Source: Okeania sp. SIO2C9 (GTDB lineage Bacteria; Cyanobacteriota; Cyanobacteriia; Cyanobacteriales; Microcoleaceae). Taken from it: a stretch of 64,000 bases of DNA. Position numbers and translations under genes: made by a program. The stretch is taken from positions 62,001 to 126,000 of the forward strand of contig NZ_JAAHGO010000015.1 in NCBI RefSeq assembly GCF_010672455.1. Direction: 5' to 3'. This document shows, piece by piece, positions 1 through 64,000 of the stretch (the stretch's first letter is position 1; every line of letters starts with the position of its first letter). The notes beneath the pieces are model-generated. The model did no database searches. It saw only the letters and a list, made by a program, of their open reading frames with translations, and had not been told where the DNA came from.

Positions 1-97
1 AAATAGGAGGGAATAGCGAATAGGGAACAGTAGGAAAAACATTTCCCTGTTTACAGTAATCACTCTATGTCTGCGCCCTATCTATACTATTGCTATC

Positions 98-377
98 TTT
101 GACATCCTCCCGACGCTGCTCTAGGAGACAGCGCGGGATTCCTAACCATCGCGCTATTAGGCCTTTCTGCTTCAATGCACCAGCCTCCAAGGTCGAGCCT
201 CTTTTCGGTCTTAAAGTCGCTCCACAGACTGACACTGCTAGCCCAGCAGGCAGATTCTAAGTTTAACACACTATTGACAAAACCGCAAAATTGATTGGTT
301 TTTCCTGCGGAATGCTGCGCAAACATGCCCTAGCTCCCCTTCGGGAGAGCGCGGGTCTTCAACCAACGTTGAGATAA
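98..377 (-). mobile_element. IS200/IS605-derived miniature element, copy 1
   Basis: Read on the minus strand it starts with a left-end hairpin (GCGCTCTCCCGAAGGGGAGC) and ends with the hairpin and tail typical of cyanobacterial IS605 right ends (GGAATCCCGCG...GGAGGATGTCAAAG). Between them is a short stretch that still reads like a TnpB C-terminus (CGATLRPKRGSTLEAG) in one frame, but there is no tnpA or tnpB. A second copy with the same ends lies at 29000-29272, so this is a non-autonomous derivative rather than random debris. In IS605 elements this right end is also the scaffold part of the TnpB guide RNA, so it could still be transcribed as an orphan guide RNA (inference). Copy 1 carries an extra 21-bp insertion at about 303-324. 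Confidence 0.7.
301..324 (+). repeat. Small dispersed repeat (21-bp insertion)
   Basis: Member of the CTGCGGAATGCTGCGCAAAC family. The sister element at 29000-29272 lacks it: GGTTTTC-ATGCC there, the same flanks split by 21 extra bases here. Confidence 0.8.
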
Positions 378-483
378 CTATTGACAAATTTAGCAAAAAG
401 CAAAAGAATCATAGTTGCATAATCTTGAGATTAATAATAATAAAATAACTGCAACTATGAAATTATTAATAGAAGCTAAAATT

Positions 484-615
484 TACCGAATAATTAATAA
501 TTAAATAATTCTGGTTTGAAGTCTCCCCTTGTAAGGATAAAAAAAAAGAAAATATTCCTTATATTCAATTCCGTAACGGTTTTAACCAGAGGTAATTATC
601 AATTATCCATTAATG
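484..615 (+). repeat. Family A dispersed repeat, variant copy
   Basis: Starts TACCGAATAATTAATAATT, carries a TCTCCCCTTGTAAGGA core and a GAGGTAATTATC motif near the end, and stops a few bases from the recA stop codon. Closely resembles the copy at 18799-19003 that splits the group II intron ORF. Confidence 0.65.
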
Positions 616-619
616 GATC

Positions 620-1702
620 TTACTCTTCTTCTAAAATTTCTTCTTCATCTTCTTCCTCTTCTATTTCATCAGGTCGTGCCACAGAATTAGCAGAAACCAA
701 AGCACCGTGATTTAATTTTTCCCGAACTTGATCTTCAACTTTTTTGGCAAAATCAGGATTTTCTTCCATATAAGCGATCGCCTTTTCTCTACCTTGAGCA
801 AAATTACTTCCTCCGTAGCTATACCAAGCACCTTTACGCTTAATGACATCTGTCTCTTCAGCTAAGTCAATAACACAACCAACACTAGAAATTCCTTTAC
901 CAAAAATAATATCAAATTCAGCAATACGGAATGGAGGAGCCACCTTATTTTTAGCAACCTTCACCTTAACATGAATACCATATTCCTCTGAAGATTTTTT
1001 CAGAGTTTGTGTACGACGAATATCAAGTCTTACCGAAGAATAAAACTTAAGAGCATTACCACCAGTAGTAGTTTCTGGATTACCATAAACAACACCTATT
1101 TTTTGTCGAAGTTGGTTGAGAAAGACAACTGTACAACCAGACTTACCAATATTACCTGTAATTTTCCGTAACGCTTGACTCATTAAACGAGCTTGAAGAC
1201 CCATGTGAGAATCTCCCATGTCCCCCTCAATTTCAGCTCTAGGAACTAATGCTGCTACCGAGTCAACAACCACAATATCAACAGCTACAGATCGAACCAG
1301 GTGATCCACTACCTCCAAACCCATCTCCCCAGTATCAGGTTGGGAGACCAATAAATTTTCAATATCTACCCCTAATGCAGCAGCATAAGTAGGGTCAAGA
1401 GCGTGTTCCGCATCTACAAAAGCTGCAATACCTCCTGTTTTCTGAATTTCGGCGATCGCGTGTAAAGCAAGGGTAGTTTTTCCCGAACTTTCTGGGCCAT
1501 ATATTTCAATAATTCTACCCTTGGGTAAACCACCTCCCAATGCTAAGTCTAAGGTCAGTGCACCACTAGGGATTGTTTCTACCTTCATCCGGGTAGAATC
1601 TCCCAAACGGACAATTGACCCTTTACCAAAACTTTTTTCTATAGTTTTCAGAACTGAATCTAAAGCTCTTTGTTTTTCTTTATTATCTGTAGCTGAAGCC
1701 AT
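620..1702 (-). CDS. recA: Recombinase RecA
   Basis: DNA-dependent ATPase that forms filaments on single-stranded DNA, catalyses strand exchange and, in bacteria that have it, triggers LexA self-cleavage. At 360 residues it is of normal length. The Walker A motif GPESSGKT is at residues 69-76, with the conserved [19 protein letters not shown] region and the loop containing NQLRQKIGV present. The C-terminus is extremely acidic ([13 protein letters not shown]), as is usual for RecA. ATG at 1702. The gene is monocistronic here, flanked by repeats on both sides: a family A repeat touches its 3' end and about 500 bp of unique sequence precedes the first MITE upstream. Confidence 0.98.
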
Positions 1703-2206
1703 TTATTTTTTTTCCCAACTTAACACTAGACATTTATATTCTCTAAGGCTAAACGGTTTGCCCCACGGTTAATCGCCTGATATTTTGAAGAGACTTGGAA
1801 ATAGCTAAGTGCTAGACCCACTACTCTACACTTTAGATTAGGAGAGCCAAAACCTTCCTATTTAGATTTCACGACAACCAAGCTGTGCGAAACAGACCAT
1901 ACTCCGTCACCTAATTTTCTAGGATTAAGGCCACTGCCGAAGGACACGGCCAAGTTTCTACCCTAAAAAATATCCGTGTCACAAAACCCATAACTTTATT
2001 TAATTTTCTAGGTATATTTTATTTACCATAGTTTCCACAGGCAGCTAGTAAACGAAAACCTCTACAGAATGGCCACCCAAGTCAATCGATGTAGTTTTGC
2101 ATATTGCATAATAGTAACATTTTTAAATTTCTATTATTAGATGATACATATAAATATTATTCAAATGCTTTTATTACAATATTTTCACTTATATAAACAA
2201 TAATTA
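1703..2206. other. Intergenic region upstream of recA
   Basis: About 500 bp without a credible ORF. It should hold the recA promoter, but I could not single out a convincing -10/-35 pair or LexA box. The part at 1790-1990 is less AT-rich than its surroundings and contains possible short stems, yet matches no RNA family I recognise. Confidence 0.4.
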
Positions 2207-2704
<498 letters not shown>

Positions 2705-2710
2705 TAATTA

Positions 2711-3116
2711 TGGCTTGCTGAATAAAGCTAAAAGTCAGGATAGCTAAAGCTTAGGAGCTTTTTATATTAAGTTTATCTCCTAATTATCAAAATAACATGG
2801 GTCTAAAACCCAGCCTTGATTGGCGCAATATTTTTGGAGCGGGGCTTAAATCCCCGTTACAAAAATAACTTCTGACTCACAGGAGTGCGCATTCCGCAAG
2901 CGAGCTGGCGTCGTCGCGGGGTCGCACCGCTTCTGACTTCTGACTTCTGACTTCGTTAATGGCTCTTATTTGCCTCAAAATACTGAAATTTTCTGCTGAA
3001 ATTCAAGAAATTTTCTTCACATAAAATGGCCGAAACCGTTGCCTGTTCAACCACAAATCGACCCGTCCCCCTGTCCCCGTGTCCTACCCCCACCAACCAA
3101 TTTTTTCAGCGAACCC
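2711..3116 (-). mobile_element. Family C MITE carrying an internal insertion
   Basis: Reverse-orientation relative of the element at 57110-57340: one end TGGCTTGCTGAATAAAGC, the other TTTTTTCAGCGAACCC, with the shared interior ATTTTCTGCTGAAATTCAAG. Flanked by TAATTA at 2705-2710 and 3117-3122. The block at about 2778-2957 is absent from the 57-kb copy and looks like a separate insertion; a similar block lies at about 32280-32405. Confidence 0.65.
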
Positions 3117-3326
3117 TAATTATTTGTAGCAATAATAAAAATATTTATTGAATATTATTGGCTATCTTGCTCTTTCTCAGAAGTTATTTGTGCTATCTTA
3201 TACTTGGTAATATAGTCAGGTTTAGTGTATAAATTATTACTCTAAACACTTGAAATAGTGTAAATCAATATTTCAGTTAGCTAATACATCTGAGTAAATT
3301 TTTAGTCATCAACATTATTATAGATA

Positions 3327-4457
3327 ATGGCAAAAAATATTCCTTTCGTTGACCTCAAGCTCCAACATCAACCACTAAAAACAGAGCTAGAAAATGCCAT
3401 CCAGGCAGTATTAGATAGAGGAGACTTTATACTTGGTCAGGCAGTAGAAAAATTTGAGTATTCATTTGCAGAAGCTTGTGGAGTTAAAAATGCTATTGGA
3501 GTTGCTTGTGGCACTGATGCTATTGCACTAGGACTTCAAGCTTGTGGTATTGGTGCGGGTGATGAAGTAATTTTACCTGCTAATACATTTATCGCCACAC
3601 TAATTGGGGTACTTCATGCTGGTGCTATCCCCGTTCTAGTGGACTGTAATCTTGACAATGCCTTAATTGACTTAGAAGCAGCTCAAAAGGCCGTCACCTC
3701 CAAGACTAAGGTAATATTACCAGTACATCTTTATGGTCAAATGGTAGCTCCTAGTAAATTGCAAGACTTTGCTCAAGCTAACAATTTGATTATATTTGAA
3801 GATGCAGCCCAAGCTCATTTGGCACAAACAGAAGGATATCGTGCTGGAAGCATAGGAACAGCTGCTGCATTTAGCTTTTATCCAAGTAAAAATTTAGGTT
3901 GCTTTGGTAATGGAGGAATGGTTATTACTAACGATTCGGTGGTGGCAAATAAAATGCGAAGTATCCGTAATTATGGCGCACCGCGTAAATATGTCCATGA
4001 GGAAGTAGGTACTAACAGTAGGTTAGACACAATACAAGCTGCGGTACTAAATGTCAAGCTTCCTTATTTAGAGAGCTGGAATAGCGATCGCAACCAAGCA
4101 GCTCAAAAATATGATAGCCTTCTCAGTCCAATGAAAGAAAAAGGTATTATTCCCATACAGAATTTGAGTGGGAGTGGGCATATTTATCACTTATATGTGA
4201 TTCGAGTCACCGACGAATCTCCCATTAACCGCGATACCCTAAAAGAGAAATTAACAGCCGAAGGTATTTCTGTTGGTATCCATTATCCTATACCTTGTCA
4301 TCTGCAACCAGCCTATCAAAATTTAGGCTACAAACAAGGAGACTTTCCCAATAGTGAAATTCTCAGTAAACAGATTTTGTCCCTACCTATGTATCCTGTA
4401 ATTAGTGAAGAACAAATTAATCAAGTTGTTGAGACAATTAGTAAAATAGTTAATTAA
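3327..4457 (+). CDS. DegT/DnrJ/EryC1/StrS family PLP-dependent sugar aminotransferase
   Basis: Probably transfers an amino group to a nucleotide-linked keto-sugar, making an aminosugar for surface polysaccharide or lipopolysaccharide. The 376 residues match the family length. Family features seen are the N-terminal IPFVDL, the cofactor aspartate in FEDAAQAHLA, the internal-aldimine lysine in SFYPSKNLGCFGNGG, and GTNSRLDTIQAAVL near the active site. The C-terminus ends in the usual small domain (GIHYPIPCHLQPAY). It lies upstream of an exosortase/polysaccharide export block on the same strand but is separated by about 430 bp, so co-transcription is uncertain. The exact sugar cannot be told from the sequence. 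Confidence 0.93.
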   Translation: MAKNIPFVDLKLQHQPLKTELENAIQAVLDRGDFILGQAVEKFEYSFAEACGVKNAIGVACGTDAIALGLQACGIGAGDEVILPANTFIATLIGVLHAGAIPVLVDCNLDNALIDLEAAQKAVTSKTKVILPVHLYGQMVAPSKLQDFAQANNLIIFEDAAQAHLAQTEGYRAGSIGTAAAFSFYPSKNLGCFGNGGMVITNDSVVANKMRSIRNYGAPRKYVHEEVGTNSRLDTIQAAVLNVKLPYLESWNSDRNQAAQKYDSLLSPMKEKGIIPIQNLSGSGHIYHLYVIRVTDESPINRDTLKEKLTAEGISVGIHYPIPCHLQPAYQNLGYKQGDFPNSEILSKQILSLPMYPVISEEQINQVVETISKIVN

Positions 4458-4888
4458 TAACTGTTGATTTGATTGATTTTAAAATTCAGGGTCTTCTCAG
4501 AAAAATATCACCTAAAAACAATTAATTTTAGCTATAAAATTGAGGGAAAAGTAGAATAAATAATAAGAGGAGAAGCATCTTTTTTTTGCTATCTCCAAAT
4601 ATTAATTATCCAAAAATTAAATTTAAAAAGTATTTCCTGATGGAATGCTCGGCAAACAGCAATTGGTGCAGTTAGTATTTCCTAAGGGCATACTTCCTCT
4701 TCCAGAAGAGCTGCGTTAACGCAAACAGCGAGTGATTTATACTGGAATCGAGACAAATGTAATTAAAAAGGGGATTTAAACCCGACCTAATAGCTGAAAG
4801 CTAGTTAAACTTGTGAAGTTTTCTTTCAAAGATTCATATCGGTCTAAAACTTTAATCTTTTGAATTAATATCAATAAAACTAAAAAAT
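4458..4888. other. Intergenic region before the exosortase gene
   Basis: No ORF. Contains a small dispersed repeat at 4633-4657 and AT-rich sequence that probably includes the exosortase promoter. No terminator stands out. Confidence 0.4.
4633..4657 (+). repeat. Small dispersed repeat
   Basis: TTTCCTGATGGAATGCTCGG followed by CAAAC; a diverged member of the family described at 301-324. Confidence 0.6.
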
Positions 4889-5779
4889 ATGCAAACTCGC
4901 CAAAAATTTCCCATTGCTATTGAACAGAACATACTCACAATAGCGGTCGCTGCCTTAGTATTTCTGATGTATATTCCTCTAATCATCTATTGGTATGATG
5001 GCTGGCTAAATAAAAGTATAAGTATAGAACATGAATACTTTAGTCATGGAATAATAGGTCTACCTTTTGCTGGTTATATTGTTTGGCATAATCGCCATAA
5101 ATGGCAACAATTACCAAATATTTTTCACCCTTTGGGAGCCGTATTATTAGGACTTGCAGGAGCTTGGTATGTAAGTGGTATACCAGACTTAATCAACTTA
5201 TCTTTTCCATTAATACTAGCAGGAATTTGTCTTTGGTTTAAAGGAATTCCTGGATTCAAATTAATGGTTATGCCACTAATTTTCGTTTTGCTTGCTAGTC
5301 CTAACCATATTCCTTATCTAATAGAACCTTATGCCTTGCCTCTACAAAAATTTATTGCTACAGTAGCTGGCTTTATTTTAAAACAATTAGATATGGATGT
5401 TGTTGTAGAACAAATATATCTATATGTAGGGGACAGAATTGTTGAAGTTGCTCCTCATTGTGCAGGTTTAAAAATGTTGTTTACCAGTCTCTATGTTTCA
5501 CTAATGTTACTTTACTGGACTGGTGCCATCGCTAGTCGTGCTAAAACAATTTTTTTACTTTCTAGCGCAACAGTGGTTAGTGTCACTGCAAATATTATCA
5601 GAAATACTATACTAACAATTTTTCATGGTACAGGTCAAGATGAAGCTTTTCATTGGTTACATGAAGGATGGGGTGGGGATATGTATTCTGCTTGTATGTT
5701 GGGTTTATTAGTTTTGATGATGAATTGGATAGACAGTTATTTTACAACATCAGTTGAACCAGCCGACCAGACTGATTAA
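4889..5779 (+). CDS. crtB: Cyanoexosortase B
   Basis: Integral membrane transpeptidase-like enzyme that processes proteins bearing a C-terminal PEP-CTERM sorting signal. (The family symbol crtB here is not phytoene synthase.) The 296 residues form about eight hydrophobic segments. The three exosortase catalytic residues are visible: Cys191 in VAPHCAGLKML, Arg238 in NIIRNTIL and a histidine in FHWLHEGWGG (255 or 258). The next gene is the protein that accompanies this cyanoexosortase type, followed by a polysaccharide exporter, the classic genomic setting of exosortases. Two PEP-CTERM proteins are encoded at 20880-21803 and 22734-23450. An inserted MITE separates it from its partner gene. Confidence 0.9.
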   Translation: MQTRQKFPIAIEQNILTIAVAALVFLMYIPLIIYWYDGWLNKSISIEHEYFSHGIIGLPFAGYIVWHNRHKWQQLPNIFHPLGAVLLGLAGAWYVSGIPDLINLSFPLILAGICLWFKGIPGFKLMVMPLIFVLLASPNHIPYLIEPYALPLQKFIATVAGFILKQLDMDVVVEQIYLYVGDRIVEVAPHCAGLKMLFTSLYVSLMLLYWTGAIASRAKTIFLLSSATVVSVTANIIRNTILTIFHGTGQDEAFHWLHEGWGGDMYSACMLGLLVLMMNWIDSYFTTSVEPADQTD

Positions 5780-5876
5780 GAAAATTATTTATCAGGTAGA
5801 ATTTCGAGATTTATTAACTAGAATAAATATCAAGAAATTAATAAAAATTTCTTTAATTCGATCTTTTGATTATTTA

Positions 5877-6144
5877 GGGGTTGCTGATTAAATCTAAAAG
5901 CATTGACATATAAAAACTTTAGTCTTTTTTTGGACGAAAAAAATGCCTGGTTTTCAGTCTAAAACGCTCAAAAAGGAGCTTATTTTAGGCAATAGTTGGG
6001 CCGAAAAATCAAGGTACAATTCTTACTCCTACCTCCTCGCTCATTCCCCGTTATTCCTGTCTCCTGTCTTCCCCTCCTGGGATGGGTTAGGGGTTGGTTG
6101 TATCCTGTCTCCTACCCCTACTAAAAGACTTTTTCAGCAAACCC
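5877..6144 (+). mobile_element. Family B MITE, intact copy
   Basis: A 268-bp element with inverted ends GGGGTTGCTGATTAAAT and ACTTTTTCAGCAAACCC, flanked by a perfect 6-bp duplication TATTTA (5871-5876 and 6145-6150). It sits between the exosortase gene and its partner, where an operon would be expected. Confidence 0.8.
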
Positions 6145-6390
6145 TATTTATGGGTTTAATACCAAGGGAGAAAAAAGAATGCTTAACTTATGAGACACTT
6201 ATTTGAATGTTACAAGTTGACGTGCAGAATGTGAGTTTAAATATTAAATAATTGCCTGAAATTAATGTAGCATCAAAGTTTTGAGCTGATAAAATATGGC
6301 CTTTAATTCTTGAATTTTGACTGATAACTGTGGAAGACTATTCCCATCCACTTTTTGCTTCTTCCTTCTTAGCTTCTTACCTTCTTCAAT

Positions 6391-7110
6391 ATGGTTTATA
6401 GTTTAAAAAATCTGCAAAAGTATAAATTCCCCCAAATAGTATTGCTGGTATTTCTTTTAATAGTTTTAATAGTAGGAACTATACCTGGTTATGTGTCAGG
6501 AAAATGGTCATGGGAAAATACTGCTAAAATTACTAATCTCAAAAGCTTAAAACAAGTAAGAAAAAATGGATTAACTATACCTGATTGGACAACAACATCT
6601 CATAGAGAAATAACAATTGCTGATCGTAAGTGGTTGTTTCAAGAAATTAACAATGAAAATAAATCTGTCATTTTGTTAGTGTTAACTCAAAATGGACCAA
6701 AAGACAAGCCTCAAGTAGAATGGATGGATATCAATGGGTTTAATCGTTGGAAGACTGATTCATACAATCGAGTTAGTTTCACCTCACAGATGCCTGATAA
6801 AGATAGTAATACAGACTCAAGAAAGCAAAATATATCAAATATAGAAGCTAGATTCTTGAGAGGCTGGACAAATAAACAAACTTATGCAGTTATGCAATGG
6901 TACTCTTGGCCTGGAGGTGGTAGCCCAGAACCTGGTGATTGGTTTTGGACCGATAGACTAGCTATGGTATCTCGGAATCGCGTGCCTTGGGTAGCAGTAA
7001 ATATTTTATTTCCAATTGAACCTTTAGAAGATATTGACCCCTATCTGCCACAACTAACATCTATTGGGCAAAAAATTCAAGCATCATTAATAAAAGAAGC
7101 ATTCAAATAA
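6391..7110 (+). CDS. Cyanoexosortase B system-associated protein
   Basis: A 239-residue protein with one N-terminal membrane helix (about residues 14-33, IVLLVFLLIVLIVGTIPGYV) and an otherwise soluble domain of the EpsI-like kind. Features include WLFQEI, the tryptophan-rich YAVMQWYSWPGGGSPEPGDW and a C-terminal WVAVNILFPIEP. Proteins of this type are found next to cyanoexosortase B, and the position here fits. The biochemical role is unknown; it is thought to assist exosortase function in the membrane. Assignment rests on context and overall sequence character. Confidence 0.82.
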   Translation: MVYSLKNLQKYKFPQIVLLVFLLIVLIVGTIPGYVSGKWSWENTAKITNLKSLKQVRKNGLTIPDWTTTSHREITIADRKWLFQEINNENKSVILLVLTQNGPKDKPQVEWMDINGFNRWKTDSYNRVSFTSQMPDKDSNTDSRKQNISNIEARFLRGWTNKQTYAVMQWYSWPGGGSPEPGDWFWTDRLAMVSRNRVPWVAVNILFPIEPLEDIDPYLPQLTSIGQKIQASLIKEAFK

Positions 7111-7213
7111 TCTGCCAATAGTTAGCGTTCAAGATTTCATCAGATAGTAATATAGCCAAAAATTTAACCACCCGACTAGGAAAACTTAATCAGATTAAAC
7201 TACTTTAAACCCT

Positions 7214-8728
7214 ATGATTAACCGCTATTATAAAAAGTTAATTTCTTTATTCTTAGGCAGTTTCTACTCTAGTGCTGTAACTATTTCCTTAGCAAGTCTA
7301 GTTTTTCCCAAAAGAGCTTATGGACAAATCCAATTACCAAATAACTCTCAGCAAAATATTTCACAGCTTAAAGCACCATCCATAGGTTCGCCCCCCTTAA
7401 ATCCGAATTTTGACTCAGACCCAGATTTACGATTAAAACGTTACTTACTGGGACCAGGAGATCAACTTTCGATTCAAGTTCAGAGATTTCCAGACCTGAA
7501 TGTAGCGACAACGATTGGCCCGGAAGGTACTATTCAAATACCTTTAGTAGGAACAGTGCTGTTGCAAGATTTGACAATATTAGAAGCAATAGCAAAAATC
7601 ACCTCTGAATTAAATCAATTTATTATTAATCCAGAAGTCTCCATATCCTTACTTGTTCAACGTCCTGTCCGAGTCACGATCGCCGGAGAAATCACTAGAC
7701 CAGGGTATTATCCAGTAGGAGGAAATTATCAAATTTCAGATGCTTTAAGTGCAGCAGGTGGTACCACTTTTACCGCAGACCTGCGAAATGTAGAAGTGCG
7801 TAGAACTTTAGCTGATGGATCTGTAGTTGCTCAGGGAGTGGATATTTTAACCCCATTACAGATGGGTGGTTCACCTCCCGATCTGCGTCTAGAAGATGGA
7901 GATGTAGTAATTGTACCTTATCAGACTTCTATTGTAGCTCAAGATAGCGATCGGGAATTACTAACTAATTATAGCCAAGCAGGTCCATTACCTGCTGGTA
8001 TTGTGACTGTGAATGGAGAAGTAGAAAGACCTGGTTATTATCAGGCAAATCAAGTATCTTCTGCTTTACTCGCTGCTGGTGGAGCATCTCTAACTGCCGA
8101 TATACGAAACATTTTAGTACGTCGGAAATTAAGTGATGGTAGTGTAGTTGAAGAAACAATTGACTTATACACTCCCTTGCAAAATTCTACCGAATTGCCG
8201 AATATTCTTCTCAAAGATGGGGATGCTGTAATTGTACCTACATTAAAACCAGGATCGGATTTTGGTTATGACCGCGATCTAGTGAGTAAATCGACTTTAA
8301 GTGCACCACAGATTACTATTCGTATTTTCAGTAATCCTAATGATACCCTTGCTACTACTAATCTTCCTAACGGTAGTAGATTAATAGATATTCTTAATGG
8401 CATAGCATTAGATTCAGCAGATTTAGAAGGAATTAATTTGATTCGATTTGATCGGGAAACAAGAAAAATAGTTAGACGCGAACTCAATGGTAAAGAAGCA
8501 ATATTTGGTGATGCTTCTCAAAATATTTTACTTCAGAATGAGGATATAATAGTTATTGATAGAACATGGATTGATAATATTAATAATCTATTTGAGAAGT
8601 ATACACTTCCAATCAGAAGTTCCTTGGAATTCGTGCTGTTTTTCCGGTCTTTGCAACAAGATACTTCTAATGTGTTCTTCGGTGGAGGTGGCGGTAATAA
8701 TCGGAATAGAAACAGGAACAATAATTAA
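7214..8728 (+). CDS. Polysaccharide biosynthesis/export protein, Wza-like with SLBB domains
   Basis: Outer-membrane exit channel for polysaccharide. The 504-residue protein has an N-terminal signal-like segment (ISLFLGSFYSSAVTISLASL), the polysaccharide export motif YLLGPGDQLSIQVQRFPDL at about residues 77-95, and at least two SLBB repeats, recognisable as VTIAGEITRPGYYPV and VTVNGEVERPGYYQ. Each repeat is followed by ADGSV/SDGSV and LEDGDVVIVP/LKDGDAVIVP. The C-terminus is a glycine- then Asn/Arg-rich tail (GGGGGNNRNRNRNNN). The Wzc-like gene follows after 150 bp, so the two probably form an export operon with the exosortase genes. Confidence 0.92.
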   Translation: MINRYYKKLISLFLGSFYSSAVTISLASLVFPKRAYGQIQLPNNSQQNISQLKAPSIGSPPLNPNFDSDPDLRLKRYLLGPGDQLSIQVQRFPDLNVATTIGPEGTIQIPLVGTVLLQDLTILEAIAKITSELNQFIINPEVSISLLVQRPVRVTIAGEITRPGYYPVGGNYQISDALSAAGGTTFTADLRNVEVRRTLADGSVVAQGVDILTPLQMGGSPPDLRLEDGDVVIVPYQTSIVAQDSDRELLTNYSQAGPLPAGIVTVNGEVERPGYYQANQVSSALLAAGGASLTADIRNILVRRKLSDGSVVEETIDLYTPLQNSTELPNILLKDGDAVIVPTLKPGSDFGYDRDLVSKSTLSAPQITIRIFSNPNDTLATTNLPNGSRLIDILNGIALDSADLEGINLIRFDRETRKIVRRELNGKEAIFGDASQNILLQNEDIIVIDRTWIDNINNLFEKYTLPIRSSLEFVLFFRSLQQDTSNVFFGGGGGNNRNRNRNNN

Positions 8729-8878
8729 TTAGAAGCAATAATTGATGATAATTAGGCAGAGGCAAACAATAGAATAAGCAGAGGTAAACAATAGAATAAT
8801 TAGCTAATATCGAATAAAATGTTAAACAGAGCCAAGACTAAAAAAATCATTTATAAATATATTAATAAATACTAGATT

Positions 8879-11089
8879 ATGGCTATACCAATTATTAAAC
8901 GCTATTTGATTGCTTTAGGACTATACAAGTGGGTAGGAGTAGCAACTTTTACTGTAGCGGTAGGTGTTTCAGGAATAATTGCTTTGCAGCCAATTCCAGA
9001 AACAAAAAGTACAATTCTAGGTACATTGAGGAAAGTTAGTCCTATTTTACTATTTTCTGAGACTGGTGCTCAAATACAACAAAACGCTCAAGCAGTAACT
9101 CCAGAAATGTTACTAAATGATGAAGTGCGACAGGCAGTAGCGGAAGAAGTATTGGTAGATCTAAGAAAGCTCAAAAGTGCAAAATTAGTTTTCAAAGCAG
9201 ATCTATTCTATTTATCTTATGAAGATACAGATACAGAAAAGGCTGTAGAAATAGTAGATGCTTTGATGGAAAAAATAGTGCAGCAAAGCCGAAAAATTAA
9301 TACTACATCCCAAAGAGCAATTATTAATGAAGTCAACAAACGTTTACCTGCAGCAATTGAAGAATTGAGAAAAGCTCAACAACAGCAACAGCAATTTGAG
9401 AGAGAAGAGGAAGCATTACTGGTTACAGCAAGGGCAGCAGCTTTACCTGGCGCGATCGCAGGTAGTAGACAACAACAAGACCAGATTAAACTTCAGTTAG
9501 ATGGGGTAGAAGCTCAGATTAAGAGTTTAGAAGCACAGTTAGGGTTGACAGCAGATCAAGCTTATGTGGCGCGGGCGCTCGCAGCAGATCCAATTATAGC
9601 TCAACTACGAGTCCAGTTGTATCAAGTAGAAAATGAGTTAGATAAGTTATTATTAGATTTTACAGAAGAATATCCACCTGTAGTTGAGTTGCGTAGGCAA
9701 AAACAAGTTACAGAACAACAACTACAACAACGTGCGACAGAAGTTTTAGGGGGTAATGGCATAGCAGCACCATTGAGAAAAGTAGATCAAATTCGAGTAG
9801 ATGCTTCTTTAGACCCCACAAGACAACAGTTAGCAGAAGCCTTAATAGCTCTGACAACTCAGCAGGAGCAACTACAAAAGCAACTACAAACAACAATTCA
9901 AATTGAGCAGGAATTGGTGGCTGAGTATGCGACTATTCCTGATAAGCAATTAGAATTAACTCAGTTGCAAGAAGAAGTTGCCGTGAAAAAGTCTCGTTTG
10001 GATAAGATGCGAGTAACTTTAGAAGATGCTGAAGCAGCTGAGGCTGAGATAATTAGTAGTTTAGCTATTGCTCAGAAAGCTGGTGTTGCCAAGAAGGGTG
10101 AACCAGCAGGCGAAAAAAGTATGCCTTTGATGTTGGCAGTAGGGGGACTAGCAGGCATAGTTGTTGGTGGAGGTTTAATTTTTGTTTTGGGGATGCTTTC
10201 TGGCAAGTTCTATTCTTGGGAAGAAATTCAAACAGCATTAAAGGAAAAAGATGTACCATTGTTGGGTTTGTTGCCAGATGTGATATATTTTGAAAACATA
10301 GAAGCTATGGATGCAGAGGAAATGCCCTTATTAGTTGAGCATAATTCTCCTTATCTGGAATCTTATGAAAAGTTACGGACAAATTTACAACGTCAAGGAA
10401 CTAAACCTCTGAAAGTTTTGCTATTGAGTAGTGGAGCAAAAGGGGAGGGTAAAACATTTTGTGCTTATAATTTAGCGATCGCTGCTGCACGAGCAGGTCG
10501 GCGGACACTTTTAATTGAGACAGACTTAAGATCTCCTTCAAAAGTTCAATCTCTTAAAATTGTTCCCGAACCACACAGAACTTTTGAACCGCTTCGTTAT
10601 TACAGTGATATCAGTAATTGTATCCAACAGGTGCCACAGGTAGAAAATTTGTATGTCATCCCTAGTCCCGGTCCTGTGAAACAAGCAGGAGGTATTATTG
10701 AATCAAGTGAGATGAAAAGGTTACTTTCAGATTCACGACATCGTTTTGATTTTGTTATCCTTGACTCTCCTTGCATAAGTAAAAACAATGATGCTTTTAT
10801 GTTAGAACCTTATACTGATGGCATGATTATTGTGGCTAGGCCACATTTCACTGTATCAGGTGTACTAGCAGAGGTTATAGAACAGTTAACAGGTGATGAT
10901 GAAGACGAATCTGGTAAATATATTCCTAAGCTTTTGGGAGTTGTGGTCAACGCAGCTGATATTCCTATAGATATTCCATTGGAACAATTTGATGATTTGG
11001 ATCTACCCGAACCACAGCTTGCTGACTCACGGAGAACATCTAGTCTGAACACTGGAGTGGGAACATTGACACAGGTTCGCGATCGATAA
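8879..11089 (+). CDS. Polysaccharide chain-length/tyrosine autokinase protein, Wzc/CpsD-like
   Basis: Inner-membrane partner of the Wza-like channel. Domain order over 736 residues: first membrane helix near residues 18-37, a long periplasmic coiled coil rich in Gln/Glu/Ala (about 140-390), a second helix (LMLAVGGLAGIVVGGGLIFV), then a cytoplasmic P-loop kinase domain. The kinase shows SSGAKGEGKTF (Walker A), LLIETDLRSPS (Walker A') and FVILDSPC (Walker B). There is no tyrosine cluster at the C-terminus, so autophosphorylation in the usual form is doubtful and it may act mainly as a co-polymerase or length regulator. Starts ATG at 8879, 150 bp after the exporter gene; a short direct repeat (AACAATAGAATAA) lies between them. 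Confidence 0.9.
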   Translation: MAIPIIKRYLIALGLYKWVGVATFTVAVGVSGIIALQPIPETKSTILGTLRKVSPILLFSETGAQIQQNAQAVTPEMLLNDEVRQAVAEEVLVDLRKLKSAKLVFKADLFYLSYEDTDTEKAVEIVDALMEKIVQQSRKINTTSQRAIINEVNKRLPAAIEELRKAQQQQQQFEREEEALLVTARAAALPGAIAGSRQQQDQIKLQLDGVEAQIKSLEAQLGLTADQAYVARALAADPIIAQLRVQLYQVENELDKLLLDFTEEYPPVVELRRQKQVTEQQLQQRATEVLGGNGIAAPLRKVDQIRVDASLDPTRQQLAEALIALTTQQEQLQKQLQTTIQIEQELVAEYATIPDKQLELTQLQEEVAVKKSRLDKMRVTLEDAEAAEAEIISSLAIAQKAGVAKKGEPAGEKSMPLMLAVGGLAGIVVGGGLIFVLGMLSGKFYSWEEIQTALKEKDVPLLGLLPDVIYFENIEAMDAEEMPLLVEHNSPYLESYEKLRTNLQRQGTKPLKVLLLSSGAKGEGKTFCAYNLAIAAARAGRRTLLIETDLRSPSKVQSLKIVPEPHRTFEPLRYYSDISNCIQQVPQVENLYVIPSPGPVKQAGGIIESSEMKRLLSDSRHRFDFVILDSPCISKNNDAFMLEPYTDGMIIVARPHFTVSGVLAEVIEQLTGDDEDESGKYIPKLLGVVVNAADIPIDIPLEQFDDLDLPEPQLADSRRTSSLNTGVGTLTQVRDR

Positions 11090-11151
11090 CGACTTTATTT
11101 ACTCTCTTTCCTGTGCTTCTTTAGCTATGAAGTGGCTTTATTGCATAAAAG

Positions 11152-11520
11152 TTGCGATCGCAAGCCAACCCTATGGAAAAATATATGGAGCTATTTGCGG
11201 AAAAATATCCCCATGATTTGCATATTATTCAATTAGATAATGGGTCTTTACATCAAAGTTTAAATATGTCAATTCCTGAGAATATAATTTTTTTATTTCA
11301 ACCACCTTACTCTCCAGAGTTAAATCCAATAGAAAGACTATGGTTAGAAATCAAAAGAAAATTAAAATGGGAAATATTTGAGAACTTAGATGAATTGAGA
11401 AAAAGGTTAACATCTATAATTACAGAATTAACTTCACGTACAATAAAGTCTCTAGGAGGATGGGATTTTATTTTAGAAGCAATCTGCGTGGGGGGAATTA
11501 AAAATTATTCCAGCCTGTAA
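11152..11520 (+). pseudogene. IS630-family transposase, C-terminal fragment
   Basis: The reading frame holds the last part of a DDE transposase: the second aspartate in IIQLDNGSLHQ and the terminal glutamate in YSPELNPIERLWLEIKRK, the signature spacing of IS630. The N-terminal half including the first catalytic Asp is missing, and the apparent start is just the fusion of upstream sequence. It abuts the 3' end of the Wzc-like gene. No IS ends recognised. Confidence 0.85.
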
Positions 11521-11953
11521 ACTTATAGGAGTTAAAATCAAAATTAATCAAGTTGTTTCGGGAACAGCCTAACTGATAGGCAATGATAATTATTTGAGCG
11601 AACATCCAGGGAATAGATCATATTCTTCTGTTGATTTTTGGTTGGTAAGGTTTGATGAATACAACAACTTTGATCGCGATCGCTTAGTAATTTTATACCT
11701 ATTTCATTGTAACAATATTTTTTGAAATTGGTATTACCATGTTGCCAGATTATGGCATCTTTTCGTGGTGGTATTGTCGGTGTTGCCCCGCGCTTGCTAG
11801 CTGTATCGTAGCATTTACGCTTATCATAAGCGCCATCTCCTGACACTTGAACTAGATCACCTTCTACACTACCTAGTAAATCCGAAAATACTGCATCATC
11901 ACTAATATCATTGGTTGTTACTGCGGAACTCAGAATCTCTCTTGTTGCTTTCC

Positions 11954-11977
11954 TTTCCTCCGGAATACTGCGCAAAC
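11954..11977 (+). repeat. Small dispersed repeat inside transposase remnant
   Basis: TTTCCTCCGGAATACTGCGC followed by AAAC; same family as 301-324. Confidence 0.7.
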
Positions 11978-12239
11978 GTTACAAGGTGTAAATTGCGCCA
12001 TGTTCGCTGCTTACCTACACCATATTGCCTAGTTTTCCACTCTCCCTCACCATAGACTTTGACCCCCGTAGAGTCTACTACCAGGTGAATTGCGTAACTA
12101 AGATGGTACTACTGGCATTACTATGTCCATTTTTCTCATTCGACGGGATACAGTAATGTGATCTGGTACAGGTAAATCTAGTTTCATCAAGGTAAATATA
12201 GATTCCAAAAAGCCCTCTGTTTGTCGTCCTGGCATACTA

Positions 12240-12331
12240 CAGGACTTAGGCATAATCCCTGTATCTAGTAGTGGCTAACGGCCGTTAGCCCCTACAGATG
12301 GCGTATGACTTAATATTTTGCGTAAGTCCTG
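12240..12331 (+). mobile_element. Family F MITE (92 bp), copy 1
   Basis: Terminal inverted repeats CAGGACTTA and TAAGTCCTG, target duplication ACTA on both sides (12236-12239 and 12332-12335), inserted in the IS5-type transposase pseudogene. Central palindromic block CTAACGGCCGTTAG. Same length as the copy at 13640-13731. Confidence 0.88.
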
Positions 12332-12609
12332 ACTATAAATAGATTGTAGTGTCACCATTAATTCAATTGTCACATTCATTATTGCATAACTGTATATATT
12401 TAGATGCTCCTCTAAGCCCAGTCTTCCTTTGATTCAACCATTGCTCTATTACCTCTGGAGATAACCAAAATATCAAACTCCCCCTCTGTTTTAAGGACAC
12501 ATCATATTCAGACCAGTTGCTGAGGAGGTACTTTAGACTGAAACTTGGACTTGGAATTACTCATATCTACGTTGATGTAGGTTTTTTGTGCCATGCACTG
12601 TTATTTTTA

Positions 12610-12810
12610 CCGAAAAATTGTGGGTATGCGCCTCCCCTTTTAAGGGGATAATAAAGAAAAATTTTCATCTCTTTGTCAATCCTCTTCTTTTCAAGGAGAG
12701 GTAATTATTAATTATTAATTATTCATTATTCATTATTCATTATTCATTATTCATTATTAATTATTAATTATTAATTATTCATTATTCATTATTCATTATT
12801 CATTGTTGAA
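12610..12810 (+). repeat. Family A dispersed repeat
   Basis: Starts CGAAAAATTGTGGGTATGCG, has CTCCCCTTTTAAGGGGA and GTCAATCCTCTTC blocks, then tandem ATTATTCATT/ATTATTAATT units and ends CATTGTTGAA. Other copies: 19425-19560, 22240-22456, 37626-37827. Confidence 0.8.
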
Positions 12811-12857
12811 CCTATTTCCTTTCTTTGTGCAACAAAGTCCTATGAAGCTTTAAGTAT

Positions 12858-13556
12858 TTATTCTGGCGAGGAAAATAATCCTAACAGAGGGCTTAGAATA
12901 GCTCCAAAGACAAAGCCTCCAGCATGAGCCCAATAAGCTATACCACCTCCTTCCATGCCAATATTGGCTGGTGTATTAAGACTAGCAAAACTATAAAATG
13001 CTTGCTGCAAAAACCAAAAACCTAGGAAAAAGAATGCTGGAATACGAACGGTGGTAATAAAAAATCCCAGGGGTAATAATGTGAGAACCTTAGCTTGGGG
13101 AAATCTGAGAATATATGCTCCCATCACACCGGCGATTGCCCCACTTGCACCCAAGGAGGGGATAGCTGAAGCAGATGAGAAAAACCACTGAGATAAAGAT
13201 GCTAATACACCACAAGCTAGATAAAAAATTAAAAATTTTACATGACCTAAACAGTCTTCTACATTATTGCCAAAAATCCAGAGGAATAGCATATTTCCAC
13301 CCAAATGCAACCATCCTCCATGTAGAAACTGGGAACTGAATAGAGTTAGCCACTCAGGAAGTGGGGAAGTTGGCAGTGGCACTGAACAAGTATTGCTGAG
13401 TTGACAAGGAACTACAGCCCAAGAATAAAAAAACTGCCTAAGTTGAATATCTGACAAACTAATCTCGTACAAAAATAATAGGACATTAGCTACAATTAAG
13501 CCGTATACTACAAAGGCTGTTTTGCTAGTAGGGTTTTCGTCGTTTAGTGGAACCAC
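12858..13556 (-). CDS. Rhomboid family intramembrane serine protease
   Basis: Cleaves transmembrane helices within the lipid bilayer. The 232 residues make six or seven hydrophobic segments. The family signature is complete: the HGGWLHLGGNMLFLWIFG loop/helix, the catalytic serine in SLGASGAIAGVMGAYI and the catalytic histidine in YWAHAGGFVFGAIL. The start ATG at 13556 gives the usual short cytoplasmic lead. It stands alone between a family A repeat and a family F MITE. The substrate cannot be inferred. Confidence 0.93.
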   Translation of the reverse strand: MVPLNDENPTSKTAFVVYGLIVANVLLFLYEISLSDIQLRQFFYSWAVVPCQLSNTCSVPLPTSPLPEWLTLFSSQFLHGGWLHLGGNMLFLWIFGNNVEDCLGHVKFLIFYLACGVLASLSQWFFSSASAIPSLGASGAIAGVMGAYILRFPQAKVLTLLPLGFFITTVRIPAFFFLGFWFLQQAFYSFASLNTPANIGMEGGGIAYWAHAGGFVFGAILSPLLGLFSSPE

Positions 13557-13639
13557 AGTTATCTTTCCTATTTTGCAACTTGTTAACTAATAATAGTCGT
13601 GTTTATACCACTATGTTCTTCTTTCCTACTTCTATATAT

Positions 13640-13731
13640 CAGGACTTACCTAGAGCTACTGTATCTGATAGGGGTGAACGGCCGTTCCCATCTACAGATG
13701 GTGTATGATTTGATATTTTGCGCAAGTCCTG
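13640..13731 (+). mobile_element. Family F MITE (92 bp), copy 2
   Basis: CAGGACTTACC at one end and GCGCAAGTCCTG at the other, flanked by TATAT on both sides (13635-13639 and 13732-13736). Central GAACGGCCGTTC palindrome. Located just upstream of the rhomboid gene. The remaining sequence to 14065 is AT-rich with no gene. Confidence 0.85.
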
Positions 13732-14065
13732 TATATTTTAATTTTCTTGAAACTTTTTAGATAGAAGTTAAAAGTATTTACAATTATTAGACATCTCCAA
13801 TAATAAAAAATAAAATCAATTATCCCACATAAATTATCAATTATTTCCCCTTAATCCCTACTCTCTACCCCCTTTTCTGGAGATTTCTATTTGAATTGAA
13901 ATTAATACACCACTTTTTCTTCTCAACTATCAATTGTTGAGTCTTACAATCTACATCCTAGGCTATAAGTTGTAAATAAACGAGGGCGAAGCGCTATAGT
14001 GATTTAAGGAGGGTGTTTTTTAATTTGTCAGTAAGGATATTAGTCTGAAGTTTTCTAGAACGATG

Positions 14066-14569
14066 TCAATTTTGTTCAACTCCTTGTGCTCCCCAAGCAG
14101 GAGCTTTTTGTGCAGCTCTCAAAATAAATGCGCCCATCTGTTCTACTTCTGCTTGGGACATCCAGTTTTCGGTAACTTGACGACAAAAATAAGTATAATC
14201 ACTACCGTCATATATCATAGGGTCTCTGAAGAAAGCAACTAAATTATTAATATTATCTCGTGGTGGTGTTGCTCCTTCTAAGTTTTTGAGGGATAGAGAT
14301 ATTGGAGGGTTGACTAAATTTGCTCCTCCTACATGACAGTTAAGGCAATTTTTGGCAAAAATTTGTTTGCCTGTGGATAAATCTTCAGCAGAAAATTTCT
14401 TTGTTTCTCCTTGTTCATTTAGTTTAATTTCTACTGGTTGTTTAGCGTCTAAATATCTGTTTACATAGGAATCTACAGCAGCTTCGGCTGATTGAGTATC
14501 AAAAATTATTACTTGAATAATAATTAATATAGCTAGTAGAAAACGAATCAGTAATGATTTATTTAACAT
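14066..14569 (-). CDS. psbV2: PsbV2, cytochrome c-550-like protein
   Basis: Monohaem c-type cytochrome paralogous to PsbV and encoded next to it, as in several other cyanobacteria. The 167 residues begin with a signal peptide (LLIRFLLAILIIIQVIIF, cleaved near AEA). The haem site is CLNCH and the shared core is PPRDNINNLVAFFRDPMIYDG. Where PsbV has the axial histidine (FHPSIKS) this protein has YFCRQVTENW, with a cysteine near the ligand position. That matches the His/Cys haem ligation reported for PsbV2 of Thermosynechococcus. Its role is not settled. ATG at 14569; psbV lies 150 bp upstream on the same strand. Confidence 0.9.
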   Translation of the reverse strand: MLNKSLLIRFLLAILIIIQVIIFDTQSAEAAVDSYVNRYLDAKQPVEIKLNEQGETKKFSAEDLSTGKQIFAKNCLNCHVGGANLVNPPISLSLKNLEGATPPRDNINNLVAFFRDPMIYDGSDYTYFCRQVTENWMSQAEVEQMGAFILRAAQKAPAWGAQGVEQN

Positions 14570-14722
14570 ACTATTTTTCTAACTTTAATTAAGTACAAAT
14601 CTAGAATAATAAATAATCGATTTTAGATTAGGGTTTAATGAAGAAAAAAACAATTTTTTTGTCTCCCATCAAAAAACCAATAATCTAAAATCATTAGTCA
14701 ATATTTCAAAGAAAAAGGAATT

Positions 14723-15214
14723 TTAACGGAAGATTTTACCGCCGCCCCATTGTTTGCCTAAAACTTTAGGCTGTACGAGAATATAACCAGCGATCGCGTA
14801 TAGATCATCCTCTGTGAGATTTCTCATTTCTGGATAAATATCGGCACTCTTTATGCTGGGGTGAAACTCAAATATCTCAACCTCCCCATCATAGGTAGTA
14901 GGATTTATCATGTAGTCTATGAGACCTTCTATGTTATCTCGTGGCGGATAGGCCAAAGCTAAAGCTTCTGGACCAAGACCAATATCAGGATTAGTTTTGG
15001 TTATCCCTCCGACATGGCACTGGGAGCAAACATTATTAAATTCGCGCTTGCCTCTGATGTATTCCTTAATACTCAGTACAACTTTTTCACCTTCATCATT
15101 CAGAGGTAGAGTCCGGTCGTTATCTGTTAATTCGGCAGCTGTGGCAATGTTAACAAACGTTTGAAACGTCAGAAATACAATGGCAACTACAGCTATGAAA
15201 AATTTTTTCAACAT
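14723..15214 (-). CDS. psbV: Photosystem II cytochrome c-550
   Basis: Extrinsic lumenal subunit that stabilises the oxygen-evolving Mn cluster. I place the start at 15214 because TTAAGGAGAAG, a strong ribosome binding site, lies directly before that ATG; a longer frame to 15244 would put this site inside the gene. Signal peptide MLKKFFIAVVAIVFLTFQTF ends near ATAA-ELTDN. Haem motif CSQCH, axial histidine in FEFHPSIKS, and the conserved C-terminus VLGKQWGGGKIFR. Length is normal. Confidence 0.96.
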   Translation of the reverse strand: MLKKFFIAVVAIVFLTFQTFVNIATAAELTDNDRTLPLNDEGEKVVLSIKEYIRGKREFNNVCSQCHVGGITKTNPDIGLGPEALALAYPPRDNIEGLIDYMINPTTYDGEVEIFEFHPSIKSADIYPEMRNLTEDDLYAIAGYILVQPKVLGKQWGGGKIFR

Positions 15215-15348
15215 TCTTCTCCTTAAAACTGGCAAGTTAATCAATTAACAAAGATACATTTATTACTTCAGATTTACTGAACTTTGATCTAATCTTTATT
15301 TATCAATGGTCGTGTGTCAATTAGTCAAGTATTTAACAATTTTTTTGA

Positions 15349-15534
15349 TTAAGAATTAGATTTTTGTTCTTGAGCTAATAAATGAGACATAATTGCTTTA
15401 GCATCCTCTAAGGCCAAACGAGTCTGAGGGTGCTGATAAGAAATCCTCATTTGGTCACAAAGACGAAGTACCTCATCTACATGGACATTAAAATCTTCTG
15501 CTATTTCCTGGATTGATATATCTGCAAAACCCAT
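15349..15534 (-). CDS. Small conserved helix-turn-helix-like protein
   Basis: A 61-residue soluble protein, MGFADISIQEIAEDFNVHVDEV at the start. The first 45 residues read like a helix-turn-helix or IF2-N-like fold (IQEIAEDFNVHVDEVLRLCDQMRI). Similar small proteins are, as I recall, common beside photosynthesis and housekeeping genes in cyanobacteria, but I cannot name a function. It lies between psbV and accD on the same strand with its own start at 15534. Codon use resembles its neighbours, supporting a real gene. Confidence 0.7.
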   Translation of the reverse strand: MGFADISIQEIAEDFNVHVDEVLRLCDQMRISYQHPQTRLALEDAKAIMSHLLAQEQKSNS

Positions 15535-15588
15535 AACATTTTTTCAATTTATAAATAATAAAAAAAAATCCCTTGAAGCACTCAAAAT

Positions 15589-16569
15589 CTAATTCTGAGG
15601 CATGGTTTGAATTTTATTGTCATTTGTAATGGAATTATGTTGTTCTGGCTGAAAGGGTAAATGGCAGTATGGCCCTGCTTCTAATGACTCAGTAGAAGTA
15701 GGAGCAGCAGGATGAATTTTATGAAGGCGAATTAACTGAGCCAGAGTTTTCTTTAATTGAGTACGAGGTACTATTGTGTCTATGAAACCATGTGCCAATA
15801 GATATTCAGAGGTCTGAAAGTTTTCAGGTAGCTTTTCACGAACTGTTTGTTCGATAACTCGTCGTCCAGCAAAACCTATTGTTGCTTTTGGTTCAGCGAT
15901 AATAATATCTCCAAGCATGGCAAAACTTGCAGTAACGCCACCTGTAGTCGGATGAGTTAAAACTGGAATGTATAGCAGTTTTGCTTCTCGATGACATTCT
16001 AAGGCTCCGGATATTTTGGCCATTTGCATCAGGCTCAACATTCCCTCTTGCATTCTGGCCCCACCGGAGGCACAAATAATGATTACAGGTAAGCGCTCTT
16101 TAGTAGCTTGTTCAATTAATCTAGTGAGTTTTTCTCCGACAACTGACCCCATACTTCCTCCCATAAATTGGAAGTCCATCACTCCCAAAGCTACGGGTTC
16201 AGCTTCGATGTTGCCTATACCAGTTTGTACAGCATCTAAAAGTCCTGTTTTTCTTTGATATTCTTCAAGACGATCGCTATATGCTTTGCGGTCACGGAAT
16301 TTTAAAGGGTCTGTCCCTCTAACTTTTTCGTTAATTGCCATCCATGTGTTACTATCTATCAAATGCTGAATCCGCTCATTGCCGGATATTTTCATGTGGT
16401 ATCCACATTCGAGACAAACCATTTGATTAGCTTGGAGGTCTTTGGTATAAGTTAAAGCGCCACAAGCTTCACATTTGATCCACAGTCCATCAGCAATTTC
16501 TCGTTCAGGTCTCTGTTGAGAGTTCTGGACTGATTTTTGGCGATTTGCAAACCAATCAAATAGAGACAT
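15589..16569 (-). CDS. accD: Acetyl-CoA carboxylase carboxyltransferase subunit beta
   Basis: Beta half of the carboxyltransferase that makes malonyl-CoA for fatty-acid synthesis; works with AccA, AccB and AccC. N-terminal zinc ribbon with cysteines 33, 36, 52 and 55 (CEAC and CLEC), followed by the crotonase-like core with [31 protein letters not shown] and [16 protein letters not shown]. Length of 326 residues is usual, with a short variable C-terminal tail. ATG at 16569. Confidence 0.97.
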
Positions 16570-16866
16570 TAAAATAATTTAGGATTAATATTCAGTGATT
16601 AAATTTTTTGCTAAAGCGTTGTGTTTTCAACCTATTCAGGTTAATAAGTATAGAATTATAGAGCTATGACTATCAGCTAATACAAAATAGACTAAGGTCG
16701 TTTTAATTTAAAAAAATTATGTCATACTTTAAAAAGTTTGGCTTTAAATTCTGGTTATTCTACTTAGTTTTTGTCTGCTTAGAAAAGTTTTAGCTCTAAG
16801 TATCTATACTTTACATTTCCTGAGTAATACACTCTATCTAAGAGTAATTGACTTCATCCAGAAAAA

Positions 16867-17694
16867 TTAGGATGAGAATCCAGGGAAAAATAGATTGAAG
16901 TAGGTTGATAATATATCATCACCCCAGATAACAGTCAAACCAGCTCCCATTGCTAAAAAAGGCCCGAATGGCATTGGTTGTTTTCGGTCTAGCCAACCTA
17001 AAGCGATCGCTCCTCCACCTACAAATGCTCCCATAGTACAGGCGAGAAAACAAGTTAATAGTAGATATTTCCAACCTAACCAAGCTCCGATCATGGCTGC
17101 TAGTTTGGCATCTCCTCCACCCATAACTGTTTGCCCAAAAGCTATTGAACCGAATATAGAGATTAAGTCAAACAACCATAAACCCAGGACTGCGCCGATC
17201 ATACCAACCATTAAAAAATTGATTAGATTATTTTCTTGAATATTTTCCTCTAATGTGGTAATTAACTGGAAGCCTAAACCCAAGACTAATCCAGATTGTG
17301 TGAGAGAATTAGGTAAAGTCATGGTATCTAAGTCAATCATAGACAGAGCAAGTAGCCAACTGAAAAAAGTCCAATAACCTAAGGTGGAAATTGTAGTTCC
17401 AAATTTCGAGAAAACGAGCAAAAATAAGAAACTTGTAATGACTTCTACTAGGGGATAGCGGATAGAAATTGGACTGTGACAGTGGCCACAACGTCCACAT
17501 AACCATAACCAAGCAAATATTGGGATATTTTCCCAGGGTTTTAATTTACTTTGACAACGGGGGCAGTGAGAGGGAGGCAAGAGTATAGATAATTTAGAAG
17601 GTATGCGATAAATGACGACGTTGAGAAAGCTGCCAATGGATGCACCAAGGGCAAATACAATTAGGGTAAGAGGCCATATTCTCAGTAAGTCCAT
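16867..17694 (-). CDS. pilD: Prepilin leader peptidase / N-methyltransferase
   Basis: Bifunctional A24 aspartic protease that cleaves type IV prepilins and methylates the new N-terminus. 275 residues. N-terminal GSFLNVVIYRIPS, the cytoplasmic zinc motif CPRC (44, 47) and CGHC (69, 72), catalytic Asp121 or Asp123 in MIDLDTMTLPN and Asp195 in GGGDAKLAAMIGAWLGW. Several membrane helices. Ends in FFPGFSS. Downstream partner gene (17701-17961) actually lies upstream of it with 6 bp spacing, suggesting co-transcription. Confidence 0.96.
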   Translation of the reverse strand: MDLLRIWPLTLIVFALGASIGSFLNVVIYRIPSKLSILLPPSHCPRCQSKLKPWENIPIFAWLWLCGRCGHCHSPISIRYPLVEVITSFLFLLVFSKFGTTISTLGYWTFFSWLLALSMIDLDTMTLPNSLTQSGLVLGLGFQLITTLEENIQENNLINFLMVGMIGAVLGLWLFDLISIFGSIAFGQTVMGGGDAKLAAMIGAWLGWKYLLLTCFLACTMGAFVGGGAIALGWLDRKQPMPFGPFLAMGAGLTVIWGDDILSTYFNLFFPGFSS

Positions 17695-17700
17695 ATTCGG

Positions 17701-17961
17701 TTAATAAATTTTTGATTCAATTAGTTCTACAGGGACGAAAAATTCACCTGGTAATAAAATTGGCTGATGGGAGAATATTAGACTAGCTCTGTAACTGACA
17801 GGACTAATGGCTACACCAAAGGGATGTTTTAGCAGATCAGGATGAGTTTCCAGATAAGTGCGATAGAGTAGTTTAGCCAATTTCTGTAGGGACGGGGGAA
17901 GTAATAAAGCAATAGTTGGATCTAAGTATTTTACTGGTCTTTTTTGTGTAGCTTTTACCAC
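17701..17961 (-). CDS. Uncharacterised small protein upstream of pilD
   Basis: 86 residues, no signal peptide or membrane helix. Features: basic N-terminus (MVKATQKRPVKYLDP), LLPPSLQKLAKLLYRTYL amphipathic helix, then HPFGVAISPVSYRASLIFS. I do not recognise a family. It lies only 6 bp before pilD on the same strand, so translation coupling and a pilus-related role are possible (inference only). Confidence 0.6.
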   Translation of the reverse strand: MVKATQKRPVKYLDPTIALLLPPSLQKLAKLLYRTYLETHPDLLKHPFGVAISPVSYRASLIFSHQPILLPGEFFVPVELIESKIY

Positions 17962-18045
17962 GAGGAACCCTGATTTGAAGAAGTAGTCAGTAGGACTGAT
18001 ACTGTTTCACAAGTCATCCATGGAGTGTGTAATTCTGAGGTCTTC

Positions 18046-18070
18046 TTTCCTTCGGAAATGCTACGCAAAC
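18046..18070 (+). repeat. Small dispersed repeat
   Basis: TTTCCTTCGGAAATGCTACG followed by CAAAC; same family as 301-324, in the intergenic region after the group II intron remnant. Confidence 0.65.
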
Positions 18071-18261
18071 AGAATATAGGACACACTTCATTACAGTCAT
18101 GGATTGAGATTATACAAACTGAAAATTTTGATTGACACTAATTTTGAACGATTATTTCACCAAAAAACTGGTTTTGAAGTCTCGCCCTTTGAGGGCGACT
18201 TTTTATTTACTTTTGGTTTGATAAGTTATAGTCGAACTAACAGTTCCCCGTTAGAACTCTA

Positions 18262-18316
18262 CTTCAGAACCGTGCATGAGATTTTATCTCACTGAGATTT
18301 TATCTCACACAGCTCC
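18262..18316 (-). ncRNA. Group II intron domain V with internal 16-bp tandem duplication
   Basis: Begins GAGCTGTGTGAG and ends ATGCACGGTTCTG, the expected stem of domain V. The loop side contains GTGAGATAAAATCTCA twice in tandem. With one copy removed, a canonical-looking 33-34 nt domain V results. Confidence 0.8.
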
Positions 18317-18798
18317 TCTACACCTTATCAGGTAAAATCTTTCGATTCCCTGCTAGCATTCTGCTTGGACTTCTTCATTTGACCTCCGTCTTTAGCAGTT
18401 TTAGTATCATGGCAATGTCCATGTAACAATTGGAAATTACTCCAGTCATTAGTAACACCTAATGATTTTGGCTTAATGTGGTCTATTTCCATTGTTTCTA
18501 TATTTAGTATATGAAAGTCGTTCTTACAATAGTTACACTTACCTTTTTGCTGTTTTGGTAGATATTGTTTCTTTTCTGTTAGACCTGAGTATCTGTTTAA
18601 TCTTTGTCCCCAGTATTTGAGGTCTCTGTCAAAGGGTGACTTTTCTCCTTTGATTTTGTTATGTCTAACAATTTTGGTTTTATTGTGTTCTGCTAATTTG
18701 CCAAAAGCCCAATTTCTGTTTCCATCTCTCCCAAAGTATTTTTTCATTATTTCTTTGGTTCCTAGTTTTGGATAATGTTTTTTGTGTAACATTTTTAC

Positions 18799-19003
18799 CG
18801 AATTATTAATAATTAATAATTAATAATTAAATAATTATGGTTTAAAGCCTCCCCTTTTAAGGGGAAAAAAGCGGTCGAGGGATGGCGAGGTCTCGGAGCC
18901 ATATCCAATCGACCAAGAAAAGAAATAATATCTCCTTATATTCAATTCCGTAACGGTTAAAACCCGAGGTAATTATCAATTATCCATTATCAATTAATGA
19001 ATA
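18799..19003 (-). repeat. Family A repeat variant splitting the intron ORF
   Basis: Carries CCTCCCCTTTTAAGGGGA and the block GCGGTCGAGGGATGGCGAGG also seen (with a 21-bp insertion) in the copies at 22240 and 37626. Interrupts the maturase ORF between domain X and the HNH domain. Confidence 0.75.
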
Positions 19004-19048
19004 GGATTTTATATCTCAGGTAGTCCATTTTGTTGAAAGTTTCTTTAC

Positions 19049-19424
19049 TTACTACACTGCTGTAGTAGTTGCACCATCCCCTGATAATTGGATTGATTCT
19101 ACCTGATATATTTTCTTTGAGATTTTCTGATGGTGCATTCTTTAATCCCATGATTATTTTGGCGATTTTTTGGTAATTTTCTTTGACACTCTTTTTGCTA
19201 GGTTTAATTAGTATTTTTATCCCAAGTTTACCTACTTTTGTATGGCTAGCGCTACGGTATAATCCTACTTGGTATTGTTTGATAATGAATTTGCTCTGAT
19301 TATTGATGATTCTGGACATAGGAAAAGCGGATGCAACCGAGCTGCAGGGAATCTACGGCTCGCAAGCGCACTAAATGAATAGTAGTTCTGTAAAATCGGC
19401 AACTGAAATTGATTATTTAATTAC
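19049..19424. repeat. 376-bp direct duplication, copy 1
   Basis: Appears identical to 19561-19936 at a constant offset of 512 bp in all blocks I checked. Covers most of the maturase fragment and 100 bp of flank ending TTTAATTAC. Confidence 0.9.
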
Positions 19425-19560
19425 CGAAAAATTGTGGGTATGCGCCTCCCCTTTTAAGGGGATAATAAAAAAAATTTTCATGAATTTGTCAATCCTCTCC
19501 TTGAAAAGAAGAGGTAATTATTCATTATTCATTATTCATTATTCATTATTAATTGTTGAA
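19425..19560 (+). repeat. Family A repeat between the duplicated segments
   Basis: CGAAAAATTGTGGGTATGCG to AATTGTTGAA, 136 bp, lying exactly between the two copies of the 376-bp duplication. Confidence 0.8.
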
Positions 19561-19936
19561 TTACTACACTGCTGTAGTAGTTGCACCATCCCCTGATAAT
19601 TGGATTGATTCTACCTGATATATTTTCTTTGAGATTTTCTGATGGTGCATTCTTTAATCCCATGATTATTTTGGCGATTTTTTGGTAATTTTCTTTGACA
19701 CTCTTTTTGCTAGGTTTAATTAGTATTTTTATCCCAAGTTTACCTACTTTTGTATGGCTAGCGCTACGGTATAATCCTACTTGGTATTGTTTGATAATGA
19801 ATTTGCTCTGATTATTGATGATTCTGGACATAGGAAAAGCGGATGCAACCGAGCTGCAGGGAATCTACGGCTCGCAAGCGCACTAAATGAATAGTAGTTC
19901 TGTAAAATCGGCAACTGAAATTGATTATTTAATTAC
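19561..19936. repeat. 376-bp direct duplication, copy 2
   Basis: Second copy of 19049-19424. Its maturase frame ends early in repeat sequence (VVIQQLIMNNE), so this is a truncated pseudogene. Confidence 0.9.
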
Positions 19937-20100
19937 AAATAAACCATATAAATAAAAGTGTGACAGGAGAATGGATAGTTATATTATGGCCGGTTGAATA
20001 CTTATAAATAACGACGGAGGAGTCAGGAGAAAAAAAGAAGGAAGAAAAGAAGAAAGTTTTTTATCACTAATTATCCGGACATGATATTACTACTTTTTCC

Positions 20101-20418
20101 CAGAGAAACTATATCGAAAAATTTTATAGAGAAGCGAAGGGTTGGTTAGGTTTAAGAGAGTATCAAGTGATAAATAAAACCAGTTTAATGCGTCACTTTA
20201 TTCTAGTTTTTACTGCCTATACTTTCATCCTGTATCAACAATTAATGGGAGGGCTGAGAAAACGCCGGTGCTCATAAACCTTTGACAAATTTTACAGAAA
20301 CATGATTAAGCATTTCTCACAGGTATTTCTTAGGTTGGAATAGTGGAGATTTAGCATCTTTCATTGAAACTGAGGAAGTAGGTAGAGTTAATCCTCGCTC
20401 AAAATTAAATAGTTTTAA

Positions 20419-20440
<22 letters not shown>
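20101..20440 (+). pseudogene. IS701-type transposase C-terminal remnant
   Basis: The plus strand reads NYIEKFYREAKGWLGLREYQ then KTSLMRHFILVFTAYTFILY and QQLMGGLRKR in one frame; after a frameshift it continues HKPLTNFTE and DLASFIETEEVGRVNPRSK. This matches the conserved C-terminal end of IS701/IS4-like DDE transposases. No start, no catalytic core, several frame breaks. Too degraded for an intact ORF. Its end is overlapped by a family D MITE. Confidence 0.75.
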
Positions 20441-20575
<135 letters not shown>

Positions 20576-20879
20576 AACTTCCCAGTTCCAGGAAAGAAAG
20601 CAAAAAGTGTTCATGTGAGCAAATTAAAAGTTGTATATAAAAAAGACGGTTATACCTATACATTTTGTCAACAGTTGTCCATAAATGTTGATAAAAATGC
20701 CATCTAAGACTTAACAGTTTCTTACAGACACGAAGTACATATATTGTATTGATGGTTTTAGGGAGTAGGGAGGTCGGGAAGGTGGGGAGGCCCGATATCA
20801 AACAAGCAAAAAATATTTACCGATTCAATTATCGCACATTAATCTCGAATATGCTGTAACTATTCAACAAAACATCATA

Positions 20880-21803
20880 TTAAATTTTGTTGATATTTTT
20901 CTTGAGCCACGAACCAGCAAAACCAACTACTAATAATCCAATTAATACAGAAGGTTCAGGAACATCTTCAATTGATTGAGAATCCAGAACACCTGTAGGC
21001 ATATCTGAAAAACTATTTGCCTGGATAAATACAGCAGAATCGAGAAAAGCATCACCAGCATCAGCGATCGCTAACCTAATACGATGAGTTCCGGCACTAA
21101 GTCCTAGTGCTTGTGCAGTAAATACATTAGTGAAACCATCATATTCTATGTCAAAAAATGGTCCACCCTCACTAGGGTCATTATTGTTGAAAAATTCCGG
21201 GTTACTAGCATCAGTTCCTAGTGGTTTACCCCCATTAACTGTATTGATGGCAACTGGAGTAGATGTACCAGGAATTAGAGCAATATTGATTCCATTTACG
21301 AAGAAACCGAAGACATCATTGAATTTAGAGTTTGTCCATTCTACATATTCTTCAGAAGCAAATACATAATTGAAGTAAAGGTCTCCCCCTTCACTTTCAA
21401 AGTCAAATTCCAGAATGGTTGCATCAAAAGTTGTTTGTTCTTCAGGAATCAACCCATCCAAATCTGAATCTCCAGACAATTTATTGTCGGTAGTTTTCTT
21501 ATCTGAACTATTCGGACCTTTAGCATCGGTAGCTGTACCTGTAGTCAGAATAATACCGCTATCAATGCCAATACCAGATGATAATCCATTGGTGAAAATT
21601 CCGGAAGCACCTGCTGTACCTGTATAGTTGATAGAATCTGGTGCAATGGTAATCCCACTGCCTAAGATTTCATTAACTAAATCATTGCCGTTATTGGTGG
21701 GAGTTATGGAAATTGCCTGAGCTGCTGTGATGCCACTGAGAGCAGCGAAAGCTGTTCCAGCAAGGGTTGCTGAAAGTTTTTTGATGAATTGTGAAATAGT
21801 CAT
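20880..21803 (-). CDS. PEP-CTERM protein with choice-of-anchor L domain
   Basis: Secreted surface protein. I choose ATG 21803 because it gives a clean signal peptide (SQFIKKLSATLAGTAFAALS, cleaved near AQA); the longer frame uses a TTG. The body has choice-of-anchor L features: SINYTGTAGASGIFTNGL, GIILTTGTATDAKGPN, FNYVFASEEYVEW and NDVFGFFVNGIN. The C-terminus is a PEP-CTERM tail: VPEPSVLIGLLVVGFAGSWL followed by basic KKNINKI. A likely substrate of the cyanoexosortase B encoded at 4889. Single gene with unassigned flanks. Confidence 0.9.
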   Translation of the reverse strand: MTISQFIKKLSATLAGTAFAALSGITAAQAISITPTNNGNDLVNEILGSGITIAPDSINYTGTAGASGIFTNGLSSGIGIDSGIILTTGTATDAKGPNSSDKKTTDNKLSGDSDLDGLIPEEQTTFDATILEFDFESEGGDLYFNYVFASEEYVEWTNSKFNDVFGFFVNGINIALIPGTSTPVAINTVNGGKPLGTDASNPEFFNNNDPSEGGPFFDIEYDGFTNVFTAQALGLSAGTHRIRLAIADAGDAFLDSAVFIQANSFSDMPTGVLDSQSIEDVPEPSVLIGLLVVGFAGSWLKKNINKI

Positions 21804-22239
21804 GATTAGATTGACCCTAAAAAAGTAAGATGTTGACAATACATAGTTGAGTTCTTTGTTTGTTCCTCAACATATTCTTACTATCAGTAATTTTTCGGAC
21901 TTTTAGTGTGATTCGGATCTTGAAGAGGTGGTGATATTTACTTAGTATATTTGTGAACGCAGGCAATTAGTATTGGAAACGCGCTCAAATAGTTAAATTG
22001 ATGGAATAGTTATGAATAAAGAACTTTATCTAGCTATTAACTCCTGACTTCTGACTTTTTCTTCATACATTGCAGAAGTAGTAGACAAGTATTCAAAGCG
22101 CCAGATTCAGGACTACCATTTTTTTACCTACGACATATCACTTACGACATATTACTTAGTCTTCTTCAATAATCACAAAGAAGTTGATCGCTATCACTCA
22201 CATTAGGATTAGTTTGCAAATAATCATATACCTGTTTAC

Positions 22240-22456
22240 CGAAAAATTGTGGGTATGCGCCTCCCCTTGGATAGGGGATAATAAGCGGTCGTTTGCGCAG
22301 CATGACCTAGGATGGGATGGCGAGGTCTCGGAGCTGTCCGACCATCGACTCCTGTGAAAAAAAATTTTCATGAATTTGTCAATCCTCTTCAATTTATTCT
22401 CAAGGAGAGGTAATTATTCATTATTCATTATTCATTATTCATTATTAATTGTTGAA
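22240..22456 (+). repeat. Family A repeat inserted in duplicated gene fragment
   Basis: CGAAAAATTGTGGGTATGCG to TTAATTGTTGAA. Contains a small dispersed repeat at 22291-22312 that the variant at 18799-19003 lacks. Confidence 0.85.
22291..22312 (-). repeat. Small dispersed repeat (21-bp insertion)
   Basis: GTTTGCGCAGCATGACCTAG subtype. Between GCGGTCG and GGGATGGCGAGG this copy has 21 bases more than the copy near 18871. Confidence 0.75.
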
Positions 22457-22733
22457 AAGCTTCTATCAACAAATCATCCAGATTCAAATTCCATAAAATA
22501 ATCTTGCCATCGCAGAAGCTAACATTTTGCCATCAGGACTAAAACTCACACTCAAAACATTCACCTGATGAGTATTCAAACTTTTGAGTGCAGCAGAAGT
22601 CGATCCAGAATTATGTTTTGCGACTTTTAAGGTTTAATTTTTATTTAGCGATCAGTTTCATAAATGAAAAACGATCGCCCCTGAAACTAACAAGCGATCG
22701 CTCTTATCTAATATATTTATAACTTTAGTAATT

Positions 22734-23450
22734 CTATTTGCGTTTTAACATGGAAGCACCAGCAGTACCAAAAGCTAGCAAACCTAAAATTGAAGCTGGT
22801 TCAGGTGTTGATTTAGGTGGTTCAAATTGTGTAAAAGTGATATTGTCGATTCCAGTTCCTATATCTCCTCTTCCATTAACACTATAAATAATAGACACAG
22901 ATTTTATAGCATTTGAATTACCACTAATGCTAAAAGTATCAATGGTTTCCGGATTTCCACCCGTTGGATTAGAACCTAGAAAGTCCTGAGAATTAATAAC
23001 AGTTGAAAAACTATCAGAATATACTGTTACAGTCGCTACACCAGGACCACCATTAAAAAATAACGCATCTAAATCTAGAAGGTCTATACTAACTTCCGAC
23101 ACAGCTTGACTAAATTCAATAAAGTAGTTACTAGCTCCCGATCCTGACGACCCATCAGTCAGGAAGAAATTACCAATTTCTGACTGAAGACTAGCACCAT
23201 CAGTAGGACCAAAAGCAGTTGTTTGGCCTCCAGTTTGTGCGATTTCCGGATTAGATGTGGGAGTTTGATCTCCTATACCAAAAGTTAACACATTACCATT
23301 ACTAGCAGTAACACTGTTAACCAATTCACGATCGCTGAATCCACTTTCAAAATCAACTACACCCATTGAAGCAGCTTGAACTGGAGAATTTATTGCCACC
23401 AAACCAGCAGAAGTAATTACTGTTCCTATTAAATAGTTATTCGCAGTCAA
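22734..23450 (-). CDS. PEP-CTERM protein, function unknown
   Basis: A 238-residue secreted protein with signal-like N-terminus (LIGTVITSAGLVAINSPVQA), an all-beta body rich in Ser/Gly/Asn, and a C-terminal sorting signal TPEPASILGLLAFGTAGASM ending LKRK. No ATG precedes it: the only in-frame start is TTG at 23450, immediately after a perfect hairpin (23460-23494), and an in-frame stop lies inside the hairpin. The natural start may therefore have been altered by that insertion. Likely exosortase substrate. Confidence 0.82.
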   Translation of the reverse strand: MTANNYLIGTVITSAGLVAINSPVQAASMGVVDFESGFSDRELVNSVTASNGNVLTFGIGDQTPTSNPEIAQTGGQTTAFGPTDGASLQSEIGNFFLTDGSSGSGASNYFIEFSQAVSEVSIDLLDLDALFFNGGPGVATVTVYSDSFSTVINSQDFLGSNPTGGNPETIDTFSISGNSNAIKSVSIIYSVNGRGDIGTGIDNITFTQFEPPKSTPEPASILGLLAFGTAGASMLKRK

Positions 23451-23459
23451 AGCATTAGT

Positions 23460-23494
23460 TAAAGTTTTTACTGTCTACGACAGTAAAAACTTTA
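23460..23494. other. Perfect 16-bp-arm hairpin at a gene start
   Basis: TAAAGTTTTTACTGTC, 3-nt loop, then its exact complement. Sits about 10 bp before the TTG start of the PEP-CTERM gene. Could be an attenuator, a regulator site or a small palindromic insertion. Confidence 0.7.
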
Positions 23495-23915
23495 GAGAAT
23501 TTTTTTTGTGTACTTGATTATTCTCTATCATAATTACTTTCCCCTTTTAGATAGACTTTGATTAACTTGAAATGGATTAAATTTCAACTAAATTTATAGT
23601 GGCACAAACATTATTGAAATAGCAAGTGTTTATTAAAAACTTCACTGAATCTTCGTAAAACAGGCAAAAATCTAGTACAACTTTATAGTATCTTTATAAA
23701 ATTTTCCCAAAATATCATCAATTTTTTTTAATATCAACTATTTTTCCGTAGCTTTACCGAATCTTTAAAAATTGGGATAATTTTTCAAACTTGCTAGGAT
23801 AGGTTTTCTGCCATAGCGAATATGAAATGCAACGCATATTCTAATAGTAGAATGGGCAAAGATAAAGTTACAAAAAATAACCAATATTACTACTTCTACA
23901 AAAACACCATTTTCT

Positions 23916-24022
23916 TATAGCGGTTTTCGCTCTTGATGAACCACATCGCCATAACCAAAACCCTGTAGGGACGTTGCATGCAACGTCCCTACAGTGGTCT
24001 ACTGAAATGAAAACCGCTGTAA
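23916..24022 (+). mobile_element. Family E MITE overlapping the 3' end of a gene
   Basis: Inverted ends TATAGCGGTTTTCGC and GAAAACCGCTGTA; the core is a 32-bp perfect palindrome (23963-23994) built on GTAGGGACGTTGCA. It supplies the last nine codons and the stop of the AAA/WD40 gene. Confidence 0.78.
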
Positions 24023-27000
24023 TCACAAAGAAGTCGATCGCTCTCACTGACATTAGGATTAGTTTGCAAATAATCATATACCTGTTTACAAGCTTCTATC
24101 AACAAATTATCCAGATTCAAATTCCATAAAATAATCTTGCCATTGACATCAGCAGAAGCTAACATCTGACCGTCTGGACTAAAACTTACACTTAAAACAT
24201 TAGCTTGATGAGTATTCAAACTTTTGAGCAAAGTACCATCAAAATGCCACACTCTCAATATCCCATCTGTACTACCAGAAACCAATATCTGACTATCAGG
24301 ACTGAAATCAATACTATTTACTTGCCCTGTGTGTATGAAAGTATGTAGAAGTTTTCCATTGGTTAACCAAATTTTGACAGTGCCATCACTACTCGCAGTA
24401 GCTATTCTCTGGCGATCAGGGCTAAACTTAATATCTCGAATTTCCGAACCATGAGCTTCTAAATTCAAAAGTAATTCTCCTTCATCGCTGAAAATTTTTA
24501 CTGTGTTGTAATTAGCAATAGCTCTCATTTTGCCATCCGAACTCCAAACTGACAATTTTGATAGCTTTCCCTTTTTAATTCCCAATAATTTACCATTTCT
24601 GGTTTGCCAAATTTTGATAACTTTACCTTGACTAGCAGAATAAAGCTTTTTGCCATCTTTGCTAAACTCAATTTTGTAGACCGGAGAATTATGCCCTATT
24701 AATGGCTTCAACCTATTATCAAAGTTCCATAAAATTACAGCTTCGTCAGCACCAGTTGAGGCAATAATGTTTTCAGTAGGGCTAAAACTGACACCATAAA
24801 CGGGAGCATTGTGTCCCTTAAAAACCTGTAGCAGCTTACCATCTAGACTCCAAAGTTTGACAGTATTGTCATAACCAGCAGAGGCAATAGTTTGATCGTC
24901 TGGGCTAAAACTGATACTCTGAATTAGGCCATTATCTCCTTCTATTATGTTGAGTGGTTCAAATTTTTTGTTTTGACGACTCCACAGAGCGATCGCTTTA
25001 CCACTTGTAGATGCTAATAGTTGCCCATCTGAACTGAAATTGAGACTTTTAACTGAAGCATTATTGTTTTTTAGTGTTTGAAGTAACTTGCCGGTTCCTA
25101 GATGCCAAAGTTTGATAGTTTTGTCGCTTCCACCAGAAGCCAATAATTGACCATCAGGACTAAAACTGACACTTTCAACCCAACCACGATGTCCTCCCAG
25201 AGTTTGTAGTCTTTGACCATCTTCACTCCACACAATTACGCTACCATCTGCACTTGCTGATGCTAATTTTTTACCATCTGGGCTAAAACTGATATCTCTG
25301 ACTTTGTGTTGATGCCCTACTAATGTTTGTAGTAATTTACCCTCAAGACTCCACAGTTTAATTGTTTGATCGTGGCTAGCAGAAGCAACTAATTGTTTAT
25401 GAGGATGAAAACTAAGACTACGAACTTTAGCATCATGTCCTACAAATGTTTGCAACAATTTTCCTTGAGTATTCCATAGTCTAACTGTGCTATCATCACT
25501 AGCAGAAGCAATGAGTGTACCAGTAGGGTTAAAAGTGACACTAATTACTGTTCTTTCATGCCCATGAAGGCGGTTACGCTCTTTTGACAAGTAAATTCCT
25601 TGATGTAAAGCCATTATTACTCGCATTCTGGTATCTGCACCAACACCCCATGATTTTTGGAGTTTTTTTCCTGCTTTTATTTTTGCTATTAAAGCATCTA
25701 AACCACGGTCTGATTCAAATAGTGTTTCTGAAGAAATACTGAGCAAATTTAGTTGGATTTTTCTCTCGCTAATTAGCGATTTAATTAAAAATATACCTGT
25801 TAAAATAGCAAGAATAGTCATGGCAATACTGCTAAAAATAGCTATTCTTAGTCGTTGACGCAAAACTTTATTTATTTTTAACTGGGAACGCTGTTTTTCT
25901 TCTTTAAGTTCATTTTCTTGGCTAGCAGTTAAGAATTTATAGTCTTTGTTACTTAAACTTTTATTTGTTGCCCATAGTTGAGCATCTTGTAGTGCTTGAC
26001 CTCTTAATAATCGAGATTTATCTTGACAACCAGAAGTCAACCAAGCTGTTATTGCTTCGGAATAGGGACGTAATTTTTCAAGTTCTTTTTCTATCCATTC
26101 TAAGTTAAATACTTCTTGATAGATGCGATTATAAACTTTTAATTTATTACCTCGTTTTACTATTAATCCTGATAAGCATAATAGGGTTTGTTCGAGGCTA
26201 GAGTCAGTATCAATTTCTCCCTTATTTAAAATTTGTTGATAAAGTCCTAATAATCTATTAGCTTTTTGTTCGTCGTTCAGGAGGCGATCGCTAATTGTTC
26301 TTAAATGTTGTGGTTCATCAATTGATTGCCAATTTTCAATTATTTTTTGTCTGACTAAGTTTTCTACAAAAGCAGTCTCTGGATAATTTATGTTTTTTTC
26401 TACTATCTTATTCAAAGATGTTACAGTATTTTTTTTGTCTGTATTTAATCCTCCATCGTTATTTTCAACTAACTCTATATCTTTTCTTTCTAGTGAAGAT
26501 TGGGGTGAATATAACTGAATTAACCGACAAACTTTTTGAGTTAAAAATGGTTGTCCTCCCGTCCAATCCAAAACTGCTGACATTACTGCCTCAGAATCAT
26601 TAACTTTTCCTATTAAGCCTAAAGTTAATGGTTGAATTTCATCTATGTGAAAACCTGTTAGTTCAATTGCTCGACCAATATTAAAAGGAGTACGTCGTTT
26701 ATCCCTAATTAAATCTGAAGGGGTGGCAACTCCCATCATTACAAATGTTATTCGTTCATATTTTGGTTGATTTGCTCGTCTATTATTGAAATTTCTAATA
26801 ACAGCAAAAAAATCGTCAGCACTAAAAGGTAAATTTAAGATACTATCAACTTCATCAACAAAAATTACTATTCTTTGAGAAACTTTTTTTAAGAGGAAAT
26901 CATTGATAAAATTGTCAAATTTTTTGACTGGAGATAAAAATATATCTTGAGCATTCCACCAACTGTCGATATCAAAAGTATCGTCTAAATTTAAACTACT

Positions 27001-27279
27001 AACAATACTATCAATTATTCCTGCATACCATTGTTCATTAGTAATTTCAAAAGTACCAATCCCTGTCAAATCTACACTAGCACAAAGAATATCTTCTGCT
27101 TCTAATCTTTGAATTGTTCTAACTCTCAAACTTGATTTACCCATTTGTCGGGAGTTTAGTACAAAACAAAACTCACCTGCTTTAATTGCTTGATAAAGCT
27201 CTTCGTCAGCTTTTCGTTTAACATAACTAGGAGCATCATTGGGTAAACAGCCACCTAAATGATATTGGTAATTATTCAT
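23989..27279 (-). CDS. AAA-like ATPase with C-terminal WD40 propeller repeats
   Basis: 1096-residue signalling or conflict-type protein. N-terminal AAA-like (AAA_35-type) domain with P-loop [24 protein letters not shown] and Walker [13 protein letters not shown], ending with a winged-helix-like region. A membrane helix follows (about residues 480-503, [20 protein letters not shown]), then roughly a dozen WD40 repeats ([28 protein letters not shown] and so on). Such architectures are frequent in multicellular cyanobacteria; ligand and output are unknown. The last residues SGFHFSRPL come from an inserted MITE; the related fragment at 22168 ends directly after LLCDY. Confidence 0.9.
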
Positions 27280-27791
27280 AAAAAAAATTAGGGGATAGCT
27301 ACTTTTTTCTTATTTTTTTTTGTCATATTTTTTTTACGGAAAAATTCAGGTATAATACCAAGGGTGATAAATATTTGCTACAAATAATTTTCTAGGTGTT
27401 AGGTACTAGGTTCTAGGTTTTAAGTTTTAGGTGGATTATTAGTTATTTACTAGCCAGTTTATTTGTAACATTATTTTTTCAATTTGTATAAAGCCTCTCC
27501 TTTAAAGGAGAGGCTTTATACCTTAATTATTCGGTAATTCTTAATTCTTAATTTTTAATTCTAAATTCTTGAATAAAACTTTCTCTAGAACCCCTATAAT
27601 ATTAATCGAAACCAATTAATTAATACCAAATTCAAGAAATATTATTACAGTAAAATCCGGGGGCAAAGGATTGGAAAATTGGCACTTGTTCTCTCTCATA
27701 ACTAACACCTAACACCTAGAAATAAACCACTGTAGCAATATTTTATGAAAATGGTATAACTGATAATCATCTCACAAAAGTTGAATCGAAA
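27280..27791. other. Intergenic region between divergent genes
   Basis: AT-rich, with variants of CTAGGTTTTAGG repeats and a perfect inverted repeat AAAGCCTCTC/GAGAGGCTTT at 27490-27517 centred on CTTTAAAG. It must hold the pyrB promoter; no clear elements seen. Since both neighbours start here, the hairpin is unlikely to be their terminator. Confidence 0.45.
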
Positions 27792-28787
27792 ATGTCTACA
27801 AACCTCTGGACTCGTCGTCATATTTTATCTCTGGCAGAATTTACACCCAATGAATATAATATTGTATTACAAACAGCAGCTAGTTTTCAAGAAGTTTTAG
27901 GTCGCAGGATGAAGAAAGTGCCTGCATTACAAGGTCAAGTAGTAGCAAATTTATTCTTTGAACCTTCTACACGCACCCGCAATAGTTTTGAACTAGCTGC
28001 TAAACGTTTGTCTGCGGATACTCTAAATTTTGCCCCTGGTACTTCTTCTCTCAGCAAGGGGGAAACTATCCTGGATACAGCAATGACCTATCTAGCAATG
28101 GGTACAGATATGATGGTCATTCGACATCGTGATGCAGGAGTTCCGGCAGCGATCGCTTCAGAAATGGATCGCAATGGTTCTGGAGTGCGAATTCTGAATG
28201 CTGGAGATGGTCAACATGAACACCCTTCTCAAGCTTTACTTGACTTATTTACTATCTGTATGTTGTTAGATTCAACTCAACCTAGAATAGAACTTTTGGA
28301 GGGAAAAAAAATTGCTATTGTAGGAGATATCCTCCACTCTAGAGTAGCACGGTCTAATATTTGGAGTTTTACGGCTTCTGGTGCGGAAGTACATTTAGCT
28401 GGAACACCTACTTTACTACCTAAATATTTCGCCGAATTTGGCAAAAATAGACCGAGTAAATTATTTGTACATTGGGATATTAAACCAGCTCTAGAAAAAG
28501 CTGATTTTGTAATGACCCTACGTCTCCAAAAAGAAAGGATGAGCGAATCTTTATTACCTAGTTTACGGGAATATCATCAATTATTTGGTATTACACGCGA
28601 TCGCCTCAAACTTTGTCAACCAGGAGTCAAATTATTACACCCTGGACCTGTTAACCGAGGAGTAGAAATTAGTTCTGACTTAATGGATGATCCCCAGTTA
28701 AGTTTAATTTCTCAACAAGTCACCAGTGGTATTGCTGTAAGAATGGCTTTACTATATCTTTTAGGTGGAAGCAAAACAGAATCTTGA
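27792..28787 (+). CDS. pyrB: Aspartate carbamoyltransferase catalytic subunit
   Basis: Second step of pyrimidine synthesis: carbamoyl phosphate plus L-aspartate gives N-carbamoyl-aspartate. The 331-residue protein shows the carbamoyl phosphate loop [11 protein letters not shown] at about residues 56-66, the 80s-loop region [24 protein letters not shown] and [12 protein letters not shown] near the end. ATG at 27792. Standard length and no anomalies. Confidence 0.97.
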
Positions 28788-28999
28788 ATATAGCAATTAC
28801 CATACTGGTGAATTACAAAATTATAGGTTTTATACCAAATTGATAAATGTTTACTACAAATAGCTAGGATATTTCTTATTCCTCACTCCTCACTCCTCAC
28901 TCCTCACTCCTCACTCCTCACTCATCAGGAGTCGTATGGGAATTGCTTTAATGGTAGTTTTTAGGTCTAAATTTATCTTTTTAGTCCAAAAGGTATCTC

Positions 29000-29272
29000 C
29001 TTTGACATCCTCCCGACGCTGCACTTGCGTGACAGCGCGGGATTCCTAACCATCGCGCTCTTAGATCTTTCTGCTTCAATGCACCTGCCTCCAAGGCCGA
29101 ACCTTTTTCTGGTCTTACGGTCGCTCCACAGACTGACACTGCTAGCCCAGCAGCCATATTTCTAAGTCTAACACACTATTGACATGCGCCGCAAAATTGA
29201 TTGGTTTTCATGCCCTAGCTCCCCTTCGGGAGAGCGCGGGTCTTCAACCAACCTTGAGATAAAGTATTTTAA
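29000..29272 (-). mobile_element. IS200/IS605-derived miniature element, copy 2
   Basis: Same left and right ends as 98-377. In one frame the interior reads AAGLAVSVCGATVRPEKG, a TnpB C-terminal relic. Lacks the 21-bp insertion of copy 1. Sequence immediately 3' of the right end on the minus strand (GGAGATACCTTTTGG) would be the guide if transcribed. Confidence 0.72.
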
Positions 29273-29868
<596 letters not shown>

Positions 29869-29880
29869 TTGAATGATATT

Positions 29881-30366
29881 ATGAATTATAATTTAAAAGT
29901 ACCTTTATCTACCAAACTAAAACAAGAACAAGATAACTTTGCTATTACTATAGCTCCTTTATCTATTGCTGAAATCTACACTTTAGCCGATAATCCTGCT
30001 AATGGTGCTGTAGTAGTAATGAGTGGAATGGTTCGCAATCAAACAGACGGTAAATCTGTAGTTACCTTAGAATATCAAGCCTATCAACCTATGGCCATCA
30101 AAGTTTTTGAGCAGATTTCTACAGAAATTCGTAGTAAATGGCCAGAAGTTGAGACCGTGGTCATTCATCACCGAGTGGGACGTTTAAAAATTGGTGAAAT
30201 CAGCGTGTTAGTAGCCGTTGGGTGTCCACACCGTTCAGAAGCTTTTGAAGCTTGTCGTTATGGCATTGATACTTTGAAACATACAGCTCCTATATGGAAA
30301 AAAGAACATTGGGCCGATGGTTCGAGTAGTTGGGTTAGTATTGGAGCTTGTGAAGAGCTTTGCTAA
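29881..30366 (+). CDS. moaE: Molybdopterin synthase catalytic subunit MoaE
   Basis: Inserts sulphur into precursor Z with MoaD to make molybdopterin. I start at ATG 29881; the longer frame uses a TTG in repeat sequence. Family features: MSGMVRNQTDGKSV, HHRVGRLKIGEISVLVAV, CPHRSEAFEACRYGID and the catalytic-lysine region PIWKKEHW. About 161 residues, normal. Confidence 0.95.
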   Translation: MNYNLKVPLSTKLKQEQDNFAITIAPLSIAEIYTLADNPANGAVVVMSGMVRNQTDGKSVVTLEYQAYQPMAIKVFEQISTEIRSKWPEVETVVIHHRVGRLKIGEISVLVAVGCPHRSEAFEACRYGIDTLKHTAPIWKKEHWADGSSSWVSIGACEELC

Positions 30367-30615
30367 GTTGGCCGCTTGTACGTTGTAGGTAGGGTAAGGT
30401 GCATCCCCTGGGATTATGTATTCTTGATTTGACTATTCCCCGCAGCTGTTGCCGAGGGGATTCTAAGTTGATACTACGCAACACCGATAAATCCTTGTTG
30501 CTTCGTTTTCTCATGATTCTGACCAAAGATATATTCTCTGGGGACAAGTCAAAGTGCCCCTACACAGTCAGCATAGCGTCTAAACCTAGCTTTCTGTTTA
30601 CTTTTGTCTAAACAT

Positions 30616-30703
30616 TATAGCAGTCGAAGAAAAGGGCGCGGACATATCAAAAGCTCAAAACTCGGACAACGCAAGCTTTTTCCTTCTTCTTTCTTGTGCT
30701 ACA
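30616..30703 (+). repeat. Family G MITE-like repeat, copy 1
   Basis: TATAGCAGTCGAAG at one end, with AAAGCTCAAAACTCGGACAA and TTTTCCTTCTTC blocks; a better preserved copy with inverted ends is at 59953-60057. The 410-bp gap between moaE and the sigma gene otherwise shows nothing. Confidence 0.55.
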
Positions 30704-30821
30704 ACAGATTTCCCGACCGCGACTATTCTCCAACGAAAATTAATAATTGGGAACTTTATAAAATATTTCTCGTCCATTGGAATTAGAGCTAATTGACAAA
30801 ACTATTGAGCCAATTCCGCTG

Positions 30822-31478
30822 ATGAGTCAATATATATTTGTACCCTGGTCTAAAGTTGAACAAACCCTTTCGCAAGTGGAATTGCCACCTGAAAAACTCT
30901 CTAACTACGATCTAGTATTGCGCTGCCAACAAGGTAGTCGCCCAGATCGTGCAATCTTTGCAGAACTTCTACATCGATACCAACTCCATGTAGATAAAAT
31001 TTTGTATCATTTAGCCCCCGAATGGCAAGACCGCTCAGATTTGGCTCAAGAGGTTTGGATTCGTGTATACCGTAATATTAAAAGATTACAAGAACCAGTA
31101 AAGTTTAAGAGTTGGCTGAGTCGTATCACAACTAACCTGTTTTATGATGAGTTACGGAAACGAAAACGAGTTACCCCTCCTTTATCATTAGACGCTCCTC
31201 TGGCCTTAGATGATGGTATTATAGATTGGGAAATTGCTACAAATACTCCAGGGCCAGAAGAAGAGTTAACTACACAAGAATTTTATGATTATCTGAGGGA
31301 TGCAATTTCCCAATTACCAGAAGTCTTTAGGGTAACTATTGTCTTGAGAGAAATAGAAGGTTTATCTTATGAAGAAATTGCAGAAATTACTGGAGTTTCT
31401 CTAGGCACTGTCAAATCAAGAATTGCTAGAGCTAGGCAAAGATTACAATTACAACTCCAAAAATATCTGAATATTTGA
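30822..31478 (+). CDS. sigG: ECF-like group sigma-70 factor, SigG type
   Basis: Alternative sigma factor. The ATG at 30822 is preferred; the longer frame starts with TTG. Region 2: RSDLAQEVWIRVYRNIKRL and SWLSRITTNLFYDELRKRKR; region 4: LSYEEIAEITGVSLGTVKSR with RARQRL. The N-terminal VPWSKVEQTL...NYDLVLRCQQGSRPD is typical for the cyanobacterial SigG group. 218 residues. The gene at 31696 encodes the probable anti-sigma protein; together they should form a stress-responsive switch. Confidence 0.9.
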   Translation: MSQYIFVPWSKVEQTLSQVELPPEKLSNYDLVLRCQQGSRPDRAIFAELLHRYQLHVDKILYHLAPEWQDRSDLAQEVWIRVYRNIKRLQEPVKFKSWLSRITTNLFYDELRKRKRVTPPLSLDAPLALDDGIIDWEIATNTPGPEEELTTQEFYDYLRDAISQLPEVFRVTIVLREIEGLSYEEIAEITGVSLGTVKSRIARARQRLQLQLQKYLNI

Positions 31479-31639
31479 AGGATTTATATATAAAAGGATT
31501 TATATATAATAAGTAATTGATTTTTGAGTAAAAATTTAGTCAAGATAAATCTCTAACTACTAATCCAATTTAATCGAGTAGAACAACAATAATTCAATTG
31601 GCTTTTTGATAAAATATTAAGGTTTTCTGTGGTTGGAAT

Positions 31640-31699
31640 ATGAGTAAAAATGTTAATTCAAATAACTTAGATAATCAATTTCAGGCTGTAAAAAAATGA
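31640..31699 (+). CDS. Possible 19-residue leader peptide overlapping the anti-sigma gene
   Basis: ATG at 31640, MSKNVNSNNLDNQFQAVKK, with stop TGA at 31697-31699 overlapping the ATG of the next gene (ATGATG). The overlap could couple translation, but there is no strong ribosome binding site and it may be chance. Confidence 0.3.
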   Translation: MSKNVNSNNLDNQFQAVKK

Positions 31700-32172
31700 T
31701 GGAACAAGAAAGGTTTGAATTAGTAAGTGCATATCTAGATGGTGAAGTAACTCCATCACAACGTAGAGAAGTAGAACTTCTACTTGCTAGAGATCCAGTT
31801 GCCAAACATCTCTATCAAAGACTACTACAACTACATTCTGAATTTCAAAGAATGCCAATAGATATCAAAGTACAACCTGTTGATATAACAGTCGATCAAG
31901 TATTTGATAAAATCGACCGTAGATCGAAACGGAAATTTGTCTTAGGTGGTACTGCTATTGCGGCTCTATGTATAGCATTTATATCGGGAATAATCTCAAA
32001 TAGTCGGACTAATATTCTGCAGCTAGCTGAACATTCTAATTCTGAAACTGTACAAATTGCTTTAAATGAGCCTGTAATAGAAATAGTGAATCCTAATAAT
32101 GTGATGTTAACTATAAACGATCCAGTACTTCAAATTCCTCAACCTCCAATTTCACCAGTGAAAAATCAATAA
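31696..32172 (+). CDS. Putative membrane anti-sigma factor
   Basis: 158 residues in three parts: an N-terminal anti-sigma-like helical domain (FELVSAYLDGEVTPSQRREV, LLARDPVAKHLYQRLLQL), one membrane helix (FVLGGTAIAALCIAFISGII, about residues 77-96) and a periplasmic tail. It lacks the HXXXCXXC zinc motif of ZAS anti-sigma factors. Position directly after a SigG-type gene supports the role. ATG at 31696 or 31699. Confidence 0.8.
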   Translation: MMEQERFELVSAYLDGEVTPSQRREVELLLARDPVAKHLYQRLLQLHSEFQRMPIDIKVQPVDITVDQVFDKIDRRSKRKFVLGGTAIAALCIAFISGIISNSRTNILQLAEHSNSETVQIALNEPVIEIVNPNNVMLTINDPVLQIPQPPISPVKNQ

Positions 32173-32405
32173 TAAGATTATAAAATTACCAGTAGGTAAG
32201 CAAATTATATTCCTTTAATATGACTATTATATTTATGTATAACTTTTACTATACTTAGAAGTGGAAAGGTTGATCAAAATAATTGGGTCTTTAACCCCGC
32301 CTTTTAAGGCGAAATATTTTTGTAGGGTTACTCAAAATCCTCGTAACAAAAATAACTTATGACTTCTGTACGTCGCCAATCCGACGGTTCCCCTATCTGA
32401 CTTCG

Positions 32406-33262
32406 TCAATGGTTTGTCCAAAATCCACTAGGCAGTAATTTCCCACCAAATAAATTAACCTTTTCTGGTAACATTAAATAGCTCCAGACAGTCCATAAGT
32501 ATTCTCCATTAAGTCCAAAAGTATCAATTTTTTGTCTCTGGTAATCATTTCCTGTTTGATGGCATTCAGGATGATAATCCTCTAATCGATCCAAATCTAG
32601 CAAAACCTCTGGATTTCTGAATGATAAGATAAATCCATATAGTTCATAAAAATATAGTCAAATATGACATATCTTTCGGAACGCAGGTTTTACTTTGACG
32701 CTTGTGTTAGCGTAGCTCCTCCGTTTTCGCAGCATGACCTAGGAAAGGAGGCACCACAAAACCACGCCAGTGGTGTGACTGTCGGGGAGCCCGCAAGGGC
32801 GCACTAGCTTCTCTATCCCATGGTCAAAAACATTTGGGACTACTTTTTCTTTTCCTCTTTTTTGATGATCTCCCTGATTCAATTTTTGCTTGGTCATAAT
32901 ACAGAGGCTTGGACGTAGGTTCTTATGTATCTAGAGGTAGCGTGTCATTCGGTGGAATTTCACCCTATTTAACTCAGATAGTTGACTCTTGAGGGTATTT
33001 AATCTTTCATTATCACATACATTGTTAGATTATGTCAATATTAGCCCTAATTTCTGGAGACCATATGACTATATTTGTGTTGAATGTTTATGATACATTC
33101 ATATCTCCTCTAGTTATCGCTGGATAGCCAAAAGGCAGTTAATATAACAGACCATTAGTTATTGCCGGAAAAGCATCCACAACATATTCAGCACAATAGG
33201 ATTTTTAGTTTGCCTCTCCTGGTTTAAGAGTACCGTAGACAAAGACTTGAATATATTTCACA
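32406..33262 (-). pseudogene. Gamma-glutamylcyclotransferase-family gene, split and decayed
   Basis: The N-terminal part near 33110-33262 reads VFVYGTLKPGEAN and ITNGLLY-LPFGYPA, with two stops. The C-terminal part near 32406-32640 reads LYGFILSFRNPEVLLDLDRL, EDYHPE and YQRQKIDTFGLNGEYLW. About 460 bp of foreign sequence lie between. This foreign part contains GAGTCAACTATCTGAG and AATAGGGTGAAATTCCACCG (minus strand), which look like group II intron domain I, and a small dispersed repeat. Not functional. Confidence 0.75.
32724..32746 (-). repeat. Small dispersed repeat
   Basis: TTTCCTAGGTCATGCTGCGA plus AAAC on the minus strand; inserted between CCTCC and GGAGG. Confidence 0.6.
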
Positions 33263-33479
33263 TAATGACTTCTCAAGAAATTACCTTCTAAAGACAAGTA
33301 AAAACTACCAGATGCTGTGTAAAACAATCTATCTATTGGTTACATATTGAAGCTACTGAAAGGGCGTTTGCTGTTGAGTACTACTAATATTCTATAATAT
33401 TATAGTAAGGTTAAACTTAAATAGAGTTTGCGCTAAGACCACAAAAATTAATCAATCGTAATTCTTAATATCTGATTAG

Positions 33480-34082
33480 ATGATGTTAGTAGTAAATATT
33501 ATGGCTTTTCTGCTCCCCCAGTTAACTTTAAGCGCTTTTTTACCAGAGTTACCACTTGATAGTCTATTTTCTACTCAAGGAATAATGGTAATGCTACTAG
33601 CAGCTTATGCTGTAGCTATGTGGATGTTTCTTACTAGCGCCCCGAAAGTTCACACAATCATGGTTTCAGATTTAGCCCTTGCTCAACAGTTTTATGAAGG
33701 AATGCTGGATTTACCAGTAGCAGAAGTACCTTTACATTATTATTATAATTATGAACAAACATTAGGTGCAACAGGTATAGATCCACTTTATTTATCAAGT
33801 GATTATTCCAGACCAAGCACTACTAACCAAGGAACAGGAGTTTCAGATGGTCTGTGGTATCAATTGATGAAAAACACACAGGTACATATTATTAGTGGAG
33901 CAAGTCTTGGTACAAAAAATAATCAACGCCATGTTTGTTTTGATAAAGATTGTTTAGAACAAATATTAATGCGCGTACAAATGCGAGGTATTAAATACAA
34001 AATTAGAATGGAGAGACCCCTGAATTTATTAGTTAAAGACTGGAATGGTCGAATAATAGAAATAGCTGAAGTCAAAAACTAA
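33480..34082 (+). CDS. Membrane-anchored VOC (glyoxalase-like) domain protein
   Basis: 200 residues. Hydrophobic N-terminus with one or two helices (MLVVNIMAFLLPQLTLSAFL and VMLLAAYAVAMWMFLTS), then a glyoxalase/bleomycin-resistance-like fold starting KVHTIMVSDLALAQQFYEGM (metal-side histidine) with RHVCFDKDCLEQILMRVQMR and VKDWNGRIIEIAEV (terminal glutamate). No specific substrate can be named. Preceded by the broken gamma-glutamylcyclotransferase and followed by tandem MITEs. Confidence 0.8.
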   Translation: MMLVVNIMAFLLPQLTLSAFLPELPLDSLFSTQGIMVMLLAAYAVAMWMFLTSAPKVHTIMVSDLALAQQFYEGMLDLPVAEVPLHYYYNYEQTLGATGIDPLYLSSDYSRPSTTNQGTGVSDGLWYQLMKNTQVHIISGASLGTKNNQRHVCFDKDCLEQILMRVQMRGIKYKIRMERPLNLLVKDWNGRIIEIAEVKN

Positions 34083-34276
34083 AAATATAGCCGTTAATAA
34101 CGGCTTTGAGAAGAAATAAATTCCACCTCACAATAATATTAATAATCTTAAAATTATCGCCCTTAACCTATTGTTAAAGAACCGTTCAGCACTCAGCACT
34201 CAGCTTTGTTCATTTTTTTTGACGTTTAGAAGGGGATTTCAATCAGAGCTGCTAAAAGCTGATAGCTAGTTAATTA

Positions 34277-34549
34277 TTGCTCTGCTGATTAAATCTAAAA
34301 GTATTTACAGATAAAGGTTTTAGTCTTTTTGGGGTCGAATTGCAGTGCCTAGTTTTTAGCTCTTTATGCTCAAAAAGGAGCGTATTTTAGGCGCATAGTT
34401 GGGCAGAAAAATCATTCTTACAATTGTTACTCCTACCTCCTCGCTCATCCCCATTTCTCCTGTCTCTTGTCTCCTGTCTCCTGCCTCCTGCCTCCTGCCT
34501 CCTGTCTCCTGTCTCCTACCCTCACCCATAAGACTTTTTCAGCAAACCC
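34277..34549 (+). mobile_element. Family B MITE, tandem copy 1
   Basis: Left end TTGCTCTGCTGATTAAATC, right end TTTTTCAGCAAACCC, flanked by TAATTA at 34271-34276 and 34550-34555. Internal CTCCTGT-type heptamers. Confidence 0.8.
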
Positions 34550-34555
34550 TAATTA

Positions 34556-34764
34556 TTGCTCTGTTGATTAAATCTAAAAGCATTGACATATAAAGACAAG
34601 TGCCTTTTTGGCGTCGAATTGCAGTGCGCTTGTTTCAGTCTAAAACGCTCATGGATGTTAGTATTTTACGCAAGAGTTGGGCAGAACAATCTTGGGACAA
34701 TTCTTACTCCTAGCTCCTCGCTCATTCCCCGTTCCTCCTGTCTCCTGTCTCCTGTCTCCTGACT
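34556..34764 (+). mobile_element. Family B MITE, tandem copy 2, right end lost
   Basis: Starts TTGCTCTGTTGATTAAATC immediately after the shared TAATTA, with the CATTGACATATAAAGACAAG and TTGGGCAGAACAATCTTGGG blocks. Its right end is replaced by a family D fragment (34766-34815). Confidence 0.7.
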
Positions 34765-34765
34765 C

Positions 34766-34815
34766 CTCCTTACTTAACCAATCTATATATAAGTGTTTAA
34801 CCGGATTTGATATTA
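34766..34815. repeat. Family D MITE right-end fragment
   Basis: CTCCTTACTTAACCAATCTA through AACCGGATTTGATATT; matches the end of 38304-38443. It touches the yqeG stop codon. Confidence 0.6.
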
Positions 34816-35361
34816 TTTCTTATTTCCAGGCATTAAACGATAGGCACTCATACTTAAAGATGCTCCTAGAAGTTGAGAAACCCAGATTTCAAAAGAGCGA
34901 ACTCCGTAATTAGGAAATTCTGAGCCAATATTAGATATAGGTTCAACTAGAATAGTAAACATTCCTAAACGATTTCCTGCTAAAACATCAGTAAATAAGC
35001 GATCGCCTACCATTGCAACCTGTTCTACTGGTAAGTTCATCGCATCAACAGCTTTTTTTAACTTACGACGAGAAGGTTTACCCGCTCCAGCAATATAAGG
35101 TATATTGAGAGACTCGGCAATGCGACTTATTCTATATTGGCTCAGATTATTACTTACTAACCATAGACTTGTTATAGTCCTAATTTCTTCTACCCATTCA
35201 CTTAATTCAGGAGAAGTGTTACTGTCACGAATTGGCACAAGAGTATCATCTACATCTAAAACTAAACCTTTAATTTGATGTTTTTGGATAATTCCTGATG
35301 TTAGGCTTAAAATTGAGTTCCCTAAAACTAAATCTGGCTGTAAAAGTTTACCCCAAGACAT
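34813..35361 (-). CDS. yqeG: YqeG family HAD IIIA-type phosphatase
   Basis: Small HAD phosphatase of unknown physiological substrate. 182 residues, with the nucleophile motif LVLDVDDTLVP, motif II LWLVSNN, and motif III/IV AMVGDRLFTDVLAGNRLG. It is the last gene of a minus-strand cluster with mltG, DUF3727 and ruvX whose order is conserved in cyanobacteria. ATG at 35361. Confidence 0.92.
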   Translation of the reverse strand: MSWGKLLQPDLVLGNSILSLTSGIIQKHQIKGLVLDVDDTLVPIRDSNTSPELSEWVEEIRTITSLWLVSNNLSQYRISRIAESLNIPYIAGAGKPSRRKLKKAVDAMNLPVEQVAMVGDRLFTDVLAGNRLGMFTILVEPISNIGSEFPNYGVRSFEIWVSQLLGASLSMSAYRLMPGNKK

Positions 35362-35681
35362 AAAATTAATATTTATTATAATAACAATAATTTTAAATAA
35401 ATAAGTTAAAAGTCAAAAGTAAAATATTAGCGCAGTATCAATAAAATACATCAAAGTTATTTATTCATAAACTGCTAATTTTGACTTTCTTACTCATCAA
35501 AAAAAACAAAAAAACTACTAGTGCAGGATGGCGGAAATAACTAACCAGTTACAAAATCCTAAAAAAATTACAAATCAAAAATGATTGACTGTCAGATGTG
35601 CGTCTTACATTCTGAGGACACCTCAGAATTACGCACTCGATGCATGAATTCTGACTTTGGAGTTCCGCATAGCGACACTAG
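35362..35681. other. Intergenic between mltG and yqeG
   Basis: 320 bp, no gene. An imperfect inverted repeat around TTCTGAGGACACCTCAGAA near 35613-35631 could act as a terminator-like stem after mltG, but it lacks a T run. Confidence 0.35.
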
Positions 35682-36770
35682 CTACTGAGATGATAACATT
35701 CTTTCTACCTCTGCAATAGCAGCCTCATGTTCTGCAGCAGTACGACTGAAAATATGAGTACCATCATACCTGGCCATAAAATATAAATATTCAGTATCAT
35801 CTGGATTAAGAGTTGCTTCTAAACTTGCTAAACCAGGACTAGCAATTGCAGTTGGTGGTAAGCCAATATTAAGATAAGTATTATAAGGAGAAGGAGTTTC
35901 AACCTGACGATAGGTAAGAGGTTTCTCTTTTGTTTGACGGATACCAAGGCCATATTCCACTGTTGGGTCTGCTGCTAACCTCATACCTTTCTTCAAACGA
36001 TTATTAAATACACCGGAAATTACACCTCGCTCCTCAGAAACTACAGATTCTTTTTCTACAATACTCGCCAATGTCACCCACTCATGGAGGTTCAAATTTT
36101 CGGCATTATTCAGATTTTTCTGATATACAGGTAATGCAATTTTTTCAAACTGCCCTAACATTTGATTAATAATAGCTTCGGGAGTATTTTTTTGTGCTTC
36201 TATCTTATAAGTATCTGGGAATAAATAACCTTCTAAGTGAGGTATATTACTTGGTAACCAGGGAAATTTATCATAAGGAATATTTCTAGTAGCAGCAATA
36301 AAATCAGCAGCAGGAAAAAATTCTCGAGCTTCTAAATATTCAGCCATTTGTTGAATTGACCATCCTTCACGAATGGTATAGCTGAGTTTAACTACATCTC
36401 CCTCTAGAATTTTATCTGCGATCGCGCTGAGTGGTTCTGTAGGTGATAATTTATAAGTTCCTGCTTTAAATTCTAGATCGGGATTTTGTATTCCCAACCA
36501 TTTGACCCAGAAATTCCAAGCTGTTGCAGAACGAATAATACCAGCAGTTTCTAAGTCTTCACCTATTTGTTGACCATAAGTTCCCACTGGAATTGTAATT
36601 GTTACAGCATTTTCTTCTGGAGACTGAGTGGATGATGTGTTTGTCACTAGTGGTCCACTAACCCAACTCCACCAGGCCCATCCCTGCCAAGCGAAAATAC
36701 CACAGCTTACAGGCAGAATGGCCAAATAGAACAGGGCACGATTAGAAATTAGTTTAATACTGTTTCTCAT
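35682..36770 (-). CDS. mltG: Endolytic transglycosylase MltG
   Basis: Membrane-bound lytic transglycosylase that terminates growing peptidoglycan chains. 362 residues: N-terminal helix (LFYLAILPVSCGIFAWQGWA), LysM-like linker ITIPVGTYGQQIGEDLE, and the YceG core with LEGYLFPDTYKI, catalytic ASIVEKESVVSEERGVISGV FNNRL (Glu), LAADPTVEYGLG, TPSPYNTYLNIGLPPTAIAS and a terminal YLYFMARYDGTHIFS. Start ATG 36770. Confidence 0.96.
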   Translation of the reverse strand: MRNSIKLISNRALFYLAILPVSCGIFAWQGWAWWSWVSGPLVTNTSSTQSPEENAVTITIPVGTYGQQIGEDLETAGIIRSATAWNFWVKWLGIQNPDLEFKAGTYKLSPTEPLSAIADKILEGDVVKLSYTIREGWSIQQMAEYLEAREFFPAADFIAATRNIPYDKFPWLPSNIPHLEGYLFPDTYKIEAQKNTPEAIINQMLGQFEKIALPVYQKNLNNAENLNLHEWVTLASIVEKESVVSEERGVISGVFNNRLKKGMRLAADPTVEYGLGIRQTKEKPLTYRQVETPSPYNTYLNIGLPPTAIASPGLASLEATLNPDDTEYLYFMARYDGTHIFSRTAAEHEAAIAEVERMLSSQ

Positions 36771-36909
36771 TTGATTAGTTAATACTTTATCCTCAAGGTT
36801 CTCTTAGCTGAGTTTGTAGCAAAGATGATTCTAATGGTTATTCTAGAGCATAATTTTAAATCTAAATATTTGATTAAATCATCCTAATTTGCTCAAAATT
36901 CCAAAGAGT

Positions 36910-37482
36910 CTATTCCATATCATGGAAAAGTTGATCTTCTAGCATTGATTGAACCATTGGCTGAATTTCCTGAAACTCTTCTTCTGAAAGCAATTCTAGT
37001 TTTCCATCATTGCTTTTACGAGCTGGAATTAAAAATGGGTCTAATGGTGTATATATTGCGTATTTCTGGTCTTTATATAAAAAAGTGGCCAATTCTTCGT
37101 AATATTCACCTTCTTCATCATTTTCATCTACTTCATCTAGTTCATCTTCATCCCATTCTGGTAACTCCCCAGTAACAGTTAAAGTTATAGCTGTTCTTTG
37201 AAGTGTGAGGTTTTGTTCTTCAAGTACGACTTTGGCAGTATCAAAAATTCGATCAATTTCCATCTCATCACCTACAGGAATAGTTGCTTGGTCTAAATCT
37301 CCTTGTGCCCAAGTAAAGATTTCTATAGGTAAGTCTACTGGTAATAACATTACATACTCTTGGTTATCTAACTCCATAGAATACTCTACGGTACAACATA
37401 GCGATCGCTCTGCCTCATCAGTTAAAGTGACATAAGTTTCTGGATATTGTCCATTTTCTTGTGATTCTGGGGATGAATACAT
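36910..37482 (-). CDS. DUF3727 domain protein
   Basis: 190-residue acidic soluble protein. N-terminal TYVTLTDEAERSLCCTVEYS repeat unit, again QYVMLLPVDLPIEIFTW, followed by an extremely acidic linker (DEDELDEVDENDEEGEYYEE) and LYKDQKYAIYTPLDPFLIPA. This is the widely conserved cyanobacterial/plastid DUF3727 family with unknown function. The setting between ruvX and mltG agrees. ATG at 37482. Confidence 0.9.
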   Translation of the reverse strand: MYSSPESQENGQYPETYVTLTDEAERSLCCTVEYSMELDNQEYVMLLPVDLPIEIFTWAQGDLDQATIPVGDEMEIDRIFDTAKVVLEEQNLTLQRTAITLTVTGELPEWDEDELDEVDENDEEGEYYEELATFLYKDQKYAIYTPLDPFLIPARKSNDGKLELLSEEEFQEIQPMVQSMLEDQLFHDME

Positions 37483-37625
37483 TTTGGGTATTTTGATGAT
37501 TTGTTCACTTTAGTAGTGATCTAAGTATAGATAAATTCTGTTCATTAAGCTTCAAACAAGGTCTAAGAGATGGAGTTTTTGTTGATTACCAGTAAGCAGA
37601 TTTTTAGATTCTGCTAGATAATTAC

Positions 37626-37827
37626 CGAAAAATTGTGGGTATGCGCCTCCCCTTTTAAGGGGATAATAAGCGGTCGTTTGCGCAGCATGACCTAGGATGG
37701 GATGGCGAGGTCTCCTCGCCATATCCAATCGACCAAGAGAAAAAAAAATTTTCATCTCTTTGTCAATCCTCTTCTTTTCAAGGATAGGTAATTATTAATT
37801 ATTCATTATTAATTATTCATTATTGAA
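37626..37827 (+). repeat. Family A repeat
   Basis: CGAAAAATTGTGGGTATGCG to ATTATTGAA. Contains a small dispersed repeat (37676-37697). It lies in a 1.4-kb gap in an otherwise conserved gene cluster. Confidence 0.8.
37676..37697 (-). repeat. Small dispersed repeat
   Basis: GTTTGCGCAGCATGACCTAG subtype, at the same site within the family A repeat as in 22291-22312, so it was probably present in their common ancestor. Confidence 0.7.
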
Positions 37828-38303
37828 CATATACCTCCATACAATTAACTATAGGTAGTATGTATTTCAATACTTAACAATTTTTCGATCATATTCTAAG
37901 ATATCGTAGAGCCTTTTCTAGAAAATTAACAATTAACTATCATTTCTCAGAATTATACTTGATTGATACTTAATAACATTAAAATTTCACTAATCTGATG
38001 ATAACTCTGTTTTTATATTTAGTATTGATTGACTATTTGAAAAATATTTAAATTTCAAGTCATCTTAGAAAAAACAGAAATAGTGAGTTAAATTAGTCTA
38101 TGTAAGTTCAAGAATATTATTAGCTTCTCTAATTTTTAAAGTGTCGTGCAATTGAGATTTATTTGACCCTTTGCTGGCATTTTTTTTAATTCTTCAGTTC
38201 TGCTCAGTAGACATAATTGCGATCTATCGTACTAGTTTTTATCTAGTCAAATATGACAGAAATTGTCGAAAAACCTGGATGTGAAATATAGCATTTCTCA
38301 GTT

Positions 38304-38443
38304 GATATCAAATCCGTTTTATTGAACATAAAAAAATTATCCAATGGTCATAACTACGCTCATCTTTGTAATTCTCTCTCCTCCTGACTCCTGACTCCTC
38401 CTAACTTAACCATTCTATAACTGTTTAACCAGATTTGATATTA
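38304..38443 (-). mobile_element. Family D MITE, copy 2
   Basis: GATATCAAATCCGTTTTATT at one end and TTAACCAGATTTGATATT at the other; interior ATAACTACGCTCATCTTTGT is the reverse complement of the block in 20419-20575. Confidence 0.75.
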
Positions 38444-38601
38444 TTCTCCAAAATTGAATAAAAAGGATAATTGGTTGGTGGTCTTAAAGACATAGATACA
38501 GAAGATTCCATAAGGAGTGAGCTATACCTATAGCAGGCAAGATGCCCCCGCTACAAACATTTAATTGTTAATATTTGTACTTCATATACTTGGAATATGC
38601 C

Positions 38602-38728
38602 GTCATTTCAGTTATCAGTTATCAGTTATCAGTTATCAGTACCTCTGCAATAAGGAGGCTTGAAATCTGAAATATTCTCTTTTTTTATCCCCTTAAAAGG
38701 GGAGGCGCATACCCAGAATTTTTCGGTA
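38602..38728 (-). repeat. Family A repeat, ATCAGTT subtype
   Basis: Minus strand reads TACCGAAAAATTCTGGGTAT then CCTTTTAAGGGGATAAAAA and ends in tandem CTGATAA heptamers. Its counterpart is 60153-60280. Confidence 0.7.
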
Positions 38729-38869
38729 AAACAAAGACTGAAAGAATTAAAAATAGTCAGATAATGTGTAGATTTCGCATTCATAAATAGTCTTAATATA
38801 CTTGCATAATACTATATTTATAGATATTATTAATTTTTTTCTATACATCAATTTAAATTTATTTCTATT

Positions 38870-39358
38870 CTATGTAATAGGTTTTTCTATATCTATCTCT
38901 ATTGAATTATTTACTTGTGAACTAATATTTTGTTTTCTACGTTCATCCAGCCATTGCTGTAAAATCAAAGCTGCCGCTTTTCTATCAATTAAATGTTTAT
39001 TCTGAGAAGGAGAAATATTTGCAGCTTTCAACATCTCCTCAGCTTGAACTGAAGTCAAACGTTCATCAATATATTCTATAGGTAGAGCCAGAGCTTGTGA
39101 CAATCTTTGAGCATATTTTTGTATTTGTTTAGCTTGAAAACCGATAGAACCATTCATAGAGTATGGTAAACCTACGATTAGAACTTGTACTTGACGTTCT
39201 TGGACAAGAACTTTTAACTTAGCTATATCTTCTTGAAAAGAGGTACGTTTAATAGTAGTAATACCAGTAGCAATTAAACCAGTACCATCACATCCTGCGA
39301 CCCCTATACGTTTTCTCCCTACATCTAAGCCAAGAGCTGAAATTCGAGATTGAGACAT
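38870..39358 (-). CDS. ruvX: Holliday junction resolvase-like protein RuvX/YqgF
   Basis: RNase H-fold nuclease implicated in rRNA processing or Holliday junction resolution. 162 residues with ALGLDVGRKRIGVAGCD (first catalytic Asp), VLIVGLPYSMNGS, IEYIDERLTSVQAEEML (Glu) and LIDRKAAALILQQWL (Asp). ATG at 39358. Member of the ruvX-DUF3727-mltG-yqeG cluster. Confidence 0.95.
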   Translation of the reverse strand: MSQSRISALGLDVGRKRIGVAGCDGTGLIATGITTIKRTSFQEDIAKLKVLVQERQVQVLIVGLPYSMNGSIGFQAKQIQKYAQRLSQALALPIEYIDERLTSVQAEEMLKAANISPSQNKHLIDRKAAALILQQWLDERRKQNISSQVNNSIEIDIEKPIT

Positions 39359-39664
39359 TGAACATTCAACTCCTTAATCTACAATTATACTTTTTAGACT
39401 TGCGACAAATCTCTCTTTCCTTTTCGTGGTCAATTGGAGATGTTCAACAATTAATAAACAATCAATAAATAACAAATATAACAATTACCTATTCTCTTCT
39501 AAAAAAAGTAGGTTTGAGTATAATTTAGGGAGGATTTAAACTTCTGTTTCCCCCCAAGCTTCACCAGCAGTGTTTACAAGTTTACAAAGATTGCTGTCAT
39601 CTAACTCCTGATTAAACCTACCACCTAAAACCTTCTTCAATTAGACACAAGTAATTATTAATAT
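39359..39664. other. Intergenic, no feature recognised
   Basis: About 300 bp of AT-rich sequence between ruvX and the GNAT gene without ORF or known repeat. Confidence 0.4.
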
Positions 39665-40963
39665 TTAGATTTTTCCATTATCATCTTCCTCTCCACTTTC
39701 TGAATTTGGAGATATAGAAGATGAAGATTCTGATGCAGAATTTACTTGTTCATTTGTAGCTTCCCAATAATAATAATTATTATTAGTCTTGAGCTGAGAG
39801 TTACTACTTTTACCATGGGTATTTTGCATCATTTTCAACAAAGAACTACGGCTAGGAACTGGTTTACGAACTGGTTGTAGACCTTGAAGAACTTCCGAAA
39901 ACTGGAGGTCAGAAATAACAGACTTAGACTCTCGAAGTTTATGCCAAACAGAACGAGACATAAACAAAGAATGTTCAATTTGTTGAGCTTTTATCTTTTC
40001 TAAATATGCTTCACGTTCAGGTTGATAATCAACAGAAGCAAGTTGTAGAGCTTGATGAGGAAAATCTTGAGCCAGCGTTGCCATTTGAGATAATAACTCT
40101 GGATACAACCAAGTATAAGCTGGATGTACAGTTAATTGAGCTATATGTGGTTGTGTACCATCACGACATAATTGTACTTGAAAGTAGCCGATCGCTGCCT
40201 TACGTTGAGGTTCAAACACATACCCACTAACCAATTCAGTATGATTTAGCCATTGCCTTACTCCCTCTATTAAACTACTAACAAAGCCAGTTTTAAAATC
40301 TGGGATATGGCGGTCGAATACTTGCCGTACCAGAGGAGGCATAGATACTGTGTCCAATTGATAGAGCAACTGAGCATCAGCATTACTAATAGGTAGTAAG
40401 TTTGGTAAATTTGGCTGAGAAAGGGCTAACTCTTGTAATTGTTGAGGAGTAATTGTCCAGTAAGTAATTTGGGCTAATGGCTGAAAACCATTTTGCCGAT
40501 AAAGGGCCATAGTTTCTTTATCATTAACATTAACTTCCAATAACCATGTCCGTGCTTCCCAAATTTTCTCAAAGCAGTATCGTAATAGTTGAGAACCTAT
40601 TCCTCTGTTTGTCCCTGTTTCTTCCGTAACTATCCCTTCTACCCGCCAACTGCTGCGAGTGCGGTTGCTAGGAGATACCTGGACTGCTCCTTTAATTTGT
40701 CCATCTACTTCTGCAACATAGGAAGTTAGCAAATATTTGCAGGGATTAGGGAAAAGGCTCAATAATTTTATAGGCCAGTACCAACGACTAATTTGTGGTA
40801 ATTTCTGACTAAGGTTAATAGGAGAGAGGTTAAAGGTAACATCTCGGTGTTTGTGTTGTACTTCTGGAGTTTCCTTACTTATGTTCTTGATCGCTTCTAG
40901 GTCGCGGTACTCTAGGGGACGGATGACCACCTGACTTTGGTTCTGGCCCTTAAAAGGTTTCAT
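39665..40963 (-). CDS. GNAT family N-acetyltransferase
   Basis: Start set to ATG 40963 (MKPFKGQNQSQ) with AGAAG before it; the longer frame begins with TTG. 432 residues. The acetyl-CoA binding region is EGIVTEETGTNRGIGSQLLR YC with WLLEVNVNDKETMALYRQNGF in the N-terminal half. The C-terminal half looks like a second, degenerate GNAT-like fold (YFQVQLCRDGTQPHIAQLTV). The tail is Ser/Glu-rich (SASESSSSISPNSESGEEDD). Substrate unknown. Position upstream of ruvX. Confidence 0.88.
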   Translation of the reverse strand: MKPFKGQNQSQVVIRPLEYRDLEAIKNISKETPEVQHKHRDVTFNLSPINLSQKLPQISRWYWPIKLLSLFPNPCKYLLTSYVAEVDGQIKGAVQVSPSNRTRSSWRVEGIVTEETGTNRGIGSQLLRYCFEKIWEARTWLLEVNVNDKETMALYRQNGFQPLAQITYWTITPQQLQELALSQPNLPNLLPISNADAQLLYQLDTVSMPPLVRQVFDRHIPDFKTGFVSSLIEGVRQWLNHTELVSGYVFEPQRKAAIGYFQVQLCRDGTQPHIAQLTVHPAYTWLYPELLSQMATLAQDFPHQALQLASVDYQPEREAYLEKIKAQQIEHSLFMSRSVWHKLRESKSVISDLQFSEVLQGLQPVRKPVPSRSSLLKMMQNTHGKSSNSQLKTNNNYYYWEATNEQVNSASESSSSISPNSESGEEDDNGKI

Positions 40964-41260
40964 AATTTTTTCTTCTAGATTTTTATGTACTGATATCAAA
41001 TATCAAATAAAGTTTTGATTCTGGTGGAGCTGGAAATTTGGCTCAATCCATTTTTGGTCATCCAGATAATTTTGAATGACTAAAATGGACGTTAGTTTAT
41101 AGTTATTTCAGATTAGCTATATAAGCATTAGTAATACTTTATATCTTGCTAATTCCAGTAATCTTCACTTTTTTAGCCTTCATTTCCATCAAGTAAACAA
41201 TTCGGGATGCTTGGAATCCCTGTCGCTTGAGCGCAGCGACTCGTGCGACTTTAGCCACCG

Positions 41261-42435
41261 TTACGCTACACATAGCTTGTTCGACCTCCCAATGAGCCGC
41301 ACCTTACTCGGTGCGTATTGCCCTAACCGTTTCCAGTTGTGGTCATACACACTGATATTTTTGGACTTGGCTGTCTGGGTATAACCACCTACCCAGCCCA
41401 TCAAAGTTTCACCAGACTTGGTAGCCATGACTCGATCGCCACAGCGCACATCAAATGGGGTAATGGTTCCACCCTTGCGCTTGCGCTTTCCTCCCTTGTC
41501 AGCCTTGTCAAAGTGCAATGCTCTACGAAAGTATTCAGGTCTGGTGATTGTCCTGAATGGTGCAGAGGTAATGGTGACAGACCCAATCCATGTATGCAAG
41601 TCGTAGCCAATCTTGGGTACCAGTCCAAACCTAATGAACTCTGTAGCAGCTAAGGCCATGCCATCTACTGGATGAGACTCTGGTGTTTGAGCCTTCTTGT
41701 CCTTGATTTTTGTTAGTCCCAAATGCTTGCGGATTTGACTGGTACCATTGCCATTTTTCTGCCAACCTAAGACGGTCTTGACTGGTGCAATAGACAGCAA
41801 TTGCTTCATCGCCCAGAAATGGGCGACCATCACAGGAGAAAACCCTTTGCCAGAACGCGCCCCCCTCCTACCACTAGTTAAATCCACATCGGCTTTGATG
41901 ACCTCATAAACCATGCTGGATATTGGATAGATTTTGGATAGCTCAGTCACTATTCTGAACTCCATCTCCCTAGCAGCTCGAATTGATGGAGCTATCTTGC
42001 CATCACGCCTACGGTTGTCAAACCGCTTCTGGCGGTGGGCACGTTGCTCGAAAAGGATTTTCCGATTAATCCGCTGGCCACGCCTCACTCGACGATGAAG
42101 GGCACGACCAGGAGCATTTTTGATAACTTTGCCGTTCTTGATCGTGGCTGCACCTATGCGCTCTTTTACCCGCTGAAACGGCAGAACCAGATGAGCTAGA
42201 TAGAGGGTGGCTTTGGCCGACTGTATAGCAACCCCTGTGTAGGACTTGCCTGGGTCTACCCCTACTGCTACCTTTTGAACGTTGCGACCTGATGGCTCAA
42301 CGACTAAGCAGACCTAGTAAATGCCAGCATCATTCCAGTGCCCTGTTATTTCGCTCTTACCCAACGACGTGCCCGTGATGCTTTGGTGGGCATCGCTGGC
42401 GTACCGTCTGGGTTTTGTACCGGAACTCTAGTCAT
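41261..42435 (-). pseudogene. isrB: IsrB-type (HNH-less IscB) RNA-guided nickase gene, inactivated
   Basis: Reads from ATG 42435 as MTRVPVQNPDGTPAMPTKAS, a PLMP-like N-terminus, then loses frame by a one-base deletion and meets a TAG about 14 codons later. The rest is open to 41261. RuvC-I aspartate is in VAVGVDPGKSYTGVAIQS. The arginine-rich bridge helix (HRRVRRGQRINRKILFEQRA, QKRFDNRRR) follows, then RuvC-II VYEVIKADVDL and RuvC-III HPVDGMALAATEF. No HNH domain lies between II and III, the feature separating IsrB from IscB. The C-terminus has GGKRKRKGGTITPFDVR and SVYDHNWKRLGQYAPSK. 1175 nt, one short of 392 codons. GC is above its surroundings, suggesting transfer. Confidence 0.85.
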
Positions 42436-42655
42436 TTTGGAGATAATCCTAAATTAGTTGTATGTCCCTATGACCCCCTAATACGTTGTGTCTCACAGTT
42501 ACGCGATGCTTCTACCAAAAGAAGCCCACAGGTAATCCAGACTAGGGAAATATCTGGAGGTGTGCGTATTAGGCTTAGTCTAATCACCTTTTAGTTGGGT
42601 ATTGGGCTACCCAAGCTCCGTCGCGAAGAGCGCGGAGAAGGTGACCTTCTTGTCT
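42436..42655 (-). ncRNA. Probable omega RNA of the IsrB element
   Basis: IsrB and IscB genes are preceded by a structured guide RNA whose 5' part is the guide. Here about 220 bp directly upstream of the isrB start are non-coding, GC-rich and stem-forming (for example AAGGTCACCTTCTCCGCGCT with CTCTTCGCGACGGAG, and GGGCTTCTTTTGGTAGAAGC on the minus strand). The 5' end lies at the stop codon of the next gene, so the guide would come from that gene's 3' end. Inferred from position and structure, not from a covariance match. Confidence 0.6.
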
Positions 42656-43827
42656 TATGATGATGGCCTGATCAAAACTACTGGGGTTTGTTCATCTGCA
42701 TTTCCTGCGGGATTACTTCTTAAAGCTTCCTCTAGTAAAGAGGTAGATACATTAGAGGTTGCTGCTAATATTTTAACTGCTTTCAAATCGTTAACATCTA
42801 CGATCGCTGCACCCAGACCAGTTGCTTTTTGGATTTGTTCTACTAATTTTTGAGGATTTTCTGGGCCTAAAACTATAAATTGGTCATAAGGAGGTAAAGT
42901 TCCGGTAACATCATCTATTAGTCTGGCTTGTTCTCCTGCAAATTGATAGAACATACCGGGCTTTCCTAATAATTTGGCTATGGCACCTCCCAAAAAGGCC
43001 ATCAATACTTTGGCTGGTCCAACAATATCTACAAGAGTTTGCATCCCACAAGCTGTTGCTAGACTAGAAGTGGGCAGAAAGAAGTAACATATACGTTTGG
43101 CTACCCATCCAGGTTTAACGTCAGTGGGGTGACGAAAACGACCTTGTATTAGGGCTAGGGGTGTTTCACCGATGGTCACTATGTCCCCTGGTTGAGCATG
43201 GGGAACGACGTAACGTTTGACAATTTCTATCGGATCGTCTAACTCTGTTAATAAATGAGTGCGAATGGGAAATACTGCTGCATTTTGTGCTTCTCGCTGA
43301 TTTGGAATAGCTTTAGGATCGGGAAATTTGAGAGGCACTACAATATGGCGAGTTTTGGGAATGCGACCTTGAGGCCCATAGGTAATATAATTAACTTTAA
43401 TCCAAGCTGACTTTAGTTGGTCTAAATTTTCCCCATGAATATCAATTGATATCTTCAGTTTTGTCTTTTTTCCTACTTTAACAATATAAGCAAACCAATA
43501 GTTATCGGGTCTAGCAGGGGCGTCTTCATGGAAAGGAATAATTTGAGTTTGATAATTTACTTTTTCTAAACTTGCACCAGACAGTAGTTTTACTTCTGCT
43601 TGTATTTCTGGCACCATAATTTCTAAGCTTTTGGTACGGTTGCATAATTCCATTTCACCCACTAATAAGTAATTTTCTGGTTCTGCAACTGCTAAATGCC
43701 ATTCTCCAGAGGTTAGTTCTAAAGCATTTCCTGGACGACTACGATATTGTAATTCTAGTGCTAAATAGCCTAAACCTAGAAGTACAGTTAAGACGATAAT
43801 TCCTGTTGTGAAAATTTCTATAATCAC
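42655..43827 (-). CDS. F420-0:gamma-glutamyl ligase-like (CofE-like) protein
   Basis: 390 residues. N-terminal membrane helix (IFTTGIIVLTVLLGLGYLAL) followed by a cyanobacteria-type extension, then the CofE-like core with RTHLLTELDDPIEIVKRYVV, GDIVTIGETPLALIQGR and VIVDVNDL-like GAAIVDVNDLKAVKILAAT. Cyanobacteria of this kind are not known for F420 use in this context, so the true substrate may differ. Start GTG 43827, with GGAG eight bases upstream. The IsrB element is inserted just after its stop codon. Confidence 0.82.
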   Translation of the reverse strand: MIIEIFTTGIIVLTVLLGLGYLALELQYRSRPGNALELTSGEWHLAVAEPENYLLVGEMELCNRTKSLEIMVPEIQAEVKLLSGASLEKVNYQTQIIPFHEDAPARPDNYWFAYIVKVGKKTKLKISIDIHGENLDQLKSAWIKVNYITYGPQGRIPKTRHIVVPLKFPDPKAIPNQREAQNAAVFPIRTHLLTELDDPIEIVKRYVVPHAQPGDIVTIGETPLALIQGRFRHPTDVKPGWVAKRICYFFLPTSSLATACGMQTLVDIVGPAKVLMAFLGGAIAKLLGKPGMFYQFAGEQARLIDDVTGTLPPYDQFIVLGPENPQKLVEQIQKATGLGAAIVDVNDLKAVKILAATSNVSTSLLEEALRSNPAGNADEQTPVVLIRPSS

Positions 43828-43998
43828 TTAATCTCCTATTAATATTTATTTGAACTAAGTTTGCTTAATATAATTTTCTTAATCTTATTTGAAAATTCAG
43901 CTTATTTTACCGAAAAAATTGGTCCAAAGCCTCGCCTATGAGAGAGCGCCTTCGTATCAGACTTTTAGCTATTGGGTAGTTCCTGCAATTTGTAAATA

Positions 43999-44492
43999 GG
44001 GTTTGCTGATTAAATATCGCCCTTATTGACTAATATTGGTTTGAGTAATTTTATGTCTGGAGGGGGTGCGAGGTTTTAGGTGGTAATGGTTCAAAAATTC
44101 AGGATTTTGGTCAAGAGTTGGGCAGAACATGGGACAAAACGCCCGCTCCTACCTCCTTCAAATTCCCTGTTCCTCCTGTCCCCCTCCTGGGAGCAGGGCT
44201 GTTTCAAAGTATCGTAAGTTAACGATTTAGGGAGAAAAAGAGATTAGGGGATAGTGGAACATTAAAATTTACCAAAATTTGCCGATTTTGAGCGCCAATA
44301 AGCATATTTAAGCTCTGAGAAAATATTTGGTTCAACGCCACTTAAAAGCTTCCATCCCCGTGTCTCCGTGTCTCCGTGTCCCCGTGTCTATTGAGAATGA
44401 AACAGCCCTCCCCTCCACGGTCGGGGTTAGGGGTGGGTTGTCTCCTGTCTCCTGTCTCCTACCTTCACCCATAAGACTTTTTCAGCAAACCC
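43999..44492 (+). mobile_element. Family B MITE with another MITE inside
   Basis: Ends GGGTTTGCTGATTAAAT and TTTTTCAGCAAACCC, flanked by a perfect TAAATA duplication (43993-43998 and 44493-44498). Split by the 213-bp element at 44196-44408. A truncated family A start lies just upstream (near 43907). Confidence 0.85.
44196..44408 (+). mobile_element. Nested MITE with GGGCTGTTTCA ends
   Basis: 213 bp, terminal inverted repeats GGGCTGTTTCA and TGAAACAGCCC. It carries CCGTGTCTCCGTGTCTCCGT tandem units. Inserted in the guanine-rich centre of the family B element. Confidence 0.8.
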
Positions 44493-44918
44493 TAAATATA
44501 TAGCACTACGCAAATAGGTTAGGATGTTTATAAATGCTCAAACTTAGTGAGGGATTACTTTTGACTTCTGACTTCTGAGTTTTGCATAGCGCTATACCAC
44601 CACGAACTGCTATCTATTGACATTTTTTCTTAAATATGATATAAGCACATAGCTAAATTTAAGAATCTGCGTCTCTGAGGGAGCGCAGAGTGTCAAAAAG
44701 TAAAACAAAAGATATAAGTGATTCTCGTTCTTTTTCTTGTAAAGATTTGTAAACTAATAGATAGTGTTTTGCCAGATTGGTTTCTAGAAAAAATTAGTCC
44801 CACTCAGAAAAAATACTTCTAACTCTATGTTGCTGATGCACAGAATATATTTGGAGTATTTTCGCAAGAACACAAAACTAGAAATTTACTGATTTTTGAA
44901 CTCAGAAATAGGACTTTT

Positions 44919-45857
44919 ATGAAGCAACTTATGATTGCCGAACGCTATCTATTACTTGTACATATCTTGTCAACAGTTTTTGGACTAGCAGGTCTGTTAA
45001 TAGTTCTACCTAATCCTGATATTATTATCAGCTTGCCTCCAGTAGGACAGACTGCTTTCCAATTGAGTATGACAGGTGGAGGAGCAACTTATATTATCTT
45101 TGGAGCATTAGCAGTTGCCTTGTATAGCATGAGGAATTTAGGAATAGGTACAACTCTGGCTTTTATGCTGCCTTCTGTGTTTCTATCTTTGAGTAGCGAA
45201 CTATTGGGCACTAGCACAGGTTTTCCTTTTGGAGATTATGCTTACCTGAGTGGCTTAGGATACAAAATCGCAGGTTTAGTACCTTTTACAATTCCCTTAT
45301 CTTGGTTTTATATGGGATTAGTTTGCTATTTACTAGCTCGTTGTGGTTTACAAGTCAAGAGTTCTAGTTCTTGGTTACGTCATGTAGGAGCGATCGCTAC
45401 AGGGGCAGTACTTCTAACAGCTTGGGACTTAGTCCTTGACCCAGCCATGAGTCAGGCACCATTTCCGTTTTGGACATTTCAAGAGGAAGGCTCTTTCTTT
45501 GGTATGCCTTACCGCAACTTACTAGGATGGGTAGGTACAGGTGCAATATATATGTCTGTAGCTGCTTGGTTTTGGCGCAAGAAAACAATTTCATTGTCCC
45601 GCCAAGAGTTAAATCTGCCACTCATTACCTATTTAGTTAACTTTGCTTTTGGAGCAATAATTACTGTAGTTGCACTAGATAGCAGATTCTTATTACCTAC
45701 TTGTTTGAGTGTGCTGTTAGGGGTAATTCCAGCGATCGCCCTGTGGTGGATATCTCCAGCTAATCAATTGAATGAGGTGGAGATGTCCCTCGATAATGCG
45801 ATGAGTGATGATGAGGTAAAAGTACCTGCGACGCAGGTAAAAATGGCTATTAAATAA
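44919..45857 (+). CDS. cruF: Gamma-carotene 1'-hydroxylase CruF
   Basis: Membrane enzyme that adds water to the psi end of gamma-carotene or related carotenoids on the way to myxol. 312 residues with about eight helices. Characteristic features are ELLGTSTGFPFGDYAYL, PFTIPLSWFYMGLVCYLLAR, AWDLVLDPAMS and FWTFQEEGSFFGMPYRNLLG WVGTG. Acidic and His-poor, in line with the family. The glycosyltransferase gene cruG follows on the same strand, though 720 bp away because of inserted repeats. ATG at 44919. Confidence 0.93.
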   Translation: MKQLMIAERYLLLVHILSTVFGLAGLLIVLPNPDIIISLPPVGQTAFQLSMTGGGATYIIFGALAVALYSMRNLGIGTTLAFMLPSVFLSLSSELLGTSTGFPFGDYAYLSGLGYKIAGLVPFTIPLSWFYMGLVCYLLARCGLQVKSSSSWLRHVGAIATGAVLLTAWDLVLDPAMSQAPFPFWTFQEEGSFFGMPYRNLLGWVGTGAIYMSVAAWFWRKKTISLSRQELNLPLITYLVNFAFGAIITVVALDSRFLLPTCLSVLLGVIPAIALWWISPANQLNEVEMSLDNAMSDDEVKVPATQVKMAIK

Positions 45858-46020
45858 CATAAGCATTCAGCCGTCAGCTATCAGCTATCAGCTATTGCTT
45901 TTAGTTTTAGATAAAAGCTTTACTAATTGAGTCAGAATTTATACTTACGCCTAAAAGCTGGCTGTAAAGTCTATATTCGTTAAAACCCCCTTGAGAGCTG
46001 AGAGCTGACAGCTAATAGCT

Positions 46021-46044
46021 GTTTGCGCAGCATTCCACAGGAAA
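46021..46044 (-). repeat. Small dispersed repeat
   Basis: TTTCCTGTGGAATGCTGCGC plus AAAC on the minus strand; same family as 301-324, between cruF and cruG. Confidence 0.75.
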
Positions 46045-46334
46045 TGCTTACAAAATAACTCAAAAGTTATATCAGTTTTAAGTTTGAGAGAGTTTCGACT
46101 TATTTAATAATTTGCGTAACTTAGAGATATAATACGCTAGTTATCACAGGCAAGTAGTAACGAGGGTGAAATTTGTATATTCTGCACTAATCGCGGCTGA
46201 AACATTTCTGGCAGTCTATCTATATAGACATAGACCTCAGAAGAAATCCCGCTCCCTACGCTAAAACGACGCAATCAGGGTTTGAGGACTTTTTTCTGAT
46301 GTTGATTGACAAAGATTTAAATGTAGTTATAGAG

Positions 46335-46485
46335 TTTAGATATGCGGTTGGGCAAGACCCGTCAATGTCTGTGGATGAGTAACCGCCGACGGCCTCACAA
46401 GAAGCAGGTAGGGACGTTGCATGCAACGTCCGTACACATCAATTTGTCACGTTATGTGACGCTTTGTATCAGTTTTATGAAGCAG
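46335..46485 (+). mobile_element. Orphan IS605-type right end (headless tnpB 3' end)
   Basis: Shares CTGTGGATGAGTAACCGCC, GACGGCCTCA-type and TGTGACGCTTTGTATCAGTT blocks with the end of the tnpB pseudogene at 54173-55261. No tnpB precedes it. A 28-bp palindrome (46408-46435) is inserted in it. The right end would include the guide-RNA scaffold. Confidence 0.75.
46408..46435. repeat. 28-bp near-perfect palindrome inserted in IS605 right end
   Basis: GTAGGGACGTTGCA and its mirror complement with one mismatch; same sequence as the core of 23963-23994. Confidence 0.8.
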
Positions 46486-46580
46486 AACACCAGGGGCAAA
46501 GGTATTTGAAAAAATAAATTCTTGGCTTTGTTTGAGAGATAATATAAAGTCTGAAATACTGCCCAATAGAATTCCAAATT

Positions 46581-47753
46581 ATGCCTGAAGCCTTTTTTTT
46601 TGTCATTCTACTGTTGCAACTACCAGCAACAGCTATCTTACTATCGCGTCTCATTAAAGGTCCTACTCGCCAACCGCCATTAAAACCTGATTCGCCCACA
46701 CCAGAATTAGTAGGTAAAGTAACTGTTGTCATACCAACTCTTAATGAGGCCACTCGCATTACTCCCTGTTTGCTTGGGTTGAGTCGGCAAAGTTACGAAG
46801 TGCGGGAATTTATTGTCGTTGATAGTAACTCGGTAGATGATACCCAATATATAGTCAAAACTAAGGCAGAAACAGACCCAAGGTTTCGCTTAATTACGGA
46901 TGACCCTTTGCCCTCTGGATGGGTAGGTCGTCCGTGGGCTTTGCATACAGGCTTTTTGAAAAGTTCTCCAGAGAGTGAATGGTTCCTCGGGGTAGATGCA
47001 GATATTCAACCAAACCCAGGGTTGGTGGCTAGTTTGGTCAAAAAGGCAGAGGCTGAAAACTATGACCTGATTTCGTTGTCGCCACAGTTTATTCTGAAAT
47101 ATCCAGGAGAACTGTGGCTACAACCTGCTTTGCTCATCACATTGGTCTATAGATTTGGACCTACGGGCACGGGGGCACAAACACCAGAACGAGTTATGGC
47201 CAATGGTCAGTGTTTTCTGTGTCGGCGCTCGGTGTTGTCAGAGGTGGGGGGTTATAGCAGTGCTAAGGGTTCTTTTTGTGATGATGTAACTCTGGCTAGA
47301 AATATTGCTGCCCAAGGTTTTAAGGTGGGGTTTTTGGATGGGGCGGAGGTTTTGCAGGTCAGGATGTATGAGGGTATGGCAGAAACTTGGCAGGAGTGGG
47401 GGCGATCGCTTGACCTGAAGGATGCTTCCCCTACTGCTCAAATTTGGAGTGACCTTTGGTTATTGTCAGCTACCCAGGGTTTGCCTTTGTTGATAGTTTT
47501 GAGTTATTTATTGTTTAGTTTGCCTGTTGATGTTTCTTTGTCTTCCAGGTTTTTGTTATTTGGATTAAATTTATTTTTACTATTAATTAGATTTGCTTTG
47601 TTATTAGCGATCGCTCCTTCTTATGACTTGAGTAAAGCTAAAGCTGGTTGGTTATTTTGGTTATCTCCTTTAGCAGATCCTTTGGCAGTTCTGCGGATAT
47701 TTTTATCTGCTATGAAAACTCCCACAAAATGGAGAGGTAGAGTTTATGGTTAA
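46581..47753 (+). CDS. cruG: 2'-O-glycosyltransferase CruG
   Basis: Family 2 glycosyltransferase that attaches the sugar to myxol, completing myxoxanthophyll-type carotenoids. 390 residues. N-terminal hydrophobic helix (FFFVILLLQLPATAILLSRL), GT-A core with VTVVIPTLNEATRI, FIVVDSNSVDDT and the DXD-like GVDADIQPNPG, then FCDDVTLARNI and a C-terminal membrane region (LLIVLSYLLFSLPV). Normally adjacent to cruF, as here. Confidence 0.93.
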   Translation: MPEAFFFVILLLQLPATAILLSRLIKGPTRQPPLKPDSPTPELVGKVTVVIPTLNEATRITPCLLGLSRQSYEVREFIVVDSNSVDDTQYIVKTKAETDPRFRLITDDPLPSGWVGRPWALHTGFLKSSPESEWFLGVDADIQPNPGLVASLVKKAEAENYDLISLSPQFILKYPGELWLQPALLITLVYRFGPTGTGAQTPERVMANGQCFLCRRSVLSEVGGYSSAKGSFCDDVTLARNIAAQGFKVGFLDGAEVLQVRMYEGMAETWQEWGRSLDLKDASPTAQIWSDLWLLSATQGLPLLIVLSYLLFSLPVDVSLSSRFLLFGLNLFLLLIRFALLLAIAPSYDLSKAKAGWLFWLSPLADPLAVLRIFLSAMKTPTKWRGRVYG

Positions 47754-47990
47754 TATCATGTCCGGTTGAACAGCTATTGATAGTGTCGGTCCAGTAGGGT
47801 GTGTTAGCGGTAGCGTAACGCACAAAACCCTATACCTATTGTTAGTGCGTAAGTTCTGCAATTGTTAAAGAGGGCGAATACCATTCGCCCCTACAATCTG
47901 GGTTTAGTTCCTTGCGATCGCCAGATTTATGATGAGAGGTACAGTAGAAAGTTCTTAAAAATAGCGATCGCATATTGCTAGTCACTACAG
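47754..47990. other. Intergenic with short palindromic repeats
   Basis: Contains TAATATCATGTCCGGTTGAA, similar to a family D end, a stem GTGTGTTAGCGGTAGCGTAA next to CGCAC, and the imperfect palindrome AGGGCGAATACCATTCGCCC near 47871-47890. Confidence 0.55.
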
Positions 47991-48437
47991 TTATGGTTTA
48001 ATCCAACCTTGAAAAGCTGCTACTAAAATATTAGCAATTGGATTATCGAGAGCTTCTTTGAATGCTTGTATTCCTGATGATTTTAATGCTCCTATTACTC
48101 GCTGTTTTAATCTGGGATTATTTTCTACAATTTCAACAGCTTGAGCAACAACTGCCATTTGTTCTGCTGTAGTTTCTGTAGGGTTTGATTGTTCTAATTG
48201 TTGGAGAAGTTGTTGAATTTCTGCTGCTGTTTCAGTTAAATTCTTTGGTTGAGCTTCGTTAATATTTCTAATTAGTGTATCAGCGTTGATTATTCCGTTG
48301 TTCAAACTTACAGCTACATTAGTGTTATTAGTGTTTTGATTCTCACCTTCTCTTTTATCAACACCTGTAACAAAACCGCCTTGTTGTTCTATTTTGCCGC
48401 CGTATATAGTGGTATTTTTTGAATTATTGTTTTCCAT
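47991..48437 (-). CDS. Uncharacterised protein with conserved helical C-terminus
   Basis: 148 residues, no signal peptide. N-terminal repeat-like region with IEQQGGFVTGVDKREGENQN and NGIINADTLIRNINEAQP, followed by a helical domain LTETAAEIQQLLQQLEQSNP, TETTAEQMAVVAQAVE and a conserved ending LKQRVIGALKSSGIQAFKEA...PIANILVAAFQGW. I have seen this ending in many cyanobacterial proteins near NTPases but cannot name a family. A diverged relative is the next gene. Confidence 0.7.
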   Translation of the reverse strand: MENNNSKNTTIYGGKIEQQGGFVTGVDKREGENQNTNNTNVAVSLNNGIINADTLIRNINEAQPKNLTETAAEIQQLLQQLEQSNPTETTAEQMAVVAQAVEIVENNPRLKQRVIGALKSSGIQAFKEALDNPIANILVAAFQGWIKP

Positions 48438-48653
48438 AGTGCTTGTCTTTAGATGTGTACTATTTGATTTTTCAGTTATATTGTGTTCAGTTGAACAACC
48501 ATAATCAATTTCTATGTTTCTAACCTGTAGGGAAGTTTCACATAACCTCTCAACATTGTGGGGAATTTAGCGGACAAAATACTATCCTGGAGAGTTCAAT
48601 GTCAACATTGAAAACTATACCCATTGTCGTTGGAGGATTCTGGATATCATTCT

Positions 48654-49622
48654 CTACATATGTGGTTTCCAAACTCTTATAATTTGTTCTTTGTGTACGA
48701 AATTGTTTTTAAACATCTCAATTTCTTTAGGAAATGTCAAGTTAGGTATCTTGGTTTCTATAGAGTTGAATTTTTCTAATTGTTGAAAGAATTCCGGCAT
48801 TTCTGGTGTCGTTTCAGCTAAAGTTTTTTCTGGAGCTTCGTAAATATTTTCAGTTAGTGTATCCGTGTTGATTTTTCCGTTGTTATAACCTACACCTATG
48901 TTAGTGTTTTGATGCTCAATTTCTCCTAAACTAATACCTATACCAAAACTGCCTTGTTGTTCTATTTGATCGCCGTGTATGATAGTGCTTCCCTCTATAT
49001 TAAATGTAGTACCTAATACATGATTGTGTGTAACGTTTGATTCTCCATTAATCGCAGAGATTCCCCATGACACAAAAGTTGAAAGTCCAACACTACACCC
49101 TATTGTTGCTATAGAAGTCTGAGTACTATTTTGAGTTCCATTTTGAGATAGATTACTATTTCCGCTATTGTCATCGTCTGTATCGCTGTCTTCTGAACTA
49201 GAATTATTTTGAAGTTGCGGTTGGTTTATATAGGGATTTTGGAAGGAACCTAAACTATATTGATTGGAATATTCCCAACTGTGTGCATAGTTTACCTGTG
49301 TACTATTGATAGAGTCAGGGGAAAAGTTGTCTGAATGGTTATCCAGCGCATAATTCAAATCTTGTGTTTCGGTTTCTTGCTGATTGCTAGTAGGGAGGTA
49401 GTAACTGTTGTCTTCTCCATAATAAGGAGAGTTATAGTTATCAAGTTTTCTTGTTTGATAATCATTCCACTCATTTGCAAAGGAGTACGGTGACTGATTT
49501 TCATAAATATTCTCCGTAGTAGGTATGCCATACTCTGGGCGATCGGGATATCCTGAACTCGGCGAAGATAAATGATCGTTAGCCGCAGGAACAGTTGCGC
49601 TATCAAATCTTTTCTTGGGCAC
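48654..49622 (-). CDS. Low-complexity protein related to its neighbour
   Basis: 322 residues. The N-terminal 150 are Asn/Ser/Tyr/Gln-rich and probably disordered. A hydrophobic stretch follows (TSIATIGCSVGLSTFVSWGI, possible membrane segment), then a copy of the neighbour's motif: IEQQGSFGIGISLGEIEHQN and NGKINTDTLTENIYEAPEKT. The conserved helical C-terminus of the neighbour is lost or scrambled (ends IIRVWKPHM). Starts with GTG at 49622, right at the border where the GTPase gene has lost its 5' end. It may be a decayed paralogue. Confidence 0.55.
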   Translation of the reverse strand: MPKKRFDSATVPAANDHLSSPSSGYPDRPEYGIPTTENIYENQSPYSFANEWNDYQTRKLDNYNSPYYGEDNSYYLPTSNQQETETQDLNYALDNHSDNFSPDSINSTQVNYAHSWEYSNQYSLGSFQNPYINQPQLQNNSSSEDSDTDDDNSGNSNLSQNGTQNSTQTSIATIGCSVGLSTFVSWGISAINGESNVTHNHVLGTTFNIEGSTIIHGDQIEQQGSFGIGISLGEIEHQNTNIGVGYNNGKINTDTLTENIYEAPEKTLAETTPEMPEFFQQLEKFNSIETKIPNLTFPKEIEMFKNNFVHKEQIIRVWKPHM

Positions 49623-49638
49623 ACATATATGGGTGATC

Positions 49639-51031
49639 GGTTATTATTACCTTAAGATCTGGTCAAGTAATCAAAAGTAACGACACAGAAATACTCAAAG
49701 AATTTGCTGTTTTGAATCGTAAAGGAAAACGTAGAGAAGATGTAATTTCTGTAGAAGTTTTCTATCCTCATAAATTGCTCAAAAATGGGGTAGAACTTTT
49801 TGACTTACCCGGAACAAACGATCGCGAAGAACAAGATACTTTAGTCCGCGATAAATTATTACAGGTAGATTTAGTTATTCAAATACTTAATGCTAGACAA
49901 CCTTTTACACAAGGAGAAAAAGAAACACTTCATAATTGGTTATTTAATAGAGGTATTAAAACGATTATTTTTGTTCTCAATCGGATGAATGAATTAGAAA
50001 GTAAAGATGATAAAAATGAAGTTTATAATGATGTTTATTCAACCACCAAAACTTTTGAATCTGATTTACCTCCAGGGTTTAAAAAACTCTACCGTGTTGA
50101 TGCACTTCCTGCTATTAAAGCACAACAAGAAAGAAACATTTGGAAAATTATTACAAGTGGTATCATAACTTTTGAATCAACCTTATTTACTATAATTTCT
50201 GTTCAAAAAGAAAAAACTAATCAAACTAGATTACTTAGAGTGACTGCTATAGCATCTCAAGTCAAGTCGGTTTTACAAAAAAAAGCGAATAATTTAACTA
50301 AGGAAATTAAAGATGCTGAATATATCAGAAATGCTGTCATTGAAAAAGGAAAACAACGAGAAGAATATCTGAGAAAAGAATTCAAAAGAAGAGTAAAAAC
50401 TTATCGAAATTGGTTATCCTTAGATACCCTTGTAGCAAGTTATCAAACAAACGCAGCACAAGCTTTAGAAACAGGGTCATTTAATAACTGGCAAAATAGC
50501 AAATTTCAATCAACTATTGTTAATTATATTCAATCAATTGAAAATTGGGTAAATCAATCCTGTGATGAGTTCCAGAAAAGCAGACCTAATAGGATTAAAA
50601 TATCATTTCCTAGTTGTCCTCATGTCTCTTTACCTAAGCGTCAAGAGAGAGACTTTGGTCAGTGGTTTGGCGATATTTTTAACGGTGGAGCAAATCGAAG
50701 AAAATTGGATAAAGAATATGAAAGAAAAAAATGGCAAGCCTATAAAACTGCTGCTTATAACTATTTATCTAAATTTCGTACAGATACTCTCGCATCTCTC
50801 AATAAATATGAAAAAACTGTTGAATCATTAATAGTTTTTACCATTCCACCAGAATCATCCACAGTTATCCAAAAACGTTATTATTTAAACGATTTAAATT
50901 CTTCACTCAATGTAATTCAAGATATAGAATCCTTAAAAATAGAAACTAATATTTATAGATTAAACTGGTTAAAACGTTTTAAATTTTTTCTATTGTTTTG
51001 TAAAAATTGTCTCTTTCTTTTATTGCAATAA
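49639..51031 (+). pseudogene. Dynamin-like GTPase lacking its N-terminal P-loop
   Basis: The frame is open from 49639 (VIITLRSGQVIK) with an apparent ATG-less beginning; a TTG-type start would be at 49712. Dynamin G3 motif LFDLPGTND and a G4-like FVLNRMNELE are present, but the P-loop GXXXXGKS and switch I are absent, so GTP binding is not possible. The remaining 400 residues are helical stalk (KQREEYLRKEFKRRVKTYRN) and end with a hydrophobic tip (FFLLFCKNCLFLLL). It abuts the divergent low-complexity gene, consistent with a deletion. Confidence 0.75.
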
Positions 51032-51171
51032 AGCTGAATTATATAGAATCCAGTTGAATAATCGTCATTGCGACGAGAGGAAGCAATCTCAGAAGTTTAG
51101 AAGATTGCTTCCTTCCACTCCGTTACAGTCGCAATGACTTGAATATAGTAATTATTATGTTTCCTTAATTA

Positions 51172-51325
51172 GGCGATCTAATCTAAAAGCATTGACATAT
51201 AAATACAAGTGCCTTTTTGTGGTCAAAAAAAGTTCCTGGTATCACGTCTAAAACGCTCAAAAAATTAATATTTTAGGCAAGAGTTGAGCAGAAAAATTAA
51301 GAGACAATTCTTACCGAAGAATTAA
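51172..51325 (+). mobile_element. Family B MITE, truncated forward copy
   Basis: Starts after TAATTA (51166-51171) with GGCGATCTAATCTAAAAGC and continues through GACATATAAATACAAGTGCC to ACAATTC. The right half is missing; a short family A start (TTACCGAAGAATTAATAATT) follows. Confidence 0.65.
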
Positions 51326-51331
51326 TAATTA

Positions 51332-51573
<242 letters not shown>

Positions 51574-51579
51574 TAATTA

Positions 51580-51711
51580 AATAATTAAATAATTCGCGCC
51601 TTGAAGCCTCCCCTTTCAAGGGGAAAAAAATAAATTTTTTCCTTTTATTCAATCCTCTTCCTTTTAGGAAAAGGTAATTATCAATTATCAATTATCAATT
51701 ATCAATTATTG
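51580..51711 (+). repeat. Family A repeat variant
   Basis: CCTCCCCTTTCAAGGGGA core, then AATCCTCTTCCTTTTAGG, tandem AATTATC units and ATTATTGAA at the end. CTCCTGT heptamers follow up to the exporter stop codon. Confidence 0.7.
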
Positions 51712-51738
51712 AATCCTGCCTCCTCGCTCCCAAGCCAT

Positions 51739-51774
<36 letters not shown>

Positions 51775-51784
51775 CAAACCCTAA

Positions 51785-53947
51785 TTACATCTGTCGCGCC
51801 ATCAAATTAGCAAACAACCCATCTTGACTAGCCAATTCTGCAAAACTACCATGCTGTACTATTTTTCCAGCTTGCAAAACATAAATTCGATTAGCATTAC
51901 GAATCGTACTCAACCTATGAGCAATAACTATCCGAGTTACCCCCAACTGCTCTAAACTCTCAGTTACTATAGCTTGAGTGCGATTATCTAAAGCACTTGT
52001 CGCCTCATCAAAAATCAAAATTCTGGGCTTCAAAACCAACGCTCGCGCAATTAATAACCGTTGGCGTTGACCACCAGATAAGTTTCCTCCTCCCTCAGAC
52101 ACAATAGTATTCATTTCCATTGGCATTTCTTCGATATCATCTGCAAAACCTGCCATTTCAGCTGCTTCCCAAGCGTCATCCAACGTTATTAACGCCCCAC
52201 AAGCAATATTCTCAAAAATAGAAGCACTATTGAGTCGTACATTCTGCAACACCACCCCTAACTGTCGTCGCACTCTTGATACATCCAAGGTTGATAAGTC
52301 GCGTCCATCATAATAAATAGTTCCTGCTTCTGGTGTTTCAAATCCTAATAGTAACCGTACAATAGTTGATTTTCCACTGCCAGAAGGTCCGACAAGAGCA
52401 ATGAATTCTTCTGCTTCTGCTTCAATGGTAATATCATCAACAACAAGTGGACTGTCTGAGCGATATCTAAAACTAAGACGATCTAGTTTTATCCTACCGG
52501 AAAGTTGCCCTGGGTCAGATTTGTTGATGTCTACTTCCGGTGTTGCTGCTAAAATAGGTTGAGCGCGTTCCCATAATATTGTGATTTCTATAATATTGAC
52601 GATGGTTTTGCTTAAGTTTGTCGCTCCACTAATAAATGTACCGAATGCAGTGTTAAAAGCTAGAAATTTTCCTATGGATAAACCTGTTTCCTGTGTTTGA
52701 ATTAAATAAACAGTTAATGTAAACAGTAAAATAGAGCTTACAGTTGGTAGAGCTGTGTTGAAGGCAGTAACTAAGTCTTCAATAAGTTGGTTACCCAGCA
52801 TTAGTCTTGCTTGTTGGCTGTATTTTTTTGCCCAATAAGCAAAAGCACGTTCTTCGGCACCAGCAACTCGCAGTTTTGAGACTCCACCAATGAGTTGCAC
52901 TGTCAAACCGAATATTTCTCCTGATATTTCTTGAGAGGAGCGTAACTTGCTACGGGCGATCGCTCCCGACCAAAAAGTAACAATACTGGTGAGACCAGCG
53001 ATGGCAAAAGCGATGAGAGCAAGGGGAAAACTATAGATGAATAGTAATATTAAATTCAGTAGGGAGAAAAAGCTGGTGAATATTGTTGTGAGGATAGTGC
53101 TAGTGAGTCGATCGCGAATTTGACTGATGGCAGAAACGCGGTTTTCTAAGTCTCCTGTGGAATATTCGCGAAAAAAGGCTGGTGTAAGTTTAAGGAGTCG
53201 GTCCCATATTGCTGCTTGAATGGTGGAGCTAGATATGGTTTTTAATCTGAGAGTAATAAAACCGCGAGTCAATTGAAATATTGTTACTCCAAAACTGGCA
53301 GCTAATAAACCTAAACCTATTTCTATTAATAATTTTTCGTTGGCATCGGGAATAGCGTTATCAATGATGATGGCTGTAGCTACTGGTGTCAACATTCCTA
53401 ATAAGGTAGCTATGACTCCAGTGGTGGCAACTGTTAGCAAATCTTTAAATCGACCTTTAAAAGCTAATTTGAAGATGTCGAATGCTAAAATCTCTCTATG
53501 GGGAAAAGGGCGGTAAAAGGTGTAAGCTATTGATGCTAATTCTTGAGCTGTATCTTGGTTGAGTGGAATGCGGGTCAATTCTATGGGGTCAAAAATTTCA
53601 TAGTTTGCTGTTTTTAGTAGGGCAACTGGTCGATTTTTGGCTTCGTTATATGCTAACAGAGGTCCACAGTCTTGTTGCCACCATTTGTTTGTGAGAGTGA
53701 CGCGACGAGTACGAATGTGGGAAGCACTAGCGATCGCTTCTATGGGGTCTTCCCATCCTTCTTCTATTGCTTCGGTTTCTATTTTTGGTGTATAATTAAC
53801 AGTTATGCCTAATGCTTTGGCGACTATACCGAAAGCAATTAATAGAGGTGTACCTGTTTGGGGTATTTGACTAAATTCTGGTTGCAGCACTGATGCTAAT
53901 TCTATTAGTGCTTCTTGTGTCTTTTGTCGGTTTAGGTCTTGATTCAT
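51785..53947 (-). CDS. NHLP-type bacteriocin export ABC transporter, N-terminally truncated
   Basis: Exporter half that fits the NHLM_micro_ABC2 group, which works with a C39-peptidase partner to secrete leader-peptide-bearing natural products. Start ATG 53947 (MNQDLNRQ); the longer frame starts with TTG. Domain order over 720 residues: family-specific N-domain (ASHIRTRRVTLTNKWWQQDC, AYTFYRPFPHREI), six-helix membrane domain, ATPase with Walker A GPSGSGKS, signature LSGGQRQR and Walker B ILIFDEATSA. The usual N-terminal regulatory part before EALIELASVLQPE is missing, exactly where tnpB debris begins. No partner transporter or precursor peptide is present. Confidence 0.85.
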   Translation of the reverse strand: MNQDLNRQKTQEALIELASVLQPEFSQIPQTGTPLLIAFGIVAKALGITVNYTPKIETEAIEEGWEDPIEAIASASHIRTRRVTLTNKWWQQDCGPLLAYNEAKNRPVALLKTANYEIFDPIELTRIPLNQDTAQELASIAYTFYRPFPHREILAFDIFKLAFKGRFKDLLTVATTGVIATLLGMLTPVATAIIIDNAIPDANEKLLIEIGLGLLAASFGVTIFQLTRGFITLRLKTISSSTIQAAIWDRLLKLTPAFFREYSTGDLENRVSAISQIRDRLTSTILTTIFTSFFSLLNLILLFIYSFPLALIAFAIAGLTSIVTFWSGAIARSKLRSSQEISGEIFGLTVQLIGGVSKLRVAGAEERAFAYWAKKYSQQARLMLGNQLIEDLVTAFNTALPTVSSILLFTLTVYLIQTQETGLSIGKFLAFNTAFGTFISGATNLSKTIVNIIEITILWERAQPILAATPEVDINKSDPGQLSGRIKLDRLSFRYRSDSPLVVDDITIEAEAEEFIALVGPSGSGKSTIVRLLLGFETPEAGTIYYDGRDLSTLDVSRVRRQLGVVLQNVRLNSASIFENIACGALITLDDAWEAAEMAGFADDIEEMPMEMNTIVSEGGGNLSGGQRQRLLIARALVLKPRILIFDEATSALDNRTQAIVTESLEQLGVTRIVIAHRLSTIRNANRIYVLQAGKIVQHGSFAELASQDGLFANLMARQM

Positions 53948-54085
53948 AGTATTGTAGGGAATAATAGTAGGGAATAGGGTAGACGAAGTCAAATTTTAGT
54001 CTTCCTATTTGATAATCTTGGATGAATGTTTCCATAGTCGTTATAATGTTTTTGAGCTTTTGCTTCCTTTTGCCGACGCCGATCT

Positions 54086-54230
54086 GCTGCTCTATAAAAC
54101 TGATACAAAGCGTCACATGAAGTGACAACCTGATGTTTACTTCCTGCTTCCACTGAGGCCGTTGGCGGTTACTCATCCACAGGCATTCACGGTCGAACCG
54201 ACCGCATCTCTCAAATTAATACTGGCGTTT
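54086..54230 (-). ncRNA. IS605 right end / TnpB guide-RNA scaffold
   Basis: Overlaps the last codons of the tnpB pseudogene (CTGTGGATGAGTAACCGCC) and runs through a GTCACTTCATGTGAC stem to CTTTGTATCAGTTTTAT, after which similarity with 46335-46485 stops. In TnpB systems this end is the guide-RNA scaffold. Confidence 0.6.
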
Positions 54231-55261
54231 AAATCTCTGTCTATTGACAAGCCACATTCAGGGCAGTCATAAGTCCTTACATTTAAGGGCATATCTTGAA
54301 CATGACCACAGTTAGAACAAGTCTTTGATGATGGAAAAAATCTGTCAACTATAGCTAGTTCAGAGCCATACCACTGAGTTTTATATTCTAACTGCCTACG
54401 GAATTCATAAAACCACTATCTGCTAACTGATTTAGCTAGTTTATGGTTGGCTAACATACCAGACACATTGTCATACTTAAATCACAACAGTGCCGTGGTT
54501 TTTGGCGCTTATTGTTGTCAATTTATCAAGTGCGTCTTTACGGATGTTAGCTACTCGTCTATGTTGTTTGGCTACCTTGACTACAGCTTTGTACCAATTG
54601 TTTGAATGCTTAACTTTCTTGCTCAGTTTTCGTTGTAAATTAGCTAGTTTGTTTTGCGCTCTTTTGTAAGGCTTAACACTCTGGAATACTTCACCTGTAC
54701 TTAGTGTTGCTAGCGTCTTAATTCCTAAGTCTACACCTACTACTTCTGTCGTTTTTTCAGTGGCAGTGGGAGTAAATTCAGAACTTAAGCTTATATACCA
54801 ATCTCCTCCTTGCCTACTGATAGTTATTTTTTGAGTAGTTGCTTCACTCTTGTTCATAAGTTTTCACCATACCAAGAAAAGGTAATTTATGATTCCATCC
54901 GTTTAATTCTATTGGTTTTCCACTGGTTTTCTATTGTGAATGAATCAGACCTACCTTTTTTCTTAAATCTTGGATATTTACCCAACCCTTTAAAGAATCT
55001 TTTAAATGCTTCACCCAAGTTAATAAAAGCATATTGATAAACTTTAGATGATAAGTTTTTCATCCAAGGATAAAGTGGTTTAGTATGGTTAGTAAAAACT
55101 TCTCTGAGTTTACGAGTATTAGGCTTGTAACCGTCTTTGTAAGCAGCATTCCACAGACTTAAACCCCAGTTGTAGCACCACCGTGAATAGCCAGCGTGTT
55201 GAGCGCATAGCGTTTTCTGTTTATTATTAAGTTTCAGTTTTGTTCTAATGGATTTCATCAT
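54173..55261 (-). pseudogene. tnpB: TnpB (IS605 OrfB) gene, frameshifted
   Basis: All parts of an RNA-guided nuclease ancestor are present but in different frames: N-terminal LCAQHAGYSRWCYNWGLSLW (start 55261), FKKKGRSDSFT, RuvC-I VVGVDLGIKTLATLSTGEVF, YDNVSGMLANHKLAKSV, WYGSELAIVDRFFPSSKTCS, the zinc finger cysteines (CSNCGH and CPECG) and the RuvC-III DRDLNASINL. Frameshifts near 54880 and 54478 and a stop near 54415 break it. No tnpA. It follows the truncated exporter gene. Confidence 0.88.
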
Positions 55262-55374
55262 CTGGGTGAGTAGAGCCTGTGTAAAAGTATGCTCTTTGAC
55301 GTATTATATCGTTATTCTCTGATTAAGTCAATGCTCTCCCAGCTTCGTGTTTAAATTCATCAGGAACGTTATTT

Positions 55375-56214
55375 TTAATGCGGGATGGGGTCATCAGGTA
55401 GTCTGACGAACTGACTAGGTCGCGTTATCTCTTGGCAACTCGGATGCCCCAACTCTCTATTATCAGTTTGTACTGCTGATGTTGCTCTGGAGTCATTATC
55501 TGTGTTATACTCGCTTTCTCCTTGATATTCAGTGGGAGCCTCGGCCTGTGGAGTTGATTTTTCTTCTTGAGGCTCCGATTCTTCTTCTTTCGATAGTTTC
55601 TCTAAATACTCCTGGACCGAAATTCCTTCTCGATCGGCTTTTTTCTTAAATGCCTCCCAGACTTCAAATGGTAATTTTACCTGTTTAGTTTTTTTGTGGG
55701 CATCTGGGTCTAGTACTGACTCAATAAAGTGTGCAGTCATTGGTTTTTTCTCTGTAGCTGCGATGTCTATACATTTTTGCCAATCCGCTATAATATTTCC
55801 ATCAGATTCTCCCTTACAAGAGTTGGTAAGCAATGCTGAAGCTTGGGCTACGCAGTTAGGCAACTTCTCAAATCCTTCACAGAGTAAGTGCCAACCTGTC
55901 ATAGCTGCTTTCATTAGCTGTTTGCACTGCCAAGCCTTTTTTCCCACCTCTTTCAAACAGTAATCTTGAAAACTTTTGTATCCTAAGTCACGATAAAGTT
56001 TATAAATTTGGAATGCTCTCAGAATCATGCCCTCTTGAATATAAGCATGACGTGCTAATTTAGCATCAAAATTCAATACTTCAACAGCCTCTTTGCCTTC
56101 CCTCCATACTTCGTTCCCAAACAACTGCCAAAAGGTCTTGAGGCAATCATTCGCCCATGGCGGTAAGGGCAATTCGTCTTGGTCGGGTGGGTATACAAAA
56201 TTATGGTCAGTCAT
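55375..56214 (-). CDS. Plasmid-type protein with C-terminal RHH-like domain
   Basis: 279 residues. N-terminal part LPPWANDCLKTFWQLFGNE; middle part resembles replication or partition-associated helical domains (YRDLGYKSFQDYCLKEVGKKAWQ; MTGWHLLCEGFEKLPNCVAQ). A short DNA-binding-like unit follows (VKLPFEVWEAFKKKADREGI, SVQEYLEKL), then an acidic, disordered tail rich in Glu/Thr/Ser. No family is recognised with certainty. It diverges from the RHH gene at 56630 across 415 bp that contain operator-like repeats, suggesting a plasmid maintenance or mobile-element module. Confidence 0.65.
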   Translation of the reverse strand: MTDHNFVYPPDQDELPLPPWANDCLKTFWQLFGNEVWREGKEAVEVLNFDAKLARHAYIQEGMILRAFQIYKLYRDLGYKSFQDYCLKEVGKKAWQCKQLMKAAMTGWHLLCEGFEKLPNCVAQASALLTNSCKGESDGNIIADWQKCIDIAATEKKPMTAHFIESVLDPDAHKKTKQVKLPFEVWEAFKKKADREGISVQEYLEKLSKEEESEPQEEKSTPQAEAPTEYQGESEYNTDNDSRATSAVQTDNRELGHPSCQEITRPSQFVRLPDDPIPH

Positions 56215-56545
56215 GATGCTAGGGTTGAAGCTTTTGTCCTTTGGGTAAACAAGTAATTCAAGGCGATCGCTAAAAGTTCAATCAACAATCGCCGTTCAAA
56301 ATCAGATACGATCGCTTTTTACGGTATAACTCACAAGTCCTTTTTGAGGCCGTTTATAAGCTCTGCTCAAATGGAGAACTTTTGGTCATGCTTATGTCAG
56401 CCAACTTTGAATTAAGCGGGCAAATCAGCTTAATCCATGGTGGTTTTTGGAATTAATCACAGGTTTAGCCAGTAAACCTAATAATTTGACGCTTCAAACA
56501 ATCCTGTTCCGTTAGGCACTGCCCTCTTGAATATTTATAGTAAAT

Positions 56546-56623
56546 ATCCTATAAGAATAATTTGCTTTTGTCAATATCCTTTGAGGATATTTGATAATTT
56601 AAACAGTAAAATCCTATAAGAAT
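56546..56623 (+). promoter_or_regulatory. Operator-like repeats before an RHH gene
   Basis: ATCCTATAAGAAT occurs at 56546-56558 and 56611-56623, and the palindrome AATATCCTTTGAGGATATT lies between (56573-56591). All carry ATCCT half-sites within 80 bp of the ATG. Typical layout for autoregulation by a ribbon-helix-helix protein (inference). Confidence 0.6.
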
Positions 56624-56629
56624 GTAGAT

Positions 56630-57031
56630 ATGAGTAAAGAAAAGGATGGGACACAAAGCAAATCACGCAGCTCACGGGGAAGTGAAGGCTACGGCAGGAT
56701 TCAGTCTAACTCCAACGAGCATACAAGCGGTCAAGAAGCTAGCGAAGAACGAACAGATAAGTCAATCGGAGGTAGTGGAGAGACTGATTCGAGAGAACCT
56801 AGTATTGAGTCAATCAGGCAAACCTTCTTTGAATTCACTGGGAAAATCCTTAGAGGTCTTCTTGACAAATCTCAGAATGATAAGCGAGTCTGGGAAGATC
56901 GATTACAAGAGGCCAAAGACTGTATAGAGTGGTATCAAGATTTACTGGGAAAATGTGAAAAAGAGATATCTATAGCTGATGCTCAAATCTCAGAAGTTGA
57001 GGTGATGCTCACTCAGTTGGAACAAGAATAA
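56630..57031 (+). CDS. Ribbon-helix-helix/coiled-coil gene with frame conflict
   Basis: Starting at ATG 56630 the frame reads MSKEKDGTQSKSRSSRGSEG, then an unnatural hydrophilic stretch, then a convincing coiled coil (KRVWEDRLQEAKDCIEWYQD, KEISIADAQISEVEVMLTQL). Between about 56676 and 56810 the +1 frame reads ATAGFSLTPTSIQAVKKLAK and ISQSEVVERLIRE, a textbook RHH domain. So the gene seems to be one RHH-coiled-coil protein disturbed by two compensating indels, or two overlapping frames are used. A DNA-binding autoregulator of a plasmid-type locus is the likely role. Confidence 0.6.
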   Translation: MSKEKDGTQSKSRSSRGSEGYGRIQSNSNEHTSGQEASEERTDKSIGGSGETDSREPSIESIRQTFFEFTGKILRGLLDKSQNDKRVWEDRLQEAKDCIEWYQDLLGKCEKEISIADAQISEVEVMLTQLEQE

Positions 57032-57109
57032 ACCAGTCAGGAATGCCGATCGCTACCTCAGCGGTCGGTATTTTATCGTCAACCCACACCAATATATATT
57101 TAGTATGTA

Positions 57110-57340
57110 GGGTCTGCTGAAAAAATTGGTTGGTGGGGGTAGGACACGGGGACGCAGGGACGGGGAGAAGGGGGTGAACAGGCAAGGGTTTCGGCCATTT
57201 TATCTGAAGAAATTTTCTGCTGAAATTCAAGAAAATTTCAGTAAATTGATGTAAATAAGAGCCAATAAGTAGAGATAAACTGAATATAAAAAGCTTCTAA
57301 GTCTTAGCGTTCCTGACTTTTAGCTTTATTCAGCAAGCCC
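57110..57340 (+). mobile_element. Family C MITE
   Basis: 231 bp with ends GGGTCTGCTGAAAAAATTG and CTTTATTCAGCAAGCCC, flanked by a perfect TATGTA duplication (57104-57109 and 57341-57346). Uninterrupted sister of 2711-3116. Confidence 0.85.
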
Positions 57341-57591
57341 TATGTAGAAGACTATGGACTCAACAGAAACCTTAGCCCAAATAACAATAGGCCAACTCAA
57401 CTTGTGGCATCCCGGCATCATTGAGATACTAAAAATTTCCAATAGCTGGACTTGAGAGACTAATTTTTATGGGCTCATAAACATGAAACCTGATTTTTGG
57501 GCAGTCCACTCCGCTCTAGTTAATGGCCAATACCTTCCCCTACTTTAATTTTAGTAAACCATCAACCTTGGTAGCAGAAAAAATCTAGAAT

Positions 57592-58503
57592 ATGATGTTA
57601 TTTACCTTAGCTTCTACAACCTCAATCATAGTTGGCAGTATTTTCTTATTGACTGGTATTGCCAAAATTATAGAACCTTGGAAATTTATCCAACATATTG
57701 CCAAACTAGATTTGATAAATCCTCAATTAATTATACCGACTTCCCTGGCATTTACTGCTATTGAATCAGCTTTAGGATTTGCTTTAATCTTAAGAGTTTT
57801 ACCAACCGTAATTATGCCTGTAAGTATTTTATTATTACTTAGTTTATCAGTGCTTACTTACTGGAGTACATCAACTGGTAAAACTGAAGATTGTGGTTGT
57901 TATAACGGTTGGTTAGAAATTACTCCTACCCAAAGTTTAATTCTCAATGCTATTTATATTTTTCTGTTAATATTTGCTGAATTTTTTGGTCAATATCAAC
58001 CTACTGTTTTGTGGCAATGGCTGATAGTATTAATGACTTTTATAATTAGCTATGCTTTAGCTGCTGGCTCCCTAGAATATATGCAAGAAAATGGTCGTCC
58101 GTATCTTGATTTTACTCCATTACAAGAAAACAGAAAATGGCAACTAGAATGGCTGGGAGAAGATTCAGAATCTCTAATGTCTGGGTCTGTAATTGTGGTA
58201 TTTATGAGTCCTGAATGTTCTCAATGTAAACATTGGTTAGGTGTGTTGAAGTTAGTGCAATGGCAAGATGATTTACCAGCAATAGTTGGATTAATTGATA
58301 CTGAAAATATTCAAGAAGGTCAAGATTTTGTAGATAGTTATTTTTTGAATTTTCCCGTTGTTGCAGTAGATAAAAGGTTTTATAAAAAATTGAAGATAGA
58401 GGTAGTACCGACAGCGGTTGTTTTGCAAGATGGAGTTATTCAAGAAAAATGGATCGGGTTAATGCCCATGTGGTTTATTAATAAAATTAATCAGGGGGGC
58501 TAG
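57592..58503 (+). CDS. MauE-like membrane protein fused to a thioredoxin-like domain
   Basis: 303 residues. N-terminal four-helix MauE/DoxX-type membrane domain (IVGSIFLLTGIAKIIEPWKF; CGCYNGW cysteine pair near residue 103), then a soluble thioredoxin-fold domain with CXXC in SPECSQCKHWLG and the cis-proline region VVPTAVVLQDG. Probably transfers electrons across the membrane to or from disulphides, for example during maturation of a secreted product. It lies 3.6 kb from the truncated NHLP exporter, so a link is only suggestive. ATG 57592 or 57595. Confidence 0.85.
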   Translation: MMLFTLASTTSIIVGSIFLLTGIAKIIEPWKFIQHIAKLDLINPQLIIPTSLAFTAIESALGFALILRVLPTVIMPVSILLLLSLSVLTYWSTSTGKTEDCGCYNGWLEITPTQSLILNAIYIFLLIFAEFFGQYQPTVLWQWLIVLMTFIISYALAAGSLEYMQENGRPYLDFTPLQENRKWQLEWLGEDSESLMSGSVIVVFMSPECSQCKHWLGVLKLVQWQDDLPAIVGLIDTENIQEGQDFVDSYFLNFPVVAVDKRFYKKLKIEVVPTAVVLQDGVIQEKWIGLMPMWFINKINQGG

Positions 58504-58911
58504 TAACTGTTGTCTATAATCTGGTATTATCTATAATAATCTCTGATTATCTATATTTCATTTTATGCTATTAGGATTCAAAACTGAGTTATGCCCAAAT
58601 AATCAGCAAAAAACATTGCTGGCTAAACACGCTGGTGTAGCCCCTGACTGCTTATAATTGGGGACTATGGTTGACTAGGAACATCCTTAATTCCCTATTC
58701 CAATAATCCTTCAGGTAAACTTAAATTTCCTACTGCAATTGACCTGCATAAACTTTTAGTAGCAATGGTTAAACCTAATAATTATTGGTATTATGAAGTG
58801 TCAAAAACAGCACCTCAATATGCTTTGAGATATTTATCATCAGCCTGGAAACGCTGCTTTACCAAAATGTCTGGTCAACCTAAATTCAAGAAAAAAGGTA
58901 GGGATGATAGT

Positions 58912-58935
58912 TTTCCTGCGGAATGCTACGCAAAC
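58912..58935 (+). repeat. Small dispersed repeat in frame inside tnpB
   Basis: Adds exactly seven codons (PAECYAN) between DDSF and TLDGS, where other TnpB proteins read DSFTLDG without interruption. Confidence 0.85.
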
Positions 58936-59427
58936 ACTCTAGATGGTTCAATATCAGTAGGTTTTGATCGCATAAAACTACCGAGAATTGGATGGATTAA
59001 AACTTATGAAATCTTGCCAGATAATGTCACTCCTAAATCTGTAACTTAAGCCAGGAAAGCTGATAGATGGTTTGTCAGTTTCAAAGTAGAAAGAGAATAT
59101 GAAATTACTGAGAAATCAGTAGATATAGTTGGTGTTGATTTAGGTATAAAATCCCTAGCTACGTTATCTACTGGTGAAGTTTTTGTTGGTGCTAAATCTT
59201 ACAAAAAGTTAGAGTCTAAACTATCACGACTGCAATACCGCTCGCAGGCATAAGACTAAGTTTTCCAATAACTGGAAAAAAGCACAGCTAAAAATAGCGA
59301 GACTACACAGTAAAATAGCTAACATCAGGAAAGATACATTACATAAACTAACCACCTATTTGGCTAAAAACCACAGTCAAATAGTAATAGAAGACTTAAA
59401 TGTATCAGGCATGATGTCAAATCACAA

Positions 59428-59455
59428 GTAGGGGCGATTCGCGAATCGCCCCTAC
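59428..59455. repeat. 28-bp perfect palindrome inserted in tnpB
   Basis: GTAGGGGCGATTCG and its exact mirror complement, placed after SGMMSNHK of the tnpB pseudogene where the frame is lost. Confidence 0.85.
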
Positions 59456-59952
59456 AAAGGCTGTTGGGTCCATGGGTTTTTATGAGTTTCGTAGACAGTT
59501 AGAGTACAAGTGTGAGTTATACAGTTCTGAGTTAATCGTTGTTGATAGATGGTTTCCTAGCTCTAAGACTTGCAGTAGGTGTCGTGAGGTGAAACAGTCT
59601 CTGTCTTTATCGGAGCGTGTATTCAATTGTGAGCATTGCGGTTTCAGTTGCGATTGCTCCGCAACGCTAGCGCGTTTCGCGTCAGCGTTGCAAAGCAAAC
59701 GACCGTGACAGCCTGTGGACTGGATAACGCCGACGTTGCCAGATAGAAACAGGAATAGAACAGACTATCTAGAGATAATCATAGATTTATATAGATAATT
59801 GTAGGTTTCTAAGAACCGAGAATAGTTATAATTGAGTTTAGTAATTTATAGCAGATTGAAGGTAAATGAGATACAAATATGAATGGTAAAGTGAATGCAA
59901 GTGCGGGCATCTTGCCCACGACTGGTGTACCTCACTAATATGGAATACGCTG

Positions 59953-60057
59953 TATAGCAGTCGAAGCAAAGGTTAGGACAGATAAAAAGCTTAAAACTCA
60001 GATAACGTAATACTTTTCCTTCTTCCTTCTTCCCTCTTCCTTCTTTCTTCTGCTATA
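59953..60057 (+). mobile_element. Family G MITE, copy 2
   Basis: Inverted ends TATAGCAG and CTGCTATA. Shares the interior AAGCTTAAAACTCAGATAAC with 30616-30703. Confidence 0.6.
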
Positions 60058-60152
60058 AAAGCTATGATGAGTATCTATAGCGTTTTCAAATGATATATCA
60101 AGCAAAAGTTGGTTATTTACTAATATTAACAAAATCCGGCAAACCTTCTTAC

Positions 60153-60280
60153 CAAAAAATGAGGGTATGTGCCTCCCCTTTTAAGGGGATGAAAAAAATA
60201 TTTAGTTCAGTATTTCAAGCCTCCGACTTCAGTCGGAGGTTCACTGATAACTGATAACTGATAACTGATAACTGAAATGA
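60153..60280 (+). repeat. Family A repeat, ATCAGTT subtype
   Basis: GTGCCTCCCCTTTTAAGGGG, then a hairpin CCTCCGACTTCAGTCGGAGG, then tandem CTGATAA. Counterpart of 38602-38728. Confidence 0.7.
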
Positions 60281-60341
60281 CCTATTGCCTGTTGCCTGTT
60301 GCCTCTTTTGGAGGAGATGTCTAATTCTCTTCCTTCCGTGC

Positions 60342-60374
<33 letters not shown>

Positions 60375-60376
60375 TC

Positions 60377-62041
60377 TTAACTACAGTGTTGCAGATAAGT
60401 TTGAGCAACGTAATCGTGGGGATTGTTCTGTAAACACTGATAGAAAAGGGATTTGGCTGACTCAGTTACTCCTTGATAGTATTGGAAAATAGCTGCTTCA
60501 AAAATCGGCTTAGTTGCCAATTTGGCCTGCTTTTGGTCATGAGGCTCGGCCTCAAATACCTCAAATACCCCTACTTTCCTAGATTTCCCTCTAACTTGCA
60601 CTTGAGCGATCGCTCGCAGGGCATACTTCATTGGTTCTTCCAGACAAGCTAAAGTATGATGAGAAATTAGAAGCGGAGTATTATATACTTTCGTTAACTG
60701 CTGGAGACGGGAAGCGAGATTAACCGTATCGCCAATGGCAGTAGTATCAATACGAAAGTTACCGCCTACCGTTCCTAACATCAACATCCCTGTATTGATT
60801 CCAATGCCAATTTCGATGGGTTTGCGGTTTGGACGTTGTCGGGTTAAGTTATATTCAGCGAGAATTTTTAACATGGTCACTGCTGTATCCACTGCATAAT
60901 CGGCACTTCTTTCAAACAGTGCCATGATTTCATCACCAATATATTTATCAATAAAACCACCATTTTCAATAATTGCAGGTTCCATACGTCGGAGATAGCC
61001 ATTAATAAACTTAAATGTATCTTTTGGAGTCATCTGCTCTGAAAGTGTTGTGAAAGCACGAATATCGGAAAACAACACTGACATTTGTTTCTGGACGCAC
61101 TCCCCTAGTTGAATCTCACTGATACTTTTGCGAGCAAGAGATTGGAGAAATTGACGGGGAACAAACCTGGATAAGGCTTCATTGAGTTCAAACAATTCTC
61201 TAGTGTACTTTTCTCGTTCGTCTTCCGCTTGTTTACGATCGCTAATATCTTGGAAAGCAGCGATCGCCTGAGAAATCCGGCCTGTTTCATCCCGAATAGG
61301 TGTAGTCGAAATTTCGATCGGGATAATCCGATCTGGGTGATGAATTTCTATGTCCTCACAATGAAGCGTTTCTCCCGCCAGCGAACGTACAATTGGCAGT
61401 TGCTCTGAAGGATACAATTGTTTAGTTTCTACTTGATAAATTTTAAAAGTATCCGAAAGCTTTTCAATTTGAGCATCGGGTAAAACGTCTAACTTGAGTA
61501 ATTCCTTAGCTTTCTGATTAGCATAGGTAAGTTTTCCGGTCACATCGTGAACCGAGACACCAATTGGCATCGCCTCCAAAAACTGAGTCAGGCGACGTTC
61601 ATTTTCCCGCAGTTGAGCATTTTGTCGTTCGAGTTGTTTCACCCGCAAGTACTTACTGAGTGCTTCCTTAATTGTCAGATTGAGATCCGTTGTATCCCAG
61701 GGTTTAGTAATATAACGGTAGAGATTAGCTGAATTCACAGCATTTCCCACTGCATCTACTCCAGCTTGACCCGTCAGCATAACCTTCAAGATATCTGGAT
61801 ATTGAAGATGAATCTGACTCAGAAGTTCATCTCCTTTGATACCAGGCATTAATTGATCGGAAATCACTACAGCAACTTCTATTCCTTCAGCCTGCAATTC
61901 CCCTAAAATTTCGAGCGCCTCTTCACCACTTTCAGCAGCTTCAATATCATAATTTTGACCAAAGTTTCGTTGTAACTCTTCAGAAAGACTTTCCAAAACC
62001 ATCGGTTCATCATCTACTAAAAGAATTGCTAGTTCGTTCAT
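60377..62041 (-). CDS. Response regulator with PAS and adenylate cyclase domains
   Basis: 554 residues in three parts. Receiver domain at the start ([13 protein letters not shown]; phospho-acceptor Asp in [19 protein letters not shown] and YITKPW). A PAS domain with PAC ([31 protein letters not shown]). A class III nucleotide cyclase with [17 protein letters not shown] (metal Asp), [16 protein letters not shown] (substrate Lys) and [17 protein letters not shown] (Asp/Thr side). The Lys and Asp/Thr pair favour ATP, so the output is probably cAMP. Its ATG overlaps the stop of the lone receiver gene by 4 bp, indicating an operon. Confidence 0.93.
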
Positions 62042-62433
62042 ACTGACTCAAGGGCTGTCGTGATAATTTTAATCAACTCTGCTTCCCGCCACGGTTTATA
62101 GATACAGGAGTAAAGATTAGCTTCTTCCTTGGCTCGTTGAATCGCCGACTCATCAGCTTGTCCAGTTAACATAATTGTTTTAATATCACCAAATCGCTGA
62201 TGGACTTGAACTAAAAACTCATCCCCTCGCATTCCAGGCATTAGCCAGTCAGAGACAATCACCACAATTTTGACTCCTTCCTCATCTAGCTCTTCGAGAA
62301 TTTCTAGGGCTTCCTCAGCACTTTCGGCTGCCTCGTACACAAATTCCTCGCCAAAGTAACGGCTAATTTGTTCTTGAAGGGTTTCCAGAATAACAGTTTC
62401 ATCATCAACACACAGAATAGCTGCTTCAGTCAT
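62038..62433 (-). CDS. Single-domain response regulator
   Basis: 131 residues, just a receiver: [18 protein letters not shown], phospho-acceptor Asp in [30 protein letters not shown] and [13 protein letters not shown]. It is very similar to the receiver of the next gene ([15 protein letters not shown]), so one may derive from the other. As it has no output domain it probably relays phosphate. Overlaps the cyclase gene by 4 bp; 130 bp follow the histidine kinase. Confidence 0.94.
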
Positions 62434-62560
62434 AACATTCTAGGAGTAAATGGCCAATTTTTAGGAGGTTAAATATTTTACATCTTTAATTTATAAATTA
62501 TATAAGTAATAGGACTATAGAGAAGATTTTTACCTCAATTATTTGGTAAGTTCTGTTACT

Positions 62561-64000
62561 CTAAGCTTGATTGTATATGCCGTTGTCTGTTAACTCAATG
62601 GGAATAGTCACAGTAAAAGTAGTTTTACCAACAACAGATGTAAAATCAATCTTTCCTTGATGTTTGTCAATAATCTTTTTGACAATTTCCAACCCTAAAC
62701 CACTACCTTCTCCAGCAGCTTTTGTCGTAAAGAAAGGTTGAAAGATTTTATCCTGAATGTCTAGGGGTATACCAGCTCCAGAATCTGTCACTTCCACTAC
62801 AATATCTTGATTTTCTACCTGCACTTGGATTTCTATTTTTCCCTTTCCATCCATCGCTTGAATTGCATTATGAATCAAGTTTGTCCATACTTGCACTAAT
62901 TCATCAGCATAGCAAAGAATCTCTGGAATATTTTGATAGTTGCGAACCACATCCACACCCTTTTTTAAATAGTTGTGATACAACTCCAACACAGTTTCAA
63001 TACCGTCAGTAATCTGAACTAACTGTTTTTCTCCACTGTGGTCGTAACGGGCGTAACTCTTGAGAGCAAAGACAATTTTAGAAGCTCTTTCCACAGCGTT
63101 GTTAATATTTTTGCTGTTGGTGTGGAGGCGGGCAATATCGTAGGCTATTTGCACTATTTGGTGAACTTGCGGAGTTTGCAGTAAAGATATTTGAGATGCC
63201 AAACTATGATGTAATCCGGCTTCGGTTAGTAGGTGAGCTAGTTGTTTGGCATTGGTAATGTTGTTAGATTGAAGTTGTTGAGTGAGTGTGCGTTTAATTT
63301 GACGTTTCTCCCTGGTACTGAGACTGGTTTGGTTACTAACAGCAAGTTGTAGGAAACTGAAAAAGTCGGTTTGTTGTTGTGGGTTAAGCTGGGGCAATAG
63401 TTGAGGTAGTTGAGATAAGGATGCTTCTAGGGCTTTGTCAGTGTTACCAATGGCGGCACGAATGGCTCCCAGGGGTGTGTTAATTTCATGGGCAATTCCG
63501 GCGACCAGTTGTCCGAGGGCTGCCATTTTTTCTGATTGAATTAATTCATTTTGGGTGGTTTTGAGTTTGTTGAGGGTATTTTTTAATTCCTGGGTGCGCG
63601 AGGCCACTTGATTTTCTAACGTTTGGTTGTAGTCTTCCAGAATCTTCTGAGCTTGCTTGCGATCGCTAATATCTTGGAAAGCTGCAATAGCATAGGAAAT
63701 CTTACCTGTCTCATCAAAAATTGGTGTGCTGGAAACTTCTAAGGGAATTATCTTATCTGATTGGTGAAGTTCTAAATCATCTGCTTTGGCAGTTTCACCA
63801 ACCAGGGAACGCGATATCGGCAGTCGCTCGGTGGGGTATAAATCCTGGGAGTCGGCACGATAAACTTGATATGCTTCTGCAATTTGTTCGGTTGTAGCTT
63901 TGGGTGAAATGTTGATGCCTAATAACTTTTGTCCTGTCTGGTTGACATAGTGGAGTTGTCCAGTGGTCGTGTGGACAGCTACACCCACAGGCATGGCCTC
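62561..64000 (-). CDS. PAS sensor histidine kinase, 5' end beyond the window
   Basis: At least 479 residues. The frame continues upstream (EA before MPVGVAVHTTTGQLHYVN), and the neighbour's parallel [11 protein letters not shown] supports that the start lies outside. PAS/PAC domain ending [11 protein letters not shown], coiled coil, phospho-acceptor H-box AALGQLVAGIAHEINTPLGA, and ATPase with N-box LVQVWTNLIHNAIQAMDGK, G1 VEVTDSGAGIP and G2 GEGSGLGLEIVKKI. It should phosphorylate the two receivers encoded behind it. Confidence 0.93.
   Translation of the reverse strand, partial: EAMPVGVAVHTTTGQLHYVNQTGQKLLGINISPKATTEQIAEAYQVYRADSQDLYPTERLPISRSLVGETAKADDLELHQSDKIIPLEVSSTPIFDETGKISYAIAAFQDISDRKQAQKILEDYNQTLENQVASRTQELKNTLNKLKTTQNELIQSEKMAALGQLVAGIAHEINTPLGAIRAAIGNTDKALEASLSQLPQLLPQLNPQQQTDFFSFLQLAVSNQTSLSTREKRQIKRTLTQQLQSNNITNAKQLAHLLTEAGLHHSLASQISLLQTPQVHQIVQIAYDIARLHTNSKNINNAVERASKIVFALKSYARYDHSGEKQLVQITDGIETVLELYHNYLKKGVDVVRNYQNIPEILCYADELVQVWTNLIHNAIQAMDGKGKIEIQVQVENQDIVVEVTDSGAGIPLDIQDKIFQPFFTTKAAGEGSGLGLEIVKKIIDKHQGKIDFTSVVGKTTFTVTIPIELTDNGIYNQA

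What the first reader, a model, noticed from the sequence alone, without database searches (positions are those of the whole stretch)
41261..42655. IsrB-type RNA-guided nickase relic with its upstream omega RNA
The RuvC-I, bridge helix, RuvC-II and RuvC-III motifs are all present, but no HNH domain separates RuvC-II from RuvC-III, the hallmark of IsrB. A PLMP-like N-terminus and a 220-bp structured, non-coding stretch upstream complete the picture. Only one base deletion and one TAG separate it from a functional gene, so inactivation looks recent or could be a sequencing artefact. The probable guide would be copied from the 3' end of the CofE-like gene into which the element sits. No tnpA is nearby.
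Basis: partly seen in the sequence, partly recalled or inferred. Interest (0 to 1): 0.75.

Follow-up and report, generated by a model that had tools for sequence, protein, structure and literature searches.

The report
Broken RNA-guided nickase transposon, precisely bounded
This is a dead copy of a small mobile element that once made an RNA-guided DNA-nicking protein in a cyanobacterium; its relatives repeatedly sit exactly in front of the start codon of ordinary host genes, which is the more interesting result.

Summary
On the minus strand, 42435-41261 is a broken isrB gene (solved IsrB 8dmb E 4e-26; RuvC I/II/III residues kept; no HNH; one frameshift, one in-frame TAG). 42645-42436 is its omega RNA: it spans the Rfam HEARO model but scores 27 bits against a cut-off of 83; 21 of 67 pairs covary in 7 sequences. 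A congener has the exact empty site: the element is 42645-41193 (1453 bp), inserted without target duplication between the presumed guide site and TTGA, the published IsrB target-adjacent motif. No intact copy was seen in this genome (two of five copies run off contigs). It is a new, dead member of a known kind.

Relatives gave an unexpected result. Of 169 cyanobacterial copies, 132 right ends could be placed; 120 are followed by ATGA. In 73 of these 120 that ATG opens an ORF of at least 100 codons. In the replicate set 39 of 66 look like gene starts, against 43 of 389 intergenic ATGA control sites. Exact empty sites confirm it for dapB and gshB. The window copy belongs to a TTGA lineage that does not do this (1 of 10). 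What the start-codon placement is for is inferred, not shown.

The parts
41193..42645 (-). whole IsrB element, 1453 bp, left end at 42645, right end at 41193
   Evidence: exact empty site in congener G003 (L042); independent alignment of the G002 copy over the same span
41261..42435 (-). isrB pseudogene (one frameshift in the N-terminal part, one in-frame TAG at 42314-42316)
42436..42645 (-). omega RNA (HEARO-type) scaffold; RNA 5' end side at 42645
   Evidence: Rfam HEARO 42645-42457, model 1-211, 27 bits, E 0.005; 21 of 67 pairs with compensatory changes
42646..42665 (-). presumed 20-nt guide source, left flank (11 bases of the CofE-like gene's end plus 9 intergenic bases)
   Evidence: position directly 5' of the scaffold; 20-nt guide length taken from PMC9581776; sequence; inference
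41189..41192 (-). TTGA directly after the right end = target-adjacent motif; belongs to the target, present in the empty site
   Evidence: TAM from PMC9581776
41222..41240 (-). right-end hairpin 1 (GTCGCT / AGCGAC arms), by eye
   Evidence: sequence
41204..41220 (-). right-end hairpin 2 (GGGAT / ATCCC arms), by eye
   Evidence: sequence
42254..42256 (-). RuvC-I aspartate codon (GVDPG)
   Evidence: alignment with 8dmb and G002
41903..41905 (-). RuvC-II glutamate codon (VYEV)
41663..41665 (-). RuvC-III aspartate codon (HPVDG)
42655..43827 (-). neighbouring CofE-like gene (F420_ligase, 23.8 bits against a cut-off of 25), intact, not part of the element

Best explanation
A decayed non-autonomous IsrB element of the IS200/IS605 kind. 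It inserted, without target duplication, directly 5' of a TTGA; its omega RNA would have carried the left flanking DNA as guide and led the IsrB nickase to unoccupied copies of the same site; movement would have needed a Y1 transposase supplied in trans. This copy can no longer make full-length IsrB. Shown here: the boundaries, the empty site, the missing duplication, the TTGA, the covarying RNA, the lesions. Inferred: guide use, nicking, the helper transposase, and that the lesions are real decay.
For: Solved IsrB 8dmb is the only PDB match at E 0.001 (4e-26); Pfam RRXRR 1.5e-28; catalytic D, E and D kept and no HNH. Exact empty site in G003 and identical ends of the G002 copy, which lies at a different locus. 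All 10 other related right ends shown are followed by TTGA. The omega RNA structure has 97.8% of cells paired against 34.5-44.2% when slid. An intact 392-codon copy exists in G002, 92% identical. In this genome five copies were found and none seen intact. The guide plus NTGA has no other site in the genome at up to 3 mismatches.
Against: Rfam HEARO score is 27 bits against a cut-off of 83 (the intact G002 and G020 copies also miss it: 31.3 and 45; three other loci gave no hit at E 0.1). The 92%-identical G002 copy does not show TTGA exactly at the aligned right end (GTTGAC then AAG). dN/dS against G002 is 0.26, close to other pairs (0.31, 0.39), so relaxed selection is not visible. Of the measures one, further pair types, does not exceed its shuffles (41 against 41.3). 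The C83 copy is cut by its contig end and has no stop in the part seen, so an intact copy in this genome is not excluded.
Confidence: 0.93

Rival explanations
1. The gene is intact in the organism and the frameshift and TAG are sequencing or assembly errors.
For: Only two lesions; dN/dS 0.26 still looks like constraint; G002 has an intact close homologue.
Against: Two independent lesions in one gene; C135 carries 2 TAA, C39 a TGA, C285 is a fragment; the G004 copy lacks residues 1-196. Family-wide decay in the genus makes a real pseudogene more likely.
Confidence: 0.1
2. The copy is not functionless: its omega RNA is still made and works in trans with an IsrB from another copy.
For: The window omega RNA keeps the pairing and aligns full length to HEARO.
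Against: No intact isrB was seen in this assembly, with the C83 caveat; the guide has no other NTGA-flanked site in the genome at up to 3 mismatches.
Confidence: 0.12
3. It is an IscB that lost its HNH domain rather than an IsrB.
For: NCBIfam IscB matches the RuvC I-II part (E 4.4e-13).
Against: 49 bits against a cut-off of 175; 8dmb IsrB is the only PDB hit at E 0.001; the intact relatives in cyanobacteria also lack room for an HNH.
Confidence: 0.03

Closest known systems
IsrB with omega RNA (DtIsrB, CwIsrB, DsIsrB; PMC9581776, passages seen)
   Same: RuvC I-III with bridge helix, no HNH, PLMP-type N-terminus, C-terminal KRxGQ motif in the part that reads the TAM, upstream omega RNA, TTGA/NTG TAM; two of the published orthologues (Crocosphaera, Dolichospermum) are cyanobacterial
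   Different: the window copy is broken; PLMP reads PAMP; the omega RNA scaffold is about 210 nt instead of about 260
Rfam HEARO RNA (RF02033)
   Same: aligns over model positions 1-211, left end of the element equals model position 1
   Different: 27 bits, cut-off 83
IS200/IS605 elements
   Same: no target duplication, subterminal hairpins, fixed short target motif
   Different: no Y1 transposase in the element; the conserved motif lies on the side after isrB
Microcystis ORF2067 insertion in cyanophage Mic1 (PMC11237433, passages seen)
   Same: cyanobacterial IsrB element inserted at an NTGA motif (ATGA there)
   Different: that insertion disrupts a phage gene; the one here is intergenic and dead
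IscB
   Same: RuvC and bridge-helix family, upstream omega RNA
   Different: IscB carries an HNH domain

Membership tests
IsrB | split RuvC (I, II, III) with bridge helix | tested here: met
IsrB | no HNH between RuvC-II and RuvC-III | tested here: met
   about 80 residues between the RuvC-II Glu and the RuvC-III Asp; Pfam and NCBIfam report no HNH
IsrB | PLMP N-terminal domain | tested here: inconclusive
   PAMP in place of PLMP; Pfam RRXRR positions 1-24, E 0.0052, below cut-off; frameshifted from the rest
IsrB | TAM-reading Arg and Gln of DtIsrB (R323, Q326) | tested here: met
   KRIGQ of 8dmb aligns with KRLGQ; the numbering of the chain is my inference; roles from PMC9581776
IsrB | upstream structured omega RNA | tested here: met
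IsrB | NTGA/NTG motif 3' of the target site | tested here: met
   TTGA in the empty site
IsrB | RNA-guided nicking of the non-target strand | not testable with these tools
   needs biochemistry; this copy is broken
Rfam HEARO | gathering score | tested here: not met
   27 bits against 83; no HEARO among gathering hits in 9 related loci
IS200/IS605 | insertion without target duplication | tested here: met
IS200/IS605 | Y1 transposase | tested here: not met
   none of 20 Y1 hits on contig C57; tblastn with four ORFs (three Y1-like, one TnpB-like) found none in 169 IsrB loci at 1e-5; non-autonomous
IscB | HNH domain and NCBIfam IscB cut-off | tested here: not met

The most novel reading that the evidence does not exclude
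The ATGA-type cyanobacterial IsrB elements are start-codon hitchhikers. Their target-adjacent motif contains ATG, so they come to lie exactly between the 5' leader and the start codon of host genes, including housekeeping genes (dapB, gshB, leuD, secF, metH, argG). isrB and the host gene then stand in tandem, in 14 of 120 copies with the isrB stop overlapping the ATG. The omega RNA guide is the host gene's own leader, so the nickase would patrol alleles without the element, and loss of the element by anything but precise excision would threaten a needed gene. The positional bias is strongly supported here; the hostage or operon function is not tested. The window's own TTGA lineage lacks the bias.
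Probability: 0.4. Interest if true: 0.75.

Novelty: new member of a known kind. Interest (0 to 1): 0.5.

Why it matters
For the window alone: a well-bounded dead IsrB element with an exact empty site, which shows in nature that the insertion site and the published IsrB target-adjacent motif are the same TTGA. For the family: IsrB has mostly been studied as a tool, and where it sits in genomes was left open in the passages that I saw (PMC8400943 asks for an analysis of the precise location of HEARO RNAs). Exact insertion at start codons of housekeeping genes would give a testable reason why an element without its own transposase keeps a guide RNA and a nickase.

Tried and rejected
Shine-Dalgarno supply: many right ends finish with GGAGG- or AAGGAG-like letters a few bases before the ATG, which suggested that the element brings a ribosome-binding site. 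Over all ATGA copies the motif occurs in 44 of 120, and gene starts are not more frequent with it (22 of 44) than without it (51 of 76), so I do not claim it. Orphan omega RNAs in this genome: three matches of the RNA to isrB copies (the window itself, C135, C83) plus four short matches of 21-28 bases at E 0.09-0.16, which I treat as chance. A second target of the window guide: none. A tnpA partner beside relatives: none found with the queries used. Relaxed selection by dN/dS: not visible. Weinberg 2009, the HEARO paper, is not held; I recall that it reports HEARO elements directly before ATGA or GTGA, so the ATGA adjacency itself is probably not new. My paper searches for a start-codon link showed none in listings or passages; these searches cover open-licence papers only.

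Limits of the start-codon count. The right-end rule demands TGA within 9 bases of the aligned end, so the TGA is not a free result; only the first base and the ORF are. 37 of 169 copies were dropped before counting (22 without a usable pair, 15 without TGA). The searches kept few candidates per genome and long listings were cut. Copies share ancestry, although 116 of 120 downstream sequences are distinct. In 4 copies the ATG lies in a frame that is open far upstream (U of 59 to 407) and may be internal. Counts are from open reading frames, not from annotation; only 10 of the 73 downstream ORFs, picked because I recognised them, were checked against NCBIfam.

Full report
What is there. The window lies on contig C57 of a 10.88-Mb genome. 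On the minus strand a 350-codon open frame runs from 42313 to 41264; a further 27 codons of the same protein lie upstream in another frame from the ATG at 42435. The 350-aa piece hits Pfam RRXRR (E 1.5e-28) and, in the PDB, only IsrB 8dmb at E 0.001 or better (4e-26). NCBIfam IscB hits weakly (49 bits, cut-off 175). The RuvC-I Asp, RuvC-II Glu and RuvC-III Asp are present and no HNH lies between RuvC-II and III. The KRIGQ motif of 8dmb, which I take to hold the TAM-reading R323 and Q326 of DtIsrB, is KRLGQ here.

How it is broken. Against the intact 392-codon G002 copy the gene has one frameshift in the N-terminal part and one in-frame TAG. Four further copies were found in the genome: C135 with 2 TAA, C39 with a TGA and cut by a contig end, C83 cut by a contig end with no stop in the part seen, and C285 a fragment. 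A sixth hit on C50 is weak (E 9.4e-4) and I do not count it. So none is seen intact, but C83 cannot be judged. dN/dS against G002 is 0.26, so decay, if real, is recent.

The RNA. Rfam HEARO matches 42645-42457 over model positions 1-211, but with 27 bits against a cut-off of 83 (E 0.005). Of five related loci searched in the same way two hit, G002 with 31.3 and G020 with 45 bits, also below the cut-off; three did not hit at E 0.1. In an alignment of 7 related RNAs (one lacks the first 9 bases, one carries 3 extra), RNAalifold predicts 67 pairs, 21 with compensatory changes. Counting the same structure gives 97.8% paired cells, against 34.5-44.2% for slid versions; the covariation score exceeds all 500 shuffles, while the number of further pair types does not. 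The structure comes from these same sequences, so it has an advantage over the slid versions.

Boundaries. Four congeners lack the element at this site. In G003 the two flanks join exactly: window bases 42646 and 41192 are neighbours there. The other three carry about 165 bp of other sequence between the end of the CofE-like gene and the site, then the same ACAAGAAG|TTGATGG junction. The element is therefore 42645-41193, its left end is HEARO model position 1, there is no target duplication, and the TTGA after the right end is part of the target. The G002 copy aligns over exactly the same span but lies at another locus, at the end of another gene, so the lineage has moved. In one search the right ends of 10 other copies were printed and all 10 are followed by TTGA; the G002 copy is the exception.

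Relation to published work. Passages of PMC9581776 give IsrB as an HNH-less nickase of about 350 aa with a 20-nt guide, an NTGA TAM (TTGA preferred by DtIsrB at 60 degrees) and an NTG TAM for four orthologues including CwIsrB and DsIsrB, which come from cyanobacteria. The natural TTGA here fits that. Passages of PMC11237433 describe a cyanobacterial IsrB element inserted at ATGA in a phage gene.

The relatives. Set 1 holds 70 copies, set 2 a replicate of 99 new copies (one search gave none that I added to set 2). Right ends were placed by pairwise local alignment with votes. Of 169 copies, 22 had no usable pair and 15 no TGA near the aligned end; 132 were placed: 120 ATGA, 10 TTGA, 1 CTGA, 1 GTGA. 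In 73 of 120 ATGA copies the ATG opens an ORF of at least 100 codons on the strand of isrB. Joining the flanks to test whether the frame is also open upstream, gene-start-like sites (100 or more codons downstream, at most 40 upstream) number 20 of 36 in set 1 and 39 of 66 in set 2 after removal of near-duplicates and short contigs. Controls: 43 of 1024 ATGA sites in the flanks of set 1 (Fisher 4.7e-17); for set 2, 69 of 1359 ATGA sites in the flanks and 43 of 389 of those that lie outside or at the edge of ORFs (Fisher 8e-30 and 1e-16). Of the 10 TTGA copies 1 has such an ORF. The window copy opens 17 codons only.

The genes are real. Ten downstream ORFs that I picked as recognisable all match NCBIfam families from residue 1 to 13 onward: dapB, leuD, gshB, secF, rimK and a HAD-IB phosphatase pass a curated cut-off; metH, argG and cphA are cut by the end of the locus and stay below, and trxA stays just below. 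For dapB of G020, 3 of 9 congeners have the exact empty site, 5' leader|ATGACTAATTC, and 6 have another leader. For gshB of G030, 9 of 9 congeners read AATAAAG|ATG, where G030 has a 1374-bp element in between; in 6 of these 9 only the last stretch of the leader is alignable.

Reading. Insertion at ATGA that is merely purged from genes would give about 11% gene starts; about 59% was seen. Either insertion prefers start codons or copies there are kept. The isrB stop lies -8 to 102 bases from the ATG, and in 14 of 120 copies it overlaps it, 5 of these at gene starts, which would suit co-transcription. A built-in ribosome-binding site was considered and is not supported as the general reason. None of this applies to the window copy, which is a dead member of the TTGA lineage in an intergenic site.

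Verdict. The finding is correct and, for this copy, ordinary: a new, broken member of a known kind. The overall score of 0.5 rests mainly on the start-codon pattern of its relatives, whose adjacency to ATGA is, from memory, partly known for HEARO, while the coincidence with start codons was not seen in the papers that I could search.

Noticed in passing
L022, L021, L027, L150, L024, L182 and others (right end of the element): IsrB elements of the ATGA type sit exactly before host start codons; 73 of 120 placed ATGA copies open an ORF of at least 100 codons; exact empty sites for dapB and gshB.
   Followed up: yes
L089:984-1060 and 2371-2449; L138:2693-2789; L156:1415-1492; L157:1415-1492: Group II introns inside or directly before isrB: Rfam Intron_gpII above cut-off in all four loci; in L156 and L157 (two places of one genome) the intron ends just before the isrB start codon, in L138 it interrupts the omega RNA. 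An intron between guide RNA and nickase gene would have to splice.
   Followed up: partly
L043, L044, L045 after the CofE-like gene: Three other congeners carry about 165 bp between the CofE-like gene and the insertion site, starting with short AGAAGGC-type repeats, which G003 and the window lack.
   Followed up: no
L118, L142, L186, L194, L210: The same start codons appear to be hit in different genomes (cyanophycin synthetase in G315 and G589; another gene in G592 and G606); inheritance and repeated insertion were not told apart.
   Followed up: no
L237, right end: One TTGA copy sits at TTGATGG with the ATG starting a CpcT-like protein (recognised by eye); the window copy also sits at TTGATGG but with 17 codons only.
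   Followed up: no
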